Assembly (NCBI RefSeq): GCF_017471675.1
Contig: NZ_JAFUSK010000021.1
Coordinates: 17,364 to 81,363, forward strand
Direction of reading: 5' to 3'
DNA length: 64,000 nt
Source of the DNA: Pseudobutyrivibrio sp.
GTDB taxonomy: Bacteria > Bacillota > Clostridia > Lachnospirales > Lachnospiraceae
Part shown: positions 1-64,000 of the stretch, in pieces
Numbering within the stretch: position 1 is the first letter of the stretch
How the letters are laid out: each line of letters opens with the position of its first letter
Program-made: the position numbers and the translations under genes
Notes under the pieces: model-generated
The model's input: only the letters and a program-made list of their open reading frames with translations
Told to the model about the DNA's origin: nothing
The model's database searches: none

Positions 1-192
1 TGACTCTCCCATAAACTGAACCCCGGCAAACACAATAGTGCTCTCCTTCAAATCAACTGCTACCTTTGCCAGATAGTAGCTGTCACCTACGTAATCAGCA
101 ATAGCCTGAACCTCATCATTAACATAATAATGGGCTAATACTACTGCATTCTTTTCCTTTTTCAACTGTTCTATTTCTTCTACCAGTGTCAT
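1..192 (-). CDS. nadA: Quinolinate synthase, N-terminal part (cut by window edge)
   Basis: Only the first 64 codons lie in the window. The translation begins MTLVEEIEQLKKEKNAVVLA and continues with HYYVNDEVQ, IADYVGDS and VFAGVQFMGES, the standard N-terminal blocks of NadA, the [4Fe-4S] enzyme that condenses iminoaspartate with dihydroxyacetone phosphate to quinolinate in NAD synthesis. The iron-sulfur cysteines would lie outside the window. An AGAAGGAG ribosome binding site precedes the ATG. nadE lies about 5 kb away on the same strand, but other genes separate them, so they are not one operon. Confidence 0.9.
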   Translation of the reverse strand, partial: MTLVEEIEQLKKEKNAVVLAHYYVNDEVQAIADYVGDSYYLAKVAVDLKESTIVFAGVQFMGES

Positions 193-249
193 AACATTCT
201 CCTTCTACTCTTCAGGCTCACACCTGATATAACAATGCGATTGTCAGCA

Positions 250-278
250 AGTATACCACATGTTACGTCAGGTGACAA
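250..278 (-). promoter_or_regulatory. Probable nadA promoter
   Basis: On the minus strand TTGTCA (273-278) and TATACT (250-255) are 17 bp apart, upstream of the nadA start at 192. A short inverted repeat (TCAGG...CCTGA, about 213-228) lies in the leader and could be a regulator site. A NiaR site is possible but I cannot confirm it. Confidence 0.5.
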
Positions 279-327
279 GACAGTTGTTAAAACAGTGAAA
301 TCACCTAATATTTTATGCCACTAGCTT

Positions 328-355
328 TTGACTTTAGAATATAAAATTGTATAAT
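328..355 (+). promoter_or_regulatory. Promoter of the acyltransferase gene
   Basis: TTGACT (328-333) and TATAAT (350-355) are separated by 16 bp, about 45 bp before the ATG at 399. An AGAGG ribosome binding site lies between. Confidence 0.6.
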
Positions 356-398
356 AAGAAGGTTGTTAAAACTATAACGTAAATAAGAGGTATTTTGG

Positions 399-1550
399 AT
401 GAATAAAAACGCTTCACGAGCATCTAACTTTGAGCTACTTAGAATTGTGGCTATGCTCATGATTATTGCTTATCATATTATTATTCACTGTGTTAATGTG
501 CAGTTGGTAAATGCCGACTCAATCGAAAGATGGCAAAACGGCTGGTTCAATCAGCCTATGTTTTTCAGACAGCTTTTAGGCGTAGCTCTGATGATGCCAT
601 TTGGACTTATTGGTAATTCACTATTCATAATGATTTCTGGGTATTTTCTTGCGGAAAAGGAAATAGATATTTTTAAGACTTCAAAGAAATTATTGACACA
701 ATTATTATTCGCTGCAATTGTTCTTGTAATAGCATCAACCCACTTCATTAGTAGTGGAAGATATTTATTGCACACAAATACACTTTTCAGTTATATACGA
801 ATTCAATATTTTAATAAGATGTCCTGGTTTGTTGGGTACTATTTCATTATCATTTTCGTTGCTTACTTAGGCCTTAACAAATTTTTAGCATCTTTGGACA
901 GTAAAAAATATCTGGGATTTATGCTGGCAATCCTAACCCTGTCTCAGCTAGGATGGTCTGGCTCCCTTTTAGATGATTTGGCAGGTGGGCTTCGTACGGT
1001 TGTTGTTGGTATATTCCTGTTTGCACTAGGTGGATATATTAAGAGATTCAATCCATTTGAAAGGGTTAGAGTATATGTATTATTTTTAATCATAATCCTT
1101 ACAAATGTTTTAATTGGACTTTCCTATTACAACACCACAAACGGAAAGATTCAGGCATATTTTTACAGTATTACAGATACAACTATAGAGCCTGCAGAAT
1201 ATATCCAGTATATTCCTAAGTATGAAAACTATAGCATTGTTGTTATTATCCTTGGCATCTGCATATTCGAGCTCTTCAGAAGAATCCCTATGCCTTCTGT
1301 AAAGCTTATTAACTGGATTGCAGCTCCTACATTTATGATTTACTTGCTTCACGACAATGGCTTTTCCTACAGTATTTGGGAGACTAATGATTGGATAACA
1401 CTTCTGTACAATGACTTTTCAGGATTTGCTGTTAAGCTGCTCACTTGGGCTGTTATGATATTCGCATTTGGATTAGTTGCTTACTATATATATATGCTGC
1501 TGTTAATGTTTGTTGTAAAATGCAAGTGGCTATTCATAAAAAGTAAATAA
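399..1550 (+). CDS. Membrane acyltransferase, acyltransferase-3 family
   Basis: A 383-residue polytopic membrane protein. The N-terminus has the family signature around FELLRIVAMLMIIAYH: an arginine followed by a first helix with the conserved histidine at its outer end. About ten hydrophobic helices follow. Family members O-acetylate or O-succinylate cell-surface sugars or lipids; the substrate here is unknown. It is a single-gene unit with its own sigma-A-like promoter and a strong terminator after the stop. A second family member (10101-11204) lies within an O-acylation operon on the other strand. Confidence 0.8.
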   Translation: MNKNASRASNFELLRIVAMLMIIAYHIIIHCVNVQLVNADSIERWQNGWFNQPMFFRQLLGVALMMPFGLIGNSLFIMISGYFLAEKEIDIFKTSKKLLTQLLFAAIVLVIASTHFISSGRYLLHTNTLFSYIRIQYFNKMSWFVGYYFIIIFVAYLGLNKFLASLDSKKYLGFMLAILTLSQLGWSGSLLDDLAGGLRTVVVGIFLFALGGYIKRFNPFERVRVYVLFLIIILTNVLIGLSYYNTTNGKIQAYFYSITDTTIEPAEYIQYIPKYENYSIVVIILGICIFELFRRIPMPSVKLINWIAAPTFMIYLLHDNGFSYSIWETNDWITLLYNDFSGFAVKLLTWAVMIFAFGLVAYYIYMLLLMFVVKCKWLFIKSK

Positions 1551-1564
1551 TATAGACATTAACT

Positions 1565-1590
1565 AAGGGCTCCGATTGGAGCCCTTTTTC
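1565..1590 (+). terminator. Rho-independent terminator
   Basis: AAGGGCTCC (1565-1573), loop GATT, GGAGCCCTT (1578-1586), then further T residues. It ends the acyltransferase transcript 15 bp after the stop codon. Confidence 0.85.
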
Positions 1591-1593
1591 ATA

Positions 1594-1845
1594 CTATTTA
1601 CTTAACGCTTGTTCTATTCCTATAGCAAGCTGATCTGCACAGCTGGTGCCCTTAAATCCGCAGATATTTCCCTTCAGAATTTCTACAGTGTGTGCTGCAT
1701 CAGCACCCTCTAAAAGCTTGCTGATTGCCTTTGTGTTGCCATCGCAACCGCCAGTGAATTTAACATTGTGAAGCTTGCCATCTTCCATTTCAAAATCTAT
1801 CTTTCTAGCGCAAACTCCCTTTGGTGTAAAACTATATTGTTCCAT
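1594..1845 (-). CDS. TSCPD-domain protein
   Basis: An 83-residue protein consisting of one TSCPD domain. The cysteines sit in the family positions: GVCARK, GGCDGNTKAI, NICGFKG and TSCADQLA (TSCPDQ in many relatives). Such domains also occur at the C-terminus of some ribonucleotide reductases and are thought to bind metal; the role of the stand-alone form is not established. A longer reading frame extends upstream to 1875, but an AAGGAG site five bases before the ATG at 1845 favours the shorter start. Confidence 0.8.
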   Translation of the reverse strand: MEQYSFTPKGVCARKIDFEMEDGKLHNVKFTGGCDGNTKAISKLLEGADAAHTVEILKGNICGFKGTSCADQLAIGIEQALSK

Positions 1846-1932
1846 TTTGACTCCTTTTTTCCTCTTCAAAAACATCTGTAACCATTTGGTTTATTATAAT
1901 GGCAACAGCATATTTTATCTACCCTTTTAGAC

Positions 1933-2667
1933 TTACATATTGTCGATAGAGTTTAACAAATCCAGATTCTTTACTTCTGTTTCTGTAAAGATATCCTCTG
2001 TAAAGTCCTTTGGAAGGATGCTTGGTGTATACCAAACCTGTCCCATAAAATAATTGTAGATTTCTGCGTCCTTAAAAGAATAACCATGTCTTGCATAGAT
2101 TTCATTCTTAGCAATATGAATCACCTCTGGTGAAAGTCCGCTGAAATCAGATGCAGAATAAACTGTCTTGTCTGTATCAAACAAATACTGGCAATAGCGT
2201 GCCACATCAGCAACACCCTTTGTATTCCAATAATCTGCAACAGCTGGCCAATATTTATTATTGTCTAGATAGCTACTTCTCTCACTTACCGCTGCATTAA
2301 TCTGATCAGCAGACCAATCAGCTATGGATGGTGCATATCCACTTGGATCAACTACTGTGATTACCACATCTGAAAAATCCTCCTCAGGCTCATCAGCAGT
2401 AGCTTCTGGCTCTGTTGCAGCTGGTGTTTCCTGGTCCTCAATGGCAACAGCCTTCTCTTCACTTACCTTAAGGCTCTTGTCCTCTTTGTTTAATAGACCA
2501 TAAGTAATACATCCTGTAAGTATGCCAACAACAAGCGCCACACCAAGCTCTATCGCCCATCTTTTTGTATTTCCAGTAAGCTTGATTCCCTTAAATCCTT
2601 TTTTGTTTTTAAAAAACTTTTGCATTCCATAATGCACATCATCAATTAAATCTAAAAATTCTCCCAT
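1933..2667 (-). CDS. YARHG-domain membrane protein
   Basis: 244 residues. A lysine-rich cytoplasmic N-terminus of about 50 residues is followed by one membrane helix (about 52-75, WAIELGVALVVGILTGCITY). Next come an acidic, low-complexity linker and a C-terminal YARHG domain (about 170-240) with KNEIYARHGYSFKD and QVWYTPS. YARHG domains are extracellular in Firmicutes, often near the envelope, with no defined enzymatic role. It appears to be transcribed alone; an AAAGGGATG ribosome binding site precedes the start. Confidence 0.75.
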   Translation of the reverse strand: MGEFLDLIDDVHYGMQKFFKNKKGFKGIKLTGNTKRWAIELGVALVVGILTGCITYGLLNKEDKSLKVSEEKAVAIEDQETPAATEPEATADEPEEDFSDVVITVVDPSGYAPSIADWSADQINAAVSERSSYLDNNKYWPAVADYWNTKGVADVARYCQYLFDTDKTVYSASDFSGLSPEVIHIAKNEIYARHGYSFKDAEIYNYFMGQVWYTPSILPKDFTEDIFTETEVKNLDLLNSIDNM

Positions 2668-2740
2668 TATTCATCCCTTTTCATATATTTTTATTAACCT
2701 ATTAGAGTATAACATAAAGTTTATAAATGTTACGTTTTTT

Positions 2741-3898
2741 TTACAAAGTATTTTCTATCTGATTTCTGGTAGCTGCCACATTGCCCTGAGCCATCTGCTT
2801 GCTACCACCACCTTTGGCACCAAGTAGCTCCCTCAGACCTGTTGCTATGGCAGCGCAGTCTCTTGTTTTGCTGCCAATAACAAAATTGTAGCCATCTTCA
2901 TCATTACCTGAGAAAATAGCGCACAAGCCATCATGCTTTTCTACCAGTGTGTTCACACCATCACGCATGGTCTTTGCGTCCAAATCCTCCATGAAGATTG
3001 TTACATCTGTCAAATCTGGTGAGATTGTTTCTATCTGATTTGTAAGCATGCCTGCCTTAATATCGCATATACGATACTCTAGCTGGCGCTTATCTTCCAT
3101 TAATCCAGCTACCTTTTCTGGCACCTCATCATCCTTACAATTAAGCAATTGATAAGATTGTTCCAACAACTTCATACGTCTGTTGTAATCAGCTAGAGCC
3201 CTCAGACCACACAGGATGTATACCCTAGTGCCGCCCTTGTATTTGCCAAAGGATATCACCTTTAGCACGCCAACCTGGCCTGTAGTTTTTACGTGAGGCG
3301 CACAGCAGGCACAAAGGTCAACGCCCTCTATCTCCACCAATCTAACAGCTCCATTTATCTCCTTTTTACTGCGATAGTTGATGGCACCAAGCAACTGCTG
3401 GTTAGGATAATAAGCCTTCACCGCCACATCTGAGGCAATGATTTCGTTAGCTCTCTTTTCTATATAATCCACCTGCTCATCGCTAAGCTCTATATTCAAA
3501 TCCAATGTAACTGTGTTATCGCTAAGATGAAATCCCACATTGTCAGCACCATAAGTATTATGAGCAATTCCTGTAAATATATGCTCCCCTGTGTGCTGCT
3601 GCATGTTATTAAAACGATGCTCCCAATCAATCACTCCATGAACCTCTTCCCCAATAAGAAATCCACTCAGGCAATAGTGATATATCACATCATCCTCTAT
3701 CTGCACATCGATAACCTGTACTTCGTCTAATGTGCCAATATCACTGGTCTGTCCTCCTTGCTCAGGGAAAAATACAGTCTTATCAAGCACCACTTTATAG
3801 GCTGTTTTATCTTCCAGTTTTACTTCTTCGCAGGAAATAACCTTGCCCACAAAATCCCTGGCAAAGGCGTCCTTGTCATACAATGCTTCTGTTTTCAT
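2741..3898 (-). CDS. Alanyl-tRNA editing protein, AlaX-L type
   Basis: 385 residues, homologous to the editing and C-terminal parts of alanyl-tRNA synthetase without the catalytic core. The zinc-binding motifs are present: QQHTGEHI (H102 and H106) and CACCAPH (around 197-203). A C-terminal DHHA1-like segment ends with the glycine-rich GAKGGGSKQMAQG. The expected role is hydrolysis of Ser-tRNA(Ala) or Gly-tRNA(Ala) in trans. The asparaginase gene ends 17 bp upstream, so the two may be co-transcribed. The size fits the long AlaX class. Confidence 0.88.
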   Translation of the reverse strand: MKTEALYDKDAFARDFVGKVISCEEVKLEDKTAYKVVLDKTVFFPEQGGQTSDIGTLDEVQVIDVQIEDDVIYHYCLSGFLIGEEVHGVIDWEHRFNNMQQHTGEHIFTGIAHNTYGADNVGFHLSDNTVTLDLNIELSDEQVDYIEKRANEIIASDVAVKAYYPNQQLLGAINYRSKKEINGAVRLVEIEGVDLCACCAPHVKTTGQVGVLKVISFGKYKGGTRVYILCGLRALADYNRRMKLLEQSYQLLNCKDDEVPEKVAGLMEDKRQLEYRICDIKAGMLTNQIETISPDLTDVTIFMEDLDAKTMRDGVNTLVEKHDGLCAIFSGNDEDGYNFVIGSKTRDCAAIATGLRELLGAKGGGSKQMAQGNVAATRNQIENTL

Positions 3899-3915
3899 AT
3901 ATCATCCAATCTATA

Positions 3916-4923
3916 TTATTTGCTTTTTCTATACAGCATATCCCTGTTGATTTCTGTGTAGAAGGTCTCTCTAAGCTTTTCTCCCGAATAGCCCATGCCC
4001 TCTATCCACATAAGCTTTGTGATGGTAGCCTCAAGTGTCATATCGTAGGATTCTATCATGTGGAAATCATGTTTAATCTGACGACCTACTTCGTACACAG
4101 TCATATTGCTACCCTCGTTTGCCACCTGAGTAGTCATAACAGCCAGCTTATCCTGGCCTGCCCATTTATCCATCTCCTTGTAAAAGGCTTCCATCAATGT
4201 CTCTGGCATTCCACCTACGCCGAAGCTTTCTATTACGATAATATCATAATGCTCAAAAAGGAAGCTTAGGATGCATGGATTCATACCTGGATAAAGCTTG
4301 AGAAGTGTTACCTTTTCTGACATATCAAAATAGAATTTTACCTCTGACTGCACTGGTGTTTCAGGAATATATCTAAGCAACACCCCGTCTTGAATCACTG
4401 CAAGATAAGGGAAGTTGATGCTGGAAAAAGCATTGTAGCTCTTGGCTCTCTCCTTCTTGGCACGGGTTCCACATATTACCTTGCCATCAAAAACGATGCT
4501 GACATTCTGAGAATTATCATCTGCCGCGTATATGAATGAATCCAACAGATTAGTCTTTGCGTCAGTAACATCCCTGCTAATTGGCTTTTGCGAGCCTGTC
4601 ACAACTATAGGCTTCTTGGAATCCTGTATCATATAGCTGAGGGCTGCCGCTGTGTAAGCTAAGGTATCTGTACCATGACACACTACAAATCCATCATATT
4701 TATCATAGTTTTCCTGTATCGCTTTTACGATTTTCACCCAAAGCTCCGGTGTCATGTTTGTGCTATCGATATTCATAAGCTGGATAGCGTGCACATTACA
4801 CACCTTTTCTACAGCAGGAATGTAGGATAAAATATCCTCCGCTGTAAGGCCTGGTGTTAGCCCTGATTCTGTTTGTTTTGAGGCGATTGTTCCGCCTGTT
4901 GCAATCATTAAAATATTCTTCAT
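3916..4923 (-). CDS. ansA: L-asparaginase, type I
   Basis: 335 residues. Both catalytic threonine motifs are present: the N-terminal ATGGTIASKQ and CHGTDTLAYTAAALSYM around residue 85-100, followed by VTGSQKPI. It hydrolyses asparagine to aspartate and ammonia. No signal peptide is visible, which fits the cytoplasmic type. It begins one base after the stop of the upstream 143-residue gene, so the two are probably translated from one message. Confidence 0.88.
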   Translation of the reverse strand: MKNILMIATGGTIASKQTESGLTPGLTAEDILSYIPAVEKVCNVHAIQLMNIDSTNMTPELWVKIVKAIQENYDKYDGFVVCHGTDTLAYTAAALSYMIQDSKKPIVVTGSQKPISRDVTDAKTNLLDSFIYAADDNSQNVSIVFDGKVICGTRAKKERAKSYNAFSSINFPYLAVIQDGVLLRYIPETPVQSEVKFYFDMSEKVTLLKLYPGMNPCILSFLFEHYDIIVIESFGVGGMPETLMEAFYKEMDKWAGQDKLAVMTTQVANEGSNMTVYEVGRQIKHDFHMIESYDMTLEATITKLMWIEGMGYSGEKLRETFYTEINRDMLYRKSK

Positions 4924-4924
4924 C

Positions 4925-5356
4925 TTAGTTCTTTCCTACTGGCACTCCAAAGATCTTTGTCTGGAAGCCGTCTAATAATGTTTCATAATCAGCATAGCTG
5001 ATATTGCTTTTAAAATGCTGATTCCAGGCATCCCGCAATGTATCGCATATACGAATTGCCTTTTCATTTTCTTCATTCTGTTGAATAGCTGGAAATACAT
5101 AAAAAATCATATAATAGTTAAGGTTCATCAAATCCCCACCGCGAACCTTACCAAACTTTTTGAATGCAGAAGTAACTTCCTCACAAAAGCTTTGTGCCTG
5201 AGTCTGTAGATTATCATCCCCTGCATCTACCAAATCCTTTAAATAGGCATAGCGATTGCTGTTAAACATCTCCATGTTACTCTGGTATGCCTTTTTATTG
5301 TTGACCTTACTAAGATTTCTAGCATCTTCAAACAATTTTTCTACATTATATCCCAT
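4925..5356 (-). CDS. Hypothetical protein upstream of asparaginase
   Basis: 143 residues, not recognised. It is soluble, mainly helical and charged, with no signal peptide, membrane helix or cofactor motif. Its middle part (RGGDLMNLNYYMIFYVFPAI) is aromatic-rich. The only functional hint is position: its stop lies one base before the asparaginase start. It has a good ribosome binding site (AAAGGAGAAC). No function is proposed. Confidence 0.6.
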   Translation of the reverse strand: MGYNVEKLFEDARNLSKVNNKKAYQSNMEMFNSNRYAYLKDLVDAGDDNLQTQAQSFCEEVTSAFKKFGKVRGGDLMNLNYYMIFYVFPAIQQNEENEKAIRICDTLRDAWNQHFKSNISYADYETLLDGFQTKIFGVPVGKN

Positions 5357-5399
5357 AGTGTTCTCCTTTGAATCTATTTCTTTTAAATAGCGCTATATG

Positions 5400-5433
5400 C
5401 ACTTAACTTTTTCAGACGGGAGTAAGTGTATTT
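5400..5433. repeat. Dispersed hairpin repeat, copy 1
   Basis: CACTTAACTTTTTCAGACGG followed by GAGTAAGTGTATTT forms a short hairpin (CACTTA/TAAGTG). A close copy lies at 32503-32539. It sits between nadE and the hypothetical gene. Function unknown. Confidence 0.5.
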
Positions 5434-5458
5434 GTCGGCGGATTAATTTCACACTATC

Positions 5459-6208
5459 CTAGCTGCGCTTGTAGGCTGGCATAAGCTGAAGCTTGTGGAG
5501 GTTAGCCACGTGTTTGCGTTCGATAGATGCGATGATGTCAGCTGGGATGCCTTCCTTGTTGCCGGAGATGTATTCGTCAAGCTGTGCGTATGTGAAGCCT
5601 AGCTTATCCTCGTCAGACATTCCAGATAGACCGTCAGATGGAGTCTTGTGAACAAGCTTTTCTGGAAGGCCTAGGTATTCGCCAATCTGAAGCACTTCTG
5701 TTACAGTGAAATCCTGAAGCAGCGATACATCGCCTGCTGCATCGCCGTACTTGGTAGAGTAACCTACATAATCCTCGGAAGCATTGCAGGTATTTACTAC
5801 AAAGGATGTTACTCCCTGTCCCTGAGCTACCGCATAAAGTGTAGACATGCGAAGGCGTGGTGCAAGATTGATTCGTAAATCCGGAGTAACCTCAAATGTG
5901 TTTGCCTTTTCAAAAGTAGCAATAGCTGCATTGTAATAATCTGTGATAGGGATAATCTCTGATGTAAGACCAAGGTGCTCTACCAAAAGCTTAGCGTCAT
6001 CCAAATCGCTCATTTCACCATTTGGCATGATGATGGCTCTGATACGTTCTGCTCCGATAGCTTCCTTAAGCACTGCTGCTGTAACAGATGAATCCTTGCC
6101 ACCTGATATTCCAATTACTGCCCTTGTATCTGTTCCAAATTTATTGAACCATTCCCTAGTGTATTCGATTAACTGCTTTGTCTGTTTTTCTACATTAAAC
6201 TCTCTCAT
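5459..6208 (-). CDS. nadE: NAD synthetase, ammonia-dependent
   Basis: 249 residues, the size of NH3-dependent NadE. The PP-loop SGGKDSS is at about 35-41, followed by ADP/ATP-contact blocks (IMPNGEMSDLDDA). The NAD-site motifs NTCNASEDYVGYSTKYGDAAGD and KTPSDGLSGMSDEDKLGFTY are intact. The enzyme adenylates deamido-NAD and replaces AMP with ammonia. No glutaminase domain is present. GAAGGAATAAAAATG marks the start. It is the last step of the pathway that NadA (window start) begins. Confidence 0.93.
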   Translation of the reverse strand: MREFNVEKQTKQLIEYTREWFNKFGTDTRAVIGISGGKDSSVTAAVLKEAIGAERIRAIIMPNGEMSDLDDAKLLVEHLGLTSEIIPITDYYNAAIATFEKANTFEVTPDLRINLAPRLRMSTLYAVAQGQGVTSFVVNTCNASEDYVGYSTKYGDAAGDVSLLQDFTVTEVLQIGEYLGLPEKLVHKTPSDGLSGMSDEDKLGFTYAQLDEYISGNKEGIPADIIASIERKHVANLHKLQLMPAYKRS

Positions 6209-6247
6209 TTTTATTCCTTCTTTCTCTCCATCGACGTTGTTAATATA

Positions 6248-7309
6248 CTATAGCGCTGCTATTAAGCGCTGTGCAATTGCCGCAAAGCCTGCATCATTAG
6301 GATGTCCTGCCAGGAATGAGCCTATCGTATATACGGTACCGTCAGGAGCCGTATACTGGTCTCCTTCATTAAGCATATAATCAGACACTCCCTGAATATC
6401 TGCAAGACTAACATAGGTGCATCCCATTTCTGATGCTACAGCTTTTTTTGTTTTGATTATGCTATCATATTTCCAAAAATTATCAAGCATTACGATACGT
6501 GCATTTGGGTTATATCCCCTTATGTACTTAATCATATCTGTCAAATCTTCCTTGAAATGATTCTCATGTCCTTTAACATTTTCTCCCAGCTCGATAACAA
6601 TAGTTCCATATTGATACTTGCTGATGTATTTGTCCAGATCGTCCAATTCATAATTTCTTGTATTAGAGAATTCCCAAGAGCGAAGAGACATATAATCGTA
6701 AGATGAATATCCCTTGGCAGCTACTGTCTGATGCACATAGTCATTCTCTGGTGCTGTTGCTCCACAGCCCCAGCCTGAGCCCCACCAATCGGCTGTAGCT
6801 GGATATAATGTAATGGAATTTCCTATAAACAATATGTCCTTTGTAGCAGATGGTACTCCAGAAATGCCAGGCATTGGTATATCTATATATTCCTCAGAAA
6901 CATCATCCGGAGAAATGTATCCATAGTCACCGTTTATCTTCATCTTGTAATAATCTGTTTCATTACACTGTGCCACCACTGATACTATCTGATCAGTGGA
7001 AAGTGTTCCGATTACCTCAGCTGCATCGTAAGGATTTTCCCTGACTATAGCTTTTGAAACAGCATAGAATGTTGTTTCCATTTCGGTAAATGTATACTCC
7101 TCAGCTTTACCTTCCTCAGCCAGTTCTTTTTCCTTAGCTTCTTCTTCCTCTTCCTGTTCCACACGTAGATGCTCTTGCCTGGCCTCTATCTTTGCCTCTT
7201 CTGCCAGCCTTGCTGCTTCTTTTTTGTTCTGCTCTACCACAATAAATCCAAATGCAATTATTAGCGCCACTAATGAAATCCAAAGACCAATTACTATTTT
7301 CTTTTTCAA
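6248..7309 (-). CDS. Membrane-anchored SGNH/GDSL hydrolase with SH3-like domain
   Basis: 353 residues from a TTG start preceded by GGAG. The N-terminal membrane helix (about 4-25) is followed by a Glu/Ala/Lys-rich coiled segment (30-70), an SH3-like domain (about 80-135) and an SGNH hydrolase domain. That domain has the nucleophile block DILFIGNSITL and a C-terminal HPNDAG carrying the catalytic Asp/His region. It closes the O-acylation operon and probably transfers or removes acetyl groups on an extracytoplasmic glycan. Substrate is inferred from context only. Confidence 0.75.
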   Translation of the reverse strand: MKKKIVIGLWISLVALIIAFGFIVVEQNKKEAARLAEEAKIEARQEHLRVEQEEEEEAKEKELAEEGKAEEYTFTEMETTFYAVSKAIVRENPYDAAEVIGTLSTDQIVSVVAQCNETDYYKMKINGDYGYISPDDVSEEYIDIPMPGISGVPSATKDILFIGNSITLYPATADWWGSGWGCGATAPENDYVHQTVAAKGYSSYDYMSLRSWEFSNTRNYELDDLDKYISKYQYGTIVIELGENVKGHENHFKEDLTDMIKYIRGYNPNARIVMLDNFWKYDSIIKTKKAVASEMGCTYVSLADIQGVSDYMLNEGDQYTAPDGTVYTIGSFLAGHPNDAGFAAIAQRLIAAL

Positions 7310-7346
7310 TGTTTTTCTCCAATCTATCTTTTAATAATAACTTCAT

Positions 7347-8618
7347 CTATTCTGAAAGTGTGTTGATTACTTTTTGTACACTAGAAAGTGCCTCGTAATC
7401 AAATCTTTCCACTGCCTCTATCACTATGATATCCGCATTCTTAATATCATCCTTCGCACTATTCATATAATCCCTATGGATAAAGCTGCAATGTGTAAAA
7501 TCTTTCGCTATATAAGGCATCATAGCTTCCCTGTAGCTATCTCCTAAGAAGCACAGCTTTTTATCAATTTGACCATTAGATGTAGTCCTGTTGATTTTAG
7601 CCTGTATGTTAAGACCATCCACCACAATATCCGGTTTATAATCAATAAGCATTTCCGCATCATCATAAGTGATGGCAGAATCCGGCACTCCCATATAGCT
7701 ATACAAATCGTAGCGCTCTGCCATGGTAGGGCCTACTATGTACACACTTGGATCCTGGTATGGTACCCCCATTTTTTCATACAATGCATTAACACCAAAC
7801 AGTGCACCTGTGTGATTCCAATGGCTGTCGTATTTGTAGTACACCTGATATCGACCTGTAGCAACCAGCTCTTCTTCCAGTGGATAAATGAAAGGTGTGG
7901 CGCAATTCGTATTTACGTATTCATATAGTTGCTGAATCCTGCGCCATGAGTTGACAATATCCACCGTAGGCATGTACTTGTAATATACCGAGGATTTGTT
8001 TGGCGCAATGTATATGTACAGCTCCTTACCCTTTGCATCACATATTGATTGCAGATTATTTATTTTATCTACCCAGGCCTGCATTTCCTCCTGGGATAAA
8101 ACATTGGAGCCCTGGTAACATTCTATCTCGTTTTCACCATACAAAAACAGCCAGCCATCCCTAGCAATAATTACATCATTATTAACATTTAGAGGAAAGA
8201 ATTGCTCGTAAGGTGAAACCTCTTCTACTGGCTCTTCCACCACTTCCTCTTTTACTTCTGCCACCTCCTTTTTAGGCGTAGCAGGTTTTTCTTCTGGCTT
8301 ATACAGCTTTGCACCTATTGCTGATTCAACCAGCTGATATTTAGCTTCGATGGCACCATCCAGCTTATTGTACCAGGATATAAAAGTATATCTAAATGGG
8401 ATTCTGTCATCCACATAGTTAGATATGCTCTCACCTGTGTTAAGCAGATTGGTCCATTCTATCTTGGCTAGCTTGCGCTTTTCAGTTTCCACCACCGAAA
8501 GCTTTTCGTAAGTGTTCTTACTAAAAATGCGCACTGTGCCGCCAGCTATCCAGGGAAACACCAGGATTGCCATGAATATCAATATGAAAATTCTGTTTTT
8601 AAATCTTGTAAAATTCAT
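7347..8618 (-). CDS. AlgX/AlgJ-like O-acetyltransferase (DHHW family)
   Basis: 423 residues with an N-terminal signal-anchor (about 9-30), an acidic, proline-rich linker (120-145) and an SGNH-like domain. Recognisable blocks are DGWLFLYGE, ELYIYIAPNKSSVYY, KYDSHWNHTGA (catalytic Asp-His region) and FLGDSYREAM (nucleophile serine). Relatives take acetyl groups delivered across the membrane by an MBOAT protein and put them on exopolysaccharide. The MBOAT gene directly upstream, 14 bp away, supports that pairing. Confidence 0.78.
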   Translation of the reverse strand: MNFTRFKNRIFILIFMAILVFPWIAGGTVRIFSKNTYEKLSVVETEKRKLAKIEWTNLLNTGESISNYVDDRIPFRYTFISWYNKLDGAIEAKYQLVESAIGAKLYKPEEKPATPKKEVAEVKEEVVEEPVEEVSPYEQFFPLNVNNDVIIARDGWLFLYGENEIECYQGSNVLSQEEMQAWVDKINNLQSICDAKGKELYIYIAPNKSSVYYKYMPTVDIVNSWRRIQQLYEYVNTNCATPFIYPLEEELVATGRYQVYYKYDSHWNHTGALFGVNALYEKMGVPYQDPSVYIVGPTMAERYDLYSYMGVPDSAITYDDAEMLIDYKPDIVVDGLNIQAKINRTTSNGQIDKKLCFLGDSYREAMMPYIAKDFTHCSFIHRDYMNSAKDDIKNADIIVIEAVERFDYEALSSVQKVINTLSE

Positions 8619-8632
8619 ATCACATACCCTGT

Positions 8633-10099
8633 TTAAAACTGATAATAAATAAATGGATTATAAGTTCCATTCACTAAAAACAAAAGACTGACAAGCAGGA
8701 TTCCCAAGGCTACTGCCATATTTCCCTTCACTGCCTTAACACTTAAATGAGCTTGTACAAACCCACCAAAGATTACTGCAAAGATAAGTGCTAATACACT
8801 CATTCCTGACAGATAAGTAAGCAGGTTTAGTATCCTGATTCCCCCTGCAAACATCCTTGATATGAAAATCCCGGCATCCATTATATTGTCTGCTCTAAAC
8901 ACTACCCAAAGAAAATTCACCACAATAAATGTAAGCAGGCGGTTGAAAAACTTAATAGGACATTTCTTTAATATTGCACCAAGCCACACTCTTTCAACTA
9001 TCATAAAAATGCCATACACAAGCCCCCACACTAGGAAAGTCCAGTTGGCCCCGTGCCATATTCCTGTAAGAATAAATACTATAAAGATATTGATACAGGT
9101 CTTTTTAAGACTGCATCTGCTTCCACCAAGTGGGATGTACACATAATCCCTAAACCAGGTGGATAGTGATATATGCCATCTTCGCCAAAAATCCTGTATA
9201 GATTCTGCCCTGTATGGATGATTGAAGTTTTCCTTAAAATCGAACCCGAACATCTTTCCCAGGCCTATTGCCATGTCTGAGTATCCGCTGAAATCGTAGT
9301 AAATCTGGAATGTATAGCAAATGCTTCCAAGCCATGCCACTGTCGCATCTATTCTTGCTATATTCCCATCCCAAACGTTATCTGCCACCTGTGCTAACGT
9401 ATTTGCGATAATTACCTTTTTACCAAGGCCAAAGCAAAAGCGCTTAATTCCTTCCGCAAACTGGTAGCTACCTGCTGCCCTGTCTGTAAGCTGAGTGGAA
9501 ATATCCTTGTAATGGACAATCGGTCCTGCTATAAGCTGTGGAAAGCAGGATATATAAAGAGCAAAATACAATACATTAGGCTGAATATCTACCTCATCCT
9601 TGTAAACATCTATAACGTAGGAAAGTGCCTGAAATGTAAAAAATGAAATTCCAACAGGCAGTACAATATTTCCAATGCCAAGGGCTCCTGTACCATTTCC
9701 TGTGAAAATTCCATTCATTCTTTCAGCAAGCTTCAAACCATGTGCAAAAAACAGATTTTCAATTGTAGCTATAAATAGGTTGAAATACTTGAAAAAGAAA
9801 AGTAGCCCTAAGTCTGCCACGATAGCAAAGATAAGCCCCACACGCCTAACTTCATCATCATGCCTCTTCTTAGAGCACAAAAATCCTGCCCCCCAGTTAA
9901 TAAAAATCACCAGAGAAATCAGGATTAGATACTTAGCCCCTCCAAATGCATAAAACAATAAGGAAAATCCAAGCAATATGTAATTAGATATTAGTATTCT
10001 TCTGTCAATCCCACCGCCTATTAGCCTAGGAATGCCATAATAGGCAAGCAGGCAAATAGGCAGGAAAATTGTGCAAAATAATAATGAGCTGAAAACCAA
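8633..10099 (-). CDS. MBOAT-family O-acyltransferase (AlgI/DltB-like)
   Basis: About 488 residues and ten or more membrane helices. Family blocks are CFPQLIAGPIVHY, YYDFSGYSDMAIGLGKMFGF, FWRRWHISLSTWFRDYVYIPLGG and the catalytic-histidine helix LTGIWHGANWTF. MBOAT proteins move acyl groups from cytoplasmic donors to an outer acceptor, here probably through the AlgX-like partner. The frame stays open to a TTG at 10120, but GGAGAGGGAG stands five bases before the TTG at 10099. That start leaves one base after the upstream stop. Confidence 0.88.
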   Translation of the reverse strand: MVFSSLLFCTIFLPICLLAYYGIPRLIGGGIDRRILISNYILLGFSLLFYAFGGAKYLILISLVIFINWGAGFLCSKKRHDDEVRRVGLIFAIVADLGLLFFFKYFNLFIATIENLFFAHGLKLAERMNGIFTGNGTGALGIGNIVLPVGISFFTFQALSYVIDVYKDEVDIQPNVLYFALYISCFPQLIAGPIVHYKDISTQLTDRAAGSYQFAEGIKRFCFGLGKKVIIANTLAQVADNVWDGNIARIDATVAWLGSICYTFQIYYDFSGYSDMAIGLGKMFGFDFKENFNHPYRAESIQDFWRRWHISLSTWFRDYVYIPLGGSRCSLKKTCINIFIVFILTGIWHGANWTFLVWGLVYGIFMIVERVWLGAILKKCPIKFFNRLLTFIVVNFLWVVFRADNIMDAGIFISRMFAGGIRILNLLTYLSGMSVLALIFAVIFGGFVQAHLSVKAVKGNMAVALGILLVSLLFLVNGTYNPFIYYQF

Positions 10100-10100
10100 A

Positions 10101-11204
10101 TTATTCTCCCTCTCCTTCAATCATCAGCTTAGTGAAAGGTTTTGTTTTAATGAAAAATGCAACTACCTTGTCGCATACTAAAGCTCCTACAAATGTAGTG
10201 AGTGTGCAAAGCACCACCTTTACAGGGAAGCTTGCAGCCGGCAGTAGCGATTGTATTAATCTGATACTGTAGAACTGATTCAGGTAAATGAGCAGACTCA
10301 TCTTGCCGCACCAGCCAAATACAGGCTTATCGAAAATCCTATGACAAGGATTGACATCTGAAAATGTAAGAATCAATCCAACGCACATGATAAACAATGT
10401 TACAAAGCTGTACTTTGGATCAACTCCTGTTACTGCATATCTAAGAACCAGCAAATAACAAGCCAACTCCAGCACAGCCAAAATTCTCTTGCCTGCCATA
10501 GTGAAATTAATCTTATTCAGCTGTCTTGTAAAGCTGTATGCGCTACAGCCCAGTGCCATCTCTCCAAGTCCTCTGAGGAAGCATTTGTAGAAATGACCTG
10601 TCCAGCCATCGATTCCAGCTAGGCTATGATATTCATGGGACATATATCCTAGAACAAAAAGTGCTATAAGTGGACATACTATCTTTACAAAAACATCATA
10701 ATGCTTTCTTAAGAAATACCAGAAGATAAATGTAACTACAAGCCATACATCCAAATACCATGTAAGCTTATTTACCCAGGAGCTATCAAATCCAAAAATC
10801 TGAACAAAGAAAAGGGATGCCCAGGAATCAATAGCATAGGCAATCCTGCCCTTAGCTGTGTTGTGCAAGAAATACCCGTTAACAATGACTGTAAGGATAA
10901 TTGCAAACAGATGATAAGGGAAAACATTCTTTATCTTTTTCCACATCATCTTAGCTGTCTCGGTGCCGATATACTGGCAAGGCATATTGCTCTTAGCATA
11001 AGCACTTGCTGCAAGCAAATAGCCTGATACCAAAAAGAAAAACTCTACACCGATATACCCGTGATTAAAGAAATATATTCCTTTAATTCCGATGCTAATA
11101 TTACCATCTACTGCAAAGCGCTTATGAATATGAAAGAACAAAATCCCCAATGCAAAAATAAAACGTAAAAACTCCACCCGTCCGTTTTTTGCCTGTTTAC
11201 TCAT
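10101..11204 (-). CDS. Acyltransferase-3 family membrane protein
   Basis: 367 residues, polytopic. The N-terminus RVEFLRFIFALGILFFHIHK shows the conserved Arg and the His in helix 1. It sits second in the operon PH protein - acyltransferase-3 - MBOAT - AlgX-like - SGNH. Together these would decorate a secreted or wall-linked glycan with O-acyl groups. The glycan synthesis genes are not in the window, so the acceptor is unknown. It is distinct from the orphan family member at 399-1550. Confidence 0.82.
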   Translation of the reverse strand: MSKQAKNGRVEFLRFIFALGILFFHIHKRFAVDGNISIGIKGIYFFNHGYIGVEFFFLVSGYLLAASAYAKSNMPCQYIGTETAKMMWKKIKNVFPYHLFAIILTVIVNGYFLHNTAKGRIAYAIDSWASLFFVQIFGFDSSWVNKLTWYLDVWLVVTFIFWYFLRKHYDVFVKIVCPLIALFVLGYMSHEYHSLAGIDGWTGHFYKCFLRGLGEMALGCSAYSFTRQLNKINFTMAGKRILAVLELACYLLVLRYAVTGVDPKYSFVTLFIMCVGLILTFSDVNPCHRIFDKPVFGWCGKMSLLIYLNQFYSIRLIQSLLPAASFPVKVVLCTLTTFVGALVCDKVVAFFIKTKPFTKLMIEGEGE

Positions 11205-11207
11205 GAA

Positions 11208-11585
11208 TTAAAATTCTCCTTCATGGACATCATCTACGTCATCCACCATGTTTTCTCTTGTGTATACTCTCTTAGCCTCACGCTGCTGCTCAACCTGAAC
11301 AGAAAGCATTTCCTTAACATTAGCGGAATTCTTAATATTCTTAATCTCAAATGTTCCAAGGCTCTTGTCAGATGAACTTACAATAATTGAGCCCACTCCA
11401 AAAATTCTCTGACCAAGGCTTCTTTTAAGCTGCAAATCTAAGATTCTATAAAGCCTAACCTCATCCTGTGAAAGATTAAGCAAGCCTGTCTCAACAAAAA
11501 GTCTATCCTCGCTCATGCTATATTTAGTAAAGCTGATTGGAAGACCAAAATATCTTTTTCTATCATGCCATAAAATGTTTGCCAT
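11208..11585 (-). CDS. Bacterial PH-domain protein
   Basis: 125 residues forming a single bacterial PH domain of the YdbS/YdbT-like sort: RKRYFGLPISFTKYSMSEDRLFVETGLLN, then QDEVRLYRILDLQLKRSLGQRIFGVGSI and TFEIKNIKNS. There is no membrane helix, so it is probably cytoplasmic. The C-terminus is charged and likely disordered. It leads the O-acylation operon, with the acyltransferase starting three bases after its stop. Whether it belongs functionally is unclear. Confidence 0.7.
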   Translation of the reverse strand: MANILWHDRKRYFGLPISFTKYSMSEDRLFVETGLLNLSQDEVRLYRILDLQLKRSLGQRIFGVGSIIVSSSDKSLGTFEIKNIKNSANVKEMLSVQVEQQREAKRVYTRENMVDDVDDVHEGEF

Positions 11586-11633
11586 AGTATCCTCCTAAAT
11601 TATATAGATACGTTTATTATAACCAATTCCTAG

Positions 11634-11668
11634 AATAAAAGAAACCAGGGATAAATCTCCCTGGTTCC
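11634..11668 (-). terminator. Terminator of the ABC/GntR operon
   Basis: On the minus strand AACCAGGGA (58-66 of the 11600s) pairs with TCCCTGGTT and is followed by TCTTTTATTC. It lies 9 bp after the stop of the last permease gene. Confidence 0.8.
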
Positions 11669-11675
11669 TGTAAAA

Positions 11676-12350
11676 TTAAAGACTAAAATTAACTGGTATC
11701 TTTCTAAATGTAAGCCAGTTTACAAATAGGCCTGCCAGTGTAAAGGCAAGTATGCCAAGCCATACATACAGTTGATTGTAGAATGGATTGATAAACATAT
11801 CGATTATTAATGCTCTGCCATCTGCTGCACCAGATACCGATTCGATGAAGTTTGGTCCGCCAATCATTATTACTAAAAATACGATATAATAAATCCAGTA
11901 CACTACTTTACCGAACTTAAGCATTCCATTGCCTGCTGTAGCTTCAATCCAATTGAATAGGCAATATACTGCAATTGCAATTTTTAAAATTGTATTTGGA
12001 GTAAGCGACGTCGGTATTAGCATTGCGATTACTGCAATAAATAATATCTCCGCAAGATCCGCTAACCTGCTATACAAAAACAATACTTTTCGTGTCATTC
12101 CAAAGCTCAGACCTCTAGGAACTTCATCTGCCAACACGAAAACTTTTATAAACAAATTAATTATCATATAGCCGTATGCTATCCCCGCAACCAGTATATC
12201 CCCAAAGCTCGCCTCATCCTCAATGCCTACTTTTTTAAAAATCAATTGAAGTGTTATTCCTATTACAATCGCAAGGACTATTATGAATAGATTCCAGATT
12301 TCTCCATTCTTTTTAAGCTGCCAAATAGCTTTTATATTATTTCTACCCAT
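11676..12350 (-). CDS. ABC-2-like membrane subunit
   Basis: 224 residues with about six membrane helices and no other recognised motif. It is the last gene of the GntR - ATPase - permease - permease operon and most likely forms half of the channel driven by the ATPase at 13009-13887. The sequence FGMTRKVLFLYSRLADLAEI after helix 2 resembles the coupling helix region of YtrC/D-like or bacteriocin-resistance permeases. Assignment rests on topology and context. Confidence 0.65.
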   Translation of the reverse strand: MGRNNIKAIWQLKKNGEIWNLFIIVLAIVIGITLQLIFKKVGIEDEASFGDILVAGIAYGYMIINLFIKVFVLADEVPRGLSFGMTRKVLFLYSRLADLAEILFIAVIAMLIPTSLTPNTILKIAIAVYCLFNWIEATAGNGMLKFGKVVYWIYYIVFLVIMIGGPNFIESVSGAADGRALIIDMFINPFYNQLYVWLGILAFTLAGLFVNWLTFRKIPVNFSL

Positions 12351-12359
12351 GACATCCCC

Positions 12360-13007
12360 CTATCTAACCATGCTCTTTTGGTTTAGCTTATATGCCCAAA
12401 ACTCGAAGAGAGCAAAGATTATGACTGCAATTATAAGTACAGCAATAATCACATAAGCACCAATTGATTCAATCCCAATTGATACGCCCGTGGCTGAAAA
12501 GAATCCAATAAATCCACCACCGCAACCAGCAATCATCGCAATGATAAATACAATCACCTTTCCATGGTTATGAACCTTATGACCAATAACTAATCCCACA
12601 GGACCCAGGGCAAAGCTAACTATACTTGAGAGTATCATTAATAATAAATACTCATATTTATTAAAAATAGCTATTAGGATTATATATACCGCTAAATTAC
12701 CTACCACTAAAGTAGCCTGCTTTATTAATTCTCCTATGAAAATATCTTTTCTTCTGGCTCCCATCGACAGAGCCAAACTATCGTACCAATTAGGACCATA
12801 GAAGGAATACATCATATTAATCATAACCACGATAATGCAATCTACACTCATAATCATTCGAAACAGATAATCCACGAAGTGTTCCTCATCTGCCCCAAGG
12901 ATAAACCATTCAATTACAAGCAAGCACTCAAGTCCCAGAACTAACCCTACTACTTTTAGCCCTTCCTTGAAATAATACTTTGCTGAACGTTTTGCAAGAC
13001 TACTCAT
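12360..13007 (-). CDS. ABC-2-like membrane subunit
   Basis: 215 residues, about six membrane helices. DSLALSMGARRKDIFIGELIKQ between helices 2 and 3 looks like the cytoplasmic coupling region and parallels FGMTRK in the next gene, so the two permeases are probably distant paralogues. An upstream in-frame ATG (13028) overlaps the ATPase gene by 20 bp, but GGAGG six bases before the ATG at 13007 favours the shorter form, one base after the ATPase stop. Confidence 0.68.
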   Translation of the reverse strand: MSSLAKRSAKYYFKEGLKVVGLVLGLECLLVIEWFILGADEEHFVDYLFRMIMSVDCIIVVMINMMYSFYGPNWYDSLALSMGARRKDIFIGELIKQATLVVGNLAVYIILIAIFNKYEYLLLMILSSIVSFALGPVGLVIGHKVHNHGKVIVFIIAMIAGCGGGFIGFFSATGVSIGIESIGAYVIIAVLIIAVIIFALFEFWAYKLNQKSMVR

Positions 13008-13008
13008 A

Positions 13009-13887
13009 CTAAGCCTCCTTCCTGCCATCTACACACATGGCATAGAAAAGATTCTGAAGTGGCACTGGCTCAACCTGCACATCCCCATCAAATCCATCTA
13101 CTGGCTCATCTGCAAGTACTGTTACCACCTTGTTTCTTCCAATGGATTCAGGATGATATGTCTTGAAATTCCTAACTGCTGCATCAACATTTGTCTCTTC
13201 TCCGCTGACACGATATGCTCTTGCAAGAAGCTCCTCAGTGTTTTCCTCAATCATAATCTGACCGTCATCAATGATTATAACCTTTTCAAATAATGATGCT
13301 GCCTCTTCAATGATGTGTGTACTGATTACGAAGGTTCTGCCTGTGGCTGCATACTCATCAATAACAAGCTTGTAGAACTGCTCTCTGGCAACCACATCAA
13401 GGCCTGCAACTGGCTCATCTAATATGGTGATGTCTGCCTTGCTTGCCATGGCAACGATGATTGTCACTGCTGAAAGCATACCCTTTGAAAGCTTGTTGAT
13501 ACGCTTCTTAGGATTAATATTAAATAGCTTGATAAGCTCCTTAGCATACTCCTCATCCCAGTTTGCATAGAAGGCCTTAGCCGTTCCAAGATAATCCTTT
13601 ACCTTAAGTGTGTTAGGGCCAAACATGGTCACCTGAGAAATCTCTCTTGAGTAGCAAATGTGTGACAGTGCTTCCTCGTTCTCCCACACTGGCTTGCCAT
13701 CTAATGTAACAGTTCCCTCTGTAGCTGGGTTTTGAGCTGTCAGGATAGAAAGAAGTGTTGTCTTGCCTGCACCATTTCTTCCAATCAATCCGTAAATCTT
13801 TCCAGCCTCAATTTCCACGTCTACATTCTTTAGAACTGTATCTTTACCATATTTCTTTACAATATTTTTTCCAGATAATGTACTCAT
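13009..13887 (-). CDS. ABC transporter ATP-binding protein
   Basis: 292 residues. Walker A GRNGAGKTTL (about 37-46), signature KLSKGMLSA (LSGGQ variant), Walker B ITILDEPVAGLD and H-loop ISTHIIEEA are intact. The last 80 residues form a small accessory domain typical of the YtrB/BcrA-like group. With a GntR regulator upstream and two ABC-2-like permeases downstream the arrangement matches the YtrA-type antibiotic or cell-wall-stress exporters of Firmicutes. The substrate cannot be told. Confidence 0.88.
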   Translation of the reverse strand: MSTLSGKNIVKKYGKDTVLKNVDVEIEAGKIYGLIGRNGAGKTTLLSILTAQNPATEGTVTLDGKPVWENEEALSHICYSREISQVTMFGPNTLKVKDYLGTAKAFYANWDEEYAKELIKLFNINPKKRINKLSKGMLSAVTIIVAMASKADITILDEPVAGLDVVAREQFYKLVIDEYAATGRTFVISTHIIEEAASLFEKVIIIDDGQIMIEENTEELLARAYRVSGEETNVDAAVRNFKTYHPESIGRNKVVTVLADEPVDGFDGDVQVEPVPLQNLFYAMCVDGRKEA

Positions 13888-13915
13888 ATATCCTCCTAAT
13901 CTCCCATAGGGATGT

Positions 13916-14281
13916 TTAATCTGTTATCTCATCTATTAATCGCTTTAAATCATTCTTGGTAATACCGATAAGCTTAGCCTCGGTAATAAGCTTTTTTAGA
14001 TAAGTCTCCTTGAAGCTCTTCTTTCTTGCTTCCATAATCTTTTCCTTTGCACCTGCCTGCACAAACATACCGATACCTCTCTTCTTGTATAATATGTCCT
14101 TATCCACCAGTAGATTAATTCCCTTAGCCGCTGTGGCTGGGTTAATCTTATAAAACTTTGACAGTTCCGTGGTGCTAGGCACCTGCTCTTCCTCTCTTAA
14201 GATATCCCTTAATATTTCGTCCTCTATCATTTCGCTAATCTGCAAGTAGATAGATTTATCTTCCCCTAAATTCTCTAACAC
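13916..14281 (-). CDS. GntR-family repressor, YtrA subfamily
   Basis: 121 residues: an N-terminal winged helix (about 9-75) with PSTTELSKFYKINPATAAKGINLLVDKDILYKKRGIGMFV, and a short helical C-terminal tail instead of a ligand domain, as in the YtrA subfamily. It is first in the ABC operon. A perfect 10-bp inverted repeat overlies its -10 element, so autorepression is likely. GGAGGTGAGT precedes the ATG. Confidence 0.85.
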   Translation of the reverse strand: MLENLGEDKSIYLQISEMIEDEILRDILREEEQVPSTTELSKFYKINPATAAKGINLLVDKDILYKKRGIGMFVQAGAKEKIMEARKKSFKETYLKKLITEAKLIGITKNDLKRLIDEITD

Positions 14282-14304
14282 ATACTCACCTCCCGTAGTT
14301 CATT

Positions 14305-14328
14305 GGTTAATTACTTGTGTAATTAACC
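14305..14328. promoter_or_regulatory. GntR operator (perfect inverted repeat)
   Basis: GGTTAATTAC, spacer TTGT, GTAATTAACC: a perfect 10-bp inverted repeat 24 bp upstream of the GntR gene and overlapping the -10 box on the minus strand. This is the size and place expected for a YtrA-type repressor site. Confidence 0.8.
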
Positions 14329-14354
14329 ATAACACCAATTATGTTTTCTGTCAA
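14326..14354 (-). promoter_or_regulatory. Promoter of the GntR-ABC operon
   Basis: Minus strand: TTGACA (14349-14354), 17 bp, TATGGT (14326-14331). The -10 box overlaps the GntR palindrome. Confidence 0.75.
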
Positions 14355-14361
14355 CATAATT
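14337..14361. promoter_or_regulatory. Second palindrome over the -35 box
   Basis: AATTATGTT, spacer TTCTGTC, AACATAATT is a perfect 9-bp inverted repeat spanning the -35 element of the GntR-ABC promoter. It differs from the first operator, so it could be the site of another regulator. Confidence 0.5.
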
Positions 14362-14364
14362 AGA

Positions 14365-14399
14365 TAAAAAAATGCAACATACTATTTGTACGTTGCATT
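14365..14399 (-). terminator. Terminator after the kinase gene
   Basis: Minus strand: AATGCAAC...GTTGCATT (8-bp stem; a partial match extends it) followed by TTTTTTATC. It lies about 40 bp after the kinase stop. Confidence 0.75.
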
Positions 14400-14436
14400 T
14401 CCAACACTGTTCACTTGTGTTTTTTTACCCCTATCC

Positions 14437-15174
14437 CTAGCTCATTACTTCATATTCACTATCACTATTAACCCGTAGATTTAAATCGGCCTTCTTCGAA
14501 CTATGCAAAACCTCTATTGCATTTCTCATATCTGATTTTTCTACGAACTCTTTTGCCTGTTCTATAGGAGTATTTTTTGCCTTTCTCTCCACAAGCCTAC
14601 TGCGCAGCATGTCTTCATTAGCTGATATAAAGATGGTGTAGTCGGCATAATCTGATAAGCTGCGCCATCCATCCTCATCTAATAGCAAATAGTTGCCCTC
14701 AAGCAGCACAATGTCTGATGTTACCTGAATAGCGTTCTCCACAGGATTATGCAGATTCCTATCGTATGTAGGCCAGCCACAGTTATCACCACTAGCCACT
14801 AGCCTTATTCTTTCTTCCAAAGCCTCTAAATCAAATGTGATTGGGGCACCCTTTATTTCTACCAGCTTAATAGTCCTACCATCTCTCACTGTGTCATGGC
14901 TAAGCAGATAATCCTGATAATGATGAAAGCCATCCATGCCAATTGTCTGTATAGCTTTAATACCATCTGTAGTCTTTGATAAATGCTCTAGGAAATCAAG
15001 CAATGTACTTTTACCTGCTCCCGGTGGCGCCGCTAACATGACTAAAATTCTGCGGCCTTTTTCCTCCTGCATTTTTGTTAATCGATGCAAGAGTGGGATA
15101 AAGATTTTTTCAATATTTTTCTCACTGTAATGAGCCTGTATGTCGTACCCATTTATACATGCATTATATTCCAT
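14437..15174 (-). CDS. Uridine-kinase-like P-loop kinase
   Basis: 245 residues of the nucleoside/pantothenate/phosphoribulokinase-like fold. Walker A is APPGAGKSTL (about 49-58). MDGFHHYQDYL and DGRTIKLVEIKGAPITFDLEAL follow, then YDRNLHNPVENAI and LLEGNYLLLDEDGW. Members phosphorylate small metabolites or nucleosides; related proteins are fructose-type sugar kinases. The substrate is not predictable. Its ATG overlaps the msrA stop by one base (TAATG), so it is translationally coupled to msrA. Confidence 0.75.
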   Translation of the reverse strand: MEYNACINGYDIQAHYSEKNIEKIFIPLLHRLTKMQEEKGRRILVMLAAPPGAGKSTLLDFLEHLSKTTDGIKAIQTIGMDGFHHYQDYLLSHDTVRDGRTIKLVEIKGAPITFDLEALEERIRLVASGDNCGWPTYDRNLHNPVENAIQVTSDIVLLEGNYLLLDEDGWRSLSDYADYTIFISANEDMLRSRLVERKAKNTPIEQAKEFVEKSDMRNAIEVLHSSKKADLNLRVNSDSEYEVMS

Positions 15175-15656
15175 TACTTTCTTCTCCCCGATTCCACCAT
15201 TTCCTTCTCGAAGGTCTCCGGGTTCTTCAGGTAGTAATCCTGATGCTCTTCTTCCGCTTCGTAGAAGGATTTGAATGGCTCTAAGGCTATGTATGCCTTC
15301 TTTCCTGAGGCTTTCTCCAGTTCCTCAATCTTGCTTTTTGCCAGGGCAAGCTCTTTCTCATTCTGATAATAAATAGCAAGCGTGTAAGAGAATCCCTTAT
15401 CAATAAACTGACCATCCTTATCAAATGGATCTACATTTGCAAGATATATATCTAGTAGCTTGTCGTAGGTTACATTGCTTTCATCGTACTCTAGCGCAAT
15501 TGTCTCCCTGTGGCCTGTGGTCTGGCTTTTCACTTGCTCATAAGTAGGATTTACCTCGTCACCACCTGAGTAGCCGCATACCACCTTGTCCACTCCGTAT
15601 ATCTTGTAAATTGGTGTCACACACCAAAAACATCCACCTGCAAAATATGCTTTCAT
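15174..15656 (-). CDS. msrA: Peptide methionine-S-sulfoxide reductase A
   Basis: 160 residues. The catalytic motif GGCFWC is at 7-12 (nucleophile C9), followed by GYSGGDEVNPTYEQVKSQTTGHRE and YLANVDPFDKDGQ, all diagnostic for MsrA. It reduces methionine-S-sulfoxide in proteins. The usual recycling cysteines at the C-terminus are not evident. It heads a two-gene unit with the kinase and has its own promoter. Confidence 0.93.
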   Translation of the reverse strand: MKAYFAGGCFWCVTPIYKIYGVDKVVCGYSGGDEVNPTYEQVKSQTTGHRETIALEYDESNVTYDKLLDIYLANVDPFDKDGQFIDKGFSYTLAIYYQNEKELALAKSKIEELEKASGKKAYIALEPFKSFYEAEEEHQDYYLKNPETFEKEMVESGRRK

Positions 15657-15687
15657 GTTCTTATCCTCCGTTACAAACCTTTACACA

Positions 15688-15715
15688 AGTATATCTTTTT
15701 ACCCGCAAATATCAA
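15688..15715 (-). promoter_or_regulatory. msrA promoter
   Basis: Minus strand: TTGATA (15710-15715), 16 bp, TATACT (15688-15693), about 30 bp before the msrA start. A GGAGG ribosome binding site precedes the ATG. Confidence 0.6.
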
Positions 15716-16136
15716 TATAGGTTTTTGTTTTTCATCAGAAAAACAAGAACCGGACATAGACCAATATTTTCTTTTTGAGTATGACTTTTGCGCATTTTTG
15801 CAAAAATATACTCGCTGAGGTAACCTAATACACCGTTTGAGTATCTCCTGAGTGAATTTTATCAAAGTCATACTTTTCTATGCCACACCTTCATACATCT
15901 GTGGTGCTACTATCAGTATAAAAGTTTGACTTTTTATTTTTTGCTCTATAATATACTCATTTTTCCTGAAAGCAGCATTTTACCATGCTCAGAAAGTATG
16001 ACTTCTTGCTGACAGAACAAGGAAATTATCAGCAAGAATCCTGCTTTGCAGGACATCAAAATAGATAAATCTATTTTGATGGTATTTACGATTCCCGAAA
16101 AACTGATGTTTTTCAAGAATCTATAGTTTTTTGCAT
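15716..16136. other. Gene-free region with hairpins and a repeated 11-mer
   Basis: No convincing gene. A 66-codon frame on the minus strand covers the msrA promoter and has no ribosome binding site. An 11-mer (AAGTCATACTT or its inverse) occurs three times, at about 15776, 15864 and 15996. The right half has several hairpins, described under the candidate RNA. Confidence 0.6.
15958..16132 (+). ncRNA. Candidate small structured RNA
   Basis: A plus-strand promoter-like pair (TTTGAC 15925-15930, TATAAT 15947-15952) precedes about 175 bases with TGCTGA/TCAGCA, CCTGC/GCAGG and a perfect 12-bp stem (16054-16065 with 16070-16081). It ends in GATTC...GAAAAAC/GTTTTTC...GAATC followed by TATAGTTTTTT, a plausible terminator. 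No plus-strand gene follows. No known RNA family is recognised. Confidence 0.35.
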
Positions 16137-16175
16137 AAAAAACCGCTACCTGGACAATTCATCCATGGTAGCGGT
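16137..16175 (-). terminator. Terminator of the metallopeptidase gene
   Basis: Minus strand: ACCGCTACC (16167-16175) pairs with GGTAGCGGT (16142-16150), with an inner TGGA/TCCA, followed by TTTTTT. It lies 8 bp after the stop. Confidence 0.85.
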
Positions 16176-16182
16176 AATTGTT

Positions 16183-18402
16183 TTATGCGGCTGGGTCTTC
16201 CTCCACCTCTTCCTCTGGTGTTTCTGTTTGTGTTATAGTTTCTTCCTGCTCTTGTTCTGGTTCTGTAGATTCTTCCTGTTCCGGACCCGCTCCAGTAGAT
16301 TCTTCCTGTTCCTGCTCTGATTCAGTATCCTCTTTCTTAACAGGGGCATCTTTTCCATAAGGTAGATATGCCATATAAGGGTCTACTGTTGAGGTAACAT
16401 AATCCACTGGTGCCCCTGATGTATTATCTCTTATTACGTATGCTTTCCCATCTACTGATTCACCATTTAATAAAGCACCGTCTGTTGAATCAAATGGGCG
16501 TAACACTGAACCACTAACAGTACCATTTTCATCAAAAAAATGCTCTAAATAATCTAACGTAGCAACACAGAACTTTGCAGAAGCTTCATCCCCTGTAATG
16601 AATTTGTCTGTAAAGTCGTCAGCGGATTTATATATGCTTTCCCCGTTTTCATCTTTTGGAGAAACCTTTGTAATAATCTGGCTTAAATTACTACAAATCC
16701 ATTGAGTCTCATCCTCTTCATCTAAATATCCATGCATTTCTCTAAGAATAATATCAAGACCGGTTTTATATATTTCGTTATTCATTACATAGTAGCTTTT
16801 TCCATCATCTCCAATCTCATCATACCTTGCGTGGCCCTCAATGCCATATTTAGCGCGATATTCTGGGTTTTCGGTAACAAGCTCTGCAAGATACAAACAA
16901 GCAAGATAACCTGAACAATATGCACTAAGAGTGTTATCTTTTTCATCTTTACAATATTTAAGTTGCATTTTATATTTACTATTTTGGTAGTTTGCTACCA
17001 GATCATCTAGAGAATAGCCTTTTGTATTTCCATTTTCATCCCCTGCATAATATCCATAATATTCCTTAAAATTTGCACCCCAATACTGATATGCATTTTC
17101 TACACAAGTTGCAATTCCTTCCTCAAACCAATTTGGATAACTCACTTCATCTGCGTAATAGCTATCTACTTCCTTTTCTTTATCGTAATATACGTAGCCA
17201 GTCATTCCTGGTCTAGTATAATCAAACATAAATCCATGCATCATCTCATGCACAATTGTGCTGCCTAATTCTATACTCTTATCAGTCTTTAGCTTCCACA
17301 GACCATCATCCTGATAAAAAGAGTCCTCAACCGAAGATGCATTTACAGCCACAACATATTTTATATTGCCCTTATAAATGGCCCTTTCTTGTTCTTTACC
17401 AGTTTTTTCATCAATCACTGTCTCATAACTATCCGGATAATGAACTGCACTCACATAAGCTAACGCATTTTTCATATTTTCATATTTTATGTCAGAAAAC
17501 GCCTGAGTATTTTCGTTATAAGTTAGCATTAAAGCATCATTGTAGTAAATATAAAGTCCTGTCTCTTTTCCTAAGGCATTATCCGCCACAGCCTGAGTAA
17601 ATGCTGGAAAGCTCTCAACCAACAGATTAACCGCCTGTGGCTGAACCGTATATCTTACAAGCTCAGTAAGAGCTGCAAGCTTGTCGTAGCCCATAGTTTC
17701 AACAGCCTTTTTATCACAATGCATAGCCACTAAGTCAACGCCTGGTTCTTCTTTAGGCTGATTATTATCTGACGTATCTTTTTTAGATTCTGATGGCTGC
17801 ACCTGTGCTTGAGTCTGTGCATCAGACTGGGCATTAAGCTCTTCGTTTCTTGCTGCCTGAGCTGTCTGTCTAATAAAAGAATCTACATTTGCAACACGCT
17901 CAGCAGTAAGATTTTTTCCAGCTCCATTTATTCCAGTAATAAAATTAATTCCTGTAGCTGGGTCATCTATAAATAAAAGCTCTTCTCCACCAAACAGATT
18001 ATTTATATACTCAGGAAGATTTACTTTTATTCCACCCTTTACATTTACCTTAAGCTTGTATTCCTTTGGAATATATAATGCAAATACAGGGTATGCTTTA
18101 ATATTGTTTGAAGCAATCTTGCAGATATTACCGTCTGCATCTACCCAAACTACTGGTATCTTCCATGTAGCGCCATTGTCTGCAATAGCTCTTGCGCTCA
18201 TTGGAAGGACTTCTCCAGGCTTAGGCTCATCAATACCTACTATATTGATAGAGCTCACCTCGTTAGTAACTACAGCTGAAGCCTGGCTGTTATTGTTTCC
18301 CACCTGATTTAGTTCTACTGCACGTGCACCAATCGGTGTAAAAATCTGGCTTGCCATTGTGATAGCAAGTAATGTACTAGCAATCCTAATATGATTTTTC
18401 AT
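16183..18402 (-). CDS. Secreted zinc metallopeptidase (gluzincin-like)
   Basis: 739 residues with an N-terminal signal peptide (about 1-28, cleavage near GARA). The zinc motif HEMMH is at H385-H389, and WFEEGIA (E427/E428) is a likely third ligand, the arrangement of MA-clan gluzincins. A variable N-terminal domain (30-165) and a Gln/Ser-rich linker (190-220) precede it. The last 45 residues are a Glu-rich repeat (EQEESTEPEQEQ) with no sortase signal or membrane helix. The substrate is unknown. It is monocistronic with a terminator. Confidence 0.8.
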   Translation of the reverse strand: MKNHIRIASTLLAITMASQIFTPIGARAVELNQVGNNNSQASAVVTNEVSSINIVGIDEPKPGEVLPMSARAIADNGATWKIPVVWVDADGNICKIASNNIKAYPVFALYIPKEYKLKVNVKGGIKVNLPEYINNLFGGEELLFIDDPATGINFITGINGAGKNLTAERVANVDSFIRQTAQAARNEELNAQSDAQTQAQVQPSESKKDTSDNNQPKEEPGVDLVAMHCDKKAVETMGYDKLAALTELVRYTVQPQAVNLLVESFPAFTQAVADNALGKETGLYIYYNDALMLTYNENTQAFSDIKYENMKNALAYVSAVHYPDSYETVIDEKTGKEQERAIYKGNIKYVVAVNASSVEDSFYQDDGLWKLKTDKSIELGSTIVHEMMHGFMFDYTRPGMTGYVYYDKEKEVDSYYADEVSYPNWFEEGIATCVENAYQYWGANFKEYYGYYAGDENGNTKGYSLDDLVANYQNSKYKMQLKYCKDEKDNTLSAYCSGYLACLYLAELVTENPEYRAKYGIEGHARYDEIGDDGKSYYVMNNEIYKTGLDIILREMHGYLDEEDETQWICSNLSQIITKVSPKDENGESIYKSADDFTDKFITGDEASAKFCVATLDYLEHFFDENGTVSGSVLRPFDSTDGALLNGESVDGKAYVIRDNTSGAPVDYVTSTVDPYMAYLPYGKDAPVKKEDTESEQEQEESTGAGPEQEESTEPEQEQEETITQTETPEEEVEEDPAA

Positions 18403-18511
18403 GCTCTCAACCCCTTTTCACTTTCCTCTTTCTTTTTTTCAATATATCACTGGGTTTATCACACTAGTGTCACATAGGTTTAATCTTTTACTATCAAACA
18501 CTTCTTCTTAA

Positions 18512-18535
18512 ACTGTCCGATATGTTATGGACACT
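18512..18535. promoter_or_regulatory. Putative TetR operator
   Basis: ACTGTCC, 10-bp spacer, GGACACT: a near-perfect inverted repeat about 95 bp before the condensation-protein start. It may be the site of the TetR regulator encoded at the far end of this gene set. Inference. Confidence 0.45.
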
Positions 18536-18630
18536 TTCTCAACATTTGTTCATTAAATGATTCAGACTCTAGCTTTGATTTTTCTAATGTGGTAGTTTTC
18601 ATTGTAACAAAAAAAAGTGGAGATTTTGTT

Positions 18631-20013
18631 ATGAAAAAATACAAACTTACAGCAGCACAAAGAATGCATAACAATTGGATTAACAGATATGGCACACAGC
18701 AGGTTTCCGGCCTAAGCATCGTGGCATCACTTAAGGCTGATTTGGATTTTCAGCTTCTTAAGAAGTGTATAGAGCTTGAAATCAAGCGCTATGGCTGTAT
18801 GCGAGTGCAGTTTACAAAGCCAGATAAGAATGGAGAAATCCTTCAGTATATTGTGGAGGATAAGGAATATGATATTCCCCTCAAGGATTTATCAAAGCTT
18901 ACCATGGGTGAAGCTAATAAGACAATGCAGTCATGGGCATATAACACCATTGATGGAGATGATATTCCCATGTTTGAAATCTTTCTTATGAAGCTTCCAG
19001 ACGGCTACAATGGGTTCTTTCTTCACATGGATCACAGGCTAATAGATTCCTGTGGAGTTACCGTTCTTACTAACGATATTATGTCACTGTACACACATTT
19101 CAGATTCGATGCCCCTCTTCCTGATGATTTGGCAGACTACGAAGCTGTGCTTAAGAATGATTTGAAAAAGGCATCGAATGAGAAGCGATTCTTGAAGGAT
19201 AAGAAATTCTGGGATGATATGTTAGATAAATGGGGCGAGCCTGTTTACAGCGATATTGCAGGGCCTGCCACCTTAGAAGCATCCCGCCAAAAACATAACA
19301 ATCCTAAACTAAATTCTGCAGATATTGAGCTTGAAAATCTTTTTGTAGAAGTGAAGGATTACAAATTGGAGGCAGATGCAGCCAAGCAGCTATTTGATTT
19401 TTGCCAGAATCATCAGCTTTCCATGACAAACCTGTTGCTCCTTGGAATACGCACCTATCTATCAAAGGAAAACAATGGGCAGGAGGATATTTCAATCCAG
19501 AATTTCATTTCCCGTAGGTCCACCCATGATGAATGGACCTCTGGCGGAAGCAGAACCATTATGTTTCCTTGCAGGACAGTGATTAGCCCCGATACAGAAT
19601 TTTTAGATGCAGCCTATGAAATACAAAATATGCAAAATCAAATCTACATGCATTCCAACTACGACCCAGATTTGATTTATGAAGAGATTGCAAGAAGGTA
19701 TGGCACTCCTAAAAATACTACCTACGAAAGCTGCTATCTGACTTATCAGCCTCTTCCTGTTAAGATGGAAAATCCATACCTAAAGGATATTCCACTATAC
19801 TGCAAGTGGTTTGCAAATGGCGCTGCCACCAAAAAGATGTATCTGACTGTATCTCACACTGAGGATGGTGGCATGAATTTTTCATATCATTATCAGGTGG
19901 CTGAGCTTAATGAAAAGCAGGTAGAGCTTTTCAACTATTATTTAATGCGAATCATATTTAGAGGTATCGAGGAACCAAACCTATCAATAGGTGAAATAAT
20001 AAATATCGTATAA
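18631..20013 (+). CDS. Stand-alone condensation-domain protein
   Basis: 460 residues resembling a free NRPS-type condensation or acyltransferase domain. The active site reads HMDHRLIDS, in the position of HHxxxDG: the second His and the Asp are kept, the first His is Asp and the Gly is Ser. Later blocks (FISRRSTHDEW, YLTYQPLPV) fit the C-terminal half of the fold. A GTG frame opens at 18589, but GTGGAG eight bases before the ATG at 18631 fixes the start. It is first of three genes (C protein, carrier, ligase) that would form a mini assembly line. Confidence 0.78.
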   Translation: MKKYKLTAAQRMHNNWINRYGTQQVSGLSIVASLKADLDFQLLKKCIELEIKRYGCMRVQFTKPDKNGEILQYIVEDKEYDIPLKDLSKLTMGEANKTMQSWAYNTIDGDDIPMFEIFLMKLPDGYNGFFLHMDHRLIDSCGVTVLTNDIMSLYTHFRFDAPLPDDLADYEAVLKNDLKKASNEKRFLKDKKFWDDMLDKWGEPVYSDIAGPATLEASRQKHNNPKLNSADIELENLFVEVKDYKLEADAAKQLFDFCQNHQLSMTNLLLLGIRTYLSKENNGQEDISIQNFISRRSTHDEWTSGGSRTIMFPCRTVISPDTEFLDAAYEIQNMQNQIYMHSNYDPDLIYEEIARRYGTPKNTTYESCYLTYQPLPVKMENPYLKDIPLYCKWFANGAATKKMYLTVSHTEDGGMNFSYHYQVAELNEKQVELFNYYLMRIIFRGIEEPNLSIGEIINIV

Positions 20014-20032
20014 ACGAAGTGGAGGAACAGTT

Positions 20033-20272
20033 ATGTCAATTGAAAAACAATTTAAGGAATTAGTATCCCAGTACTGCCAGGCTTCAACTGATGAGCTAAA
20101 GGGTGATAGCCGATTCAGAGAGGATTTGGATTTTAGTTCTCTTGATTTCATGTCCTTTTTAGGAGAATTGGAGGACGAATTCGATATTGAGCTTCAACAG
20201 GAGCGCATAGTAAACATCCGCACTATCGGGGAAGCACTTTCAATGATTCAGGATTTACAGGAGGCATCATAA
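20033..20272 (+). CDS. Acyl/peptidyl carrier protein
   Basis: 79 residues, the size of a free carrier protein. The phosphopantetheine site is in DLDFSSLDFM (S36, directly before Leu-Asp). It is acidic and helical. The stop overlaps the next start (TAATG), so it is coupled to the AMP-ligase that presumably loads it. It starts 19 bp after the condensation gene with a GTGGAGG site. Confidence 0.9.
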   Translation: MSIEKQFKELVSQYCQASTDELKGDSRFREDLDFSSLDFMSFLGELEDEFDIELQQERIVNIRTIGEALSMIQDLQEAS

Positions 20273-21828
20273 TGGAAAATCTGCGCACTCTTTGGGAGAA
20301 AACCGCCGGCTCCTACAAACAGCTTACCGCCATCAGGTATTTGCATAAAAAGGAAATAAAAGAGGTTACCTACGATAGTTTAGATAAAATGATTAGGTTA
20401 ATCCGCGGTGGGCTATACAGCACTGGAATATCTGCTTCCCATGTGGCTATCATCGGCGAAACCAGTGTCCAGTGGATAGCAAGCTATCTAGCCATAGTAA
20501 CTGGTGATAATGTGGCTGTACCACTTGATGCCCTACTGCCCGCTGAGGATTTAATCGATTTATTAAATCGCTCTCATGCTAAGGTACTGTTTTTGAGTCC
20601 TAAGCTTATTAGCCTTGCAGACCAGGCTCTTAAGCTATGCCCTAATCTGAAACAGATTTGGCTGCTTAACGATTCTTACGAACAGTTCATCCAAAACGCC
20701 AGAATTGGTACATTACCAGAGCTAATGAACCTTGGTAATAATAAGATTGATGTGATTGCTTCTAAGCCATCCAGCCTTGCCACAATCATATTTACATCTG
20801 GCACCACAGGCAAAAGCAAGGGTGTAATGCTTACTCAAAAGAATCTATATGACAATGTGGCTAATGTGCAATATGAGGTGGCGCCAGGCTGTGTAATGAT
20901 GAGTGTACTTCCTATTCATCACGCTTACTGCCTTGTTATGGACTGGCTAAAGGGATTCTCACTAGGGTCTATAGTATGCATCAACGATTCCTTCATGCAC
21001 ATGGTGAAAAACATGAGCATCTTTAAGCCAGAGGTAATACTGATGGTGCCTCTGATGATTGAATCCATATACAAAAGATTGTCAGCTAATGCCGATTTGC
21101 CTGTTGATGTTATTAAAGAAAAAATATTTGGTGGAAATCTTAGAATCATTTTCACTGGTGGCGCTCACCTTGACCCATTTTATATTGAAGAGTTTGCCAA
21201 ATATGGAGTTGATATTTTAGAAGGCTATGGAATGTCTGAGTGTTCCCCTGTAATCACTACAAACACTCCTGATAATCACAAGCCAGGCTCTATCGGAAAG
21301 CCTCTTGATAATGTGGAAATAAAAATCGAAAATGATGAAATACTAGTCCGTGGAACAAGCGTTATGAAAGGCTATTTTGAAATGCCTGCTGAAACTGAGG
21401 CAGCCTTTACAGATGGTTGGCTTCACACTGGAGACAAGGGTTATATTGATGAAGATGGCTATTTATTCATCAACGGACGTGTCAAAAATCTAATCATTAT
21501 GTCTAACGGGGAAAACATTTCGCCGGAAGAGATAGAAAACAAGATTTCTCTCAACCCACTGGTTGCAGAAGTGATTATATCAGGCAACAACACAGGCCTT
21601 ACCGCCCACATCTATCCTGATATGGATTATGCTAAGGCACGTAACATTAACCCTCTTGATATCAACAATGTGCTACAGGGTTTTGTTGATGAATATAACA
21701 AAGCCCAGCCAAGCTACAGGCATATTACAAGCCTTATAGTCAGGACTGAGCCTTTTATTAGAAGCACTACTGGTAAAATCAAAAGAAATGATCCATTAAA
21801 TCTCAATAAAGGGCAAGATGCCGTTTAA
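20272..21828 (+). CDS. AMP-forming acyl/aminoacyl ligase
   Basis: 518 residues of the ANL superfamily: TIIFTSGTTGKSKGVMLTQ (A3), EGYGMSECSP (A5), WLHTGDKGYIDEDGYLFI (A7), GRVKNLIIMSNGENISPEEIE (A8) and STTGKIKRND with the C-terminal catalytic Lys. The A5 and A8 motifs are of the fatty-acyl/long-chain ligase type rather than an amino-acid A domain, so it likely activates a carboxylic acid and loads the neighbouring carrier. Its 3' end overlaps the TetR gene on the other strand by 33 bp. Confidence 0.88.
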   Translation: MENLRTLWEKTAGSYKQLTAIRYLHKKEIKEVTYDSLDKMIRLIRGGLYSTGISASHVAIIGETSVQWIASYLAIVTGDNVAVPLDALLPAEDLIDLLNRSHAKVLFLSPKLISLADQALKLCPNLKQIWLLNDSYEQFIQNARIGTLPELMNLGNNKIDVIASKPSSLATIIFTSGTTGKSKGVMLTQKNLYDNVANVQYEVAPGCVMMSVLPIHHAYCLVMDWLKGFSLGSIVCINDSFMHMVKNMSIFKPEVILMVPLMIESIYKRLSANADLPVDVIKEKIFGGNLRIIFTGGAHLDPFYIEEFAKYGVDILEGYGMSECSPVITTNTPDNHKPGSIGKPLDNVEIKIENDEILVRGTSVMKGYFEMPAETEAAFTDGWLHTGDKGYIDEDGYLFINGRVKNLIIMSNGENISPEEIENKISLNPLVAEVIISGNNTGLTAHIYPDMDYAKARNINPLDINNVLQGFVDEYNKAQPSYRHITSLIVRTEPFIRSTTGKIKRNDPLNLNKGQDAV

Positions 21829-22371
21829 AAATACAGTAGTTAGAATATCAGCTATTTCTTCAGCGGGGGCTTTACAATCCTCCGCTGTCCATTTGTGAAG
21901 CACACCAAGATTAATTCCTATGGTAGCTGCTATAAAATAAGAAAAGCTCTGATTATCCTTGATTATTCCAGAACCAACCTCACTTACCTTAGCAACATAG
22001 CGATGGAACATAAGCATAGCTTTTTCAAGAAAGCTATCGCCTCTTGGACTGTGCAATATACTGGTCAAAAACGGATTATCCTTGGTGTAATTGCAAATAG
22101 CAAGAAAATAGGAATGGCACAGTTGCCTGTCTCCCTTGGGATGAAAGCTTTCCATCAACTCAAAAATATCATTGATAGTCTTGTCCTCTGCAGCACTTAT
22201 CAGTGCAGGCACATTCTCATAGTGATTATAAAATGTACTCCTAACAATTCCTGATTTCTTCACCACATCAGACACTGTAATTTTTTCAAACTGCTTTTCC
22301 TTGCTCAGCAGGAAAAAGGCGCCTATGATGGCATCCTCCGCTGTGCTGTATCTCTCATCTAATTCTTTCAT
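21796..22371 (-). CDS. TetR/AcrR-family regulator
   Basis: 191 residues. The N-terminal helix-turn-helix ITVSDVVKKSGIVRSTFYNHYENVPALI is typical of TetR proteins of the C_7/YxaF-like type, followed by an all-helical ligand domain. It is convergent to the C/ACP/ligase operon and overlaps its last gene by 33 bp, so transcripts of the two would be antisense to each other at the ends. It is a good candidate regulator of that operon. Confidence 0.82.
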   Translation of the reverse strand: MKELDERYSTAEDAIIGAFFLLSKEKQFEKITVSDVVKKSGIVRSTFYNHYENVPALISAAEDKTINDIFELMESFHPKGDRQLCHSYFLAICNYTKDNPFLTSILHSPRGDSFLEKAMLMFHRYVAKVSEVGSGIIKDNQSFSYFIAATIGINLGVLHKWTAEDCKAPAEEIADILTTVFLNGILPFIEI

Positions 22372-22430
22372 AACTGTCTCCGTAAATTCGTAGCTGATAA
22401 TATATAAGCCAGTGCGTAGCTAACAAGCTA

Positions 22431-22522
22431 TTAAAAAACCACCCTGTAGGCAACAAGCTCTAATATTTCTTAAGCGAAGCTTTCTATGCTGAGCGTAGAA
22501 ATCATTAGGCTTGTAGCCGTGA
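22431..22522 (-). terminator. Long hairpin terminator downstream of the mutase
   Basis: On the minus strand AACCACCC (22515-22522) pairs with GGGTGGTT (22437-22444) and is followed by TTTTTTAAT. The 70 bases between them hold further partial pairings (CAAGC/GCTTG and TCTACGCTCAGCATAGA), so the whole forms an extended arm. Confidence 0.7.
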
Positions 22523-22539
22523 CTGGGTGGTTGTGTTAC

Positions 22540-24222
22540 TTAGCTAAATAATGGCTTTAAAGCATCAGCAAGCTTGTCTTTCATTGCCTGTGCCTCAGCA
22601 AGATCCTTACCCTTTGTAGTGAAGTAAGTCTTAATCTTTGGCTCTGTACCTGAAGGACGAACAACAACTGTGCATCCATTCTCAAGACCGTATATAAGTA
22701 CGTTTGCTGATGGAAGACCAGTCTCAGCTGTGTTCTTGTAATCTGTAACCTTTGTTACAGCGATGCCTGCGATATCCTTTGGTGGGTTCTCGCGAAGCTG
22801 GCTCATGATGCCTGCCATTGTATCCATACCTGAAAGGCCTGGGAATTCGAATGAATCTACCTTGTTAAGGTAACGGCCGTACTCAGCGTAAATCTCCTCA
22901 AGACGCTGCTTGATAGAGCTTCCGATGCTGCGATAGTAAGCAGCCATCTCGCAGATAAGCATTGAACCGATAACTGCATCCTTATCACGTACATAAGGAC
23001 CAGCAAGGTATCCGTAAGACTCCTCGAAACCGAAGATGAATCTATCTACTTCTCCATCTGCCTCAAGACCAGCAATCTGATCACCAATCCACTTGAAGCC
23101 TGTAAGAACTGAACGAAGCTCTACGCCGTAGTGCTCTGCAACTGCATCTGCAAGTGGTGTAGAAACAATTGACTTAACTGCTACAGGGTTCTTTGGCATT
23201 GTGCCCTTTTCGATACGTCCTGCTGCAATGTAATCAAGAAGAAGTACACCAACCTCGTTGCCAGAAACAAGCTCATAGCTTCCGTCTGGACACTTCATAG
23301 CGATACCAACACGGTCTGCATCTGGGTCAGTAGCAAGCATTAAATCTGCGCCCTCCTTCTTAGCAAGCTCAAGGCCAAGCTCAAGTGCCTCGAAGATTTC
23401 TGGGTTTGGATAGCTACATGTTGTGAAGTATCCGTTTGGATATTCCTGCTCAGGAACGATTGTGATATCTGTGATACCAATATCGTTAAGAACACGTGTA
23501 ACTGGAACTAAACCAGAACCGTTAAGTGGGCTATAAACAAGCTTAAGACCAGCTGTCTTGCAAAGACCTGGACGAACCTGACGCTCTTCGATTGCTGCGT
23601 AGAATGCGTTCTTGCAATCATCGCCAACGAACTTGATAAGTCCCTTCTCAACACCCTCAGCGAAAGACATAACCTTTGCACCTGTGAGGACATCTGTCTT
23701 CTGAATCTCAGCATATACGATAGCTGCTGCATCATCTGTCATCTGGCATCCGTCTGGACCGTAAGCCTTGTATCCATTATATTTAGCAGGGTTGTGTGAA
23801 GCTGTAACCATGATACCTGCATTACATTTATAGTATCTAGTAGCGAATGAAAGTGCTGGAACTGGCATAAGTGCATCGTAAATACGAACATTGATACCAT
23901 TAGCAGCGAGAACACCAGCTGCAGCCTTAGCAAAAACATCGCTCTTGATACGGCTATCATAGCTGATAGCAACTGTCTGGTTGCCGCCCTGTGTCTTAAC
24001 CCAGTTTGCAAGTCCCTGTGTAGCCTGACGTACAACATATACGTTCATTCTGTTAGTACCTGCACCAAGGACACCACGAAGACCAGCAGTACCAAATGCA
24101 AGTGCTACTGCAAATCTGTCCTTAATCTCGTCATCGTTACCCTCAATCTTTGCAAGCTCAGGCTTTAAATCTGGATCATCCAAATCTGCTGCAAGCCAAC
24201 GCTTATAATCATCATTGTACAT
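22540..24222 (-). CDS. Phosphoglucomutase/phosphomannomutase
   Basis: 560 residues of the alpha-D-phosphohexomutase superfamily. The phosphoserine loop GIMVTASHNPAKYNGYK, the metal loop ATDPDADRVG, the sugar loop GFEESYGY and the phosphate loop RPSGTEPKIK are all present. It interconverts hexose-1- and hexose-6-phosphates; the length fits the PgcA-type alpha-phosphoglucomutase of Firmicutes. The frame can start at 24231, but that ATG abuts AAGGAG directly; the ATG at 24222 has nine bases of spacing and is preferred. Confidence 0.9.
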   Translation of the reverse strand: MYNDDYKRWLAADLDDPDLKPELAKIEGNDDEIKDRFAVALAFGTAGLRGVLGAGTNRMNVYVVRQATQGLANWVKTQGGNQTVAISYDSRIKSDVFAKAAAGVLAANGINVRIYDALMPVPALSFATRYYKCNAGIMVTASHNPAKYNGYKAYGPDGCQMTDDAAAIVYAEIQKTDVLTGAKVMSFAEGVEKGLIKFVGDDCKNAFYAAIEERQVRPGLCKTAGLKLVYSPLNGSGLVPVTRVLNDIGITDITIVPEQEYPNGYFTTCSYPNPEIFEALELGLELAKKEGADLMLATDPDADRVGIAMKCPDGSYELVSGNEVGVLLLDYIAAGRIEKGTMPKNPVAVKSIVSTPLADAVAEHYGVELRSVLTGFKWIGDQIAGLEADGEVDRFIFGFEESYGYLAGPYVRDKDAVIGSMLICEMAAYYRSIGSSIKQRLEEIYAEYGRYLNKVDSFEFPGLSGMDTMAGIMSQLRENPPKDIAGIAVTKVTDYKNTAETGLPSANVLIYGLENGCTVVVRPSGTEPKIKTYFTTKGKDLAEAQAMKDKLADALKPLFS

Positions 24223-24301
24223 AATATTCATCTCCTTGTTTTGCTAACTTAAAACTCCTTTAATTTTAAGTTTTTAGGTTAGGCATGTCAACCAATGTAT
24301 G

Positions 24302-25579
24302 TTAAAAACAATTGGATATCAAATACAATGACCCTGCTATGCACACAACCTCTGCCTTTTCCTTGATGTTATCAAGTGTTATATCATCTGACAGCACAGC
24401 TGCATCTATGCCTCTGGTACGAATCATCTCGGCTAGCTTTTCTGGTGGCATGGTTCGAGGGTTTGGCACTGCCAGCGTGTAGCATCTATCTGCAATAGGA
24501 AGCAGTGTGTCTAGGATGATGTCTACTTCCTTGTCGGCTAGGATGCCAAGTACGAATGTAATCTTCTTGCCCGGGAAATATTCTTCTAAGGACTGGCGAA
24601 GGACTGTGGCTCCTTGTCTGTTATGGCCTCCGTCTATGATTACAGGAGGGTTGTCTGAAAGTAGGGTAAACCTTCCAAACCACTTCGTATTTGCGATACC
24701 TCTTCTAATGGCTTCTTCCGTGATTGGATAGCCCTTTTCCCCAAGCTTACGGGCTGCTGCAATAGCTACAGCTGCATTATCTATCTGATAGGTACCAAGC
24801 ATGGTAGTTTCATAATCCATGCCATCTGATGTAATAAATCTCTGTCCGTGTATATCTCTATTAATTATTTGGCTTGCTTTTACAATTTCAAGGCTGACTG
24901 ATTGTTTGGCGCATACTTCTTCAAGCACATGTACAACCTCTGGCTCCTGCTTGGCACTTACTACAGTAGTACCTGACTTTATTATCCCAGCTTTTTCTGT
25001 AGCAATCTCAGTAAGTGTGTTTCCAAGAATAGTCATGTGGTCGTAACTGATAGGAGTGATAACCGATACAAGTGGTGCAGGGATCACATTAGTAGTGTCC
25101 ATCCTGCCACCCATACTCACCTCCAGCAGCACCAGTTCACATCCCATTTTTATAAAATAAATAAAAGCCATCACTGTCAAAAACTCATACTCACTGACAA
25201 AAATCCCTTCATTAGCAAGCTCATCATAGGCTGGCTTTACCTGAGAAAACACCTCTGCAAAATCTGCGTCTGAAATATCCCTTCCGTTCACCCTAAACAT
25301 CTCGTTATATCGATACAAGAAAGGTGAAGTAAAGGCACCCGTAACAACGGATGCCTCATTTAAAATATTAGCCAAATATGTAGTGGTGGAACCCTTGCCA
25401 TTAGTTCCGGCTATATGTACATATTTAAGTTTATCCTGAGGCCTGTTAAGCTTTTCTAAAAGTGCCAGCTCCGCATCTAATGAGAAGAAATCCTTCTTCA
25501 CACCACCATCAGCTGGTGGTGTAAAATGTGGCATACTCTTGAAAAAATCCACAGCCTCTTTATAGCTATATTTCATCAT
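24302..25579 (-). CDS. folC: Folylpolyglutamate synthase / dihydrofolate synthase
   Basis: 425 residues. The ATP loop HIAGTNGKGSTTTYL, the Omega-loop region TSPFLYRYNEMFRVNG and the Mur-ligase-type DGGHNRQGA are intact. It adds glutamate to (dihydro)folates and retains them in the cell. The start overlaps the folT stop by four bases (ATGA), so salvage uptake and retention are coupled under one THF riboswitch. Confidence 0.92.
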   Translation of the reverse strand: MMKYSYKEAVDFFKSMPHFTPPADGGVKKDFFSLDAELALLEKLNRPQDKLKYVHIAGTNGKGSTTTYLANILNEASVVTGAFTSPFLYRYNEMFRVNGRDISDADFAEVFSQVKPAYDELANEGIFVSEYEFLTVMAFIYFIKMGCELVLLEVSMGGRMDTTNVIPAPLVSVITPISYDHMTILGNTLTEIATEKAGIIKSGTTVVSAKQEPEVVHVLEEVCAKQSVSLEIVKASQIINRDIHGQRFITSDGMDYETTMLGTYQIDNAAVAIAAARKLGEKGYPITEEAIRRGIANTKWFGRFTLLSDNPPVIIDGGHNRQGATVLRQSLEEYFPGKKITFVLGILADKEVDIILDTLLPIADRCYTLAVPNPRTMPPEKLAEMIRTRGIDAAVLSDDITLDNIKEKAEVVCIAGSLYLISNCF

Positions 25580-26094
25580 ACTGCTAATCTCTTTATTCCT
25601 ACCTTTTCAAGTGAATTAAGCACAGCATACATAATCACAGTATACACAGGAATCATGATAAGCTCCTTTGGAAGGCGTGTGACGATTGCTGCAAGATAAC
25701 CGTTCTTTAGATAAAGAAGGCTTAGCCAGTAGCTGTTCATGATTGTTCCTACAATAAATGTGTGCACTACCTGAGCCGCAAAAATCCTAGGTAGTGTACA
25801 CTTCTTACCATGAAGCATTACGCCAAAGATGATACCACTCATGATTCCACTGATAGTAAAGCCTGGGAAAAATGGGCCTGTAGGCTTAACCAGATATCCT
25901 CCGATATCTGTAAGTGCACCTACCACTCCTGCCACACCTGGTCCAAACATCATACCAGCAAGGGCAATTGGAATAGAACCGAATCTGATTTCAATCAACT
26001 GATTGATAGGCAGCTTAAAGAAGCCTAGGACGATGCCTACTGCTGTAAGCATAGCTGCAACTGTGAGTGTCTTTGTGTTCATTAATTTTTTCAT
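25576..26094 (-). CDS. folT: Folate ECF transporter S component
   Basis: 172 residues, five to six membrane helices. The sequence LTAVGIVLGFFKLPINQLIEIRFGSIPIALAGMMFGP and GALTDIGGYLVKPTGPFFPGFTISGIMSGI is typical of FolT, the substrate-binding subunit that shares the common ECF energising module (not in the window). A THF riboswitch lies directly upstream, which supports folate as substrate. Confidence 0.88.
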   Translation of the reverse strand: MKKLMNTKTLTVAAMLTAVGIVLGFFKLPINQLIEIRFGSIPIALAGMMFGPGVAGVVGALTDIGGYLVKPTGPFFPGFTISGIMSGIIFGVMLHGKKCTLPRIFAAQVVHTFIVGTIMNSYWLSLLYLKNGYLAAIVTRLPKELIMIPVYTVIMYAVLNSLEKVGIKRLAV

Positions 26095-26100
26095 AAAAAA

Positions 26101-26142
26101 TACACCTCCTTTGCAGTTTCCTTTTCCTACAATGAAGGTGTA
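26101..26142 (-). promoter_or_regulatory. Hairpin masking the folT ribosome binding site
   Basis: On the minus strand TACACCT (26136-26142) pairs with AGGTGTA (26101-26107), which contains part of the AAAGGAGGTG ribosome binding site of folT and is followed by TTTTTT. It may be the expression platform of the riboswitch upstream, acting on translation or as a terminator. Confidence 0.55.
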
Positions 26143-26162
26143 TATAGCTTACCTTACTATGT

Positions 26163-26259
26163 AGCAGCGGGATGCGAATTTAAAACCGCGGTAACATCCT
26201 TCGTCCATCTGCCAACTCCCTGTGCAAACGGCACTTAACGCTTTAAATTCTACTCTGCA
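26163..26259 (-). promoter_or_regulatory. Tetrahydrofolate riboswitch
   Basis: On the minus strand the segment carries the conserved pieces of the THF aptamer in order: GCAGAGTAGA, AAGCGTTAAGTG, GGGAGTTGGCAGATGGACGA, AGG...ACCGCGGTT, AATTCGCATCCCGCTGC. Its ends (GCAGAG.../...GCTGC) pair to close the element. It precedes folT-folC, the usual target of this class. Confidence 0.88.
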
Positions 26260-26346
26260 TTTGTCTAATTAATTGTCTCGCCTACAGTATAAGATTAGCT
26301 ATCCTTTAATGCAATAGAAAATATTATTTTTTGCTATAAAATAAAT

Positions 26347-27312
26347 TTATTCCTCCAAAAAAAGCTTTACTGTATTAAGGATTGCTTCCCTGTTCTTTCC
26401 TTCTAAATAATACTGAGACAACTCATCCTTATGGTATTCCGCTATAGATCCGCTTGTCCCTTTTTCCAACAGTTCTGTAAAAAATCTCTCCCAACTAAAA
26501 TATATTCTAGAATCAATATAATCTTCTGGTGTTTCCAATATTTTTTGCAAATCATTAATATCTACTACTTTTGATTTCAAGATAAGCCACTCAAAGGATT
26601 CTGGTAAAATCAATCCTATTTTATATCCCATATCTCTAAGCTGAAGGATTTTATCTATAAAAGCTCCAAATGCAGCTCCATCTGCTATAACATAACAACC
26701 ATCTTTAGTATCTAGTGACAATATTTTTTTATAAATGTTCGCATTTCCATCTGCGCTTATGCAAGAAATGTCGGGAACAGCTACTGAATAAAACTGGTAG
26801 CCTGATTTACTATCTTCAACTATTAAACACTTTGCCGATATTTTTTTATTTTCAACATCATCATACAAAGGATAAAATTCATTATATACACGTTGCGGAA
26901 AATTGTACTTACCAGAATTTCTTATACCATAAACTTCGTTTACACTATATGGCAGACATTTAAGATAATCACGCGTTATAAGCACATAATAGTTTGATGT
27001 ATTTTTTATTACACTGGCAAACTCCTTCGTTTTAATAAAACCATAATCCTCATCAATGAAAATAATAGAGTCTGAGACAGATTTAATTGCTTCCTGCCAG
27101 CTAATTAACCCATCAGCATATACCACACAAGGAACATCAGACTCTACTTTGACACCTGTTCTCCCCTGGAATCTAGCAAATTGACTAAGCAAATCAATCA
27201 ATGTGGTCTTTCCTGTTGCACTATCACCTCGAATAACCGTAATATTCCTTTTGATATCAAACTCATATTTTATTTTTTTCGTCTCTACTATAATATGGTG
27301 ACTTCCTATCAT
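26347..27312 (-). CDS. P-loop ATPase-like protein, partner of DUF4869-like protein
   Basis: 321 residues. A Walker A motif (VIRGDSATGKTTLIDLL, about 27-42) opens the protein. SDSIIFIDEDYGF could be a Walker B and YYVLITRDYL a sensor-like strand. No membrane segment or nuclease motif is seen and the C-terminal half is not recognised. Its start overlaps the stop of the upstream gene by one base (TAATG). The pair looks like a conserved two-gene unit of unknown role; a phage-defence or toxin-antitoxin job cannot be excluded. Confidence 0.6.
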   Translation of the reverse strand: MIGSHHIIVETKKIKYEFDIKRNITVIRGDSATGKTTLIDLLSQFARFQGRTGVKVESDVPCVVYADGLISWQEAIKSVSDSIIFIDEDYGFIKTKEFASVIKNTSNYYVLITRDYLKCLPYSVNEVYGIRNSGKYNFPQRVYNEFYPLYDDVENKKISAKCLIVEDSKSGYQFYSVAVPDISCISADGNANIYKKILSLDTKDGCYVIADGAAFGAFIDKILQLRDMGYKIGLILPESFEWLILKSKVVDINDLQKILETPEDYIDSRIYFSWERFFTELLEKGTSGSIAEYHKDELSQYYLEGKNREAILNTVKLFLEE

Positions 27313-27761
27313 TATAAGACCTCATCTATAACATTTAATGCTGCAAGAGTAAATTCTTTTTTATCTTTATATATGCTATTTGTGTTCAAAAGGCATATTT
27401 CAAAATCATTTATTTCTTCAAATCTCATAGCATAGCGTAAGGTAACTGTAATATCTTCTTTTTGACCAATTTTTTGAAGCCATATTGCACAATTATCTCC
27501 ACAACTAGTTGCATCGAAAACAAGAGTTGGATTCTTATATATTGAAATAAGTGTTTTAACTCCACCAGATAATTTTTCTGGCGGAATAGCCCCTAAAACA
27601 CTGCTTTCAAAAACTTCCCCTTCTTTATAGGATGTTTTATCAACATCTCTTACCATATCCTGCACAAATGTATCTTCGAACCATTCTTGTTCATAGTTAT
27701 TATTAAACCAAGCTGGTCCATAAAGATTTTCTTCCACTGTTCCATAAAATATTTTCAGCAT
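27312..27761 (-). CDS. DUF4869-like protein
   Basis: 149 residues. The segment DKTSYKEGEVFESSVLGAIPPEKLSGGVKTLI and then FDATSCGDNCAIWLQKIG resemble the DUF4869 family of Clostridia as I remember it. It is soluble and acidic. No function is established. It heads the two-gene unit with the P-loop protein and is divergent from the alcohol dehydrogenase gene. Confidence 0.6.
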   Translation of the reverse strand: MLKIFYGTVEENLYGPAWFNNNYEQEWFEDTFVQDMVRDVDKTSYKEGEVFESSVLGAIPPEKLSGGVKTLISIYKNPTLVFDATSCGDNCAIWLQKIGQKEDITVTLRYAMRFEEINDFEICLLNTNSIYKDKKEFTLAALNVIDEVL

Positions 27762-27859
27762 ACAGCACCTCTTTATTACATCTTCACTGTCTTATAGTTT
27801 ATTTTAGTTTGATGCTAAAATCAATAAATCCTAGATTTTTGTTTTTCGCTATAAATAGA

Positions 27860-27888
27860 TTGTGCGCAATTTATTTTTAGTGTATACT
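27860..27888 (+). promoter_or_regulatory. Promoter of the alcohol dehydrogenase gene
   Basis: TTGTGC (27860-27865), 17 bp, TATACT (27883-27888), about 33 bp before the start codon. AAGGAGGAGGG follows as ribosome binding site. Confidence 0.6.
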
Positions 27889-27921
27889 TGCCTTAGTTAT
27901 TTATAAGGAGGAGGGCTTATA

Positions 27922-29097
27922 ATGGAAAATTTTACATTTTATTCACCTACATTCTTTTCCTTTGGTAAGGGAATGGAAAATGAAGCAGGTAAATTGGCAA
28001 AACGCTTTGGGGCAACAAAAATCCTTATCCACTACGGTTGTGGAAGCGTGGTGCGCTCAGGACTTTTGGATAGAGTAAAAAAATCTCTTGATGAAGAAAA
28101 TCTGCCTTTTGTTGAACTAGGCGGTGTGCAACCAAATCCTAGAAGCGGCCTGGTATATAAGGGTATTGATTTGTGCAAAAAAGAAAATATAGATTTTGTC
28201 CTAGCTGTTGGCGGTGGAAGTGTTATTGATTCTGCAAAAGCAATCGCAGCCGGCACTTGCTATGATGGAGATTTTTGGGACTTTTATTCAGGAAAATATA
28301 TCGAAGAAGCTATACCTATCGGAACAATTCTAACTATCGCTGCCGCTGGTAGCGAGGGTAGCCCTGATTCTGTTATTACAAATGAAGATGGCATGTATAA
28401 GCGAGGTGCTTCTGGAGATGCCATCAGACCTAAATTTAGTATTCTAAATCCTGAGCTTACCCAGACACTGCCTCCATATCAGACAGCCTGCGGTATTACT
28501 GATATTATGGCGCATTTGTATGAAAGATATCTTACCAACACAAAGGAAGTAGAGGTCACTGATAGACTTATCGAAGCACTGCTTCTTACGATGATTCATG
28601 AGGGTCCACGAGTAATCGAAGACCCTAACAATTATGAAGCACGAGCTAATATTATGTGGGCTGGTATGATGGCGCACAACAACTCTGTAGGTGTAGGTCG
28701 CAGCCAAGACTGGAACAGCCACGATATTGAGCATGAGCTTTCTGCCAAATATGATTGCGCCCATGGCGCTGGCTTAGCTGTCACCCTTCCAGCAATCTTT
28801 ACCTATGTAATGAAGCATGATGTAATGAGATTCGCCAAGGTTGCCACACGTGTATGGGGATGTCAGATGGATTTTGATAACCCAGAGGCAACTGCCAAAG
28901 CTGGTATCGAGGCACTGCGCAATTTCTACATATCTATTGGCATGCCAAAGAATTTTGATGAGCTTGGTGCAAAGAAAGAAGATATTCCACAGCTTGTTGA
29001 TACTTTATGCGATGGCAATGGACGTCCTGGCTATATCAACGGATTTGTAAAGCTTGATAAAAATGATTGCACGAAGATATACGAATTGATGATTTAA
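27922..29097 (+). CDS. Iron-containing alcohol dehydrogenase (butanol dehydrogenase type)
   Basis: 391 residues. The N-terminus NFTFYSPTFFSFGKG and the cofactor block AVGGGSVIDSAKAIAAG mark a group III Fe-ADH. The metal ligands lie in GITDIMAHLYERY and the histidines of HDIEHELSAKYDCAHGAGLAV. The closest known relatives are NADPH-dependent butanol dehydrogenases (BdhA/YugJ), which reduce aldehydes to alcohols in fermentation. It is monocistronic, with its own promoter and a strong terminator. Confidence 0.88.
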   Translation: MENFTFYSPTFFSFGKGMENEAGKLAKRFGATKILIHYGCGSVVRSGLLDRVKKSLDEENLPFVELGGVQPNPRSGLVYKGIDLCKKENIDFVLAVGGGSVIDSAKAIAAGTCYDGDFWDFYSGKYIEEAIPIGTILTIAAAGSEGSPDSVITNEDGMYKRGASGDAIRPKFSILNPELTQTLPPYQTACGITDIMAHLYERYLTNTKEVEVTDRLIEALLLTMIHEGPRVIEDPNNYEARANIMWAGMMAHNNSVGVGRSQDWNSHDIEHELSAKYDCAHGAGLAVTLPAIFTYVMKHDVMRFAKVATRVWGCQMDFDNPEATAKAGIEALRNFYISIGMPKNFDELGAKKEDIPQLVDTLCDGNGRPGYINGFVKLDKNDCTKIYELMI

Positions 29098-29116
29098 AAC
29101 AGTTTTAATCTATCAT

Positions 29117-29154
29117 AAAAACGCACTCAGGCATTTGCCCGAGTGCGTTTTTTT
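29117..29154 (+). terminator. Terminator of the alcohol dehydrogenase gene
   Basis: AAAACGCACTC (29117-29127) and GAGTGCGTTTT (29141-29151) form an 11-bp stem ending in TTTTTTT. Confidence 0.9.
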
Positions 29155-29175
29155 GACCACCCACAATAAGTTTAC

Positions 29176-29200
29176 TTAAAAATACTAAGAAACTTAGTAT
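29176..29200 (-). terminator. Terminator of the RiPP-like operon
   Basis: Minus strand: ATACTAAG, loop TTT, CTTAGTAT, then TTTTAA. It lies 25 bp after the exporter stop. Confidence 0.75.
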
Positions 29201-29224
29201 ATTCACTGAATATGGCCCCGTAAA

Positions 29225-30850
29225 CTATAAAATATCATTAATAATTAAATGCTTATCCATAATCTTACATTCTTTATTGCATAAATACCTGTATTCTTGT
29301 GAATGTGAAATAAGGATAATAATTCTTCCATTGAATTTATCCCTTATATAGGTCATTATATCTTTTCCAGTTTCAAAATCAATAGAGTTAAAAGATTCAT
29401 CTAAAATCAACACATCAGGATCCATTAATATTGTTCTAGCTAAAATTATTTTTTGAGCATCTCCCCCCGAAATGTTAGCACGGTTTTCTTGTATTTCAGT
29501 ATCTAAGCCTAAATCTATTATCTTACCCATAAATGGTTCTGCGTATAAGTTATCTAAAACATCATCCGAGTAGTGCTCTCCTAAAGTAATATTATTAATT
29601 ATAGAGGTTGGTAGTAATTCTGTTTTTTGTGAAATGTACAATATTTTTTTTCTTACATCCTCATTGTTTATATCTTTTATATCATAATTATTAATCTTTA
29701 CTCCATCATTTAGATTTAATTTCGCAATCATTTTTGCAATTGTTGATTTCCCACGCCCAGATTCGCCTGTAAGAAAAACGATATCCCCAACATCAAATTT
29801 TGCAAAGACATCGGCAAGTAAAATATTATCTTCATAACCAATACTTTTAGATTCTATTTTTATTTCATTTACATGCTCGATACGTACATTACCATTTGAT
29901 TCTAAGTTATATCTTAAATCTATATCTACAAAATCTAGTGCACCAGCTAGTTCTCGCATATCGATTTGTAGATTAAGCATATCACTAAGTGACGAATAGT
30001 ACATATCATTAATCAACATCAAAAATGCCAAATCACCAAAAGAAATAATTTTTGTTCCAAAATATATAACAATAATAATGTATGATGCATTTTTTAAGGT
30101 AGATGCAATAAAATCCAAAATCACACACACATCCATTGCATATTGATTTCCTTTTTTTTCAGCATTTAATACACAATCAAAGTTATTTACTATTAAATCT
30201 TTGATTCCCTTCTTATCTGCTAATTGTTTCATATTTTCTGGGCTTGAAACTATTACTTTTAGATTCTTCTTACAAATAGCTCTCTTTGTTTGCAAATCTT
30301 TGCTTAGCAGAGTTAACCTCGATTTTTCTCCGTTCAAGAGTTTTTTGAACCCAATATATTGCAATGGTATTTGAATTAAATAAAAAATAAATAATGTTTT
30401 ATTAATTGTGAATATTAAGCATAGTGCAGTAATGCTTATTATCACTGAAACTAATAAACCAGTTAAAGAAGCAGAAAAAAAATTAAATACAGTTTGAACA
30501 GTATTTTCAATTCGTTCCATTATATATGTCGGTTCCTTATCTTGAATCGCGTCATAATTCATGTGAAAGAATTCATTGTATAGCTTTTGAAATTCATTTT
30601 TTTTAAATTTTAATCCAAACCAAAATTTAAATCTATTTTGCATGAATTTAAATAAGTATAAGCCAAATAATACGCATGCATATTTAAATAATGTCTTTAA
30701 AATGCTTGTACTATTATAAATATCATTTAATCCATTTTTTAATATTACTGGTCCAGCAATTGATAAAACACATACAGCGAGCAAAAGTACTATATTGATA
30801 AATAATTCTTTATAATATTGCTTTAAAAGTTCAATAGAATATTTTTTCAT
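29225..30850 (-). CDS. ABC exporter (fused permease-ATPase), RiPP-associated
   Basis: 541 residues. The permease half has about five to six helices (15-310). The ATPase half has Walker A LTGESGRGKSTIAKMI, signature ISGGDAQKI, Walker B VLILDESFNSID and H-loop ILISHSQEY. There is no N-terminal C39 peptidase domain, so if it exports the precursor product, leader removal must be done by another enzyme. It follows the maturase with a three-base gap. Low GC and AT-rich codons match the whole three-gene operon. Confidence 0.85.
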   Translation of the reverse strand: MKKYSIELLKQYYKELFINIVLLLAVCVLSIAGPVILKNGLNDIYNSTSILKTLFKYACVLFGLYLFKFMQNRFKFWFGLKFKKNEFQKLYNEFFHMNYDAIQDKEPTYIMERIENTVQTVFNFFSASLTGLLVSVIISITALCLIFTINKTLFIFYLIQIPLQYIGFKKLLNGEKSRLTLLSKDLQTKRAICKKNLKVIVSSPENMKQLADKKGIKDLIVNNFDCVLNAEKKGNQYAMDVCVILDFIASTLKNASYIIIVIYFGTKIISFGDLAFLMLINDMYYSSLSDMLNLQIDMRELAGALDFVDIDLRYNLESNGNVRIEHVNEIKIESKSIGYEDNILLADVFAKFDVGDIVFLTGESGRGKSTIAKMIAKLNLNDGVKINNYDIKDINNEDVRKKILYISQKTELLPTSIINNITLGEHYSDDVLDNLYAEPFMGKIIDLGLDTEIQENRANISGGDAQKIILARTILMDPDVLILDESFNSIDFETGKDIMTYIRDKFNGRIIILISHSQEYRYLCNKECKIMDKHLIINDIL

Positions 30851-30853
30851 TTT

Positions 30854-32095
30854 TTATCTCTCTTCAAAATTTATTGTTTCCAAATAATGTTTAGATTCCA
30901 ATTTAGCGTATTTACAATAATCCTCGTCCATAGACAAAATATCTCCAGTTTTATTATAGCAAACAGCTTTACATGGTCCACCACATATGTATTTATAGCT
31001 ACATGATACACAATGTGAATCAGTTGTTACATCATTATCCATGAACAATTTTGTTATTTTATTTTTTTCAATTTTTTCAAACCATTGTGAATCAAAAATA
31101 TTTCCCAAACAGTACACATCGTTTATCATAGCTTGACAAGGGAAAATATTACCATCGGAGTTAATTGCAATAACTTCGTAGCATGCGTTACATTTTGCAA
31201 TTTTAAAATATGCATCAAATGAATGTTTTGACATTTGCAAATAACTAGTAGGGTACATACATTTCTCATTCCTTTTTGTAGGTTGCAACGGAAGAGGATC
31301 AACCGAATGAAAGCCTTGAGAAATAAAAAACTCTTTAAAATCTGCATATAAATTTTCATTCTCGCAGCTAACAACAGGTTTAATAGTAATCTTCTTTCTA
31401 TATTTATCTTCATATGACATAATATTATTCAAGATATTAAATGATTTCGAGTTCTTTCTTGTTTTAGCATTTTCGATTTCATCAATAGCATCCAAACTAA
31501 TGTCAATATGATATGCAGCCTCTACTATTTTACTATCAATTTTAATTGTAGAATTTGTCATCAGATGAACTTTAAAATCATTTTTATTTGCAAATAAAAC
31601 TAACTCACTTATATCATTTCGAAGCATTATTTCACCACCGGTAAATACCAAGTAATCAAATCCATGTTCCTTCAACGATATTATTATTTCTTTCCATTGT
31701 TTTGTAGTCAGCTCTCGTGTTTTTCCAATGTTATCTTTATCATAACAATATGTACAATTAAGATTACATCTTTGGGTCAAATGAATATAGGCTTTATGTG
31801 GAATAAACTTTCTATAATTCTGGTATATGTTTTTAAAATCAGCTTTTTTATAATTATCAAATGAATCAAATAAAATCTCGTTAAGCAACAATACCCTAAG
31901 TAATTCTTTCATGTCCGAGTCAACATTGCAATCATCACCATCATGCGCCTCTAATCTAGTAATTAGTTTTGAAAATAAATCAACTCCCCTATTATCTAGA
32001 CCAAATATTTTATTCAAATATGTGCTATAAATTATATTTAAACCCTCATTGTTTTTTAACATCAAAAATTTTTCATCAAACCCATATATTTTCAT
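30854..32095 (-). CDS. Radical SAM/SPASM peptide maturase
   Basis: 413 residues. The first 95 residues look like a small peptide-recognition domain. HLTQRCNLNCTYCYDK carries the radical SAM cysteines (C110, C114, C117), and TGGEIMLR follows as the SAM-binding GGE motif. The C-terminal SPASM region (about 300-400) has Cys in CNACYE, FPCQA, CVSCSYKYICGGPC, VCYN and YCKY for auxiliary clusters. SPASM enzymes of this plan cross-link RiPP precursors. Its ATG overlaps the stop of the precursor gene (ATGA). Confidence 0.85.
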   Translation of the reverse strand: MKIYGFDEKFLMLKNNEGLNIIYSTYLNKIFGLDNRGVDLFSKLITRLEAHDGDDCNVDSDMKELLRVLLLNEILFDSFDNYKKADFKNIYQNYRKFIPHKAYIHLTQRCNLNCTYCYDKDNIGKTRELTTKQWKEIIISLKEHGFDYLVFTGGEIMLRNDISELVLFANKNDFKVHLMTNSTIKIDSKIVEAAYHIDISLDAIDEIENAKTRKNSKSFNILNNIMSYEDKYRKKITIKPVVSCENENLYADFKEFFISQGFHSVDPLPLQPTKRNEKCMYPTSYLQMSKHSFDAYFKIAKCNACYEVIAINSDGNIFPCQAMINDVYCLGNIFDSQWFEKIEKNKITKLFMDNDVTTDSHCVSCSYKYICGGPCKAVCYNKTGDILSMDEDYCKYAKLESKHYLETINFEER

Positions 32096-32262
32096 GCTGC
32101 TATTTTTTCCTCTCTCATTAAAGGAACTCCAGCTTTCGCTGGAGTTCCTTCAGTTTTCATATAAGCAGTGCCACCAAAACTACCCGCACTACCACCACAT
32201 GCCGCCTGAATCTCTTGAGTATTCATTTCAGGCATAAAAAATTGAAATTTCTTTTCTTCCAT
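32092..32262 (-). CDS. RiPP precursor peptide (56 aa)
   Basis: The start at 32262 has a strong GAGGAGG site seven bases upstream, and the stop TGA overlaps the maturase ATG. The peptide begins MEEKKFQFFMPEMNTQEIQA, a charged, leader-like segment. Residues 21-35 read ACGGSAGSFGGTAYM with the only cysteine at position 22; the C-terminus runs through TPAKAGVPLM to KIAA. A Gly/Ser-rich stretch after a GG pair, followed by a radical SAM/SPASM gene and an ABC exporter, is the layout of a RiPP operon. No known RiPP family is recognised. The cross-linked residues are unknown. Confidence 0.8.
   Translation of the reverse strand: MEEKKFQFFMPEMNTQEIQAACGGSAGSFGGTAYMKTEGTPAKAGVPLMREEKIAA
32121..32150 (-). 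other. 13-bp perfect hairpin inside the precursor gene
   Basis: AAGGAACTCCAGC (minus strand 32150-32138), tetraloop GAAA, GCTGGAGTTCCTT (32133-32121): a perfect 13-bp stem with a GNRA loop in the last third of the precursor coding sequence, about 25 bp before the maturase start. It may lower read-through into the maturase or stabilise the precursor mRNA. Confidence 0.75.
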
Positions 32263-32632
32263 AAAACAACCTCCTCAAACATATAAGCTACCGATATACT
32301 ACTTTAATATTTAATCACAAATGTATGTCTTTTTCTTGTATGAATCGTGAATTATTCCACGTTTCCAAAGGCTTCACGTAATCCATTACTGTTCTGGAAT
32401 ACTAAATTCAATTCTAAAAGTTTGCAATCGTTGTATACTTAATGGCATTTATCTGCTTAACAACCACCTGAAAAAGTGCATTTTCTATGAACTTTGTAGA
32501 AATCCACTTAACTTTTTCCAGAAGGCGATAAGTGGATTTGGGAGATTTCTAAAACCCGCTTAACATTTAGCATATCCATCCTACCCACAGGATTTATTAT
32601 CTAAATATACTATCAGTATGACACTACTAAGA
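32263..32632. other. Gene-free region upstream of the RiPP operon
   Basis: No convincing gene on either strand. It holds the second copy of the dispersed hairpin (32503-32539). A weak minus-strand promoter candidate, TTGTGA with TATATC 16 bp downstream, lies about 30-60 bp before the precursor start. Confidence 0.5.
32503..32539. repeat. Dispersed hairpin repeat, copy 2
   Basis: TCCACTTAACTTTTTCCAGA then AGGCGATAAGTGGATTT; TCCACTTA pairs with TAAGTGGA. It matches copy 1 at 5400-5433 over about 33 bases with few differences. Confidence 0.5.
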
Positions 32633-32668
32633 AAAGACCTATTTGGCATTTATCCCAAATAGGTCTTT
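32632..32668 (-). terminator. Terminator of the glycan operon
   Basis: Minus strand: AAAGACCTATTTGG (32655-32668) pairs with CCAAATAGGTCTTT (32633-32646), a perfect 14-bp stem, then TTCTTAG. It lies just after the stop of the 1991-residue gene. Confidence 0.85.
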
Positions 32669-32673
32669 CTATA

Positions 32674-35600
32674 TTACTTATTGCCCTTTTTCAATGCTTT
32701 TGTAAAAACTACATATCCGCCACTTACAAGAATTAGTGCCAGTGCAATGAGTATTAATATCAGAATTGCATTACTATCTTTTTTCTCGCCTGTAGTAGGT
32801 GTTTCTTCATCAGATATGATTTCTTCTGATAGCTCATTATTCTCTTCTAATGTGTTCTCAGCTGAATCTTCCAATGTAGAATCTTCACTATTTTCTAATT
32901 TCTCATCTACACTGCTTTCAGCTTCAGGCTTTTGCTTAGAGCTATTAGCTGCCTTTACCTTATCAGTTGTTTTAGCAACTTTATTGTTTCCAGCAGCAGG
33001 TACCTTAGGAGTATCAATTACTGTGATGTCCTTTGCTGGGCTTGCAGCTTTGTTTACCTCATGATTAACTGGTGTGGTACCTGTGCTTCCGCCTTGTGAT
33101 GGCTTGAAAGGATTAACAGGATTAATGATAGGCTCCTTTGTTTTTGCCTCTTTTATCTTGCCCTTTGTTAACTCATCTGTAAGCTTAACATATCCGCAGA
33201 AGCCGCCTGTCATGTCAACAAAGCTTATTCCATCCACCGCTGCAAATACAGGATTTGGATTGTAGCTGTAGTTTGAATCGTAACCAGTATCATTGATATC
33301 CTTTACTAATCTAGCTTTCTTGTCTAATGATTTTTCAGTGAAATCATATTCGCAAAGCTTTTCTGGAAGCTTATCAGCGTTTGCCACCTTAATCTTGATA
33401 TCATCAGATGATGAAAGTTCTCCATCCGATACTGTGAGTGTAAGCACGTAGCTACCAGCTTGGTTAAAGCTTACATCTGTGATTGCCTGATTATCCTTAT
33501 CGATAGCAACTGCTGCATTATCTGGCTTGCTCTTTACTGTCCACTTGTATTCTAATGAAGAATTAGGATATCCATCATCAATAGCAGATGCTCTTAGTCT
33601 TGTAGTTGCAATAGCACCTAAAAGTAAGTTTGTTCCTTTAGCTTCTTCTAATTCTGTCAGCTTTTCCTCTAGCACTACTTCATCTGTTGTAACTTTCAGC
33701 TTAGAATCCTCTGCTGTAATTGATTCCACTTCATCTGTGTTTTCCTCTGTTGTTTCAGCATCTTTTTCAGTAGCTTCTTCATCAGGTACTTTACTAGCTT
33801 CTTTGATATCAGAGTCTTTCTCTTCTTTCTTTTCTTCTGACTCCACATCCTTTTCTAGCAATTCTTCCACATCTTCCTTTTCTAGCTCTTCAAGCTCTTC
33901 TTCCACTGGCTCACCACCTAGAACTGCCCATTCAATTACACCTACGCCAGAATTATTAGCTTCCTTTTTGTTTAGCTGAATTCTTAATCCATCAGTCATA
34001 ACTGGCTTGAATGATGTTACATTATACTTATCCTCTTCCAGACCAAAGCCCGATGCATCCTTTACTTCTTTCCAATCATCACCGTCCTTGTAACTAATGG
34101 TGTAATTCTTAGGGAATTGAATTCCCACTACTTCCTCAGAATCATTATCCTTCCAGAAGTAAATAGCCGATTTGTTAATGCTTATTTTTTTATCCCAGGT
34201 GTATGTAATGGTCTCGTATTCTGATGTGTTACCCCACGAACCATAGGCACCAGTTGTTGGCTTTTCCATGGATGCTGAGGATGACACGCCATCATTTACT
34301 GCACCTAATGTTTCCCAGCTAGAAACATAGCTTGTTGAAACTGAAGCATCTAAAGCCAAATTGATATCCATATCAAGCGCGGCAATGGCATCGTTAAGTC
34401 TGTCGGTCATCTCATCTAATTCTTTTTGAGACACACCCATCTTTGTAACCAATTCCTTAGCCTCTGCCAAAATAGACTTCATATCAGCATATCCTGATTT
34501 AACAAAGAAGGAATCAACCTTTTCAGCTCTTGAAATAGCACTATTTAATCCAGACTTATCAACAGCGCCTTCCTTAAATCCGTATACTTTCCACTCAATT
34601 ACGCCACAGCCTAATGTCTTAGGATTGATGGTCATTCTAAGAGATGTGGTCTGTATTGGCTTGATTGTTGTTCTGTTGTATTTATCAAGCTCTGTTCCAA
34701 GACCTTCCACTATCTCGCATTCCTTCCATTGGCCGCCTTCAAGATACTCTAGCTTAACAGCTGCTGGTGAGAAATTACCACCATTATCCTTGAAGTAATA
34801 TGCATCCTGACCTGTGATGATAACCTCATCATCCCATGTGTATGTTACCCATGCTGGTGCGCCCTGTGCACCCCCTAGCCAATTGTGCCATACACCATGG
34901 GATGTATCGTTTGATGCCGATGGATCATATCCATCGTTTAATCCTGCAACACCACCTAAATCCTGTGGTGTGTCTACAATAGCTGTTGGAGTAGCATAAG
35001 CTGCAAGATTCACCTCTTTACCGTCAACTACAACAACATTAGCTATAGCCTTAACAGTAGATTTATCTACTGAACCTTCTACAGTAAACACGCCCTTGGA
35101 GCTATAAGCTTCTGCCGAAACCTCATCCCATTTTACTTCCACATTTCTGTAAACACCATCAGAATATAAGGCGCTAACTTCTTTAGGTAATGAAGGGGCT
35201 TCGTTTATCTTAGTAACAACTGCTGAATCCTTAATTGATACTATTTCTCTATCTGCTAAATCACCAAATAGCTTTGAAACTTCTTCTTCATCAAATGCTT
35301 TTGAATACATACTAAAGCCTTTGATTTTTCCATTTAAAAAGCTAATAGATTCCTCGTGAGAGCGTCCCAGATAATTTCTCTGAGCATCTCCCATCTTCGA
35401 AAATACGAATCCAGAATCCAATGTAGCTATTTTGTCTCCATCAAGATAAACAACAATCTCGCCCTTATCATTTGTCAGTACAAGCTTCTTATCATATTCT
35501 GGAGATATCGCATATACGGTATCCACAGTATTTAGCTTTTTAGATTTCATATCTGTAGCAGCAAGGCTAAGCTGATTGTTTCCCTTGAAGCTTACATACA

Positions 35601-38600
35601 AGTAGTTTTCATCTAAATCACCAAATTCGATAAGTCTTGTTCCATTCTCCTGATTTGCAGAAAGATTGAAGTCAATGACTATTGTAGCCTCATCTATTCC
35701 ATCTACCTCTGGAAGATATGTTTCAATATCATTACCTGCATCTACAATTGGAGCTGTGTTCTTTGCAGCTGCTCCAATCTTAAATTCAACCTCTGATGTA
35801 TCTTTCTTTCCAAGAGGAACAGAAACTGTCACAGTCTGATTCTTTGCTGCCTTAAATGTTCCATGAGCTTTACCATCAACCAGGATTGTGTAGCTGCCAT
35901 CTGCAAGTCCTGTTAAATCAATGCTTGTATTATGTGCTGTTTTTTCAAGATTTGTTACAGTAAGCTTTACATCACTGCAATCTTTAGCAATTTTCGCATT
36001 TACGTATCTGTCTCTATCTAGCTCTACATAGCAACCATCATCTATCAGGTTTAATCTGGTGTTCAATCCGTCAAGAGGCTTTATAGAATAACTGTCTCCA
36101 TTATCAACCACATTACAGCCGTAACCAAATAAACCAAATACTGGGTCTGTAGCAACATCTGCAGATAAAATCTGAAGTGCTCCAAAGAGACCCAAATCTG
36201 CTTCACCAGCCATCTGTCTCCAGCCGTTGTGAATCTTTCCACCTCCAGTTCCCTGTCCGCCTAGATTTCCCATTTCGCTTTGATAAGTCCAGGCAACTGT
36301 GCCTATATTCTCTGGATCTGCATCTATTTGACCAGAATTGATGCATGTAAGATTTGCAAGCTTTGCAGCATAATTAACTCTTTCTGCCTCGGCAGAATCT
36401 ACTGAATTTAATCCATTATTTTCAAGTCGCAAATAATCATCCATGCAGTATCCTGCCAGAGCTGCTGTATACTGGAAGTTCCACCAGCTTTCGCCACAGA
36501 TAGTGGTAGGATTAGCGTAGTGATACCACACTGGCTGAAGTCCTCTACATGCCCTTGTTTTCAAATCAATCTTTTGCATCATGCTTAGGGCATTAGCTTC
36601 ATCACTTCCAAGATTTAGCTTAGCAAGAGTATATACAGCTTCCTCACCAGTATTGTCATAAGAATACTCTGAGCCATAAGGATATTTGGTGCTAGAGAAA
36701 TTCTTATACTTTCTTGCCATAATATCTTCAATCTCGGCTGCCTCATCGGTATATCCTTCTGCCTTTAAGGAGGCGATAATATCAGGTGTAGTAAGCTCGC
36801 CCATTACACCTGTTGACCAGTTGTAATATACGCCGTCTGAATACAGAGCCTTCATTATGTTGTATGCTCTAAGTAGATAGGTATCTTTATCTTCAATGTA
36901 CTCTACAATGTCAGGATATTTGCTGGCAATCTTGTACATTGAATAGTAGGTGTTGTAGATGTGAGGATATGCATAGCCACGGTATGTAGGAGTATCGTTT
37001 GGCTCCTTCATTTGGAAATCGTGGATAAGGTAATCCTCCTGATGCTCCTGCATAAGTCCATGCCATATAGCAGTATCCAGGTATTCATCAATAGCAGTAA
37101 TTTCCTTTGCTACAGGGATGTAAACATTCTTTTCAGCGATATATTCACCGTGGGTCAATCCCCAATCATCGCCCCAGCCCCAATAGCCATTGAAAACACC
37201 GCGCTTTGATTTGGTGTCCATCATCCAATCGTCAAATACCTTATCATATAGCTCGCCTTCAGCATCCCACTGGGTCTTATCTACCATAAACTGAGAGTGA
37301 GTGTTCAAAGCCTTGCTTACATCATCCATGATATAGAACTGCAGCTCAGTTTCCTTTGTTCCATTGTCATAGGAAACCACTACATCATTCTGACCTAAAT
37401 CATCAAAGGCAATATCGTATATATGATATTGTTCTCCATCGATTAGCTTTGTAGATTCGTACTTCGCATAAGTGCCAGCTTCGCTTTTTTCACATGGAAG
37501 ATTGTTGCTGACACTATTCTTATTATCATCAAATAGATTCAACTCATGAGGACATTTGATACTTACCTTCAAATCCTTGGCATCATATTTCGTATGAAGA
37601 TACATTTTGGCTGGCATGTTTTTAGCAAAGGTCATGCCTGGAACTGCCACAGCATCTACAATTCCCTCTTCATAAAGGGTAGACTTCATATCCTCTTCAT
37701 TATCAACTGGACTAAAATCAAAAGAATACTTCTTTGACTCGCCCTTCTTTAGCTTTAATGATGTGTTATCAAGGTAACCACGATTAGTTTTCTTTATAAC
37801 ATCTGAATGGATGTAGAAGACGTTCAAACCACTTGCCCATCCATCCTGGTCCTGACACCATGATTTTTCGTTAGCTGCTCTTTCCTCAACTCTCCAGTGA
37901 TCCTGATACTCAAAGCTGGCATCCGTTGCGTCATCTGGAGTAAATAATACATACTGTCCCTGTCCACTAGGGCGTGTAGCATATATGTATGAAGAATTCT
38001 TTCCCACAAAGCTGTGGTCTACTACTCTTGTTTCGTAGATTTCATCTCCACCAGACCAGTATTCGTTAAATGTAATAGGAAGTCCTAAATCTCCTACTGT
38101 AAGAACTTCATCGTTCTTGTTTTCTATTTCGATGTCCCACTTTATCCTGTCATTAACAAGAGTATAGGTTTCCTTTACCTGATAGTCTTTTATTCCTTTA
38201 GCTTCAGTCGCATTCCCGCTGTATGTAACTATTACCTTGTTATCCTTAAGAGTGATGGTTCTATCAGAGTCGGACTGGCTTGTGTATCCTTCCCTATATT
38301 CACCATCACCAAATTTAGTTGCAAGCATCAGCTCACCCATCCATTGGTGGGTGCTGCTAGCCCCCTGAGCAGGAGCATTTTCTTCGTTCATCACATAGTT
38401 TGTAGGATATTTATCTCCCACTATATACAGCTTTCTAATCTGGCCGTATTTTCCTATGTTTACAGAGAAATAATCATTGGATAATGTATAACTTCCATCT
38501 GCTTCCTCTGTGGTCTTTGTTTGACTAGTTGCCTTATCTTCCTTAGCCAGCACATCGATTGTCCCCATACTCCCTGGCAAAGTTGTAAATGCTGTAATCG

Positions 38601-38649
38601 TAGCCAGTGCAAGCGACAGAACCTTTTTCTTCATTCTCGTGTTTGACAT
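32674..38649 (-). CDS. Giant wall-anchored glycan-binding/processing protein (DUF5695-like)
   Basis: 1991 residues. A signal peptide (about 6-36) is followed by a large N-terminal region (about 50-950) that I liken to DUF5695: a beta-rich domain then an alpha/alpha-barrel-like part with WGWGDDWGLTHGEYIAEKN. Next come a LamG-like domain (about 985-1145), a bacterial Ig-like domain, two related F5/8-type-C/CBM-like domains (about 1215-1345 and 1430-1570), an acidic linker and a PKD-like domain. The C-terminus TPTTGEKK, a hydrophobic helix and KKGNK resembles a sortase signal. GH127 is directly upstream, so it probably captures or trims arabinofuranosyl glycans at the surface. Catalysis is not shown. 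Confidence 0.75.
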   Translation of the reverse strand: MSNTRMKKKVLSLALATITAFTTLPGSMGTIDVLAKEDKATSQTKTTEEADGSYTLSNDYFSVNIGKYGQIRKLYIVGDKYPTNYVMNEENAPAQGASSTHQWMGELMLATKFGDGEYREGYTSQSDSDRTITLKDNKVIVTYSGNATEAKGIKDYQVKETYTLVNDRIKWDIEIENKNDEVLTVGDLGLPITFNEYWSGGDEIYETRVVDHSFVGKNSSYIYATRPSGQGQYVLFTPDDATDASFEYQDHWRVEERAANEKSWCQDQDGWASGLNVFYIHSDVIKKTNRGYLDNTSLKLKKGESKKYSFDFSPVDNEEDMKSTLYEEGIVDAVAVPGMTFAKNMPAKMYLHTKYDAKDLKVSIKCPHELNLFDDNKNSVSNNLPCEKSEAGTYAKYESTKLIDGEQYHIYDIAFDDLGQNDVVVSYDNGTKETELQFYIMDDVSKALNTHSQFMVDKTQWDAEGELYDKVFDDWMMDTKSKRGVFNGYWGWGDDWGLTHGEYIAEKNVYIPVAKEITAIDEYLDTAIWHGLMQEHQEDYLIHDFQMKEPNDTPTYRGYAYPHIYNTYYSMYKIASKYPDIVEYIEDKDTYLLRAYNIMKALYSDGVYYNWSTGVMGELTTPDIIASLKAEGYTDEAAEIEDIMARKYKNFSSTKYPYGSEYSYDNTGEEAVYTLAKLNLGSDEANALSMMQKIDLKTRACRGLQPVWYHYANPTTICGESWWNFQYTAALAGYCMDDYLRLENNGLNSVDSAEAERVNYAAKLANLTCINSGQIDADPENIGTVAWTYQSEMGNLGGQGTGGGKIHNGWRQMAGEADLGLFGALQILSADVATDPVFGLFGYGCNVVDNGDSYSIKPLDGLNTRLNLIDDGCYVELDRDRYVNAKIAKDCSDVKLTVTNLEKTAHNTSIDLTGLADGSYTILVDGKAHGTFKAAKNQTVTVSVPLGKKDTSEVEFKIGAAAKNTAPIVDAGNDIETYLPEVDGIDEATIVIDFNLSANQENGTRLIEFGDLDENYLYVSFKGNNQLSLAATDMKSKKLNTVDTVYAISPEYDKKLVLTNDKGEIVVYLDGDKIATLDSGFVFSKMGDAQRNYLGRSHEESISFLNGKIKGFSMYSKAFDEEEVSKLFGDLADREIVSIKDSAVVTKINEAPSLPKEVSALYSDGVYRNVEVKWDEVSAEAYSSKGVFTVEGSVDKSTVKAIANVVVVDGKEVNLAAYATPTAIVDTPQDLGGVAGLNDGYDPSASNDTSHGVWHNWLGGAQGAPAWVTYTWDDEVIITGQDAYYFKDNGGNFSPAAVKLEYLEGGQWKECEIVEGLGTELDKYNRTTIKPIQTTSLRMTINPKTLGCGVIEWKVYGFKEGAVDKSGLNSAISRAEKVDSFFVKSGYADMKSILAEAKELVTKMGVSQKELDEMTDRLNDAIAALDMDINLALDASVSTSYVSSWETLGAVNDGVSSSASMEKPTTGAYGSWGNTSEYETITYTWDKKISINKSAIYFWKDNDSEEVVGIQFPKNYTISYKDGDDWKEVKDASGFGLEEDKYNVTSFKPVMTDGLRIQLNKKEANNSGVGVIEWAVLGGEPVEEELEELEKEDVEELLEKDVESEEKKEEKDSDIKEASKVPDEEATEKDAETTEENTDEVESITAEDSKLKVTTDEVVLEEKLTELEEAKGTNLLLGAIATTRLRASAIDDGYPNSSLEYKWTVKSKPDNAAVAIDKDNQAITDVSFNQAGSYVLTLTVSDGELSSSDDIKIKVANADKLPEKLCEYDFTEKSLDKKARLVKDINDTGYDSNYSYNPNPVFAAVDGISFVDMTGGFCGYVKLTDELTKGKIKEAKTKEPIINPVNPFKPSQGGSTGTTPVNHEVNKAASPAKDITVIDTPKVPAAGNNKVAKTTDKVKAANSSKQKPEAESSVDEKLENSEDSTLEDSAENTLEENNELSEEIISDEETPTTGEKKDSNAILILILIALALILVSGGYVVFTKALKKGNK

Positions 38650-38679
38650 TTGTCCCCCTTAATTCTCCTTTCTACTACA

Positions 38680-40632
38680 TTAAAACTTCTCCTTCATCCA
38701 AACTAACATTTCTTCGTTCTTCTTTCTGTTTCCCCAATAGCAATAAGGGATGGCTGTTAATTTCACCTCCTCAAAATCACTTTCCACTTCACCATATAAT
38801 TTACCAGAATCCCATCCTTCTTCTTTTATCCTTTGAGCATTGAATGTTATTCTAGTTGTTCCCCCTAAGATGTTATTGTCAAATTCTTCCTGTAGTTTTG
38901 TTTTACCGGACACAAAAATGTTGGCTAGATTTTCCCCATTATCTACCTGTTCTAAGGCATACACTAATGGTCCTTTCATGATTGCAAGCTTGCCCACATC
39001 CGCTCTTACCTTTGGGTTGGAATGTATAAATCTTGCAGGCATATCAAACTCAAAGCTTACATACATACTTGTACCAGACAAGGACACACTGATGTAGCCT
39101 TTATCCTGTTTCATATCAAGCCCTGCTCCACTAACGCTGATTTTTGGATTCTTTGCATAATAAGGAATTCTAAGTGCAAGCATTCCTACCATTTGTTCAT
39201 CTGACTCTACATGAACTGATACTTTACCATTCCAAGGAATTTCACTTTTTATATCCAGTCTGACTTCCTTGCCTGAAACCTCTGCCTTTATCTGAGATGA
39301 TACATACATATTCAAATAAATCTTATTATCAGATGTATATGCTATATACTGTCCCAAAGATGCAAGTGTTCTAGCTATATTAGGTGGGCAGCAGGCCACG
39401 CCAAACCATTTCTGTCTCTCGCTTTTTACATGAAGACGCGAGGTGTGATCCATGCATGCAGCTGGCCATACTTCCAGCGGATTTACATAGAAAAATCCCT
39501 TGCCGTCCATAGCAATGCCCGACAACACTGTGTTGTATAAAGCTCTTTCCACCTCATCAAAATATGCTGCCTCCCCTGTGATTTCACCCATTCTTTTTCC
39601 AAACATGGCCAGTCCAATGGATGCGCAGCTCTCAGAATAATTACAATCATTTGGCAGATCATAATCGGTTGTAAATCTTTCCAACCAGCCTGATGAACCA
39701 ATGCTTCCTGTTACATACATTCTTCTGTGAACCATATCATCCCAAAGTGTTTTGCATGCATCTAAGAGCTCCTTATCATTTGTCTCTACTGCTACATCTG
39801 CCATTGCGCTGTACAAATATGCAGCTCTAACAGCATGGCCTTCTGCAGTCTTTTGCTCCCTAACTGGAAGATGAGACTGGCTATAGCTTGGGTCGTAATT
39901 AGCAAATTCAGAAAAGATTCTCTCAAAATCAGGTTGCTTTTCTTCTTCAAGAAAATAGTTATCTCCTACACCTCTTATATCAATAAAGTGCTTTGCCAAA
40001 TCAAGATACTTTTTAACACCTGTAGTTCTGTATAGCTTTATCAGTCCTACTACTACCTCTCGATGGCCAGGGTATCCGTGGCAATTGCCCTCTTCCTTAC
40101 CAAAGACATTACACAACAAATCTGCCAAGCGGCATACTACGTCTATAATTTTTCTTTTGCCTGTAGCTTCATAATAGGCAACTGCGGCTTCCATAAAATG
40201 CCCTGCGGTATATAATTCATGGCCCTCGCAAAGATTCTTCCATTTCTTATCAGGTGCATTGATGATGAAATATGTATCAAGATATCCGTCCGGCTGTTGC
40301 GCTTTTTCAATCAAATCTATAGCCTCGTCTGCTAAAGCCTCTAGCTTCTCATCCCTGCCGTATGCTGATAGATAAAAACCTACAGCCTCCAACCATTTAG
40401 CTAAATCAGTATCCTGAAAAACTGCACCTTCAAATTTGCCGTTAGATAGACCTGCTGCTATCTTGAAATTTTCGATACAATGACTGGTTTCCACATCCTC
40501 TAGCCTGTCATTTAACACATCCCACTGATATGGAATAATCACATTACCAACTAAGTCTCTATATTTGTTGAAAAAACCATCTGTAATCTTGATATCACTT
40601 ATTGGTATTGAAGAATTTGCTTTGAATTTCAT
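38680..40632 (-). CDS. GH127 beta-L-arabinofuranosidase-like enzyme
   Basis: 650 residues of the GH127 (HypBA1) family. Zinc ligands and catalytic residues known from the family are at matching places: E334 and C336 in SESCASIG, C414 and C415 in VACCPPN (C414 the nucleophile), and E318 in GWLERF as acid/base. A beta-sandwich C-terminal part follows the barrel. No signal peptide is seen, so it would act inside the cell on arabinosyl-oligosaccharides taken up by the upstream ABC system. Its start lies 9 bp after the permease stop. Confidence 0.87.
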   Translation of the reverse strand: MKFKANSSIPISDIKITDGFFNKYRDLVGNVIIPYQWDVLNDRLEDVETSHCIENFKIAAGLSNGKFEGAVFQDTDLAKWLEAVGFYLSAYGRDEKLEALADEAIDLIEKAQQPDGYLDTYFIINAPDKKWKNLCEGHELYTAGHFMEAAVAYYEATGKRKIIDVVCRLADLLCNVFGKEEGNCHGYPGHREVVVGLIKLYRTTGVKKYLDLAKHFIDIRGVGDNYFLEEEKQPDFERIFSEFANYDPSYSQSHLPVREQKTAEGHAVRAAYLYSAMADVAVETNDKELLDACKTLWDDMVHRRMYVTGSIGSSGWLERFTTDYDLPNDCNYSESCASIGLAMFGKRMGEITGEAAYFDEVERALYNTVLSGIAMDGKGFFYVNPLEVWPAACMDHTSRLHVKSERQKWFGVACCPPNIARTLASLGQYIAYTSDNKIYLNMYVSSQIKAEVSGKEVRLDIKSEIPWNGKVSVHVESDEQMVGMLALRIPYYAKNPKISVSGAGLDMKQDKGYISVSLSGTSMYVSFEFDMPARFIHSNPKVRADVGKLAIMKGPLVYALEQVDNGENLANIFVSGKTKLQEEFDNNILGGTTRITFNAQRIKEEGWDSGKLYGEVESDFEEVKLTAIPYCYWGNRKKNEEMLVWMKEKF

Positions 40633-40641
40633 TTGTTCCCC

Positions 40642-41475
40642 CTATGCCTTTACTGCTCCGTTTGTAAGTCCACTAACAATATACTTCTGCATGAATATGA
40701 ATATCAATACTATTGGGAAAATTGCTACAAGTCCAAATGCCATTGTTGCGTTCCAAAGTGTCTGATACTGCTGCACATAATTGTATATGTTTGATGTGAT
40801 AGGTCTCATATTAGGATCTGTCATGAATGTGATTCCATAAATCAAATCGCCCCATGCATACACAAATGAGAACACCGCTGCTACAATCACACCTGGCTTT
40901 GCAATCGGCAACATTATTTTAAAAAATGATGTTACCGGATTGCAGCCATCTATTGCCGCTGCCTCGTCTAGCTCCTTTGGTATAGAAAGGAAATAAGTAC
41001 GAAGAATGATGATTGAGAAGGGAATTCCCAAAGTCGCATCTGCAAGGATTGGCGCTAAGTAATTATTTAATAATCCCACTTTTGAAAACATAATATAAAG
41101 TGGTGTTAATATAAGTGTTGATGGAAGCATCTGCATCATTAAGAAAAACAGTATGAGAAGCTTCTTTGAATTAAATCTAAATCTTGCTAGTCCGTATGCT
41201 GCTGGTATAGATAATACTGTTGATATTATCATTGAAGAAAACGCTATTAAAAAGCTATTCTTAAAGCCCTTCATTGTTGCTGATGATTCAGAAAACTGGC
41301 TTTGGAAAGCTTCTAGTGTAAGGTTTTTAGGCCACAGTGGAGTAGGAACCTGGAAGATTTCCACCTGAGTTTTAAGTGCTGTAACAATCATCCAATATAG
41401 AGGAAACATAAGAATAACGAATATCACCACTCCAATGATAAAGCTTATGGTGTTTTCTTTTCTTTCTCTTTTCAT
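40642..41475 (-). CDS. Carbohydrate ABC transporter permease (MalG type)
   Basis: 277 residues, six membrane helices. The EAA loop reads ELDEAAAIDGCNPVTSFFKIMLPIAKPG, diagnostic of CUT1-family permeases. It pairs with the MalF-type permease whose gene ends one base before. No ATPase gene is in the operon; a shared MsmK/UgpC-like ATPase elsewhere is usual for such systems. Confidence 0.9.
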   Translation of the reverse strand: MKRERKENTISFIIGVVIFVILMFPLYWMIVTALKTQVEIFQVPTPLWPKNLTLEAFQSQFSESSATMKGFKNSFLIAFSSMIISTVLSIPAAYGLARFRFNSKKLLILFFLMMQMLPSTLILTPLYIMFSKVGLLNNYLAPILADATLGIPFSIIILRTYFLSIPKELDEAAAIDGCNPVTSFFKIMLPIAKPGVIVAAVFSFVYAWGDLIYGITFMTDPNMRPITSNIYNYVQQYQTLWNATMAFGLVAIFPIVLIFIFMQKYIVSGLTNGAVKA

Positions 41476-41476
41476 C

Positions 41477-42391
41477 CTACATTACCTCCTCTTCTGCGTT
41501 TATTAGCTTGATGTAGAACATTCCTACTACAAATAGAATTAAAAATAGAATGTTTGCAGAAGCTGCGCCCTTACTAAATTCAAACTGTTCAAATGACAGC
41601 TTGTAAGCGTATGTTGAAGCCAATTCTGTTGCATTGATTGGTCCACCCTTGGTCATAACCCACACCAAATCAAATACCTTAAACGTATATACGAATCCAA
41701 GTGTAAGCACTGACATAATAGCTGGCTTAATCACTGGAATTGTTATCTTAAACAAAGTCTGAAGCTTATTGGCCCCATCGATTTTTGCACTTTCATAAAT
41801 ATCTGCCGGTACAGTTGTTAGACCTGTAAGCAGTAACATCATATTAAAAGGAATTCCAATCCAAATATTCGCAACTACAATAGCCACCATAGCAGTTGGG
41901 CCATTCAATAGCCAATCAACAGGTGTTTTAATAATATGCAATTGCATTAATAGCTGGTTTGCTATACCTCCTGAGCTTGCAAAAATAAACTTAAATAAAA
42001 GACCTGCTACAGTAACTGGAAGCAACCAGGATATCATTGTTGCACCTCTGAAAAATGCTGATGCTGGGAACTTTTTGCTAAATAAGAATGCAAGTATAAA
42101 TCCAATAATAAACTGGAAAAAGATTGAAGCTACAGTAAATATTAAAGTATTCAAAATAGCACGGCTCATTACAGAATTAGCGTCTGTAAATAACTCTACA
42201 TAATTTGAAAGACCTATAAATTCCTGTGCCTCAGGTCTTGAAAAATTAAAGACATTAACATTCTTTAAACTAAGAATGATATTTGAAATTGTGGGATATC
42301 CAACAAAGATAAGCATATAGATTACTGCTGGAAGAGAAAACAAAAATCCCATTTTCCCTGGTCCATTCAACTTCTTTTTTCTAGAAATCAT
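41477..42391 (-). CDS. Carbohydrate ABC transporter permease (MalF type)
   Basis: 304 residues, six membrane helices. The EAA loop is DIYESAKIDGANKLQTLFKITIPVIKP. An N-terminal lysine-rich segment precedes helix 1. It forms the channel with the gene product directly downstream, and the solute-binding lipoprotein gene upstream supplies substrate. GGAGGGATGTT marks the start. Confidence 0.9.
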   Translation of the reverse strand: MISRKKKLNGPGKMGFLFSLPAVIYMLIFVGYPTISNIILSLKNVNVFNFSRPEAQEFIGLSNYVELFTDANSVMSRAILNTLIFTVASIFFQFIIGFILAFLFSKKFPASAFFRGATMISWLLPVTVAGLLFKFIFASSGGIANQLLMQLHIIKTPVDWLLNGPTAMVAIVVANIWIGIPFNMMLLLTGLTTVPADIYESAKIDGANKLQTLFKITIPVIKPAIMSVLTLGFVYTFKVFDLVWVMTKGGPINATELASTYAYKLSFEQFEFSKGAASANILFLILFVVGMFYIKLINAEEEVM

Positions 42392-42417
42392 AACATCCCT
42401 CCAAAATAACTATTTCT

Positions 42418-42445
42418 AAAAATGGCGGGGAATTACTTCCCCGCC
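42418..42445 (-). terminator. Attenuating hairpin between binding-protein and permease genes
   Basis: Minus strand: GGCGGGGAA, loop, TTCCCCGCC (42424-42432 with 42437-42445) followed by ATTTTTAG. Such a hairpin commonly lowers permease expression compared with the binding protein. Confidence 0.75.
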
Positions 42446-42457
42446 AAATGTTAATTC

Positions 42458-43729
42458 TTACTTAACGGCATCAACTGCTGCCTGTGTATCCTTTGCAGCC
42501 TGATCTGGCGACTTAGCAAGTGTAAGTACTTCCTGGAAACCAGTCTGAATTGCATTTGAGTATGAAGGCCAAATTGGTGAAGGTCCTCTTGGAATAGAAG
42601 TTTCAAGCTGTGTAATGAACTGTGCCTGAATAGGATCATCTGTCCAATAGCTATCCTTAGCTGCCTCTGTCTTAGGTGGGAATGAACCATACTGCTTCAT
42701 TGCATCTACCATAACATCTGTCTGATTGTAGTACTCAAGGAATGCCTTAGCACCATCCATATTATCCTTCTTTACAGCGCCCATGTTTTCACCACCAAGG
42801 ATAGATGTAGCCTGGCCGCTTGAAGCATCCTTCTTAGGAAGAACTGTTACCCCATAGTTCATATCAGGAGCATCTGCTTCAATACCAGGAATCTGCCATG
42901 GACCATTCTGCATCATGGCAATGTTTCCTGCTTTCCAGTTATTACATACATCTGTCTGAGCCCAGTTTACACACTCTTTAGACCAAGAGCCGTCGTTAAT
43001 CATATCCTGCATAAGCTGATATGCATCCTTGCCACCTTCAATATCTGTGTAAGAACCACCAGCTGTATATAACCACTGTAGGCACTGGAATGTACCCTCG
43101 TCTGTTCCGATTGCTGCATTACCAAAGCCTGTTACGCCATAATCTGTAAGCTTCTTAGCCATCTCATGGAATTCATCCCATGTAGTGTTCTCATCTGGAT
43201 AAGGAACCCCTGCATCATCAAGAATATCCTTGTTATAGAAAAGAGCTGTACAGTTTGTAGCAAATGGAAGGCCATAGTGTTTGCCGTCCATCATTGTAGA
43301 ATTCATTGGACCTTCAAGATATTCTGACCAATCTATGTTGGCATCTGAAATATCTCCAAACAAATCCATTGCTATAAATGATGACATGTCGCATCCATCA
43401 AGAATAACTACGTCTGGGAGCTCACCAGATGCAATACCAAGCGTTAACTGTTTTTCATAATCAGCAAATGGTACATATGTATGACTTGCTACGAACTCAT
43501 CCTGTGATGAATTGAATCCATTAATAAGTGATTCCATCATCTTTTTCTGAGCATCTGTCTCAAAGTAATCCCAAATAACTACCTCTTGCTTGTCTCCTGC
43601 CTGTGCTGTCTGTGTTCCTTCCCCTGAACCAGTTGCTTCTGTTCCACTTCCTGAGCTGCCGCAGCCTACCATAAGTGACGCTGCCATTGCACCTGCTAAT
43701 GCCATTGATACGGCTTTCTTAAATCTCAT
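42458..43729 (-). CDS. Sugar-binding lipoprotein of the ABC transporter
   Basis: 423 residues. A lipoprotein signal peptide ends in LMVGC (lipid-modified Cys at 23). The mature part is a CUT1 extracellular solute-binding protein: VVIWDYFETDAQKKMMESLI, ELPDVVILDGCDM, GLPFATNCTALFYNKDIL and MMQNGPWQIPGI. It leads the transporter genes. Given the GH127 gene downstream, the ligand may be an arabinofuranosyl oligosaccharide. It is a clear paralogue of the protein at 43861-45063. Confidence 0.9.
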   Translation of the reverse strand: MRFKKAVSMALAGAMAASLMVGCGSSGSGTEATGSGEGTQTAQAGDKQEVVIWDYFETDAQKKMMESLINGFNSSQDEFVASHTYVPFADYEKQLTLGIASGELPDVVILDGCDMSSFIAMDLFGDISDANIDWSEYLEGPMNSTMMDGKHYGLPFATNCTALFYNKDILDDAGVPYPDENTTWDEFHEMAKKLTDYGVTGFGNAAIGTDEGTFQCLQWLYTAGGSYTDIEGGKDAYQLMQDMINDGSWSKECVNWAQTDVCNNWKAGNIAMMQNGPWQIPGIEADAPDMNYGVTVLPKKDASSGQATSILGGENMGAVKKDNMDGAKAFLEYYNQTDVMVDAMKQYGSFPPKTEAAKDSYWTDDPIQAQFITQLETSIPRGPSPIWPSYSNAIQTGFQEVLTLAKSPDQAAKDTQAAVDAVK

Positions 43730-43744
43730 AAAAAACCTCCCTTC

Positions 43745-43794
43745 GAATACTTACCATGAGATACTTTGTATCTCCTTTGTTTATATAAGTATTC
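43745..43794. promoter_or_regulatory. Nested inverted repeats upstream of the binding-protein gene
   Basis: GAGATAC TTT GTATCTC (43758-43774) is a perfect palindrome inside a second inverted repeat GAATACTTA (43745-43753) / TAAGTATTC (43786-43794). It lies 16-65 bp before the lipoprotein start and could be a regulator site or a leader hairpin. A TATATAA motif lies next to it. Confidence 0.55.
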
Positions 43795-43860
43795 TAAGAG
43801 AGGTTTTGATTTTAAAAAATTCTAATAAATTAAAAAAGGTGGAAAAAATTCATCCTAATT

Positions 43861-45063
43861 TTAGTTCAAGGTTTTACCTGCCGCTTCATCTGGTGTTAAC
43901 TCTCCAGTCACTACATCTGCAAAGTTCTTAGGTAATTGCTTGGATATTCTGGAATATCCCTCTATTCCTGTGCGAGGAATTGCATAAGTCATTTGCTGAC
44001 TAATAATTTCCAGCTTAGGATTATCCACTATTATCTTATTTGCAGATTTTATTCTGGATGGAAGCAGATTTGCTTCGCTGCAGAATCTTTCCGTTCCGCC
44101 CTGTTCCATGCAATATTTTATAAACTCAATGGAGCCTTCTACATTTTTACCTTTGATTATTCCTAAATTTTCTCCACCTAGTATTACTGCATTTCTTTTA
44201 TTCATAGGCATAGGTGAAAGGCCATAGCTAATTCCTGCTTCATCTAGCATAGGAAAAACCCATGGTCCGTTTTCCATCATAGCTATATCCCCTTCTATAA
44301 ATCTTCTTGCAATATCTGTTTGGCTGTAGTTAAGACAATCCGCCGGCATACAGCCATCTTTTATAAGTCCTGCTAAATAATCATAGGATTCACTGATTGC
44401 TTCCCTGGTAAGCTGTGTATCAGAATCAGAGGCAGCCATCACCCATGACAATAACTGAAATGAGCCTTGCTCAGAATCCATGGCACTCATCAAAAATCCA
44501 TAGGTACCATCTTTTGATAATAGCTTTGCTGTTTCACTAAGCTCATCCCAGGTTTTAGGTGGTGTAACACCTGCCGCCTTTAACAAATCACTTCGATATA
44601 TCAAACAAACATTGTTGCTGTTAAACGGAACTCCGTAGTATTTATCATTGTATTTGATAGTATCTACAGATGCCTCATAATAATCTGTATCTAGATTAAG
44701 GGTACTGGCATACTCAGATATATCTTCAAACATATCCAGCTGAATGAATTTTTTCATATCAGGATTATCAATAATTACCACATCTGGAAGCTCTTGTTCT
44801 GTATATGCCCTGGATATTTTCTTGTCAAATTCTGTCATTGGAACATATTCCCATGACACCTGATATTTGTCCTGGCTTTTGTTAAAGCTGGCTGTTAACT
44901 TATCCAGCCCATTAGCCTGTGCTTCTGTTTCATAGTAAGACCATATCAACAATTGTTCTTTTTCATCAGGTGTGTTTTCCACATCAGAAGTACTTCTTCC
45001 ACAGGCTGTATTTGTAATTGCCATGCACATAGCCAGTGTTATTAGTTTCAGACCTTTTTTCAT
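43861..45063 (-). CDS. Second solute-binding lipoprotein, coupled to the sensor genes
   Basis: 400 residues. Signal peptide ends in TNTAC (lipid Cys at about 21). Fold and sequence parallel the transporter lipoprotein: LLIWSYYETEAQANGLDKL, ELPDVVIIDNPDM, GVPFNSNNVCLIYRSDLL, IAMMENGPWVFPML. Its start overlaps the response regulator stop by four bases, while 131 bp separate it from the transporter operon. It therefore looks like a sensory accessory, delivering ligand to the histidine kinase, rather than a second transport subunit. Confidence 0.85.
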   Translation of the reverse strand: MKKGLKLITLAMCMAITNTACGRSTSDVENTPDEKEQLLIWSYYETEAQANGLDKLTASFNKSQDKYQVSWEYVPMTEFDKKISRAYTEQELPDVVIIDNPDMKKFIQLDMFEDISEYASTLNLDTDYYEASVDTIKYNDKYYGVPFNSNNVCLIYRSDLLKAAGVTPPKTWDELSETAKLLSKDGTYGFLMSAMDSEQGSFQLLSWVMAASDSDTQLTREAISESYDYLAGLIKDGCMPADCLNYSQTDIARRFIEGDIAMMENGPWVFPMLDEAGISYGLSPMPMNKRNAVILGGENLGIIKGKNVEGSIEFIKYCMEQGGTERFCSEANLLPSRIKSANKIIVDNPKLEIISQQMTYAIPRTGIEGYSRISKQLPKNFADVVTGELTPDEAAGKTLN

Positions 45064-46547
45064 CTTTCTCTAAACTCCTTAGGCGATACTCCCTCTATAT
45101 CCTTAAATACTCTATTAAAGTATTTGGTATCTGTAAAACCTACCTGTTCTGCAATCTCGTATATTTTCAGATTGCTACCTGTAAGCAGGCGCTTAGCATG
45201 ACTTACTCTAAACTCATTTACAAATGCAGAGAAATTCTTATTCATTTCTCTATGGAAAAGTGTGCTTAGATATTCTGGGGTTATAGACAAATAATTTGCT
45301 ACCTCTTCCTGGGAAATCTTGTTAGCATAGTTTTCTCTAATGTAGGCAATAGCCTTTAATATAGTATAGTTGTGAATATCATCACGGGTCGCTTCACCAG
45401 CAAACACTACTGCTGCTGCCTCGTCTAAACATCCCTTTATTTCAGATAACAGCTTTGCCCTTGATATCTTTTCTACTGTATCTAATTCCCTAAGCTGCCT
45501 GCCTTTATCAGGCCATATTTTAATGGCCAGCTGCAAAATAAAACCTGCAAGAGTTTGATATGCAATTCTTACAGAATATGGATCGTAGGCTTTTCCTATG
45601 AAACCTTTGGCAAAGCCTTCACTCCATTTTTGCCAGCCTTCCTCATCATTATTCACAAGTATTTTTTCTATTTCTTTTTCAGTATCTTTACTATATTTAT
45701 AATCCGTATATACGATATCTGTGTTACCCTCTATTACAATTCTGGTATCTAACATTTCCCCATACAAAAATTTCTTATCAGATTGAAGAGCAATATCCTT
45801 TAGCTCCTTCAAGCTGGACAAGCTTGCCACATACCATACCGAATCCTTTAGGCAATCAACAACATCTATTCTGCGGTCAAGCATGTGTACTATCTCTTCA
45901 TCAGATGAATACTTGCCGGTAGACTTATCATAAAGCATGAACAAATCCTTATTATCTTCAGATACATACAAGCCCTTATATTCCTTAAACTTTTCCATAA
46001 CGGTAGTCTTGTCAAAGCATCCTCTTGTGCTATATCCTCTTAAAAAGCATAATTCATATCCTTTTGATAATTCAAAAATCCGCTCAGCCTTGCCTATGTT
46101 TTCATCATTGTTTTCAAGGGCTCCTGAAACTATTGCTCTAATATAAGATGCAGGATCAGCGTCTATTCTAGTGGCTTCTGCACTAATCTTGGCAGAGATG
46201 GATTTTAGCACCCCGTCTACCGCATCCACGGTAATCGGCTTAAGCAAATAATCATCAGCTCCGCAGGTGATAGCACGCTTGGCATAATCGAATTCTGCAT
46301 AGCCTGTAAGTATTACGCTATGGCATTTTATCTGGCGATTTTTTATTTCTTCTAACATCTGTAATCCATCCATCTCCGGCATCTTAATATCTGTAAACAC
46401 CAAATCAGGATGTAATGTAATTATTGCTTCCAGCCCCTCTTTACCATTCTTCGCCTTGGCAATTACATCATGTTCCCCATAGCTAGATAATAATCTGGAT
46501 AACCCATTTCTTATTTTGATTTCATCTTCAACTATAACTATATTCAT
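45060..46547 (-). CDS. Response regulator, AraC/YesN type
   Basis: 495 residues. The receiver domain (1-120) has the acidic pair in VEDE, the phospho-acceptor in PDLVFTDIKMPEMDG (Asp-55 region), the Thr in VILTGYA and the Lys in YLLKPI. A middle region of about 270 residues is not recognised. The C-terminal AraC domain has two helix-turn-helix motifs (ISQEEVANYLSITPEYLSTLFHREM and IYEIAEQVGFTDTKYFNRVFKD). It pairs with the histidine kinase ending three bases upstream and probably activates the glycan operon. Confidence 0.9.
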   Translation of the reverse strand: MNIVIVEDEIKIRNGLSRLLSSYGEHDVIAKAKNGKEGLEAIITLHPDLVFTDIKMPEMDGLQMLEEIKNRQIKCHSVILTGYAEFDYAKRAITCGADDYLLKPITVDAVDGVLKSISAKISAEATRIDADPASYIRAIVSGALENNDENIGKAERIFELSKGYELCFLRGYSTRGCFDKTTVMEKFKEYKGLYVSEDNKDLFMLYDKSTGKYSSDEEIVHMLDRRIDVVDCLKDSVWYVASLSSLKELKDIALQSDKKFLYGEMLDTRIVIEGNTDIVYTDYKYSKDTEKEIEKILVNNDEEGWQKWSEGFAKGFIGKAYDPYSVRIAYQTLAGFILQLAIKIWPDKGRQLRELDTVEKISRAKLLSEIKGCLDEAAAVVFAGEATRDDIHNYTILKAIAYIRENYANKISQEEVANYLSITPEYLSTLFHREMNKNFSAFVNEFRVSHAKRLLTGSNLKIYEIAEQVGFTDTKYFNRVFKDIEGVSPKEFRER

Positions 46548-46549
46548 AC

Positions 46550-48349
46550 CTACTCACACTCACTTTTTGGAATATATAATGTAATCTCAGTTCCGATTTT
46601 CTCCACACTATTAATATTCCAATGAGCCATTCCTCCGTAATACATTACCAGCCTTGAAAATGCATTTTTCAGGCCTAACCCCGCTTTTTCTATGCTCTCA
46701 TCATTAATAACAGCATCTCGATTATTCATTTTGTTAACAAGCTCTTCCTCAATTCCATTCCCATTATCTGCAATACTTATTTGAAGGAACCTGCTATCTT
46801 CTGATATGTCCATATTTATAGAAAGCATCCCGCCTTCTTCTATTCCTTCAAATCCATGTAATATAGCATTCTCTACAAATGGCTGAATAAGCAGCTTGTG
46901 AATATGAAAATTCTTTATTTCTGGCTGCATATTAATCTCATATCTGAATGCCCCCTCATATCTAATCTGCTGTAACTCCAAATATCTTTGAAGGAAATCG
47001 CATTCTGCAATTATAGGCGTCTTTTCCTCCACCTTGCTCACTGAATGCCTTAATATCAACCCCAGGTTACTAAGTGCTTTACTGATTTCATTTTCTCCAT
47101 GCTCAATTGCCATCCAATTAATTGAATCCAGGGTATTATACAAAAAATGTGGATTTATCTGGGCTTCTAATGCCTTTAGTTCCGCATGGCGCTGCCTATC
47201 CTTGGCAGATGATATTTGCTGCAGCAGCTCCTTTACCCTGGCTGTCATTATGTTGAAGTTAGCTGCGATTGTTCCGAATTCGTCCTTACTTTTTACTGAT
47301 ATGCGTTTGTCCAAATCACCTGCCTGAACAGTCTGCATTCCCTCCACTATCGTATTTACGGATTTGTTAAAGGTCCTTGTTGTGTAAAAAATAATCAATC
47401 CCACTACAACAATAATGATAGAGCTTATTAACACTGTTATTATTTGAATCCTTCTAACATCCTTTAGCATCTCATCTGTGTCATAAGCATTTACGAATGT
47501 CCACCCTGTGGATTCATCCTTGTATTTATTGATTCCTATATTATGGCTACTTTGTAAATATCCACTTTCTCGTACGAAAGCTTCCAAGTTTTCCCCAGTG
47601 CTCATTGCTACATAAGCTTCACTAGGATATGAGATTACCTTGCCAGCATCGTCTAGGATGAAGTTGATTCCTGTTTTGCTCTCCTTAGATGAATTACATA
47701 TTGTATTTAGGACCTCTTCGTCAACAGTCATTATGACAGTTGCTATACTTCCTTTTTCCAACTGGTCAAAATTGTACAGTCGCTTTGATATATGAAAATA
47801 GTATTTTTTCACTCCATTTTCATCGAACTTCATACTAGGAGTAATAACCATCCCTGATTTGCTTTCCGCATCCAGGTATGGTGGCGCTATTCTCATATCT
47901 TTAAATCGATTCCAGATATTATACATAGATGAATCTGTTGCAAAATCGTAGGTTACCGACTCCCCATTCTTACACACCAGGCTGATAGAACGCACTCCTT
48001 CTACCACACTGGTGTATCTATGAAGCAACTCTCTAATATCGCTTTTAGCCGCCGCCCGTCTTGTAGGGGTACCGTTCATCAGAATCATTACCTGGTCGAT
48101 AACATTCTCATCCACATATATCTGATACATTAAATTGGTATAGTTTTCTAAGCTGAGATTAGTTCTCTCTGAAATCTGGATTAAATCACTTTGGATGATT
48201 TCATCCACCTGAGAAGTCATAGTTTCCCTGACACTAGTAAAATGAAATACCTGCAATAGAATAATAGGTATTATAGATATTAGTAAAAATATAATAATAA
48301 GCTTTTTGCCTATTTTAAGATCATTGTATCTTCTAATAATGCTATGCAT
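46550..48349 (-). CDS. Sensor histidine kinase, YesM/LytS type
   Basis: 599 residues. Two membrane helices (about 12-33 and 285-310 from the chosen start) flank an extracellular sensor domain. A HAMP domain (310-365) and a His_kinase region (EAQINPHFLYNTLDSINWMAIEHGE) follow, with an ATPase domain showing LLIQPFVENAILHGFE and ADNGNGIEEEL. A longer frame begins at 48382 without a ribosome binding site; the ATG at 48349 follows GGGTGGGTGA. It would sense extracellular glycan, possibly through the neighbouring lipoprotein. Confidence 0.88.
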   Translation of the reverse strand: MHSIIRRYNDLKIGKKLIIIFLLISIIPIILLQVFHFTSVRETMTSQVDEIIQSDLIQISERTNLSLENYTNLMYQIYVDENVIDQVMILMNGTPTRRAAAKSDIRELLHRYTSVVEGVRSISLVCKNGESVTYDFATDSSMYNIWNRFKDMRIAPPYLDAESKSGMVITPSMKFDENGVKKYYFHISKRLYNFDQLEKGSIATVIMTVDEEVLNTICNSSKESKTGINFILDDAGKVISYPSEAYVAMSTGENLEAFVRESGYLQSSHNIGINKYKDESTGWTFVNAYDTDEMLKDVRRIQIITVLISSIIIVVVGLIIFYTTRTFNKSVNTIVEGMQTVQAGDLDKRISVKSKDEFGTIAANFNIMTARVKELLQQISSAKDRQRHAELKALEAQINPHFLYNTLDSINWMAIEHGENEISKALSNLGLILRHSVSKVEEKTPIIAECDFLQRYLELQQIRYEGAFRYEINMQPEIKNFHIHKLLIQPFVENAILHGFEGIEEGGMLSINMDISEDSRFLQISIADNGNGIEEELVNKMNNRDAVINDESIEKAGLGLKNAFSRLVMYYGGMAHWNINSVEKIGTEITLYIPKSECE

Positions 48350-48380
48350 AACATTCACCCACCCAATACAATCATCATAC

Positions 48381-48415
48381 AAAAAATAAGCTCATTGCAC
48401 AACAGGCAATGAGCT
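48381..48415 (-). terminator. Terminator of the NRPS-PKS operon
   Basis: Minus strand: AGCTCATTGC (48406-48415), loop, GCAATGAGCT (48389-48398), then TATTTTTTG. It lies about 90 bp after the original NRPS stop at 48508. Confidence 0.8.
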
Positions 48416-48424
48416 CAGAGTGTA

Positions 48425-48455
48425 GACAACTAGCAACGGCTAGTTGTCATTTTTG
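48425..48455 (+). terminator. 10-bp hairpin with T-tract
   Basis: GACAACTAGC, loop AACG, GCTAGTTGTC (48439-48448), followed on the plus strand by ATTTTTG. A second hairpin in tandem with the NRPS terminator; it could stop plus-strand transcripts. Confidence 0.5.
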
Positions 48456-48507
48456 TGGCACTATTCACGACTTAAAGAAAAAGTGTATGAGATTTTAATT
48501 AGATAAA

Positions 48508-48613
48508 TTAAATTGTTTCTAAATACTTTGTCATAGACTCAATTGTAGGATGTGCAAGAATCATATTAATGGATACATTTTTCCCTGTACGCTTACTAAT
48601 TTCCTGCTGCAAC
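48508..48613 (-). pseudogene. Detached 3' end of the NRPS gene (PCP C-terminus)
   Basis: Read on the minus strand from 48613 this segment encodes QEISKRTGKNVSINMILAHP then TIESMTKYLETI and a TAA stop: helices III-IV of a carrier domain. It is separated from the rest of its gene by the element at 48614-51362. Joining base 51371 to base 48613 (one copy of GCTGCAAC) gives ...GGTSLQYFRLQQEISKRTGK... in frame. It has no start of its own and cannot be translated as a useful product. Confidence 0.93.
48606..48613. repeat. Target site duplication, left copy
   Basis: GCTGCAAC directly precedes the left terminal repeat of the element. The same eight bases follow the right terminal repeat at 51363-51370. 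Confidence 0.95.
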
Positions 48614-48641
48614 GAGCCTTTGAAAAAATCTCTGTAAATTT
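48614..48641 (+). repeat. Left terminal inverted repeat (IRL)
   Basis: 28 bp, GAGCCTTTGAAAAAATCTCT then GTAAATTT; matches the right end at 23 of 28 positions. The transposase start lies 58 bp further in. Confidence 0.88.
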
Positions 48642-48699
48642 AATATAAGACTTGGGTCTTCTATGATAAAATTCTTAATTATCAAGGAGGCCCATTTTT

Positions 48700-49944
48700 A
48701 TGGCAAACAAGAGACGCGACGTTTATAAGGCAAAACCAATGACAGAAGGAAAGAAGGCTGTAATCCAAGGATTGCTCAATGAGTACGATATCCAGACAGC
48801 TGAGGACATTCAGGATGCTCTCAAGGATCTTCTTTCAGGGACAATTCAATCCATGCTCGAATCTGAAATGAATGAGCATCTAGGCTACGAGAAGTATGCT
48901 CGTGATGATGAGCCTAATTACCGCAATGGAACAAAGCCTAAGACTGTTAGGAGTAAATATGGTGAGTTTGAAGTTGATGTACCACAAGACCGAAATAGCA
49001 CATTTGAGCCAGCCATCGTAAAGAAAAGACAGAAAGACATTTCTGGTATCGAAGAACAGGTCATTGCTATGTATGCCAAAGGAATGACAACGACTCAGAT
49101 TTCAGAAATGATTGAATCAATCTATGGATTTGAAATCAGCGAAGGCTTAGTTTCTGATATCACTGATAAGCTAATGCCACAGATTGAAGATTGGCAAAAT
49201 CGCCCTTTATCGGCAGTATATCCAATCATTTTCATTGATGCTATTCATTTCTCAGTACGTAATGATGGAATTGTAAGCAAACTTGCAGCTTATGTTGTTC
49301 TCGGAATCAACGAGGATGGAATGAAGGAAGTTCTTTCCATCGAAGTTGGTGAAAATGAAAGTAGTAAGTATTGGCTAGGTGTTCTAAATAGCCTTAAAAA
49401 CCGTGGAGTTCAGGATATCTTAATCCTTTGCTCAGATGGTCTTACTGGCTTAAAAGAAGCCATCCAAGCGGCTTTCCCTAACACAGAACATCAGCGCTGC
49501 ATTGTTCACATGGTTAGAAATACCCTTAAGTATGTCGCTAACAAAGACATGAAGGCTTTTGCTAAAGACCTTAAGACAATCTACACTGCGCCAGATGAGA
49601 AGACAGCTCTCAAGCGTTTAGACGAAGTGACCAAGAAATGGGAGCCACTTTATCCTCATGCTATGAATCGTTGGCGTGATAACTGGGATGTAATTACTCC
49701 AATTTTCAAGTTCTCTATGGATGTTAGAACCGCATTTTATACCACTAATGCCATCGAGAGCTTAAATTCATGCTACCGCAGATTAAACAAGCAAAGAAGC
49801 GTATTCCCAAGCTCACAGGCTCTGATGAAAGCTTTATATTTGGCAACCTTTGAGGCTACCAAGAAATGGACAATGCCAATCAGAAATTGGGGCAAAGTTC
49901 GCGGAGAACTTTCAATCATGTATTCTGGCAGACTTTCAGATTAA
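48700..49944 (+). CDS. IS256-family transposase
   Basis: 414 residues, the usual length, apparently intact. The DDE triad is D180 (IIFIDAIHF), D246 (LCSDGLTG) and E353 (NAIESLNS), with the N-terminal MLESEMNEHLGYEKY and PQDRNSTFEPAIVKK typical of the family (mutator-type). AAGGAGG precedes the ATG. It is transcribed toward the passenger genes, which are on the opposite strand, with a terminator between. Confidence 0.95.
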   Translation: MANKRRDVYKAKPMTEGKKAVIQGLLNEYDIQTAEDIQDALKDLLSGTIQSMLESEMNEHLGYEKYARDDEPNYRNGTKPKTVRSKYGEFEVDVPQDRNSTFEPAIVKKRQKDISGIEEQVIAMYAKGMTTTQISEMIESIYGFEISEGLVSDITDKLMPQIEDWQNRPLSAVYPIIFIDAIHFSVRNDGIVSKLAAYVVLGINEDGMKEVLSIEVGENESSKYWLGVLNSLKNRGVQDILILCSDGLTGLKEAIQAAFPNTEHQRCIVHMVRNTLKYVANKDMKAFAKDLKTIYTAPDEKTALKRLDEVTKKWEPLYPHAMNRWRDNWDVITPIFKFSMDVRTAFYTTNAIESLNSCYRRLNKQRSVFPSSQALMKALYLATFEATKKWTMPIRNWGKVRGELSIMYSGRLSD

Positions 49945-49951
49945 TAAACAA

Positions 49952-49980
49952 AACCACTATCTCATTATGGGATAGTGGTT
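49952..49980 (+). terminator. Terminator of the transposase gene
   Basis: AACCACTATC (49952-49961), loop, GATAGTGGTT (49971-49980), then ATTTGTG. It separates the transposase from the oppositely oriented passenger genes. Confidence 0.7.
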
Positions 49981-50001
49981 ATTTGTGTAAACTGGAAGTT
50001 G

Positions 50002-50523
50002 TTAATCCAAAACATCTTTTATAGAATCCTCATAGCTTTCGGTGATCAGAGTAATCTTTTCTCCATTAGACTTGTAACCATCTATGACCTGGTGATTGTC
50101 TTGCTTCAGCTGTTCGACTGTGCAATAAGAATCATCTAGTCTTGTTTCAATATCTGAACCATGTGACTTTATCTCTTCAAAATGCGTGTCTATATATTCA
50201 TCTGACATAGCAAGACAGATGAACCTTATCGACTGAAGATACTGCTCATCAAAACTGTCTCTCCAATCAAAAGGTATATAACAGCCCTCAACGATAAGGT
50301 TTTGCTGGTTTTCAATCACGGTTTTCATGATCTCTCGTACAATTGGCCACAGATACCCTGTCAGAGACTCGTCGTCTTCCGGTGTCAATACCGTATTGCC
50401 ACTGCGGATCAGGCCCATTTTCAGGTGATCAATCGACAGATATGGATATTTGTATTTTTCGAGCATCTTCTGAGCCAGAAGCGTTTTTCCAGTATGAGAT
50501 GCACCCGTAATCAGTATGATCAT
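50002..50523 (-). CDS. Small P-loop kinase-like passenger gene
   Basis: 173 residues. Walker A GASHTGKTLL (about 7-16), then YLSIDHLKMGLIRSG and NLIVEGCYIPFDWRDSF, a pattern like adenylate/zeta-toxin-type or 2-phosphoglycerate-kinase-type P-loop kinases. The substrate is unknown; phosphorylation of an antibiotic is possible given its partner. It starts within the stop of the acetyltransferase gene (ATGA overlap), so the two passengers are one operon. Confidence 0.7.
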   Translation of the reverse strand: MIILITGASHTGKTLLAQKMLEKYKYPYLSIDHLKMGLIRSGNTVLTPEDDESLTGYLWPIVREIMKTVIENQQNLIVEGCYIPFDWRDSFDEQYLQSIRFICLAMSDEYIDTHFEEIKSHGSDIETRLDDSYCTVEQLKQDNHQVIDGYKSNGEKITLITESYEDSIKDVLD

Positions 50524-51158
50524 AGTCTTGCCTCGATTTCATTCCTGACCTTCTCCAATTCACTGCAGGTCAGGATTGGAATCAGACTGTTTATTTCTTC
50601 AATGCTTTTATCCCACCACTTGAATTTGAGCAGCAATCCGATAAGATCATCATCAAAGCGTTTCCTCAAGGGTTTTGCAGGATTTCCAACAACGATAGTA
50701 TAAGGATCGACATCACTTCCGACAATGCTGTTTGCTCCAATGATTGCTCCGTCACCGATATGAACGCCAGGAAGAACCACCGCATTTTGCCCGATCCACA
50801 CGTCATTGCCAATCACAGTATTTCCTTTGAATGGCATTTCAGACGGATCGGGAGTGTTCATTTCCCATCCTTCAAGCGTATAAAACGGGAAGGTTGAGAC
50901 GGCGTTCATCTGGTGATTAGCATCATTCATCACAAACTCGACACCTGCTGCGATCTGACAGAACTTGCCGATGATAAGCTTATCCCTGCTCCAGGGATAA
51001 AAGTTTGTTACATGACTCTCAAATTCTGAGTCTGCAATGTAGGTAAAATCCCCGACGATGATATTCGGATTTGTAATGGTTGGTTTCACATATATCTCTT
51101 TGTCATATCCTGCGACCGGATGGATCACATTTGGATCTGGGATTTTCCCATTATTCAT
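50520..51158 (-). CDS. Vat/CatB-like xenobiotic acetyltransferase (passenger)
   Basis: 212 residues of the left-handed beta-helix XAT family. The layout follows streptogramin A acetyltransferases (Vat) and CatB: YVKPTITNPNIIVGDFTYI, LIIGKFCQIAAGVEFVMNDANHQMNAVST with the catalytic His at 82, then IGNDVWIGQNAVVLPGVHIGDGAIIGANS hexapeptide turns and VVGNPAKPLRKRFD. Drug inactivation is a family-based prediction only; some members modify sugars. GAGGTGACCAACT precedes the ATG. Confidence 0.82.
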   Translation of the reverse strand: MNNGKIPDPNVIHPVAGYDKEIYVKPTITNPNIIVGDFTYIADSEFESHVTNFYPWSRDKLIIGKFCQIAAGVEFVMNDANHQMNAVSTFPFYTLEGWEMNTPDPSEMPFKGNTVIGNDVWIGQNAVVLPGVHIGDGAIIGANSIVGSDVDPYTIVVGNPAKPLRKRFDDDLIGLLLKFKWWDKSIEEINSLIPILTCSELEKVRNEIEARL

Positions 51159-51243
51159 AGTTGGTCACCTCGTCAAATCTCGATTTATCGATTTGTTATG
51201 CTAAAGATATTACTACACCACAAATTAAAAATCCAAGTTTTTA

Positions 51244-51272
51244 TTGACTTACAGTATACAGAACTGTATAGT
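51244..51272 (+). promoter_or_regulatory. Outward-facing promoter at the element's right end
   Basis: TTGACT (51244-51249), 17 bp, TATAGT (51267-51272) on the plus strand, pointing out of the element into the antisense of the NRPS gene. IS256 elements are known for outward promoters. Confidence 0.55.
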
Positions 51273-51274
51273 CT

Positions 51275-51305
51275 AAAAAAGGATGTAGAGTATCTAGCTA
51301 CACCC
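51275..51305 (-). terminator. Terminator at the element's right end
   Basis: Minus strand: GGGTGTAG (51298-51305), loop, CTACATCC (51281-51288), then TTTTTT. It would stop NRPS transcripts about 20 bp after the new stop codon and shield the passenger genes. Confidence 0.65.
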
Positions 51306-51321
51306 TCACAAATCTAAATTA

Positions 51322-54300
51322 TCATAGAAGTTCCATATTTACAGAGAAAATTTCAAAGTCTCGCTGCAACCTGAAATATTGTAAAGATGTACCACCTAAC
51401 TCTTGAAATCCTTTATTGCCAGGAACTGTATCCATTTCCAATATTTTTCCCCAGGCACTTTCAACCTGATTATATATAGTTTTATTGGAATTAATATCAT
51501 TCGTAATACCATGCTTTGTGCGCCTTCCATATGAAATGGTACGTTTTGCTTTTAATTGTCCCAATTTACTACGGTCAATTTTTCCGTTTGAATTCAGCGG
51601 AATATCTTTTAAAGCAATAAACTCATGTGGCAAATAACTCTCAGGAAGAAACTCTCTCATCTTTGTTCTAAAAAATCCACTACTATCACTTGGATTGTCA
51701 GATTGTGACACATAATACATGATATATTTCTTTTTACCATCACATTCTTCAATATTAAAAGCACATTGCGATGCTTTACTGATTTTTTGAAAAACAGACT
51801 CTATTTCCTCTACTTCAACTCTCTGTCCGTTAATCTTAATCTGAAAATCTTCTCTTCCTAAAAATTCATACTCATTATTATCATTTAATATAGCCACATC
51901 TCCAGTTCTATACAGTTTCTCTCCAAAAATATCAGTGGTATCAATAATATTAGACTCTTTTTCACTCTTTCCAACATATCCATCAAAGGTTCCGATTCCA
52001 CCTATATGCAGAACTCCTTTCTCCCCTCTTTGACATTTTCTACCTTCATTATTTAGGAGATATACTATTTTGTTTGGGATTGGTTTTCCTATTGGAATCC
52101 TACCGCAATCAATATCTTTTTTAGTAACTTCATGATATAAGCTTACACAACTACATTCTGCCGGGCCATACACATTATAAAATCTAGCATTACAATTTGG
52201 CGAATTAAACCAACTAAGAAACATTTCACACGAAAGCTTTTCACCTCCACAAACCATATACGTTATAGATTCAAAATCAGAATAATTATTCTTCGATGCC
52301 TCTATTACCATTTCCTTAAGCAAACTAGGCACTGTGGCAGCATGAGTTATTTGTTCTTTAGATATAACATTAAGAATATATGGTATATCATACAATTCAT
52401 TTTTTACTAGACACAAACTTGCCCCACAACTTAGAGCCGCAAATAAATGCTTTACAGATCCATCAAATCCAAAATTATTTAACAAAATTAGTTTTGATTC
52501 CTGCGTAATGTTCATTTCTTTGATATACCATTTTATCAAATTAACAATACCCGCTTGTTGAATTGGAACCCCTTTTGGATTACCTGTGGTCCCTGAAGTA
52601 TTCATAATATACGCTAATTGTGTTGACTCTGTACATTTATTATCTAACAATGAAATAGACGGAATAAACTTCTCATAAGTATGCAAAGGGAATATAGTAA
52701 CATTCTCATATTCACACGATTCATCCGTTATATAATATGTCACACCACAATTTGTAAGTATCAATTTTGTCTTACCATATGGAAGTGAGCAATCTATCGG
52801 TACATATACCCCTCCAGCAAAAAGAATTGCGTATATCCATATTATTGTCTCATTGTTCTGATTACATCTTATGGCAATATTATCGCCTTTACGAACTCCA
52901 GACTTAACAAGTATTTCCGCGCATCTCAAAATATTATAGTATAACTCAGCATATGATAATTCACCTTCACTATCTTTTACTGCAATTGCTTGCGGATTGT
53001 TAGCACAAGAAGCCAAAAACATGTCAACTAAGGTATTTGGGCTAGAATTCTTTTCAGCCACGGCTTCATCCTCTCGATTTATAACATCCACAAATTCATT
53101 CAATATTTTTTCTAGCTCAGCATTATCATATCTTCCGCAACCTGAAGATAATCTACAATAATACCCCTCCTCACTTTTTTCTATAAGCATTTGTAAATCA
53201 GAATTACTATTTTCCTGCACATTCATAACATAGTGCATTTCAACAAAATCATTATCAATTGTGTTATCAATCATGTTAAAAATGAATCCATTATGAATAG
53301 CCTTGTAGTTTTCAAATAAGTTTTCATCTCTAACCTTTTTATAATATGAACCATGCATCTGTTCATATGCTTTTAACATTTTTTCTTTTAATAAATCTAT
53401 CTCATTTGCGCTTGTTACGAATATTTTGTCTAAAAACAAACCTACTGTTTTCTCAAAATCCCCGATTGCTCGATCCGAAGCTGGTACAGATACATATACT
53501 TTAGTCTTGTACTTTTCTTCTAAAACTTTCATATATGACCATAACAATGTAGTAAAAAGTGAAGTATTACACTGTTTTGCCTTCTTTTTCGCTTTGGAAA
53601 TAGTTTCGTTAGCCAGCGCCTTGCAGCATACAGAAGCATCTTTATTTTGTTTTCCATTTCCGTATTCACATAAAGAATTATTGTACGCTCTTAATTCATC
53701 AATACTTAAATCCTTATCAGTTTCTGCCTCGAGCTGTTTCAATGAAACATACTCATCAAAACTATGCGTTTCATACTCTACTTCTTTACTGTAATACTCC
53801 CTCAATATTTGATTAAATATAAGCCTAAATGATTGTTCATCTGCCAAAATATGATGAATAGTTAATAATAATCTTGCCTTAGTATCTGATTGTTTTATGA
53901 TTGTCACACGATAAAGAGGCCCCGTTGACAGATTCATTTTTTCTTCAGAAATAATCCTTTGAAAATCTCTTATACTATCTTCATTAACTATTTCTACATA
54001 CTGTATGCAACAAGCACTTGCTGATTTTCTTCGTAACGGCAAGCCCTCCTCATTTTGTATAAATACATTTTGTAAAGTAGGATTATTTAAATAAACTTTC
54101 TCTACTGCCGTTCTAAGTTTTTCAAAATCTATCTTGCCATTATTCTTATCTAACAAATCCATATATGCTGTAATTACATATCTAGAATTGTTGTTTATAT
54201 TATCATATACCCATATGTCTTCCTGTAACCTTGTTAGATCACAAGTAGATTCCTCTTTAATTTCAGAAATAACGCATTGAGATTTATTTTTTTCTTCTTT

Positions 54301-57300
54301 AATGCAGCTAAATATTTCCTCCAAATTATTAATATTCATTATATGATAAATTGATAGTTCAACTCCGTATACTTTTCTTAGCTCGGCTATCAATTTAATT
54401 GCAGTAATGGAGTTTCCTCCAATGGCGTAAAAATTAGATTTTTCATCTATATCATTTCTACCAAAAACCTTATAACATACTTGCATGAATCCTTCGATGT
54501 CACTTTGGAATTTATTATCTTCACCTTCATCAGTAACATCTATACTCATGTTATTCAATGCATTTTTATCTATTTTTCCATTATTAGTTAATGGCATTTC
54601 ATCTATTTTTTGTATAACTCCAGGTATCATGTAAGCAGGCAAAGAATTTTCTATCTCTTTGCGTACTTTCTGCTCCTCAAGTTCATCACCTGTTGTATAA
54701 AATGACTTAAGAATCTGCTTTTCTCTATCGTATAAAACTACGCACTTTTGAATTCCTGCAATGCTTGCGATTTCATTTTCAATAGCCGACAGTTCAATTC
54801 TCTTTCCATTAATTTTAACTTGTGAATCTGTTCTACCAAGGAAAATAATTTCTCCATCAGCATTGTACATTCCTCTATCGCCTGTGTTGTATATTCTTTT
54901 CCCATTCAAGCTAAGGAATTTTTTTTCTGTTTCTTCGGGATTTCCTGCATAGCACTCAGCTACACATATACCACTTACATACATTGTTCCTGGTACTTGG
55001 ACCGGACATATTTCATAATTCTCATTTAAAATATAATACGAAGCTGTAGGGACTGGAATTCCATATGGAATAACGTCTTTACGAATATCCTCTTCAGTTA
55101 CTACATGGAAGATATTCCAAAGAGTGGTCTCCGATGGTCCGCCAACACTAACCACTTTAGCATTGTCAAAATATTTTTTTATTTCCTTAACCAGTTCTGT
55201 TTTTACCCAATCTCCGCCTAAGAATATGTATCTAACACTATCTAATCCACAGGTATCCGATAAACCATACGACACATACATATCCATAAAAGCAGGCACG
55301 GAATTCCATATTGTTATAGAATTTTTTTCCATCAATTCCTTCCAATGCTTTGGATCCTTAGCCTTTGAATCTGTAGGAACAACTATTCCGCCGCCCGCTA
55401 TTGTCATTCCAAAAACATCATATAGTGACATATCATGGCAAAAACTAGTTATGGCAATAGCTCTATCCTCAGAAGTCACATTAAATTTTTCATTAGTATA
55501 TAAAAGACATTCTGCAAAACCATCATTTTTTATCCTTATACTTTTAGGTAAACCTGTGGTTCCTGATGTATTGATAGTATATATAATGTCTTTTCCATCT
55601 GCTGCATTATATATCTCTCCATTTGTTCCCTGTACATTGTCCAAACTACTAGGAATCAAAACTATTACACCATCATATATCTCTTTTATTTCATCGTAAT
55701 GACTTTGATCTGTATAAATGGCTTTGACATTATTATTCTTTATAGAATTAATAAGCTGTTTTTTAGGAAGCAAAGTATCAAATGGCAAGAATACTATATT
55801 AGCTAACGCACATGCTAGTTCAGCCAATATTCCCTCTATTCCCTTTGCTGTATAAATTCCTATGGTATCTCTTGCTTGTATGCCATTTGCCAATGCATCT
55901 GCATTAATATGATTTATTAACTTAAATGTATCTTCATAGCTATAGCTACCGTTTTCTGTAATGATATGTATTCTTCCGCCATTACTATGAAAACTATTTC
56001 TTAATAAATCACCTACAGTATTCTTACTATTTATTTCATCATTTCCGATACAAGTTTCGATTGTATTTAACAATTTATCTGGCAAACTTAATTCAGTTTT
56101 TACTGCCCAATTATTACTATCTCTAAGAATGTCACGAATTCCACAAATAAATATATCCGCAATTTCTTCTGCAACTTCTTGTGGAATAATTTCCTCAACA
56201 CAATCCATTGTGAAAATTACGTCATCCTGTCTGTGCATTAATACCGCATCAATCCAAACTTGGCTAGTATGTGTCTTTGTATATGTTTTTACAATCTCCT
56301 GCGATTTTCTATATGGCACATCCAATGTACTCGTAAATACTACTGGAGCATTTATCTTATGCCCTTTCTTCTTTTGAAGCTGACTTAACAATTCAAGACC
56401 AGAGTACATACTGTGATCTAATAATTGCAAAACAAGTTTATTATTTCGAATTATTAAATCTTTAATACTTTCATCTTTTCTGTTATCAAAATCAAACAGC
56501 ATAAAGTTTGAACATTCGCCTACCATATCCCATATATCATTGAAAATCGGTGGGCGTAAAGCTATTGGTACATTTAATAGAAAATGCTGATTCTGACTAC
56601 ATCTTGCAATAGATTTTCCATAAATAGTTAATAAGATAGAAAATGCTGAAACATCCCATTCCTTAGCTAACTTTACCAAATCCTGATATTCGTTTTTACT
56701 AAAGATTCTCAAGACTTGTCTAGTATGAGTTTCTAAAACATCATCTGGATTCTTAATAAAAGGCAGTTGTGGATTGTCAGGCATCCGATCTGCCCAATCC
56801 ATCCAATACTCATAGCTACTGTTATATACATCAGTCTTCTTCATATTCTCCAGATATTCGCAATATTTTCGATAACTACTATCAATATTTCTAATATCTG
56901 CATGCGGATTTGAATAATAATAATCCAAATCCTTTACTATATTTTCATGACTCCAACCATCCACCACTAATCCATCATGGCAAAAATGAATAATAGTATT
57001 GTCTTCACTTACTTTAGTTACTTCAAAATATACTAAAGGTGGCGTATCAATTTTGAACGTATGATTAAATACTTCAGTTCGCTTATACGATAAATATTTT
57101 TCTTTTTGTTCTTTAGACATATTCTGTATATCAGTATATGGAACAGTTACCTCAACTGGCTCCTTTACCAATTCTTGTGTTCCATCTTCAGAAAAACGAT
57201 ATCTAAGCACCTCATGAGTTTGAATTAATTTATTGACTGCTTTCTCAAATCTTTCATGATCATAATCTTTTACTTCCATCTCGCAATAAGCATGTGTAGC

Positions 57301-57633
57301 CTCGCCACCAAGACCAATATCTTTTTTTCTTCCTAAAAGGTAAGCAAGTTGCATATCCTTTAGTTTAAAACTGTCCATCTCTACCTGTTTTTTATTTTTT
57401 CGCGCTGGCTTACTAGCAGCCTTTGCGTCGATGCTATCAATAAATTCACTCATTTTATCATACTTATAGAAGTCGCTAACTTTTACTCGAATTCTAGTAT
57501 CTTTATAGATTTTCATCTGAATCTGTGTAGCTAGAATTGATTGTCCCCCTAAATCAACAAAACTTCTATCAAGTGTGACGTTTTCATCCAATCCTAATAT
57601 TGCCCTTATAATTCTTTCTATATTCTCTTTCAT
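51322..57633 (-). CDS. NRPS: carrier-Cy-A-PCP-C-A-PCP(truncated)
   Basis: 2103 residues as it stands. In order: N-terminal carrier (DLGGQSILA, S32), heterocyclisation domain (KDMQLAYLLGR; D220-xxxx-D225-xx-S228; FTSTLD; SQVWID), A1 (TINTSGTTGLPKS, VGGPSETTLW, YNTGDRG), PCP (IGGNSITA), C domain (HHILADEQS), A2 (IMNTSGTTGNPKG, NVYGPAECS, YRTGDV) and a last PCP (LGGTSLQ). A1 has features of Cys-type A domains that follow Cy (HDMSLYDVFG, TIWNSVPAFM). The last 13 residues (RDFEIFSVNMELL) come from the inserted element and replace about 32 native ones. GAGGA before the ATG at 57633 fixes the start; the frame opens earlier at 57648. No TE domain. Confidence 0.9.
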   Translation of the reverse strand: MKENIERIIRAILGLDENVTLDRSFVDLGGQSILATQIQMKIYKDTRIRVKVSDFYKYDKMSEFIDSIDAKAASKPARKNKKQVEMDSFKLKDMQLAYLLGRKKDIGLGGEATHAYCEMEVKDYDHERFEKAVNKLIQTHEVLRYRFSEDGTQELVKEPVEVTVPYTDIQNMSKEQKEKYLSYKRTEVFNHTFKIDTPPLVYFEVTKVSEDNTIIHFCHDGLVVDGWSHENIVKDLDYYYSNPHADIRNIDSSYRKYCEYLENMKKTDVYNSSYEYWMDWADRMPDNPQLPFIKNPDDVLETHTRQVLRIFSKNEYQDLVKLAKEWDVSAFSILLTIYGKSIARCSQNQHFLLNVPIALRPPIFNDIWDMVGECSNFMLFDFDNRKDESIKDLIIRNNKLVLQLLDHSMYSGLELLSQLQKKKGHKINAPVVFTSTLDVPYRKSQEIVKTYTKTHTSQVWIDAVLMHRQDDVIFTMDCVEEIIPQEVAEEIADIFICGIRDILRDSNNWAVKTELSLPDKLLNTIETCIGNDEINSKNTVGDLLRNSFHSNGGRIHIITENGSYSYEDTFKLINHINADALANGIQARDTIGIYTAKGIEGILAELACALANIVFLPFDTLLPKKQLINSIKNNNVKAIYTDQSHYDEIKEIYDGVIVLIPSSLDNVQGTNGEIYNAADGKDIIYTINTSGTTGLPKSIRIKNDGFAECLLYTNEKFNVTSEDRAIAITSFCHDMSLYDVFGMTIAGGGIVVPTDSKAKDPKHWKELMEKNSITIWNSVPAFMDMYVSYGLSDTCGLDSVRYIFLGGDWVKTELVKEIKKYFDNAKVVSVGGPSETTLWNIFHVVTEEDIRKDVIPYGIPVPTASYYILNENYEICPVQVPGTMYVSGICVAECYAGNPEETEKKFLSLNGKRIYNTGDRGMYNADGEIIFLGRTDSQVKINGKRIELSAIENEIASIAGIQKCVVLYDREKQILKSFYTTGDELEEQKVRKEIENSLPAYMIPGVIQKIDEMPLTNNGKIDKNALNNMSIDVTDEGEDNKFQSDIEGFMQVCYKVFGRNDIDEKSNFYAIGGNSITAIKLIAELRKVYGVELSIYHIMNINNLEEIFSCIKEEKNKSQCVISEIKEESTCDLTRLQEDIWVYDNINNNSRYVITAYMDLLDKNNGKIDFEKLRTAVEKVYLNNPTLQNVFIQNEEGLPLRRKSASACCIQYVEIVNEDSIRDFQRIISEEKMNLSTGPLYRVTIIKQSDTKARLLLTIHHILADEQSFRLIFNQILREYYSKEVEYETHSFDEYVSLKQLEAETDKDLSIDELRAYNNSLCEYGNGKQNKDASVCCKALANETISKAKKKAKQCNTSLFTTLLWSYMKVLEEKYKTKVYVSVPASDRAIGDFEKTVGLFLDKIFVTSANEIDLLKEKMLKAYEQMHGSYYKKVRDENLFENYKAIHNGFIFNMIDNTIDNDFVEMHYVMNVQENSNSDLQMLIEKSEEGYYCRLSSGCGRYDNAELEKILNEFVDVINREDEAVAEKNSSPNTLVDMFLASCANNPQAIAVKDSEGELSYAELYYNILRCAEILVKSGVRKGDNIAIRCNQNNETIIWIYAILFAGGVYVPIDCSLPYGKTKLILTNCGVTYYITDESCEYENVTIFPLHTYEKFIPSISLLDNKCTESTQLAYIMNTSGTTGNPKGVPIQQAGIVNLIKWYIKEMNITQESKLILLNNFGFDGSVKHLFAALSCGASLCLVKNELYDIPYILNVISKEQITHAATVPSLLKEMVIEASKNNYSDFESITYMVCGGEKLSCEMFLSWFNSPNCNARFYNVYGPAECSCVSLYHEVTKKDIDCGRIPIGKPIPNKIVYLLNNEGRKCQRGEKGVLHIGGIGTFDGYVGKSEKESNIIDTTDIFGEKLYRTGDVAILNDNNEYEFLGREDFQIKINGQRVEVEEIESVFQKISKASQCAFNIEECDGKKKYIMYYVSQSDNPSDSSGFFRTKMREFLPESYLPHEFIALKDIPLNSNGKIDRSKLGQLKAKRTISYGRRTKHGITNDINSNKTIYNQVESAWGKILEMDTVPGNKGFQELGGTSLQYFRLQRDFEIFSVNMELL
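51335..51362 (-). repeat. Right terminal inverted repeat (IRR)
   Basis: Reading inward on the minus strand: GAGACTTTGAAATTTTCTCT then GTAAATAT. It supplies the last codons and, a little further in, the stop codon of the truncated NRPS. Confidence 0.88.
51363..51370. repeat. Target site duplication, right copy
   Basis: GCTGCAAC, identical to 48606-48613. Confidence 0.95.
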
Positions 57634-57669
57634 AACAATCCTCAACAATACTGATTTTAATTTCCAATA

Positions 57670-58464
57670 TTATTTGCCTGAATCAAGCAAACCACTCTCA
57701 TACATTGCAAAGCTCTTTTTTATCATCCCACTTATTTCTTCTACATTATCTTTTAAATAAAAATGGTCTCCAGAAAATGTTTGAGCATGAAATATCCCTC
57801 TTGAATAATCTTTCCACTTCAAAACAGATGTATCTTCTACAAATCGATCTGATTTCCCCCATATCACATAAATCGGAGAGTTTATACTACGTTTTTTTTC
57901 CTTCATCATATGGTATCTACTACAAAGCATGAAATCATTTCTAGCTATTGGTAAATATAGCCTCATAAAATCTTCGTTTGAAATAATGCTATCTTCCATA
58001 AGACCATATGCCGCCAATAATTTTTTTAAATTACTGTCACTAAAATCATCTGTGAACTCCTCAATATCGCTGTTAGGCTCATTAGCAGATGATACATATA
58101 CTGCAACAGGAGGCTTTATTCCTTTCTTTTCTATACCACTTGCGACTTCATATGCAGTAATTCCACCCATACTATGGCCAAACAAAATATAAGGAACATC
58201 AAATAAATCGCGATTATCATGTATAAATTCTTCTACAATATTCTCTATATTATTAGGCGATTGCTCAGCAAGTCTATTTTCTCTCATTGGAAATTGCACT
58301 GGACATATTTGCACTTCATCTCCAAAATATTTTTTCCAATCTCTATAAAACGATGCTGCTCCTCCCGCATGATGAAATAAGAAAATTCTATATTGCGGTT
58401 TCACTGTCTTATTCTCATACACAATCCATTTATTTAACATTTTCTTTTTCCTTTTGTTTGTCAT
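57670..58464 (-). CDS. Type II thioesterase
   Basis: 264 residues, alpha/beta-hydrolase. LFHHAGGAASFYRDW at the N-terminus, nucleophile elbow FGHSMGG (S98), Asp in WGKSDRFV and His in FSGDHFYL complete the triad. Such enzymes clear mis-primed carriers, and with no TE domain in the NRPS or PKS this one may also release the product. The ATG at 58464 overlaps the stop of the LRR gene (TAATG); an internal ATG at 58440 with AAAAGGA upstream is a possible alternative. Confidence 0.88.
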   Translation of the reverse strand: MTNKRKKKMLNKWIVYENKTVKPQYRIFLFHHAGGAASFYRDWKKYFGDEVQICPVQFPMRENRLAEQSPNNIENIVEEFIHDNRDLFDVPYILFGHSMGGITAYEVASGIEKKGIKPPVAVYVSSANEPNSDIEEFTDDFSDSNLKKLLAAYGLMEDSIISNEDFMRLYLPIARNDFMLCSRYHMMKEKKRSINSPIYVIWGKSDRFVEDTSVLKWKDYSRGIFHAQTFSGDHFYLKDNVEEISGMIKKSFAMYESGLLDSGK

Positions 58465-59042
58465 TAATTAATTACTGTATCAGGAATTAAATCTGCTATT
58501 TTCTCACAGTTTTCAAAGGCTCGTTTTCCCACCCAATATAGTTCGTTTCCAAAATCTATTTCTTCTAACTTTTTACACCCTTCAAAGGCGGAAAACTCTA
58601 TCTCATTGACATGTGACATTTTTACTTTTTTTAATTCGCTGCAATTCCTAAAACAGCCCCTTAAAATCATTCTTAGTGATTTGGGTATAGTTATTTCTTT
58701 TATACTTTGACACTGATAAAATGCACTTGGTCCTATATACTGAATATTATCTGGAAGATTAATAGAAGTAAGTCCCCTACATTCCATAAAAGTGCAGTAA
58801 CAAATTTCAATAATACCTTCAGGTAAAATCACCTCTTGCACATTAAAATTGGGTTGCTTAGGAATCATGACGTTCTGTCCATCAATATCCGCATCTTTCA
58901 TATCCACAAAAACATATGGACCTATTGAAGTCACCTTTTCCCCGTTATATTCATTTGGAATAACAACCCTGTTATCTTGACCAGTATATTTAACTAAACG
59001 CATTCCCTCCGTGTCGTAATCATATTCAAACTGCATATCCAT
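58464..59042 (-). CDS. BspA-like leucine-rich-repeat protein in the NRPS operon
   Basis: 192 residues. After an N-terminal strand region (VVIPNEYNGEKVTSIGPYVF) come about four to five LRR_5 repeats: VQEVILPEGIIEICYCTFMEC, LTSINLPDNIQYIGPSAFYQC, IKEITIPKSLRMILRGCFRNC, LKKVKMSHVNEIEFSAFEGC and LEEIDFGNELYWVGKRAFENC. No signal peptide is seen, unlike surface BspA proteins, so it is probably cytoplasmic. It lies between the ACP and thioesterase genes with overlaps or short gaps. Role in biosynthesis unknown; scaffolding is a guess. Confidence 0.8.
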   Translation of the reverse strand: MDMQFEYDYDTEGMRLVKYTGQDNRVVIPNEYNGEKVTSIGPYVFVDMKDADIDGQNVMIPKQPNFNVQEVILPEGIIEICYCTFMECRGLTSINLPDNIQYIGPSAFYQCQSIKEITIPKSLRMILRGCFRNCSELKKVKMSHVNEIEFSAFEGCKKLEEIDFGNELYWVGKRAFENCEKIADLIPDTVIN

Positions 59043-59057
59043 AAGACAATGTCCTTC

Positions 59058-59303
59058 CTATGCTACAATACTCTCGATTTTATCAACCACCTCACCAACT
59101 GTATGAAGCTGACTCATCTCCTCTTCAGGAATTGTTGTCGCATAAAAATCCTCAATCTCTGAAATAATCGCCATAATGTCTAAAGAGTCACATCCTAATT
59201 CTGTTTTAAAGCCCTGACTCTCATTGATTTCAACATCACTTTCAAGACATAAAGTTTCACGTATAATTTTTTCAACATCCTTAAATATAATTTCTCTAGC
59301 CAT
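59058..59303 (-). CDS. Free acyl carrier protein
   Basis: 81 residues from the ATG at 59303 (a longer frame starts at 59324). The phosphopantetheine serine is in LGCDSLDIMA (S40). It is acidic, like a fatty-acid-type ACP (EIEDFYATTIPEEEMSQLHTVGEVV). It begins one base after the PKS stop with AAAGGAG about ten bases upstream. It may carry the polyketide intermediate between PKS and NRPS or supply the starter. Confidence 0.88.
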   Translation of the reverse strand: MAREIIFKDVEKIIRETLCLESDVEINESQGFKTELGCDSLDIMAIISEIEDFYATTIPEEEMSQLHTVGEVVDKIESIVA

Positions 59304-59304
59304 T

Positions 59305-62300
59305 TTATATATTCTCCTTTTCATTAATCAGCTCTTGTATTTTCTCAGCCACTTTCAACAAATTATCGCAAAGAATCAATTCCTTCGGTGTTAACTGAAT
59401 TTCATAAAATTCGTTAATTTGAGACACTATCATTAAACCTGTTAATGAATCAATATCTAGTTCAAAAAGGGAATGGGACAAATCTATTTCCTCTTCTTCA
59501 GTAATATTTCGCAAAATATCAACTAATTTTCTTTGAACATCATTCTGGTTCAAACTATTATCTACTAAAGATTTCTTCTGTGTTACTATTGGTTGACGCG
59601 GTTCGTTAATTATAATTTCATGGATTCTTTCACCGTACTCATCAATAATGTTTGTTCTATTTTTCTTATATTCCTTATAAGATAGTTGACCCATTATAAT
59701 GGCAGAATCAGTCACATTATTTTCATAACCATCAAAGGCAATAAAAGAATCAAATCCATGTTTTAAAAATAGTCTTTCCCAATCCTTGACCAAAATATTA
59801 TAATTTGACTCACGCAAAGGATCCTTTGCATAATTCCACCACTCAGTTGTTAATCCTCCAAATAATTCTCTAATTCCATGAACATTTATTGGTTGCAAAA
59901 GACACAAAACACCATCAGCAACTAATCCTCGTCGCATATTATCCAGAGCCAATTCCATATCAGGTACTGATTGAATCATTCCACATGATACAACCAAGTC
60001 AAAATAATCCTCCGGAATATTCTGTGATACCAAGCTTTTATTTACATCTATTCTTGCAAATTTCATCTTATCCTTTACGCCTAACTCTTCTGCTTTTTGT
60101 TTGGCATCGTATATGAAACTATGACCTATATCTGTAAAATAATACTCAATGTCGTAATCTCTAAGCTTGTCAATCGCAGGCCAAGTTACAATTCCAGAAC
60201 CAGCCCCCAGTTCCAATATTCTTAGCTTTCTATTTGCACATTTCGCCATGTCAACTAACATATTCGAGAAAATTTCCGCATACAATCTGGCTTTGCCATA
60301 TGTAGGAGTCTTTTCAAATACATTTCTAACATAATCGTATGAACCATTTGGATATAATATTTCCTTTCCCATTACCTTCCCAGAAAGGACTTCATTATAG
60401 CTATCACTACATTTTTCAATTAATTCAAAAAAATATTTAAAATCAGGGAAAGATTCTATTGCGTGACTAATATAATACTTAAGCTGAGATACCTCAGAAA
60501 TGTTCTTCAAACATAACCAGCGTTCTCCTTCTTCTTTAATTAGTCCGCTTTTTTCCATAAATCCTAAAAGTCTCTTTAAAAGAATTTTGTAATCTGATAT
60601 GCATGATGTCTTTTCAATAATGGTCTCATAAGAAATTGTTTCTCCAGGTATTCTAAATAAACCATACTCATCAAAATATTTAATTGCCACTCGTGCACAT
60701 ATTTCATCATAGACATGATATAATTCTGGCATTTGTGCCATACACATAATTCCAGAATGCTCCACTAAATCAATTTCTAATTGCTTCCATTTGTTTTGAT
60801 TTTGTTTTATATCAATATTAGATTGAGCGATGGTTAATATTTGAACATCCGACATGTCTAGCATTTTTCTGCATAATTCAAGTTTATGCGACATAAATCC
60901 ATTAACTATTTCGCAACCGAGATTATTTCTATGTTGTATTTCGTTTTTCGAATTACTATTAACTTTAATGTATTGTTTCATTTGAAAAGAACTAGCCGGC
61001 AAATCCAACAATTGTCCATTTTCAACATCTATACTCCAGTCTGGGATTTCATATCCAATAGTCCACAGTGTGCCCATTCCAAATCGTAAAGCATACTCCC
61101 ATCTATCAATCTTTTCTGTTATTACAGGCACTGCTAACTGCTCTTTATTCTTTTTACTCTTATTAAAAAATGAACACAGCTGTTCTCCTATACCAATTTC
61201 AATTGCAATTAAATTTTCGATGTCCTGAGTTGCCTCCACCGCTTGCTGAAACTTTACAGAATTCAATGTCTGATTTTTCCAATACTCTTTTGTTGCAAGT
61301 ATTTTTGAATCTATTTTTCTTCCCAAACTAGTACTGAAGTAATCTTTTTCGCTCTCGTAAAACTCTATTGTATCGAGGAACTCTTCAAGATCAGGAAGAA
61401 TCTGCTTAACCATTTTGCAATGACCCGCTCTATCCAATGGCAGTTTAATATTGTAAATTTGATTTTCGGATAACAGCTCACAAAATTTATCTATTTCGTT
61501 CTTGGGACCAGCTACCATTATTCTTCCAGGTGCATTATATGCAGCTATTTCTAAATTTCCCTGCATATATTTGCTAATCTTTTTTTCATCAGCCATAACA
61601 CTGACCATAGAGCCTTCTTGAATCTGTTCAAATAAATGGTATCTCTTTACGCATATTTTTAGAGTGTCTTCTAGTGATAAGACTCCCGCAAAATAGGCTG
61701 CCATATATTCACCTGCACTATATCCAACAACTGCATTTGGTTCTATTCCTAAATCAGATATGTATTCTCCCAATGCATATTGCACACAGAAATGTAGTAA
61801 ATAATTCTCCAAATCGGATAGTGAGTTTGTTTCTATTTTTTTCTTAATATTTAACCCAAATAAGTCACACACACACTCAAAAATCATATTGAAATGATCA
61901 TTAAGTCTATAGTCATAATTCATTAATTGAGCTATTTTATCTAAACTGTAATAATTGCTCCCACCAAACATAAATAATGTTTTGATATCCTTTGGAGCCT
62001 TGCTTTTTCTAACCACCTGTGCTTCTTTTAGTTGTCGTGACAAATCTTTTGTTCCTGTTGTCAACAATACACTTCTATATTCTTTCGCATCCCTGCCTTT
62101 CCAAAGTGTCCTTGCTATGTCTTTAATATTCACATCTTTTTTATCATCAAGATACGCACCTAATTTTTCAAAATATCCCTTTATATGCTCCTTCGTAGGC
62201 CCAGATACCGGTATAATCGCAGCTTTTAATTCTTCTTTCGGAACAGTTTCATTTAGTATTTCTCGACTTTTATATTCCTCAATAATCAAATGACAATTGA

Positions 62301-63063
62301 CACCACCGATTCCGAAACTGCTTACAGCAGCTGCTAAATGTTGTCGATTCCATTTTCGTGTAAACCTATTAACACAAATATTGAATTTACTAATACCTAG
62401 TTTTTTATTATCCTGTTGGAAATAAACTGTCGGAACCAACATGCGATTTTTAATCATTAAAACTGTTTTTATAATACCTGCTATACCTGCAGCATAATTC
62501 AAGTGTCCCACATTAGACTTTACCGAACCTACATATAATGCTTTTTCGCTGTTTCTATATGCCTGTCCGTATGTAGATTTTAATGTCTCAGCCTCAATGA
62601 CATCACCTAATTGTGTAGCTGTTCCATGCAATTCAACATAACTAATATCTCCATACGATAACCCAGAATTAGTTACTGCTCTTTGGATTGCCGTACTTTC
62701 ACCAATAACACTAGGTGCAGAATAACCACTCTTTTCTTTTCCATCCGTTGATATACCAGAACCAGTTATAACAGCATGAATATAATCACCGTCTTCAATC
62801 GCTGCCTCAAGTGTTTTGATTGCAATCAATCCACCACCATTACCTGGAACGAATCCATCACCATACTGATCAAATGGTCTAACAGTTCCGCTTTTTGATA
62901 AAGTTCCTTCTGCCGTTTTATAGCCGTCCTGCTTTTCTTGAATGCTAACTCCACCAGCCAATGCCAGTTTACATTCACCCTTGCTCAAACTTTCCATTGC
63001 TAAATGAACTGCCATCAAACTAGATGCACATGCATTTTTTACTGGAATACTTGGACCTGTTAG
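59305..63063 (-). pseudogene. PKS, downstream part: KS C-terminal segment, AT, MT, ACP
   Basis: Continues in frame from the KS start after one TGA (63064-63066). The first residues are LTGPSIPVKNACASSL, holding the active-site Cys; HGTATQLGD and NVGHLNYAAG give the two KS histidines. Next: AT (VVGYSAGEYMAAYFAG, LDRAGHCKMV, unusual specificity motif), a linker and a methyltransferase (LRILELGAGSGIVTWPAIDKL), and a C-terminal ACP (FELDIDSLTGLM). No KR, DH or ER. The internal ATG at 63018 is not a real start because it would drop the active-site Cys. Unless the TGA is read or is an error, this part is not made. Confidence 0.8.
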
Positions 63064-63504
63064 TCATAATGTGTATGAAGCTCTAAGTGTTGCTGTTCCA
63101 TCCATATATGCGGTATTTAGTAACTTTGCTTCATCTAAATCACGGTATTCCTCAAACAGATTTTTCCATACATAAAAAAAATCACCAATACCTGCAAACA
63201 ATCCTACATTTTTTTCATCACTTATCTTGTGATTAGCATGCTCAAGAGCCTCTTGGCATAATGTAATCAGATATCTCTGCTGTGGATCCATATTAACTGC
63301 ATCACGTTTACTGATTCCAAAAAAATCTGCATCAAAATCATATATATCATCTAATTTCCCATATGATCCAACAAATTGTCTGTCCGGTATATTATTGTTA
63401 TGTTGTATGCAATCCTTTGCATTTACTAAATTATCCCAAAATTCTTTTTCGTTTTTTGCTTTTGGAAATCGTAATGAATATCCAACAATCGCATATTTAT
63501 TCAT
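63064..63504 (-). CDS. PKS ketosynthase, N-terminal part (ends at in-frame TGA)
   Basis: 146 residues: YAIVGYSLRFPKAKNEKEFW, FFGISKRDAVNMDPQQRYLI and DGTATLRASYTL are normal KS blocks up to the strand before the active-site Cys. TGA then stands where a KS has the residue between RxSYxL and LxGPS (often Asn, Asp or Gly). GGAGGG seven bases before the ATG at 63504 sets the start, so the first codons overlap the reductase remnant by eight bases. Together with the downstream part the protein would be 1399 residues. Confidence 0.82.
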   Translation of the reverse strand: MNKYAIVGYSLRFPKAKNEKEFWDNLVNAKDCIQHNNNIPDRQFVGSYGKLDDIYDFDADFFGISKRDAVNMDPQQRYLITLCQEALEHANHKISDEKNVGLFAGIGDFFYVWKNLFEEYRDLDEAKLLNTAYMDGTATLRASYTL

Positions 63505-63850
63505 TATTTTTCCCTCCAGCAATATCTATAATTATTTTTCCTCCACCAATGTTTCCCTCATATAAATCCTGATGCGCTCGTGGTAATTCATTCCAGTTAT
63601 ATATTTTCCCAATTAACGGATGAATATTTGATTCCTCAACAGCTTTTATATATCCCTTGTAATCTTCCTTTGTACCAGCATGACATCCTTGAATTCTTTT
63701 CTGATTCAACCATAAAAATCTCAAATCAATAGTGGCCTTATATGATGATGTTGCCCCACATAATACAACCATACCACCTGTTGCACATACAAAAAGAGAA
63801 GTTGGCAATGTATCCGCTCCAGTATGTTCCAGCACAATACGCAATGTCAT
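63497..63850 (-). pseudogene. 3' remnant of a CCR-like zinc-type reductase
   Basis: 117 codons matching the C-terminal third of a crotonyl-CoA carboxylase/reductase-like MDR protein: VLEHTGADTLPTSLFVCATGGMVVLCGATS, DLRFLWLNQKRIQGCHAGT and IGKIYNWNELPRAHQDLYEGN. The nucleotide-binding and N-terminal parts are missing; upstream the frame soon meets a stop in unrelated sequence. It precedes and overlaps the PKS by eight bases, so it was probably the first gene of the operon and may have supplied a reduced extender or enoyl reduction in trans. Confidence 0.72.
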
Positions 63851-64000
63851 TAAGTTTATATGGCAGCCAAAGGATCTCTATACCAGAAATGGTATAGGGG
63901 TCTTTTTATTTTGCGATAAAGGGGTTGACAAGGTGTTTCAGATGTGCGGCCGCTTTCGCTTTGAACTCAAGCAAAGAAGCGAAAGCGGCCCTTGTAATTA
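63851..64000. other. Unrelated sequence beyond the reductase break, likely mobile-element end
   Basis: Holds a plus-strand terminator-like hairpin (GATCTCTATACC / GGTATAGGGGTC, about 63873-63898, then TTTTTATTTT) and a perfect 14-bp GC-rich inverted repeat (GGCCGCTTTCGCTT 63948-63961 with 63977-63990). No gene can be called. A second insertion or rearrangement that removed the reductase 5' part is the simplest reading. Confidence 0.5.

Follow-up and report, generated by a model that had tools for sequence, protein, structure and literature searches.

A very probable passenger-bearing IS256-family transposon with a Vat-like acetyltransferase gene and a kinase-like gene in Pseudobutyrivibrio

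Introduction

Can an IS256-family transposase carry neighboring genes with it as part of its own element, or do such genes merely lie where a plain insertion sequence (IS) has landed? IS256-type elements are bacterial cousins of Mutator elements, and some plant Mutator-type elements carry host gene fragments. A stretch of 64,000 nucleotides from Pseudobutyrivibrio sp. (the window) raises the question, since an intact transposase gene there is followed by genes for a Vat-like acetyltransferase and a kinase, all enclosed by one pair of inverted ends. The original prediction held that IS256 elements normally carry only the transposase and that passenger-bearing forms are little described. In our sample, 30 of the 36 elements with both ends fixed are plain, and a survey of 109 p-MULT 1 elements lists IS organization and plain IS only (PMC3942029). 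We found no description of an IS256-family passenger element in the excerpts that the searchable literature offers, a body of text that mostly excludes subscription journals. We conclude that the window very probably holds a passenger-bearing IS256-family transposon, whose transposase moves a 2749-bp unit whole with a two-gene Vat-kinase passenger in its slot.

Results

The unit between the ends spans positions 48614-51362. Its 28-bp terminal inverted repeats (left, 48614..48641, plus strand; right, 51335..51362, minus strand) agree at 23/28 positions (22/26), while the runner-up to the left end in 64 kb reaches 19/28 and the best of 30 single-base shuffles 20. The target duplication GCTGCAAC is exact at 48606..48613 and 51363..51370, and the identity of the flanks stops at 8 bp, not 9. 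The predicted end match and perfect duplication thus both hold on recomputation; the predicted interval, 48606-51370, does contain the element but counts the duplications as part of it. Repeat and duplication lengths lie within the ranges given for IS256-type elements in the excerpted survey, 18-39 bp and 8-9 bp (PMC3942029). A subterminal repeat read by eye, CTTCTATGATAA, lies at 48658..48669 (plus strand) and, inverted, at 51319..51330 (minus strand), and is kept in the right-end modules of relatives.

The transposase gene (48700..49944, plus strand) is an intact open reading frame of 414 aa. Its product scores 420 bits against the IS256 equivalog NF033543 (cut-off 150) and 384 bits against PF00872, and residues D180, D246, and E353, which we take to be the DDE catalytic triad, are invariant across 20 aligned transposase rows. 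It is 98% identical to a sister transposase in another genome of the genus (G003), with a very low dN/dS (dN 0.008, dS 0.62). The 92 contigs of its own genome hold a single transposase copy and no second copy of the exact unit; with one copy at one site, the mobility of this exact unit is read from its duplication.

The insertion interrupts an NRPS gene close to its end. Excising the element in silico together with one copy of the duplication lets the NRPS frame continue via ELGGTSLQYFRLQQEISKRTG to a stop at 48508-48510, whereas with the element in place the interrupted frame runs through 13 other residues and ends. The 3' remainder defined by this join occupies 48508..48605 (minus strand). 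The restored piece contains an ELGGTS motif, by which we take it to be a putative carrier domain. The predicted codon-perfect restoration stands as far as the frame goes, and its naming as a PCP depends on this motif. A search for a natural empty site in 29 genomes of the genus, including its own, found no close homolog of the NRPS end; the best matches within the genus are 24-37% identical.

Both cargo genes lie on the minus strand, convergent to the transposase gene, and overlap by 4 bp. The upstream gene (50520..51158) encodes a 212-aa hexapeptide (xenobiotic) acetyltransferase, recognized by a profile match, whose top PDB matches are virginiamycin A/streptogramin A acetyltransferase chains. 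It is ~50% identical to Vat(E), and its MNDANHQM segment aligns with MNGANHRM of 4hur. Its score against NF000311 is 251.9 bits, short of the NCBI Vat cut-off of 300, so that the predicted label "Vat-like" fits the sequence, but membership in Vat proper does not follow. The second gene (50002..50523) encodes a 173-aa small-molecule kinase-like protein whose profile and fold searches place it in the adenylate/gluconate/shikimate-type P-loop kinase fold. No one substrate stands out in the fold search, where the tunicamycin-resistance protein 2vli is among many tied rows. We infer from these resemblances that the cargo may act in resistance or xenobiotic modification; antibiotic inactivation, as originally proposed, is suggested by the likeness to Vat but would involve an enzyme below the Vat cut-off.

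The cargo sits between a hairpin that follows the transposase gene (49952..49980; terminator-like in the plus direction, folding on both strands) and a right-end module (51184..51362) that comparison of relatives shows to be common to elements with different cargo. The cargo unit itself, taken as the stretch common to element-free Vat-kinase loci, covers 49989..51186 on the minus strand, with a right limit of +/- ~15 bp. Module comparison and folding reveal an inward-facing hairpin with a T-run (51273..51307, minus strand), terminator-like against read-in; its loop of 9 exceeds the limit of 8 in our terminator scan, from which it is absent. Beside it, the promoter scan found an outward-facing promoter-like site, TTGACT-N17-TATAGT (51244..51272, plus strand, 10/12), although sites of this quality are hardly in excess (11 found, 8.3 expected by chance). 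Boxes for a cargo promoter in the module, proposed by eye, match at 7/12 only and were rejected: for the window, G003, G364, and two further right ends, the top sigma-70 match to an element-borne cargo promoter does not exceed what shuffled sequence gives.

Relatives carry other genes within the same kind of ends. G003 holds two sister copies of 2204 and 2203 bp at different loci, each with its own exact 8-bp duplication, a left repeat matching at 27/28 positions, and a slot gene that differs from the window cargo. These sisters have duplications of their own and another slot gene, so the presence of cargo goes beyond a chance event at a single site. More distant cargo-bearing relatives with exact duplications measure 7018 bp (G316), 2361 bp (G348), and 2040 bp (a viral contig), their cargo being a HAD hydrolase, a two-component/ABC set (7 kb), or small ORFs. 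Transposition of unit and passengers together is read from the window duplication and the two G003 loci, and the prediction that the 2749-bp unit moved as one piece is backed by these sisters and the three further duplicated relatives. Partial relatives include a right-end module 97% identical over 190 bp with a different ORF adjoining at a contig end (G364), an element split over two contigs whose left and right ends share, by eye, the flank GCTAAATA (G018), and a 799-bp form with two ends, a GNAT-like gene, a transposase remnant only, and no duplication (G021).

A 7.2-kb locus (L279 in G244) encodes a GNAT protein by Pfam and, by eye, MBL-, ATP-grasp-, and transporter-like ORFs; it was left out of the tally, its transposase being interrupted and its duplication matching at 7/8. 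The boundaries proposed for a 3560-bp locus (L268 in G196) were rejected, as its ends are unlike the family, and L280 and L393, with transposases in two pieces, were taken as nested insertions and not counted as resolved.

Both ends could be fixed in 36 elements, counting that of the window; 30 of them are plain IS, and the other 6 bear cargo. These come from 79 transposase places, of which 40 were unresolvable and 3 lacked room, so the cargo share could shift. In the plain relatives the right end lies 142-341 bp past the transposase, and their ends fall within one family with those of the window element. A closely related plain IS256 with different ends had been named as the observation that would overturn the prediction; plain forms do exist, but with ends of this family they do not contradict it. 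With 27 rows in the transposase tree, the cargo label requires 4 gains or losses (bootstrap 5-95% range, 4-4), and well-supported branches alone require only 2. Shuffles of the label cluster less tightly, with a mean of 6.4 changes against the 4 observed, and 9/500 are as low. Since the label is clustered and supported branches force so few changes, many separate origins of cargo are not established.

The Vat-kinase pair is also present on contigs that lack the element, and its boundaries agree there: these loci match the element from position 1376 up to 2573-2576, and inside and outside copies are 99% identical over 788 bp. At the clearest such locus (L031), the contig edge falls inside the Vat gene. 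Nothing in the plasmid collection came close to the G003 element; it held Vat-like matches of <= 71% and transposase matches of <= 76%, the latter on two Selenomonas ruminantium plasmids whose ends were not fixed. In the phage collection, 11 records matched in part, including Streptococcus suis phages with a Vat annotation.

Discussion

If the transposase moves the whole unit, it would act on the two 28-bp ends, and insertion into the end of the NRPS gene would leave the 8-bp duplication. The IS256 family moves by circle copy-out/paste-in, a route this element may well share. A circular transposition intermediate is reported for IS256 in work cited in the excerpts of PMC7986276 and PMC3942029. 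The inward hairpin might insulate the cargo, which would have been gained by recombination into the slot.

It is most improbable that a plain IS256 instead landed beside pre-existing Vat and kinase genes, with a coincidental or solo right end and a chance duplication. Solo right ends are common (14/17 tested had no candidate left end), and a right end alone proves little. However, an exact 8-bp duplication encloses the whole unit and its removal restores the target frame, sister elements hold other cargo within the same kind of ends, and the window element has no end-like sequence directly 3' of the transposase. It is also quite unlikely that the transposase read through its original right end to an alternative outer one, capturing what lay between. 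That is a usual route by which an IS picks up its neighbors, but an internal end-like sequence was found in 0/7 cargo-bearing elements scanned, and by end scores the outer right ends group with the end family of plain elements.

How, then, might the cargo have entered? Recombination of an IS copy with host or mobile DNA, or template switching between the two during gap repair, has about an even chance of being the route. The module starts at a near-constant position across different cargo (2560, 2570, 2572), internal ends are absent, and the same cargo exists almost unchanged outside the element, but no intermediate was seen. Plant Pack-MULEs are relatives of IS256, and template-switching capture has been discussed for them. 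The parallel is an analogy; the mention found in literature excerpts concerns insertion preference only. As a minor possibility, cargo might enter in the form of small cassettes that use a short palindrome (AAATCGGRATTTG / ACAAATTCCAGTTTGT) at the slot edges. By eye, such palindromes lie at the edge between right end and cargo in the window, G364, G316, and G244, and at the other slot edge in the window (3 mismatches) and G003. ACAAATTCCAGTTTGT occurs at 22 places (<=2 mismatches) in 1.29 Mb of retrieved loci, some of which overlap, vs 0 in shuffled sequence, and at 38 vs 4 control places in 9 genomes, 6 of them picked because a locus held the motif. In contrast, AAATCGGRATTTG is barely enriched (20 vs 13 reversed-control places in 41 genomes), both motifs resemble ordinary leader hairpins ahead of ribosome-binding sites, and no recombinase is linked. 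Integron attC sites were considered at the cargo edges and rejected, no attC core being visible by eye. We regard as doubtful the broader idea that the right-end module serves as a permanent platform for cargo, with an insulating hairpin and a palindromic junction exchanging single-gene cassettes, many for drug- or metabolite-modifying enzymes; it lost weight once the supposed cargo promoter of the module proved to match at chance level. Were it true, gut bacteria would have in this IS256 lineage a minimal vehicle for gene capture.

Whichever way cargo enters, a passenger-bearing IS256 transposon would give gut or rumen bacteria a very small vehicle able to carry resistance-like genes, and close sisters with different genes in one slot make cargo loading directly testable.

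How does the element compare with known systems? It shares with the IS256 family (Mutator-type, p-MULT 1) the transposase family, acidic triad positions, inverted ends, 8-bp duplication, and single transposase ORF, but its two passenger genes place it outside the strict definition of an IS as transposase-only. In composite transposons such as Tn4001, flanking IS256 copies move a resistance gene. The window element likewise joins an IS256 transposase to a resistance-type gene but has a single transposase and a single pair of ends rather than two flanking IS copies. Mobile insertion cassettes (MICs) resemble the 799-bp form of G021, with its two ends, GNAT-like gene, and transposase remnant; unlike them, the window element has a transposase gene of its own. 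Its acetyltransferase finds its top PDB matches among Vat streptogramin A acetyltransferases yet, at 252 bits against 300 and ~50% identity to Vat(E), appears to stand apart from them. With transporter IS (tIS), it has in common IS-like ends, a transposase, and unrelated passenger genes. In excerpts of the literature, tIS are described for several IS families, with one IS6 member named (PMC7986276, PMC3129680). The window element differs from these in belonging to IS256, while tIS were defined from other families, and in that cargo differs between close sisters. Judged from its sequence, it belongs to the IS256 family as a variant with passengers ("tIS").

An IS256-family element carrying passenger genes

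The IS256-type unit at 48614-51362 (2749 bp) is delimited by its ends and by its target duplication. Its terminal repeats are identical at 23 of 28 positions, as the original prediction stated, and the predicted duplication GCTGCAAC is present at both flanks and identical for exactly 8 bp. The left end's second-best counterpart within the 64-kb window reaches 19/28, and none of 30 shuffles exceeded 20. The claim that excision repairs the target gene also held: removing the unit and one duplication copy in silico brings the end of an NRPS gene in frame to a stop, whereas the ORF as interrupted by the element terminates after 13 other residues. This NRPS-like ORF (51322-57648, 2108 aa), broken near its end, has only distant matches in the genus.

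The transposase is intact, matches the IS256 family at 420 bits against a cut-off of 150, and is present as one copy in a search of its own genome. A Vat-like acetyltransferase gene and a 173-aa kinase-like gene, overlapping by 4 bp, lie on the opposite strand. By transposase and ends the element belongs to the IS256 family; it is not a strict IS but a passenger-bearing variant (tIS).

Related elements hold different cargo

Transposase relatives were sought in 61 genomes (its own and 60 relatives), 21 of which had some match, many being fragments. The closest is in a same-genus genome, G003, where two element copies, one of 2204 bp and one of 2203 bp, encode a 98% identical protein and are flanked by the exact duplications ACTGTAAA and TTACAGGA. 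Between the sister transposases dN is 0.008 and dS 0.62, and therefore the transposase kept working. The left 1391 bp of the elements are 91% identical and the right 179 bp 87%, with short chance-level alignments at most in the middle. There G003 has a single weakly FlxA-like gene, under the Pfam cut-off and frameshifted in one copy; neither G003 element locus gave a Vat or kinase match.

We ran a boundary finder on 76 loci, part of all transposase matches, giving 79 transposase places. An element counted as resolved if its transposase was near full length, its ends agreed at 15/26 or more and resembled those of the family, and its 8-bp duplication was exact; for the four transposases below 60% identity, the family score was replaced by a right end no more than 400 bp away from the transposase. 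In this non-random sample, centred on the window element, 36 places were resolved, 40 stayed unresolved and 3 lacked room; each of the pairs L220/L221 and L255/L267 may represent a single element seen twice. Thirty resolved elements are plain, their right end falling 142-341 bp past the transposase; all seven elements resolved in the wider order-level sample are plain. The other six carry cargo: the window element, both G003 copies, and elements in G316 (7018 bp), G348 (2361 bp) and viral contig L224 (2040 bp). The G316 element (L170 2067-9084, ~7 kb, exact duplication) encodes by Pfam a LytTR response regulator, GHKL kinase and ABC ATPase; these two-component and ABC transporter genes share the transposase strand, and two further ORFs have no Pfam assignment. 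G348 carries a HAD hydrolase by Pfam, and a Pfam search of the two small L224 ORFs found no family match.

The transposase tree has 27 rows: 7 with cargo (including the interrupted G244) and 20 plain (two with 7/8 duplications). On it the cargo label requires four changes by gain or loss (bootstrap 5-95% range 4-4), and only two changes are forced when well-supported branches alone are counted. The label is clustered (4 changes versus a shuffle mean of 6.4; 9/500 shuffles as low).

Less clear cases were also found. G364 has a 97% identical right-end module over 190 bp and a different ORF at about Vat's place, where the contig ends; in G018 the two ends lie on separate contigs and share, by eye, the 8-bp flank GCTAAATA. 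G244 holds 7.2 kb with a GNAT gene, other ORFs, an interrupted transposase and a 7/8 duplication. The form in G021 is 799 bp long, lacks a duplication and contains a GNAT-like ORF and a transposase remnant. The right-end module was matched in 9/29 genus genomes, at 17 places. Partner left ends were sought for 17 right ends from the genus and the family, and 14 of these gave no candidate; L205 has one that lacks a duplication, the candidate of L183 shows an exact 8-bp match although the end itself is poor and A-rich (16/28), and L186 is the G021 form. Modules lacking a detectable left end (L205-L208 and L210-L214 in the same genus; L169, L172, L175, L177, L184) often lie directly upstream of a gene, GNAT-, DUF262- or chemotaxis-like by eye. 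A G033 copy (L003 2793-2846) has its left terminal repeat doubled, 26 bp apart.

Anatomy of the slot

Transposase and cargo are separated by a hairpin that is strong on either strand (z below -5 for each). Inward from the right end, the terminal repeat is followed by CTTCTATGATAA, also found at the left end, and by a hairpin with T-run (-11.4 kcal/mol, z -2.4, 2/200 shuffles as good) absent from the terminator scan list. An outward promoter-like site in the right-end module scores 10/12, one of 11 sites versus 8.3 expected. Cargo-facing promoter boxes there scored 7/12, no better than shuffles, and that reading was dropped. Short AAATCGGRATTTG-type palindromes lie at the right-end/cargo edge (window 51174-51186; L168 4009-4021; L279 7370-7382; L170 8907-8922); they also precede ribosome-binding sites, and a ACAAATTCCAGTTTGT form follows kinase stops in unrelated contigs.

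Cargo could have been captured by transposase use of an outer end; the lack of any internal end-like sequence in the seven cargo elements searched speaks against this. The element works as a small transposon would, with a slot for cargo that is refilled over evolutionary time.

The cargo genes outside the element

Of at least 587 kinase relatives found, the best 80 loci were examined; judged by title, most come from metagenome assemblies of rumen and gut. In 26 of these 80 the gene directly upstream is Vat. Within the stretches examined, many of them truncated at a contig end, we found no transposase match in the 80 and no end-like sequence (at least 21/28) in the Vat-matching ones. In L031 (genome G448), 788 bp match the window at 99% identity; this match starts inside Vat, where the contig begins or ends, and runs to element position 1376, beyond which the two sequences diverge; G455 matches positions 1376-2573 at 83% and G453 1517-2576 at 84%. 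Right-end modules beside other cargo start at 2560-2572. From these limits, the cargo unit spans about window 49989-51186.

Elsewhere the kinase lies downstream of CAT-, APH-, DHFR-, GNAT-, NUDIX- or MBL-fold-like genes (10 ORFs picked by eye, then searched). Across L031-L110, in assemblies labelled with several phyla, it stands beside drug- or metabolite-modifying enzymes (CAT, APH, DHFR, GNAT, Vat; e.g. L086, L102, L075, L101). Its structure model (pLDDT 89) shows an adenylate/gluconate/shikimate kinase type of fold, and a fold search with it singled out no single substrate.

Streptogramin inactivation by the Vat-like protein is plausible because its top PDB matches are virginiamycin A and streptogramin A acetyltransferases, with NF000311 at 251.9 bits, under the cut-off of 300. 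A 71% identical Vat-like frame lies, with no gene annotated, on Treponema saccharophilum plasmid NZ_AP025289.1 (406067-406690).

Comparison with known systems

No description of an IS256-family passenger element was found in the literature searched. tIS, mobile insertion cassettes (MICs) and solo ends are treated in PMC3129680, and IS256 circles are reported in work cited by PMC7986276. In section 11 of PMC3942029, the 109 p-MULT 1 (IS256) elements surveyed have IS organisation, whereas the window element holds passenger genes within its ends. It fits the tIS as defined in PMC7986276, an IS with passenger genes.
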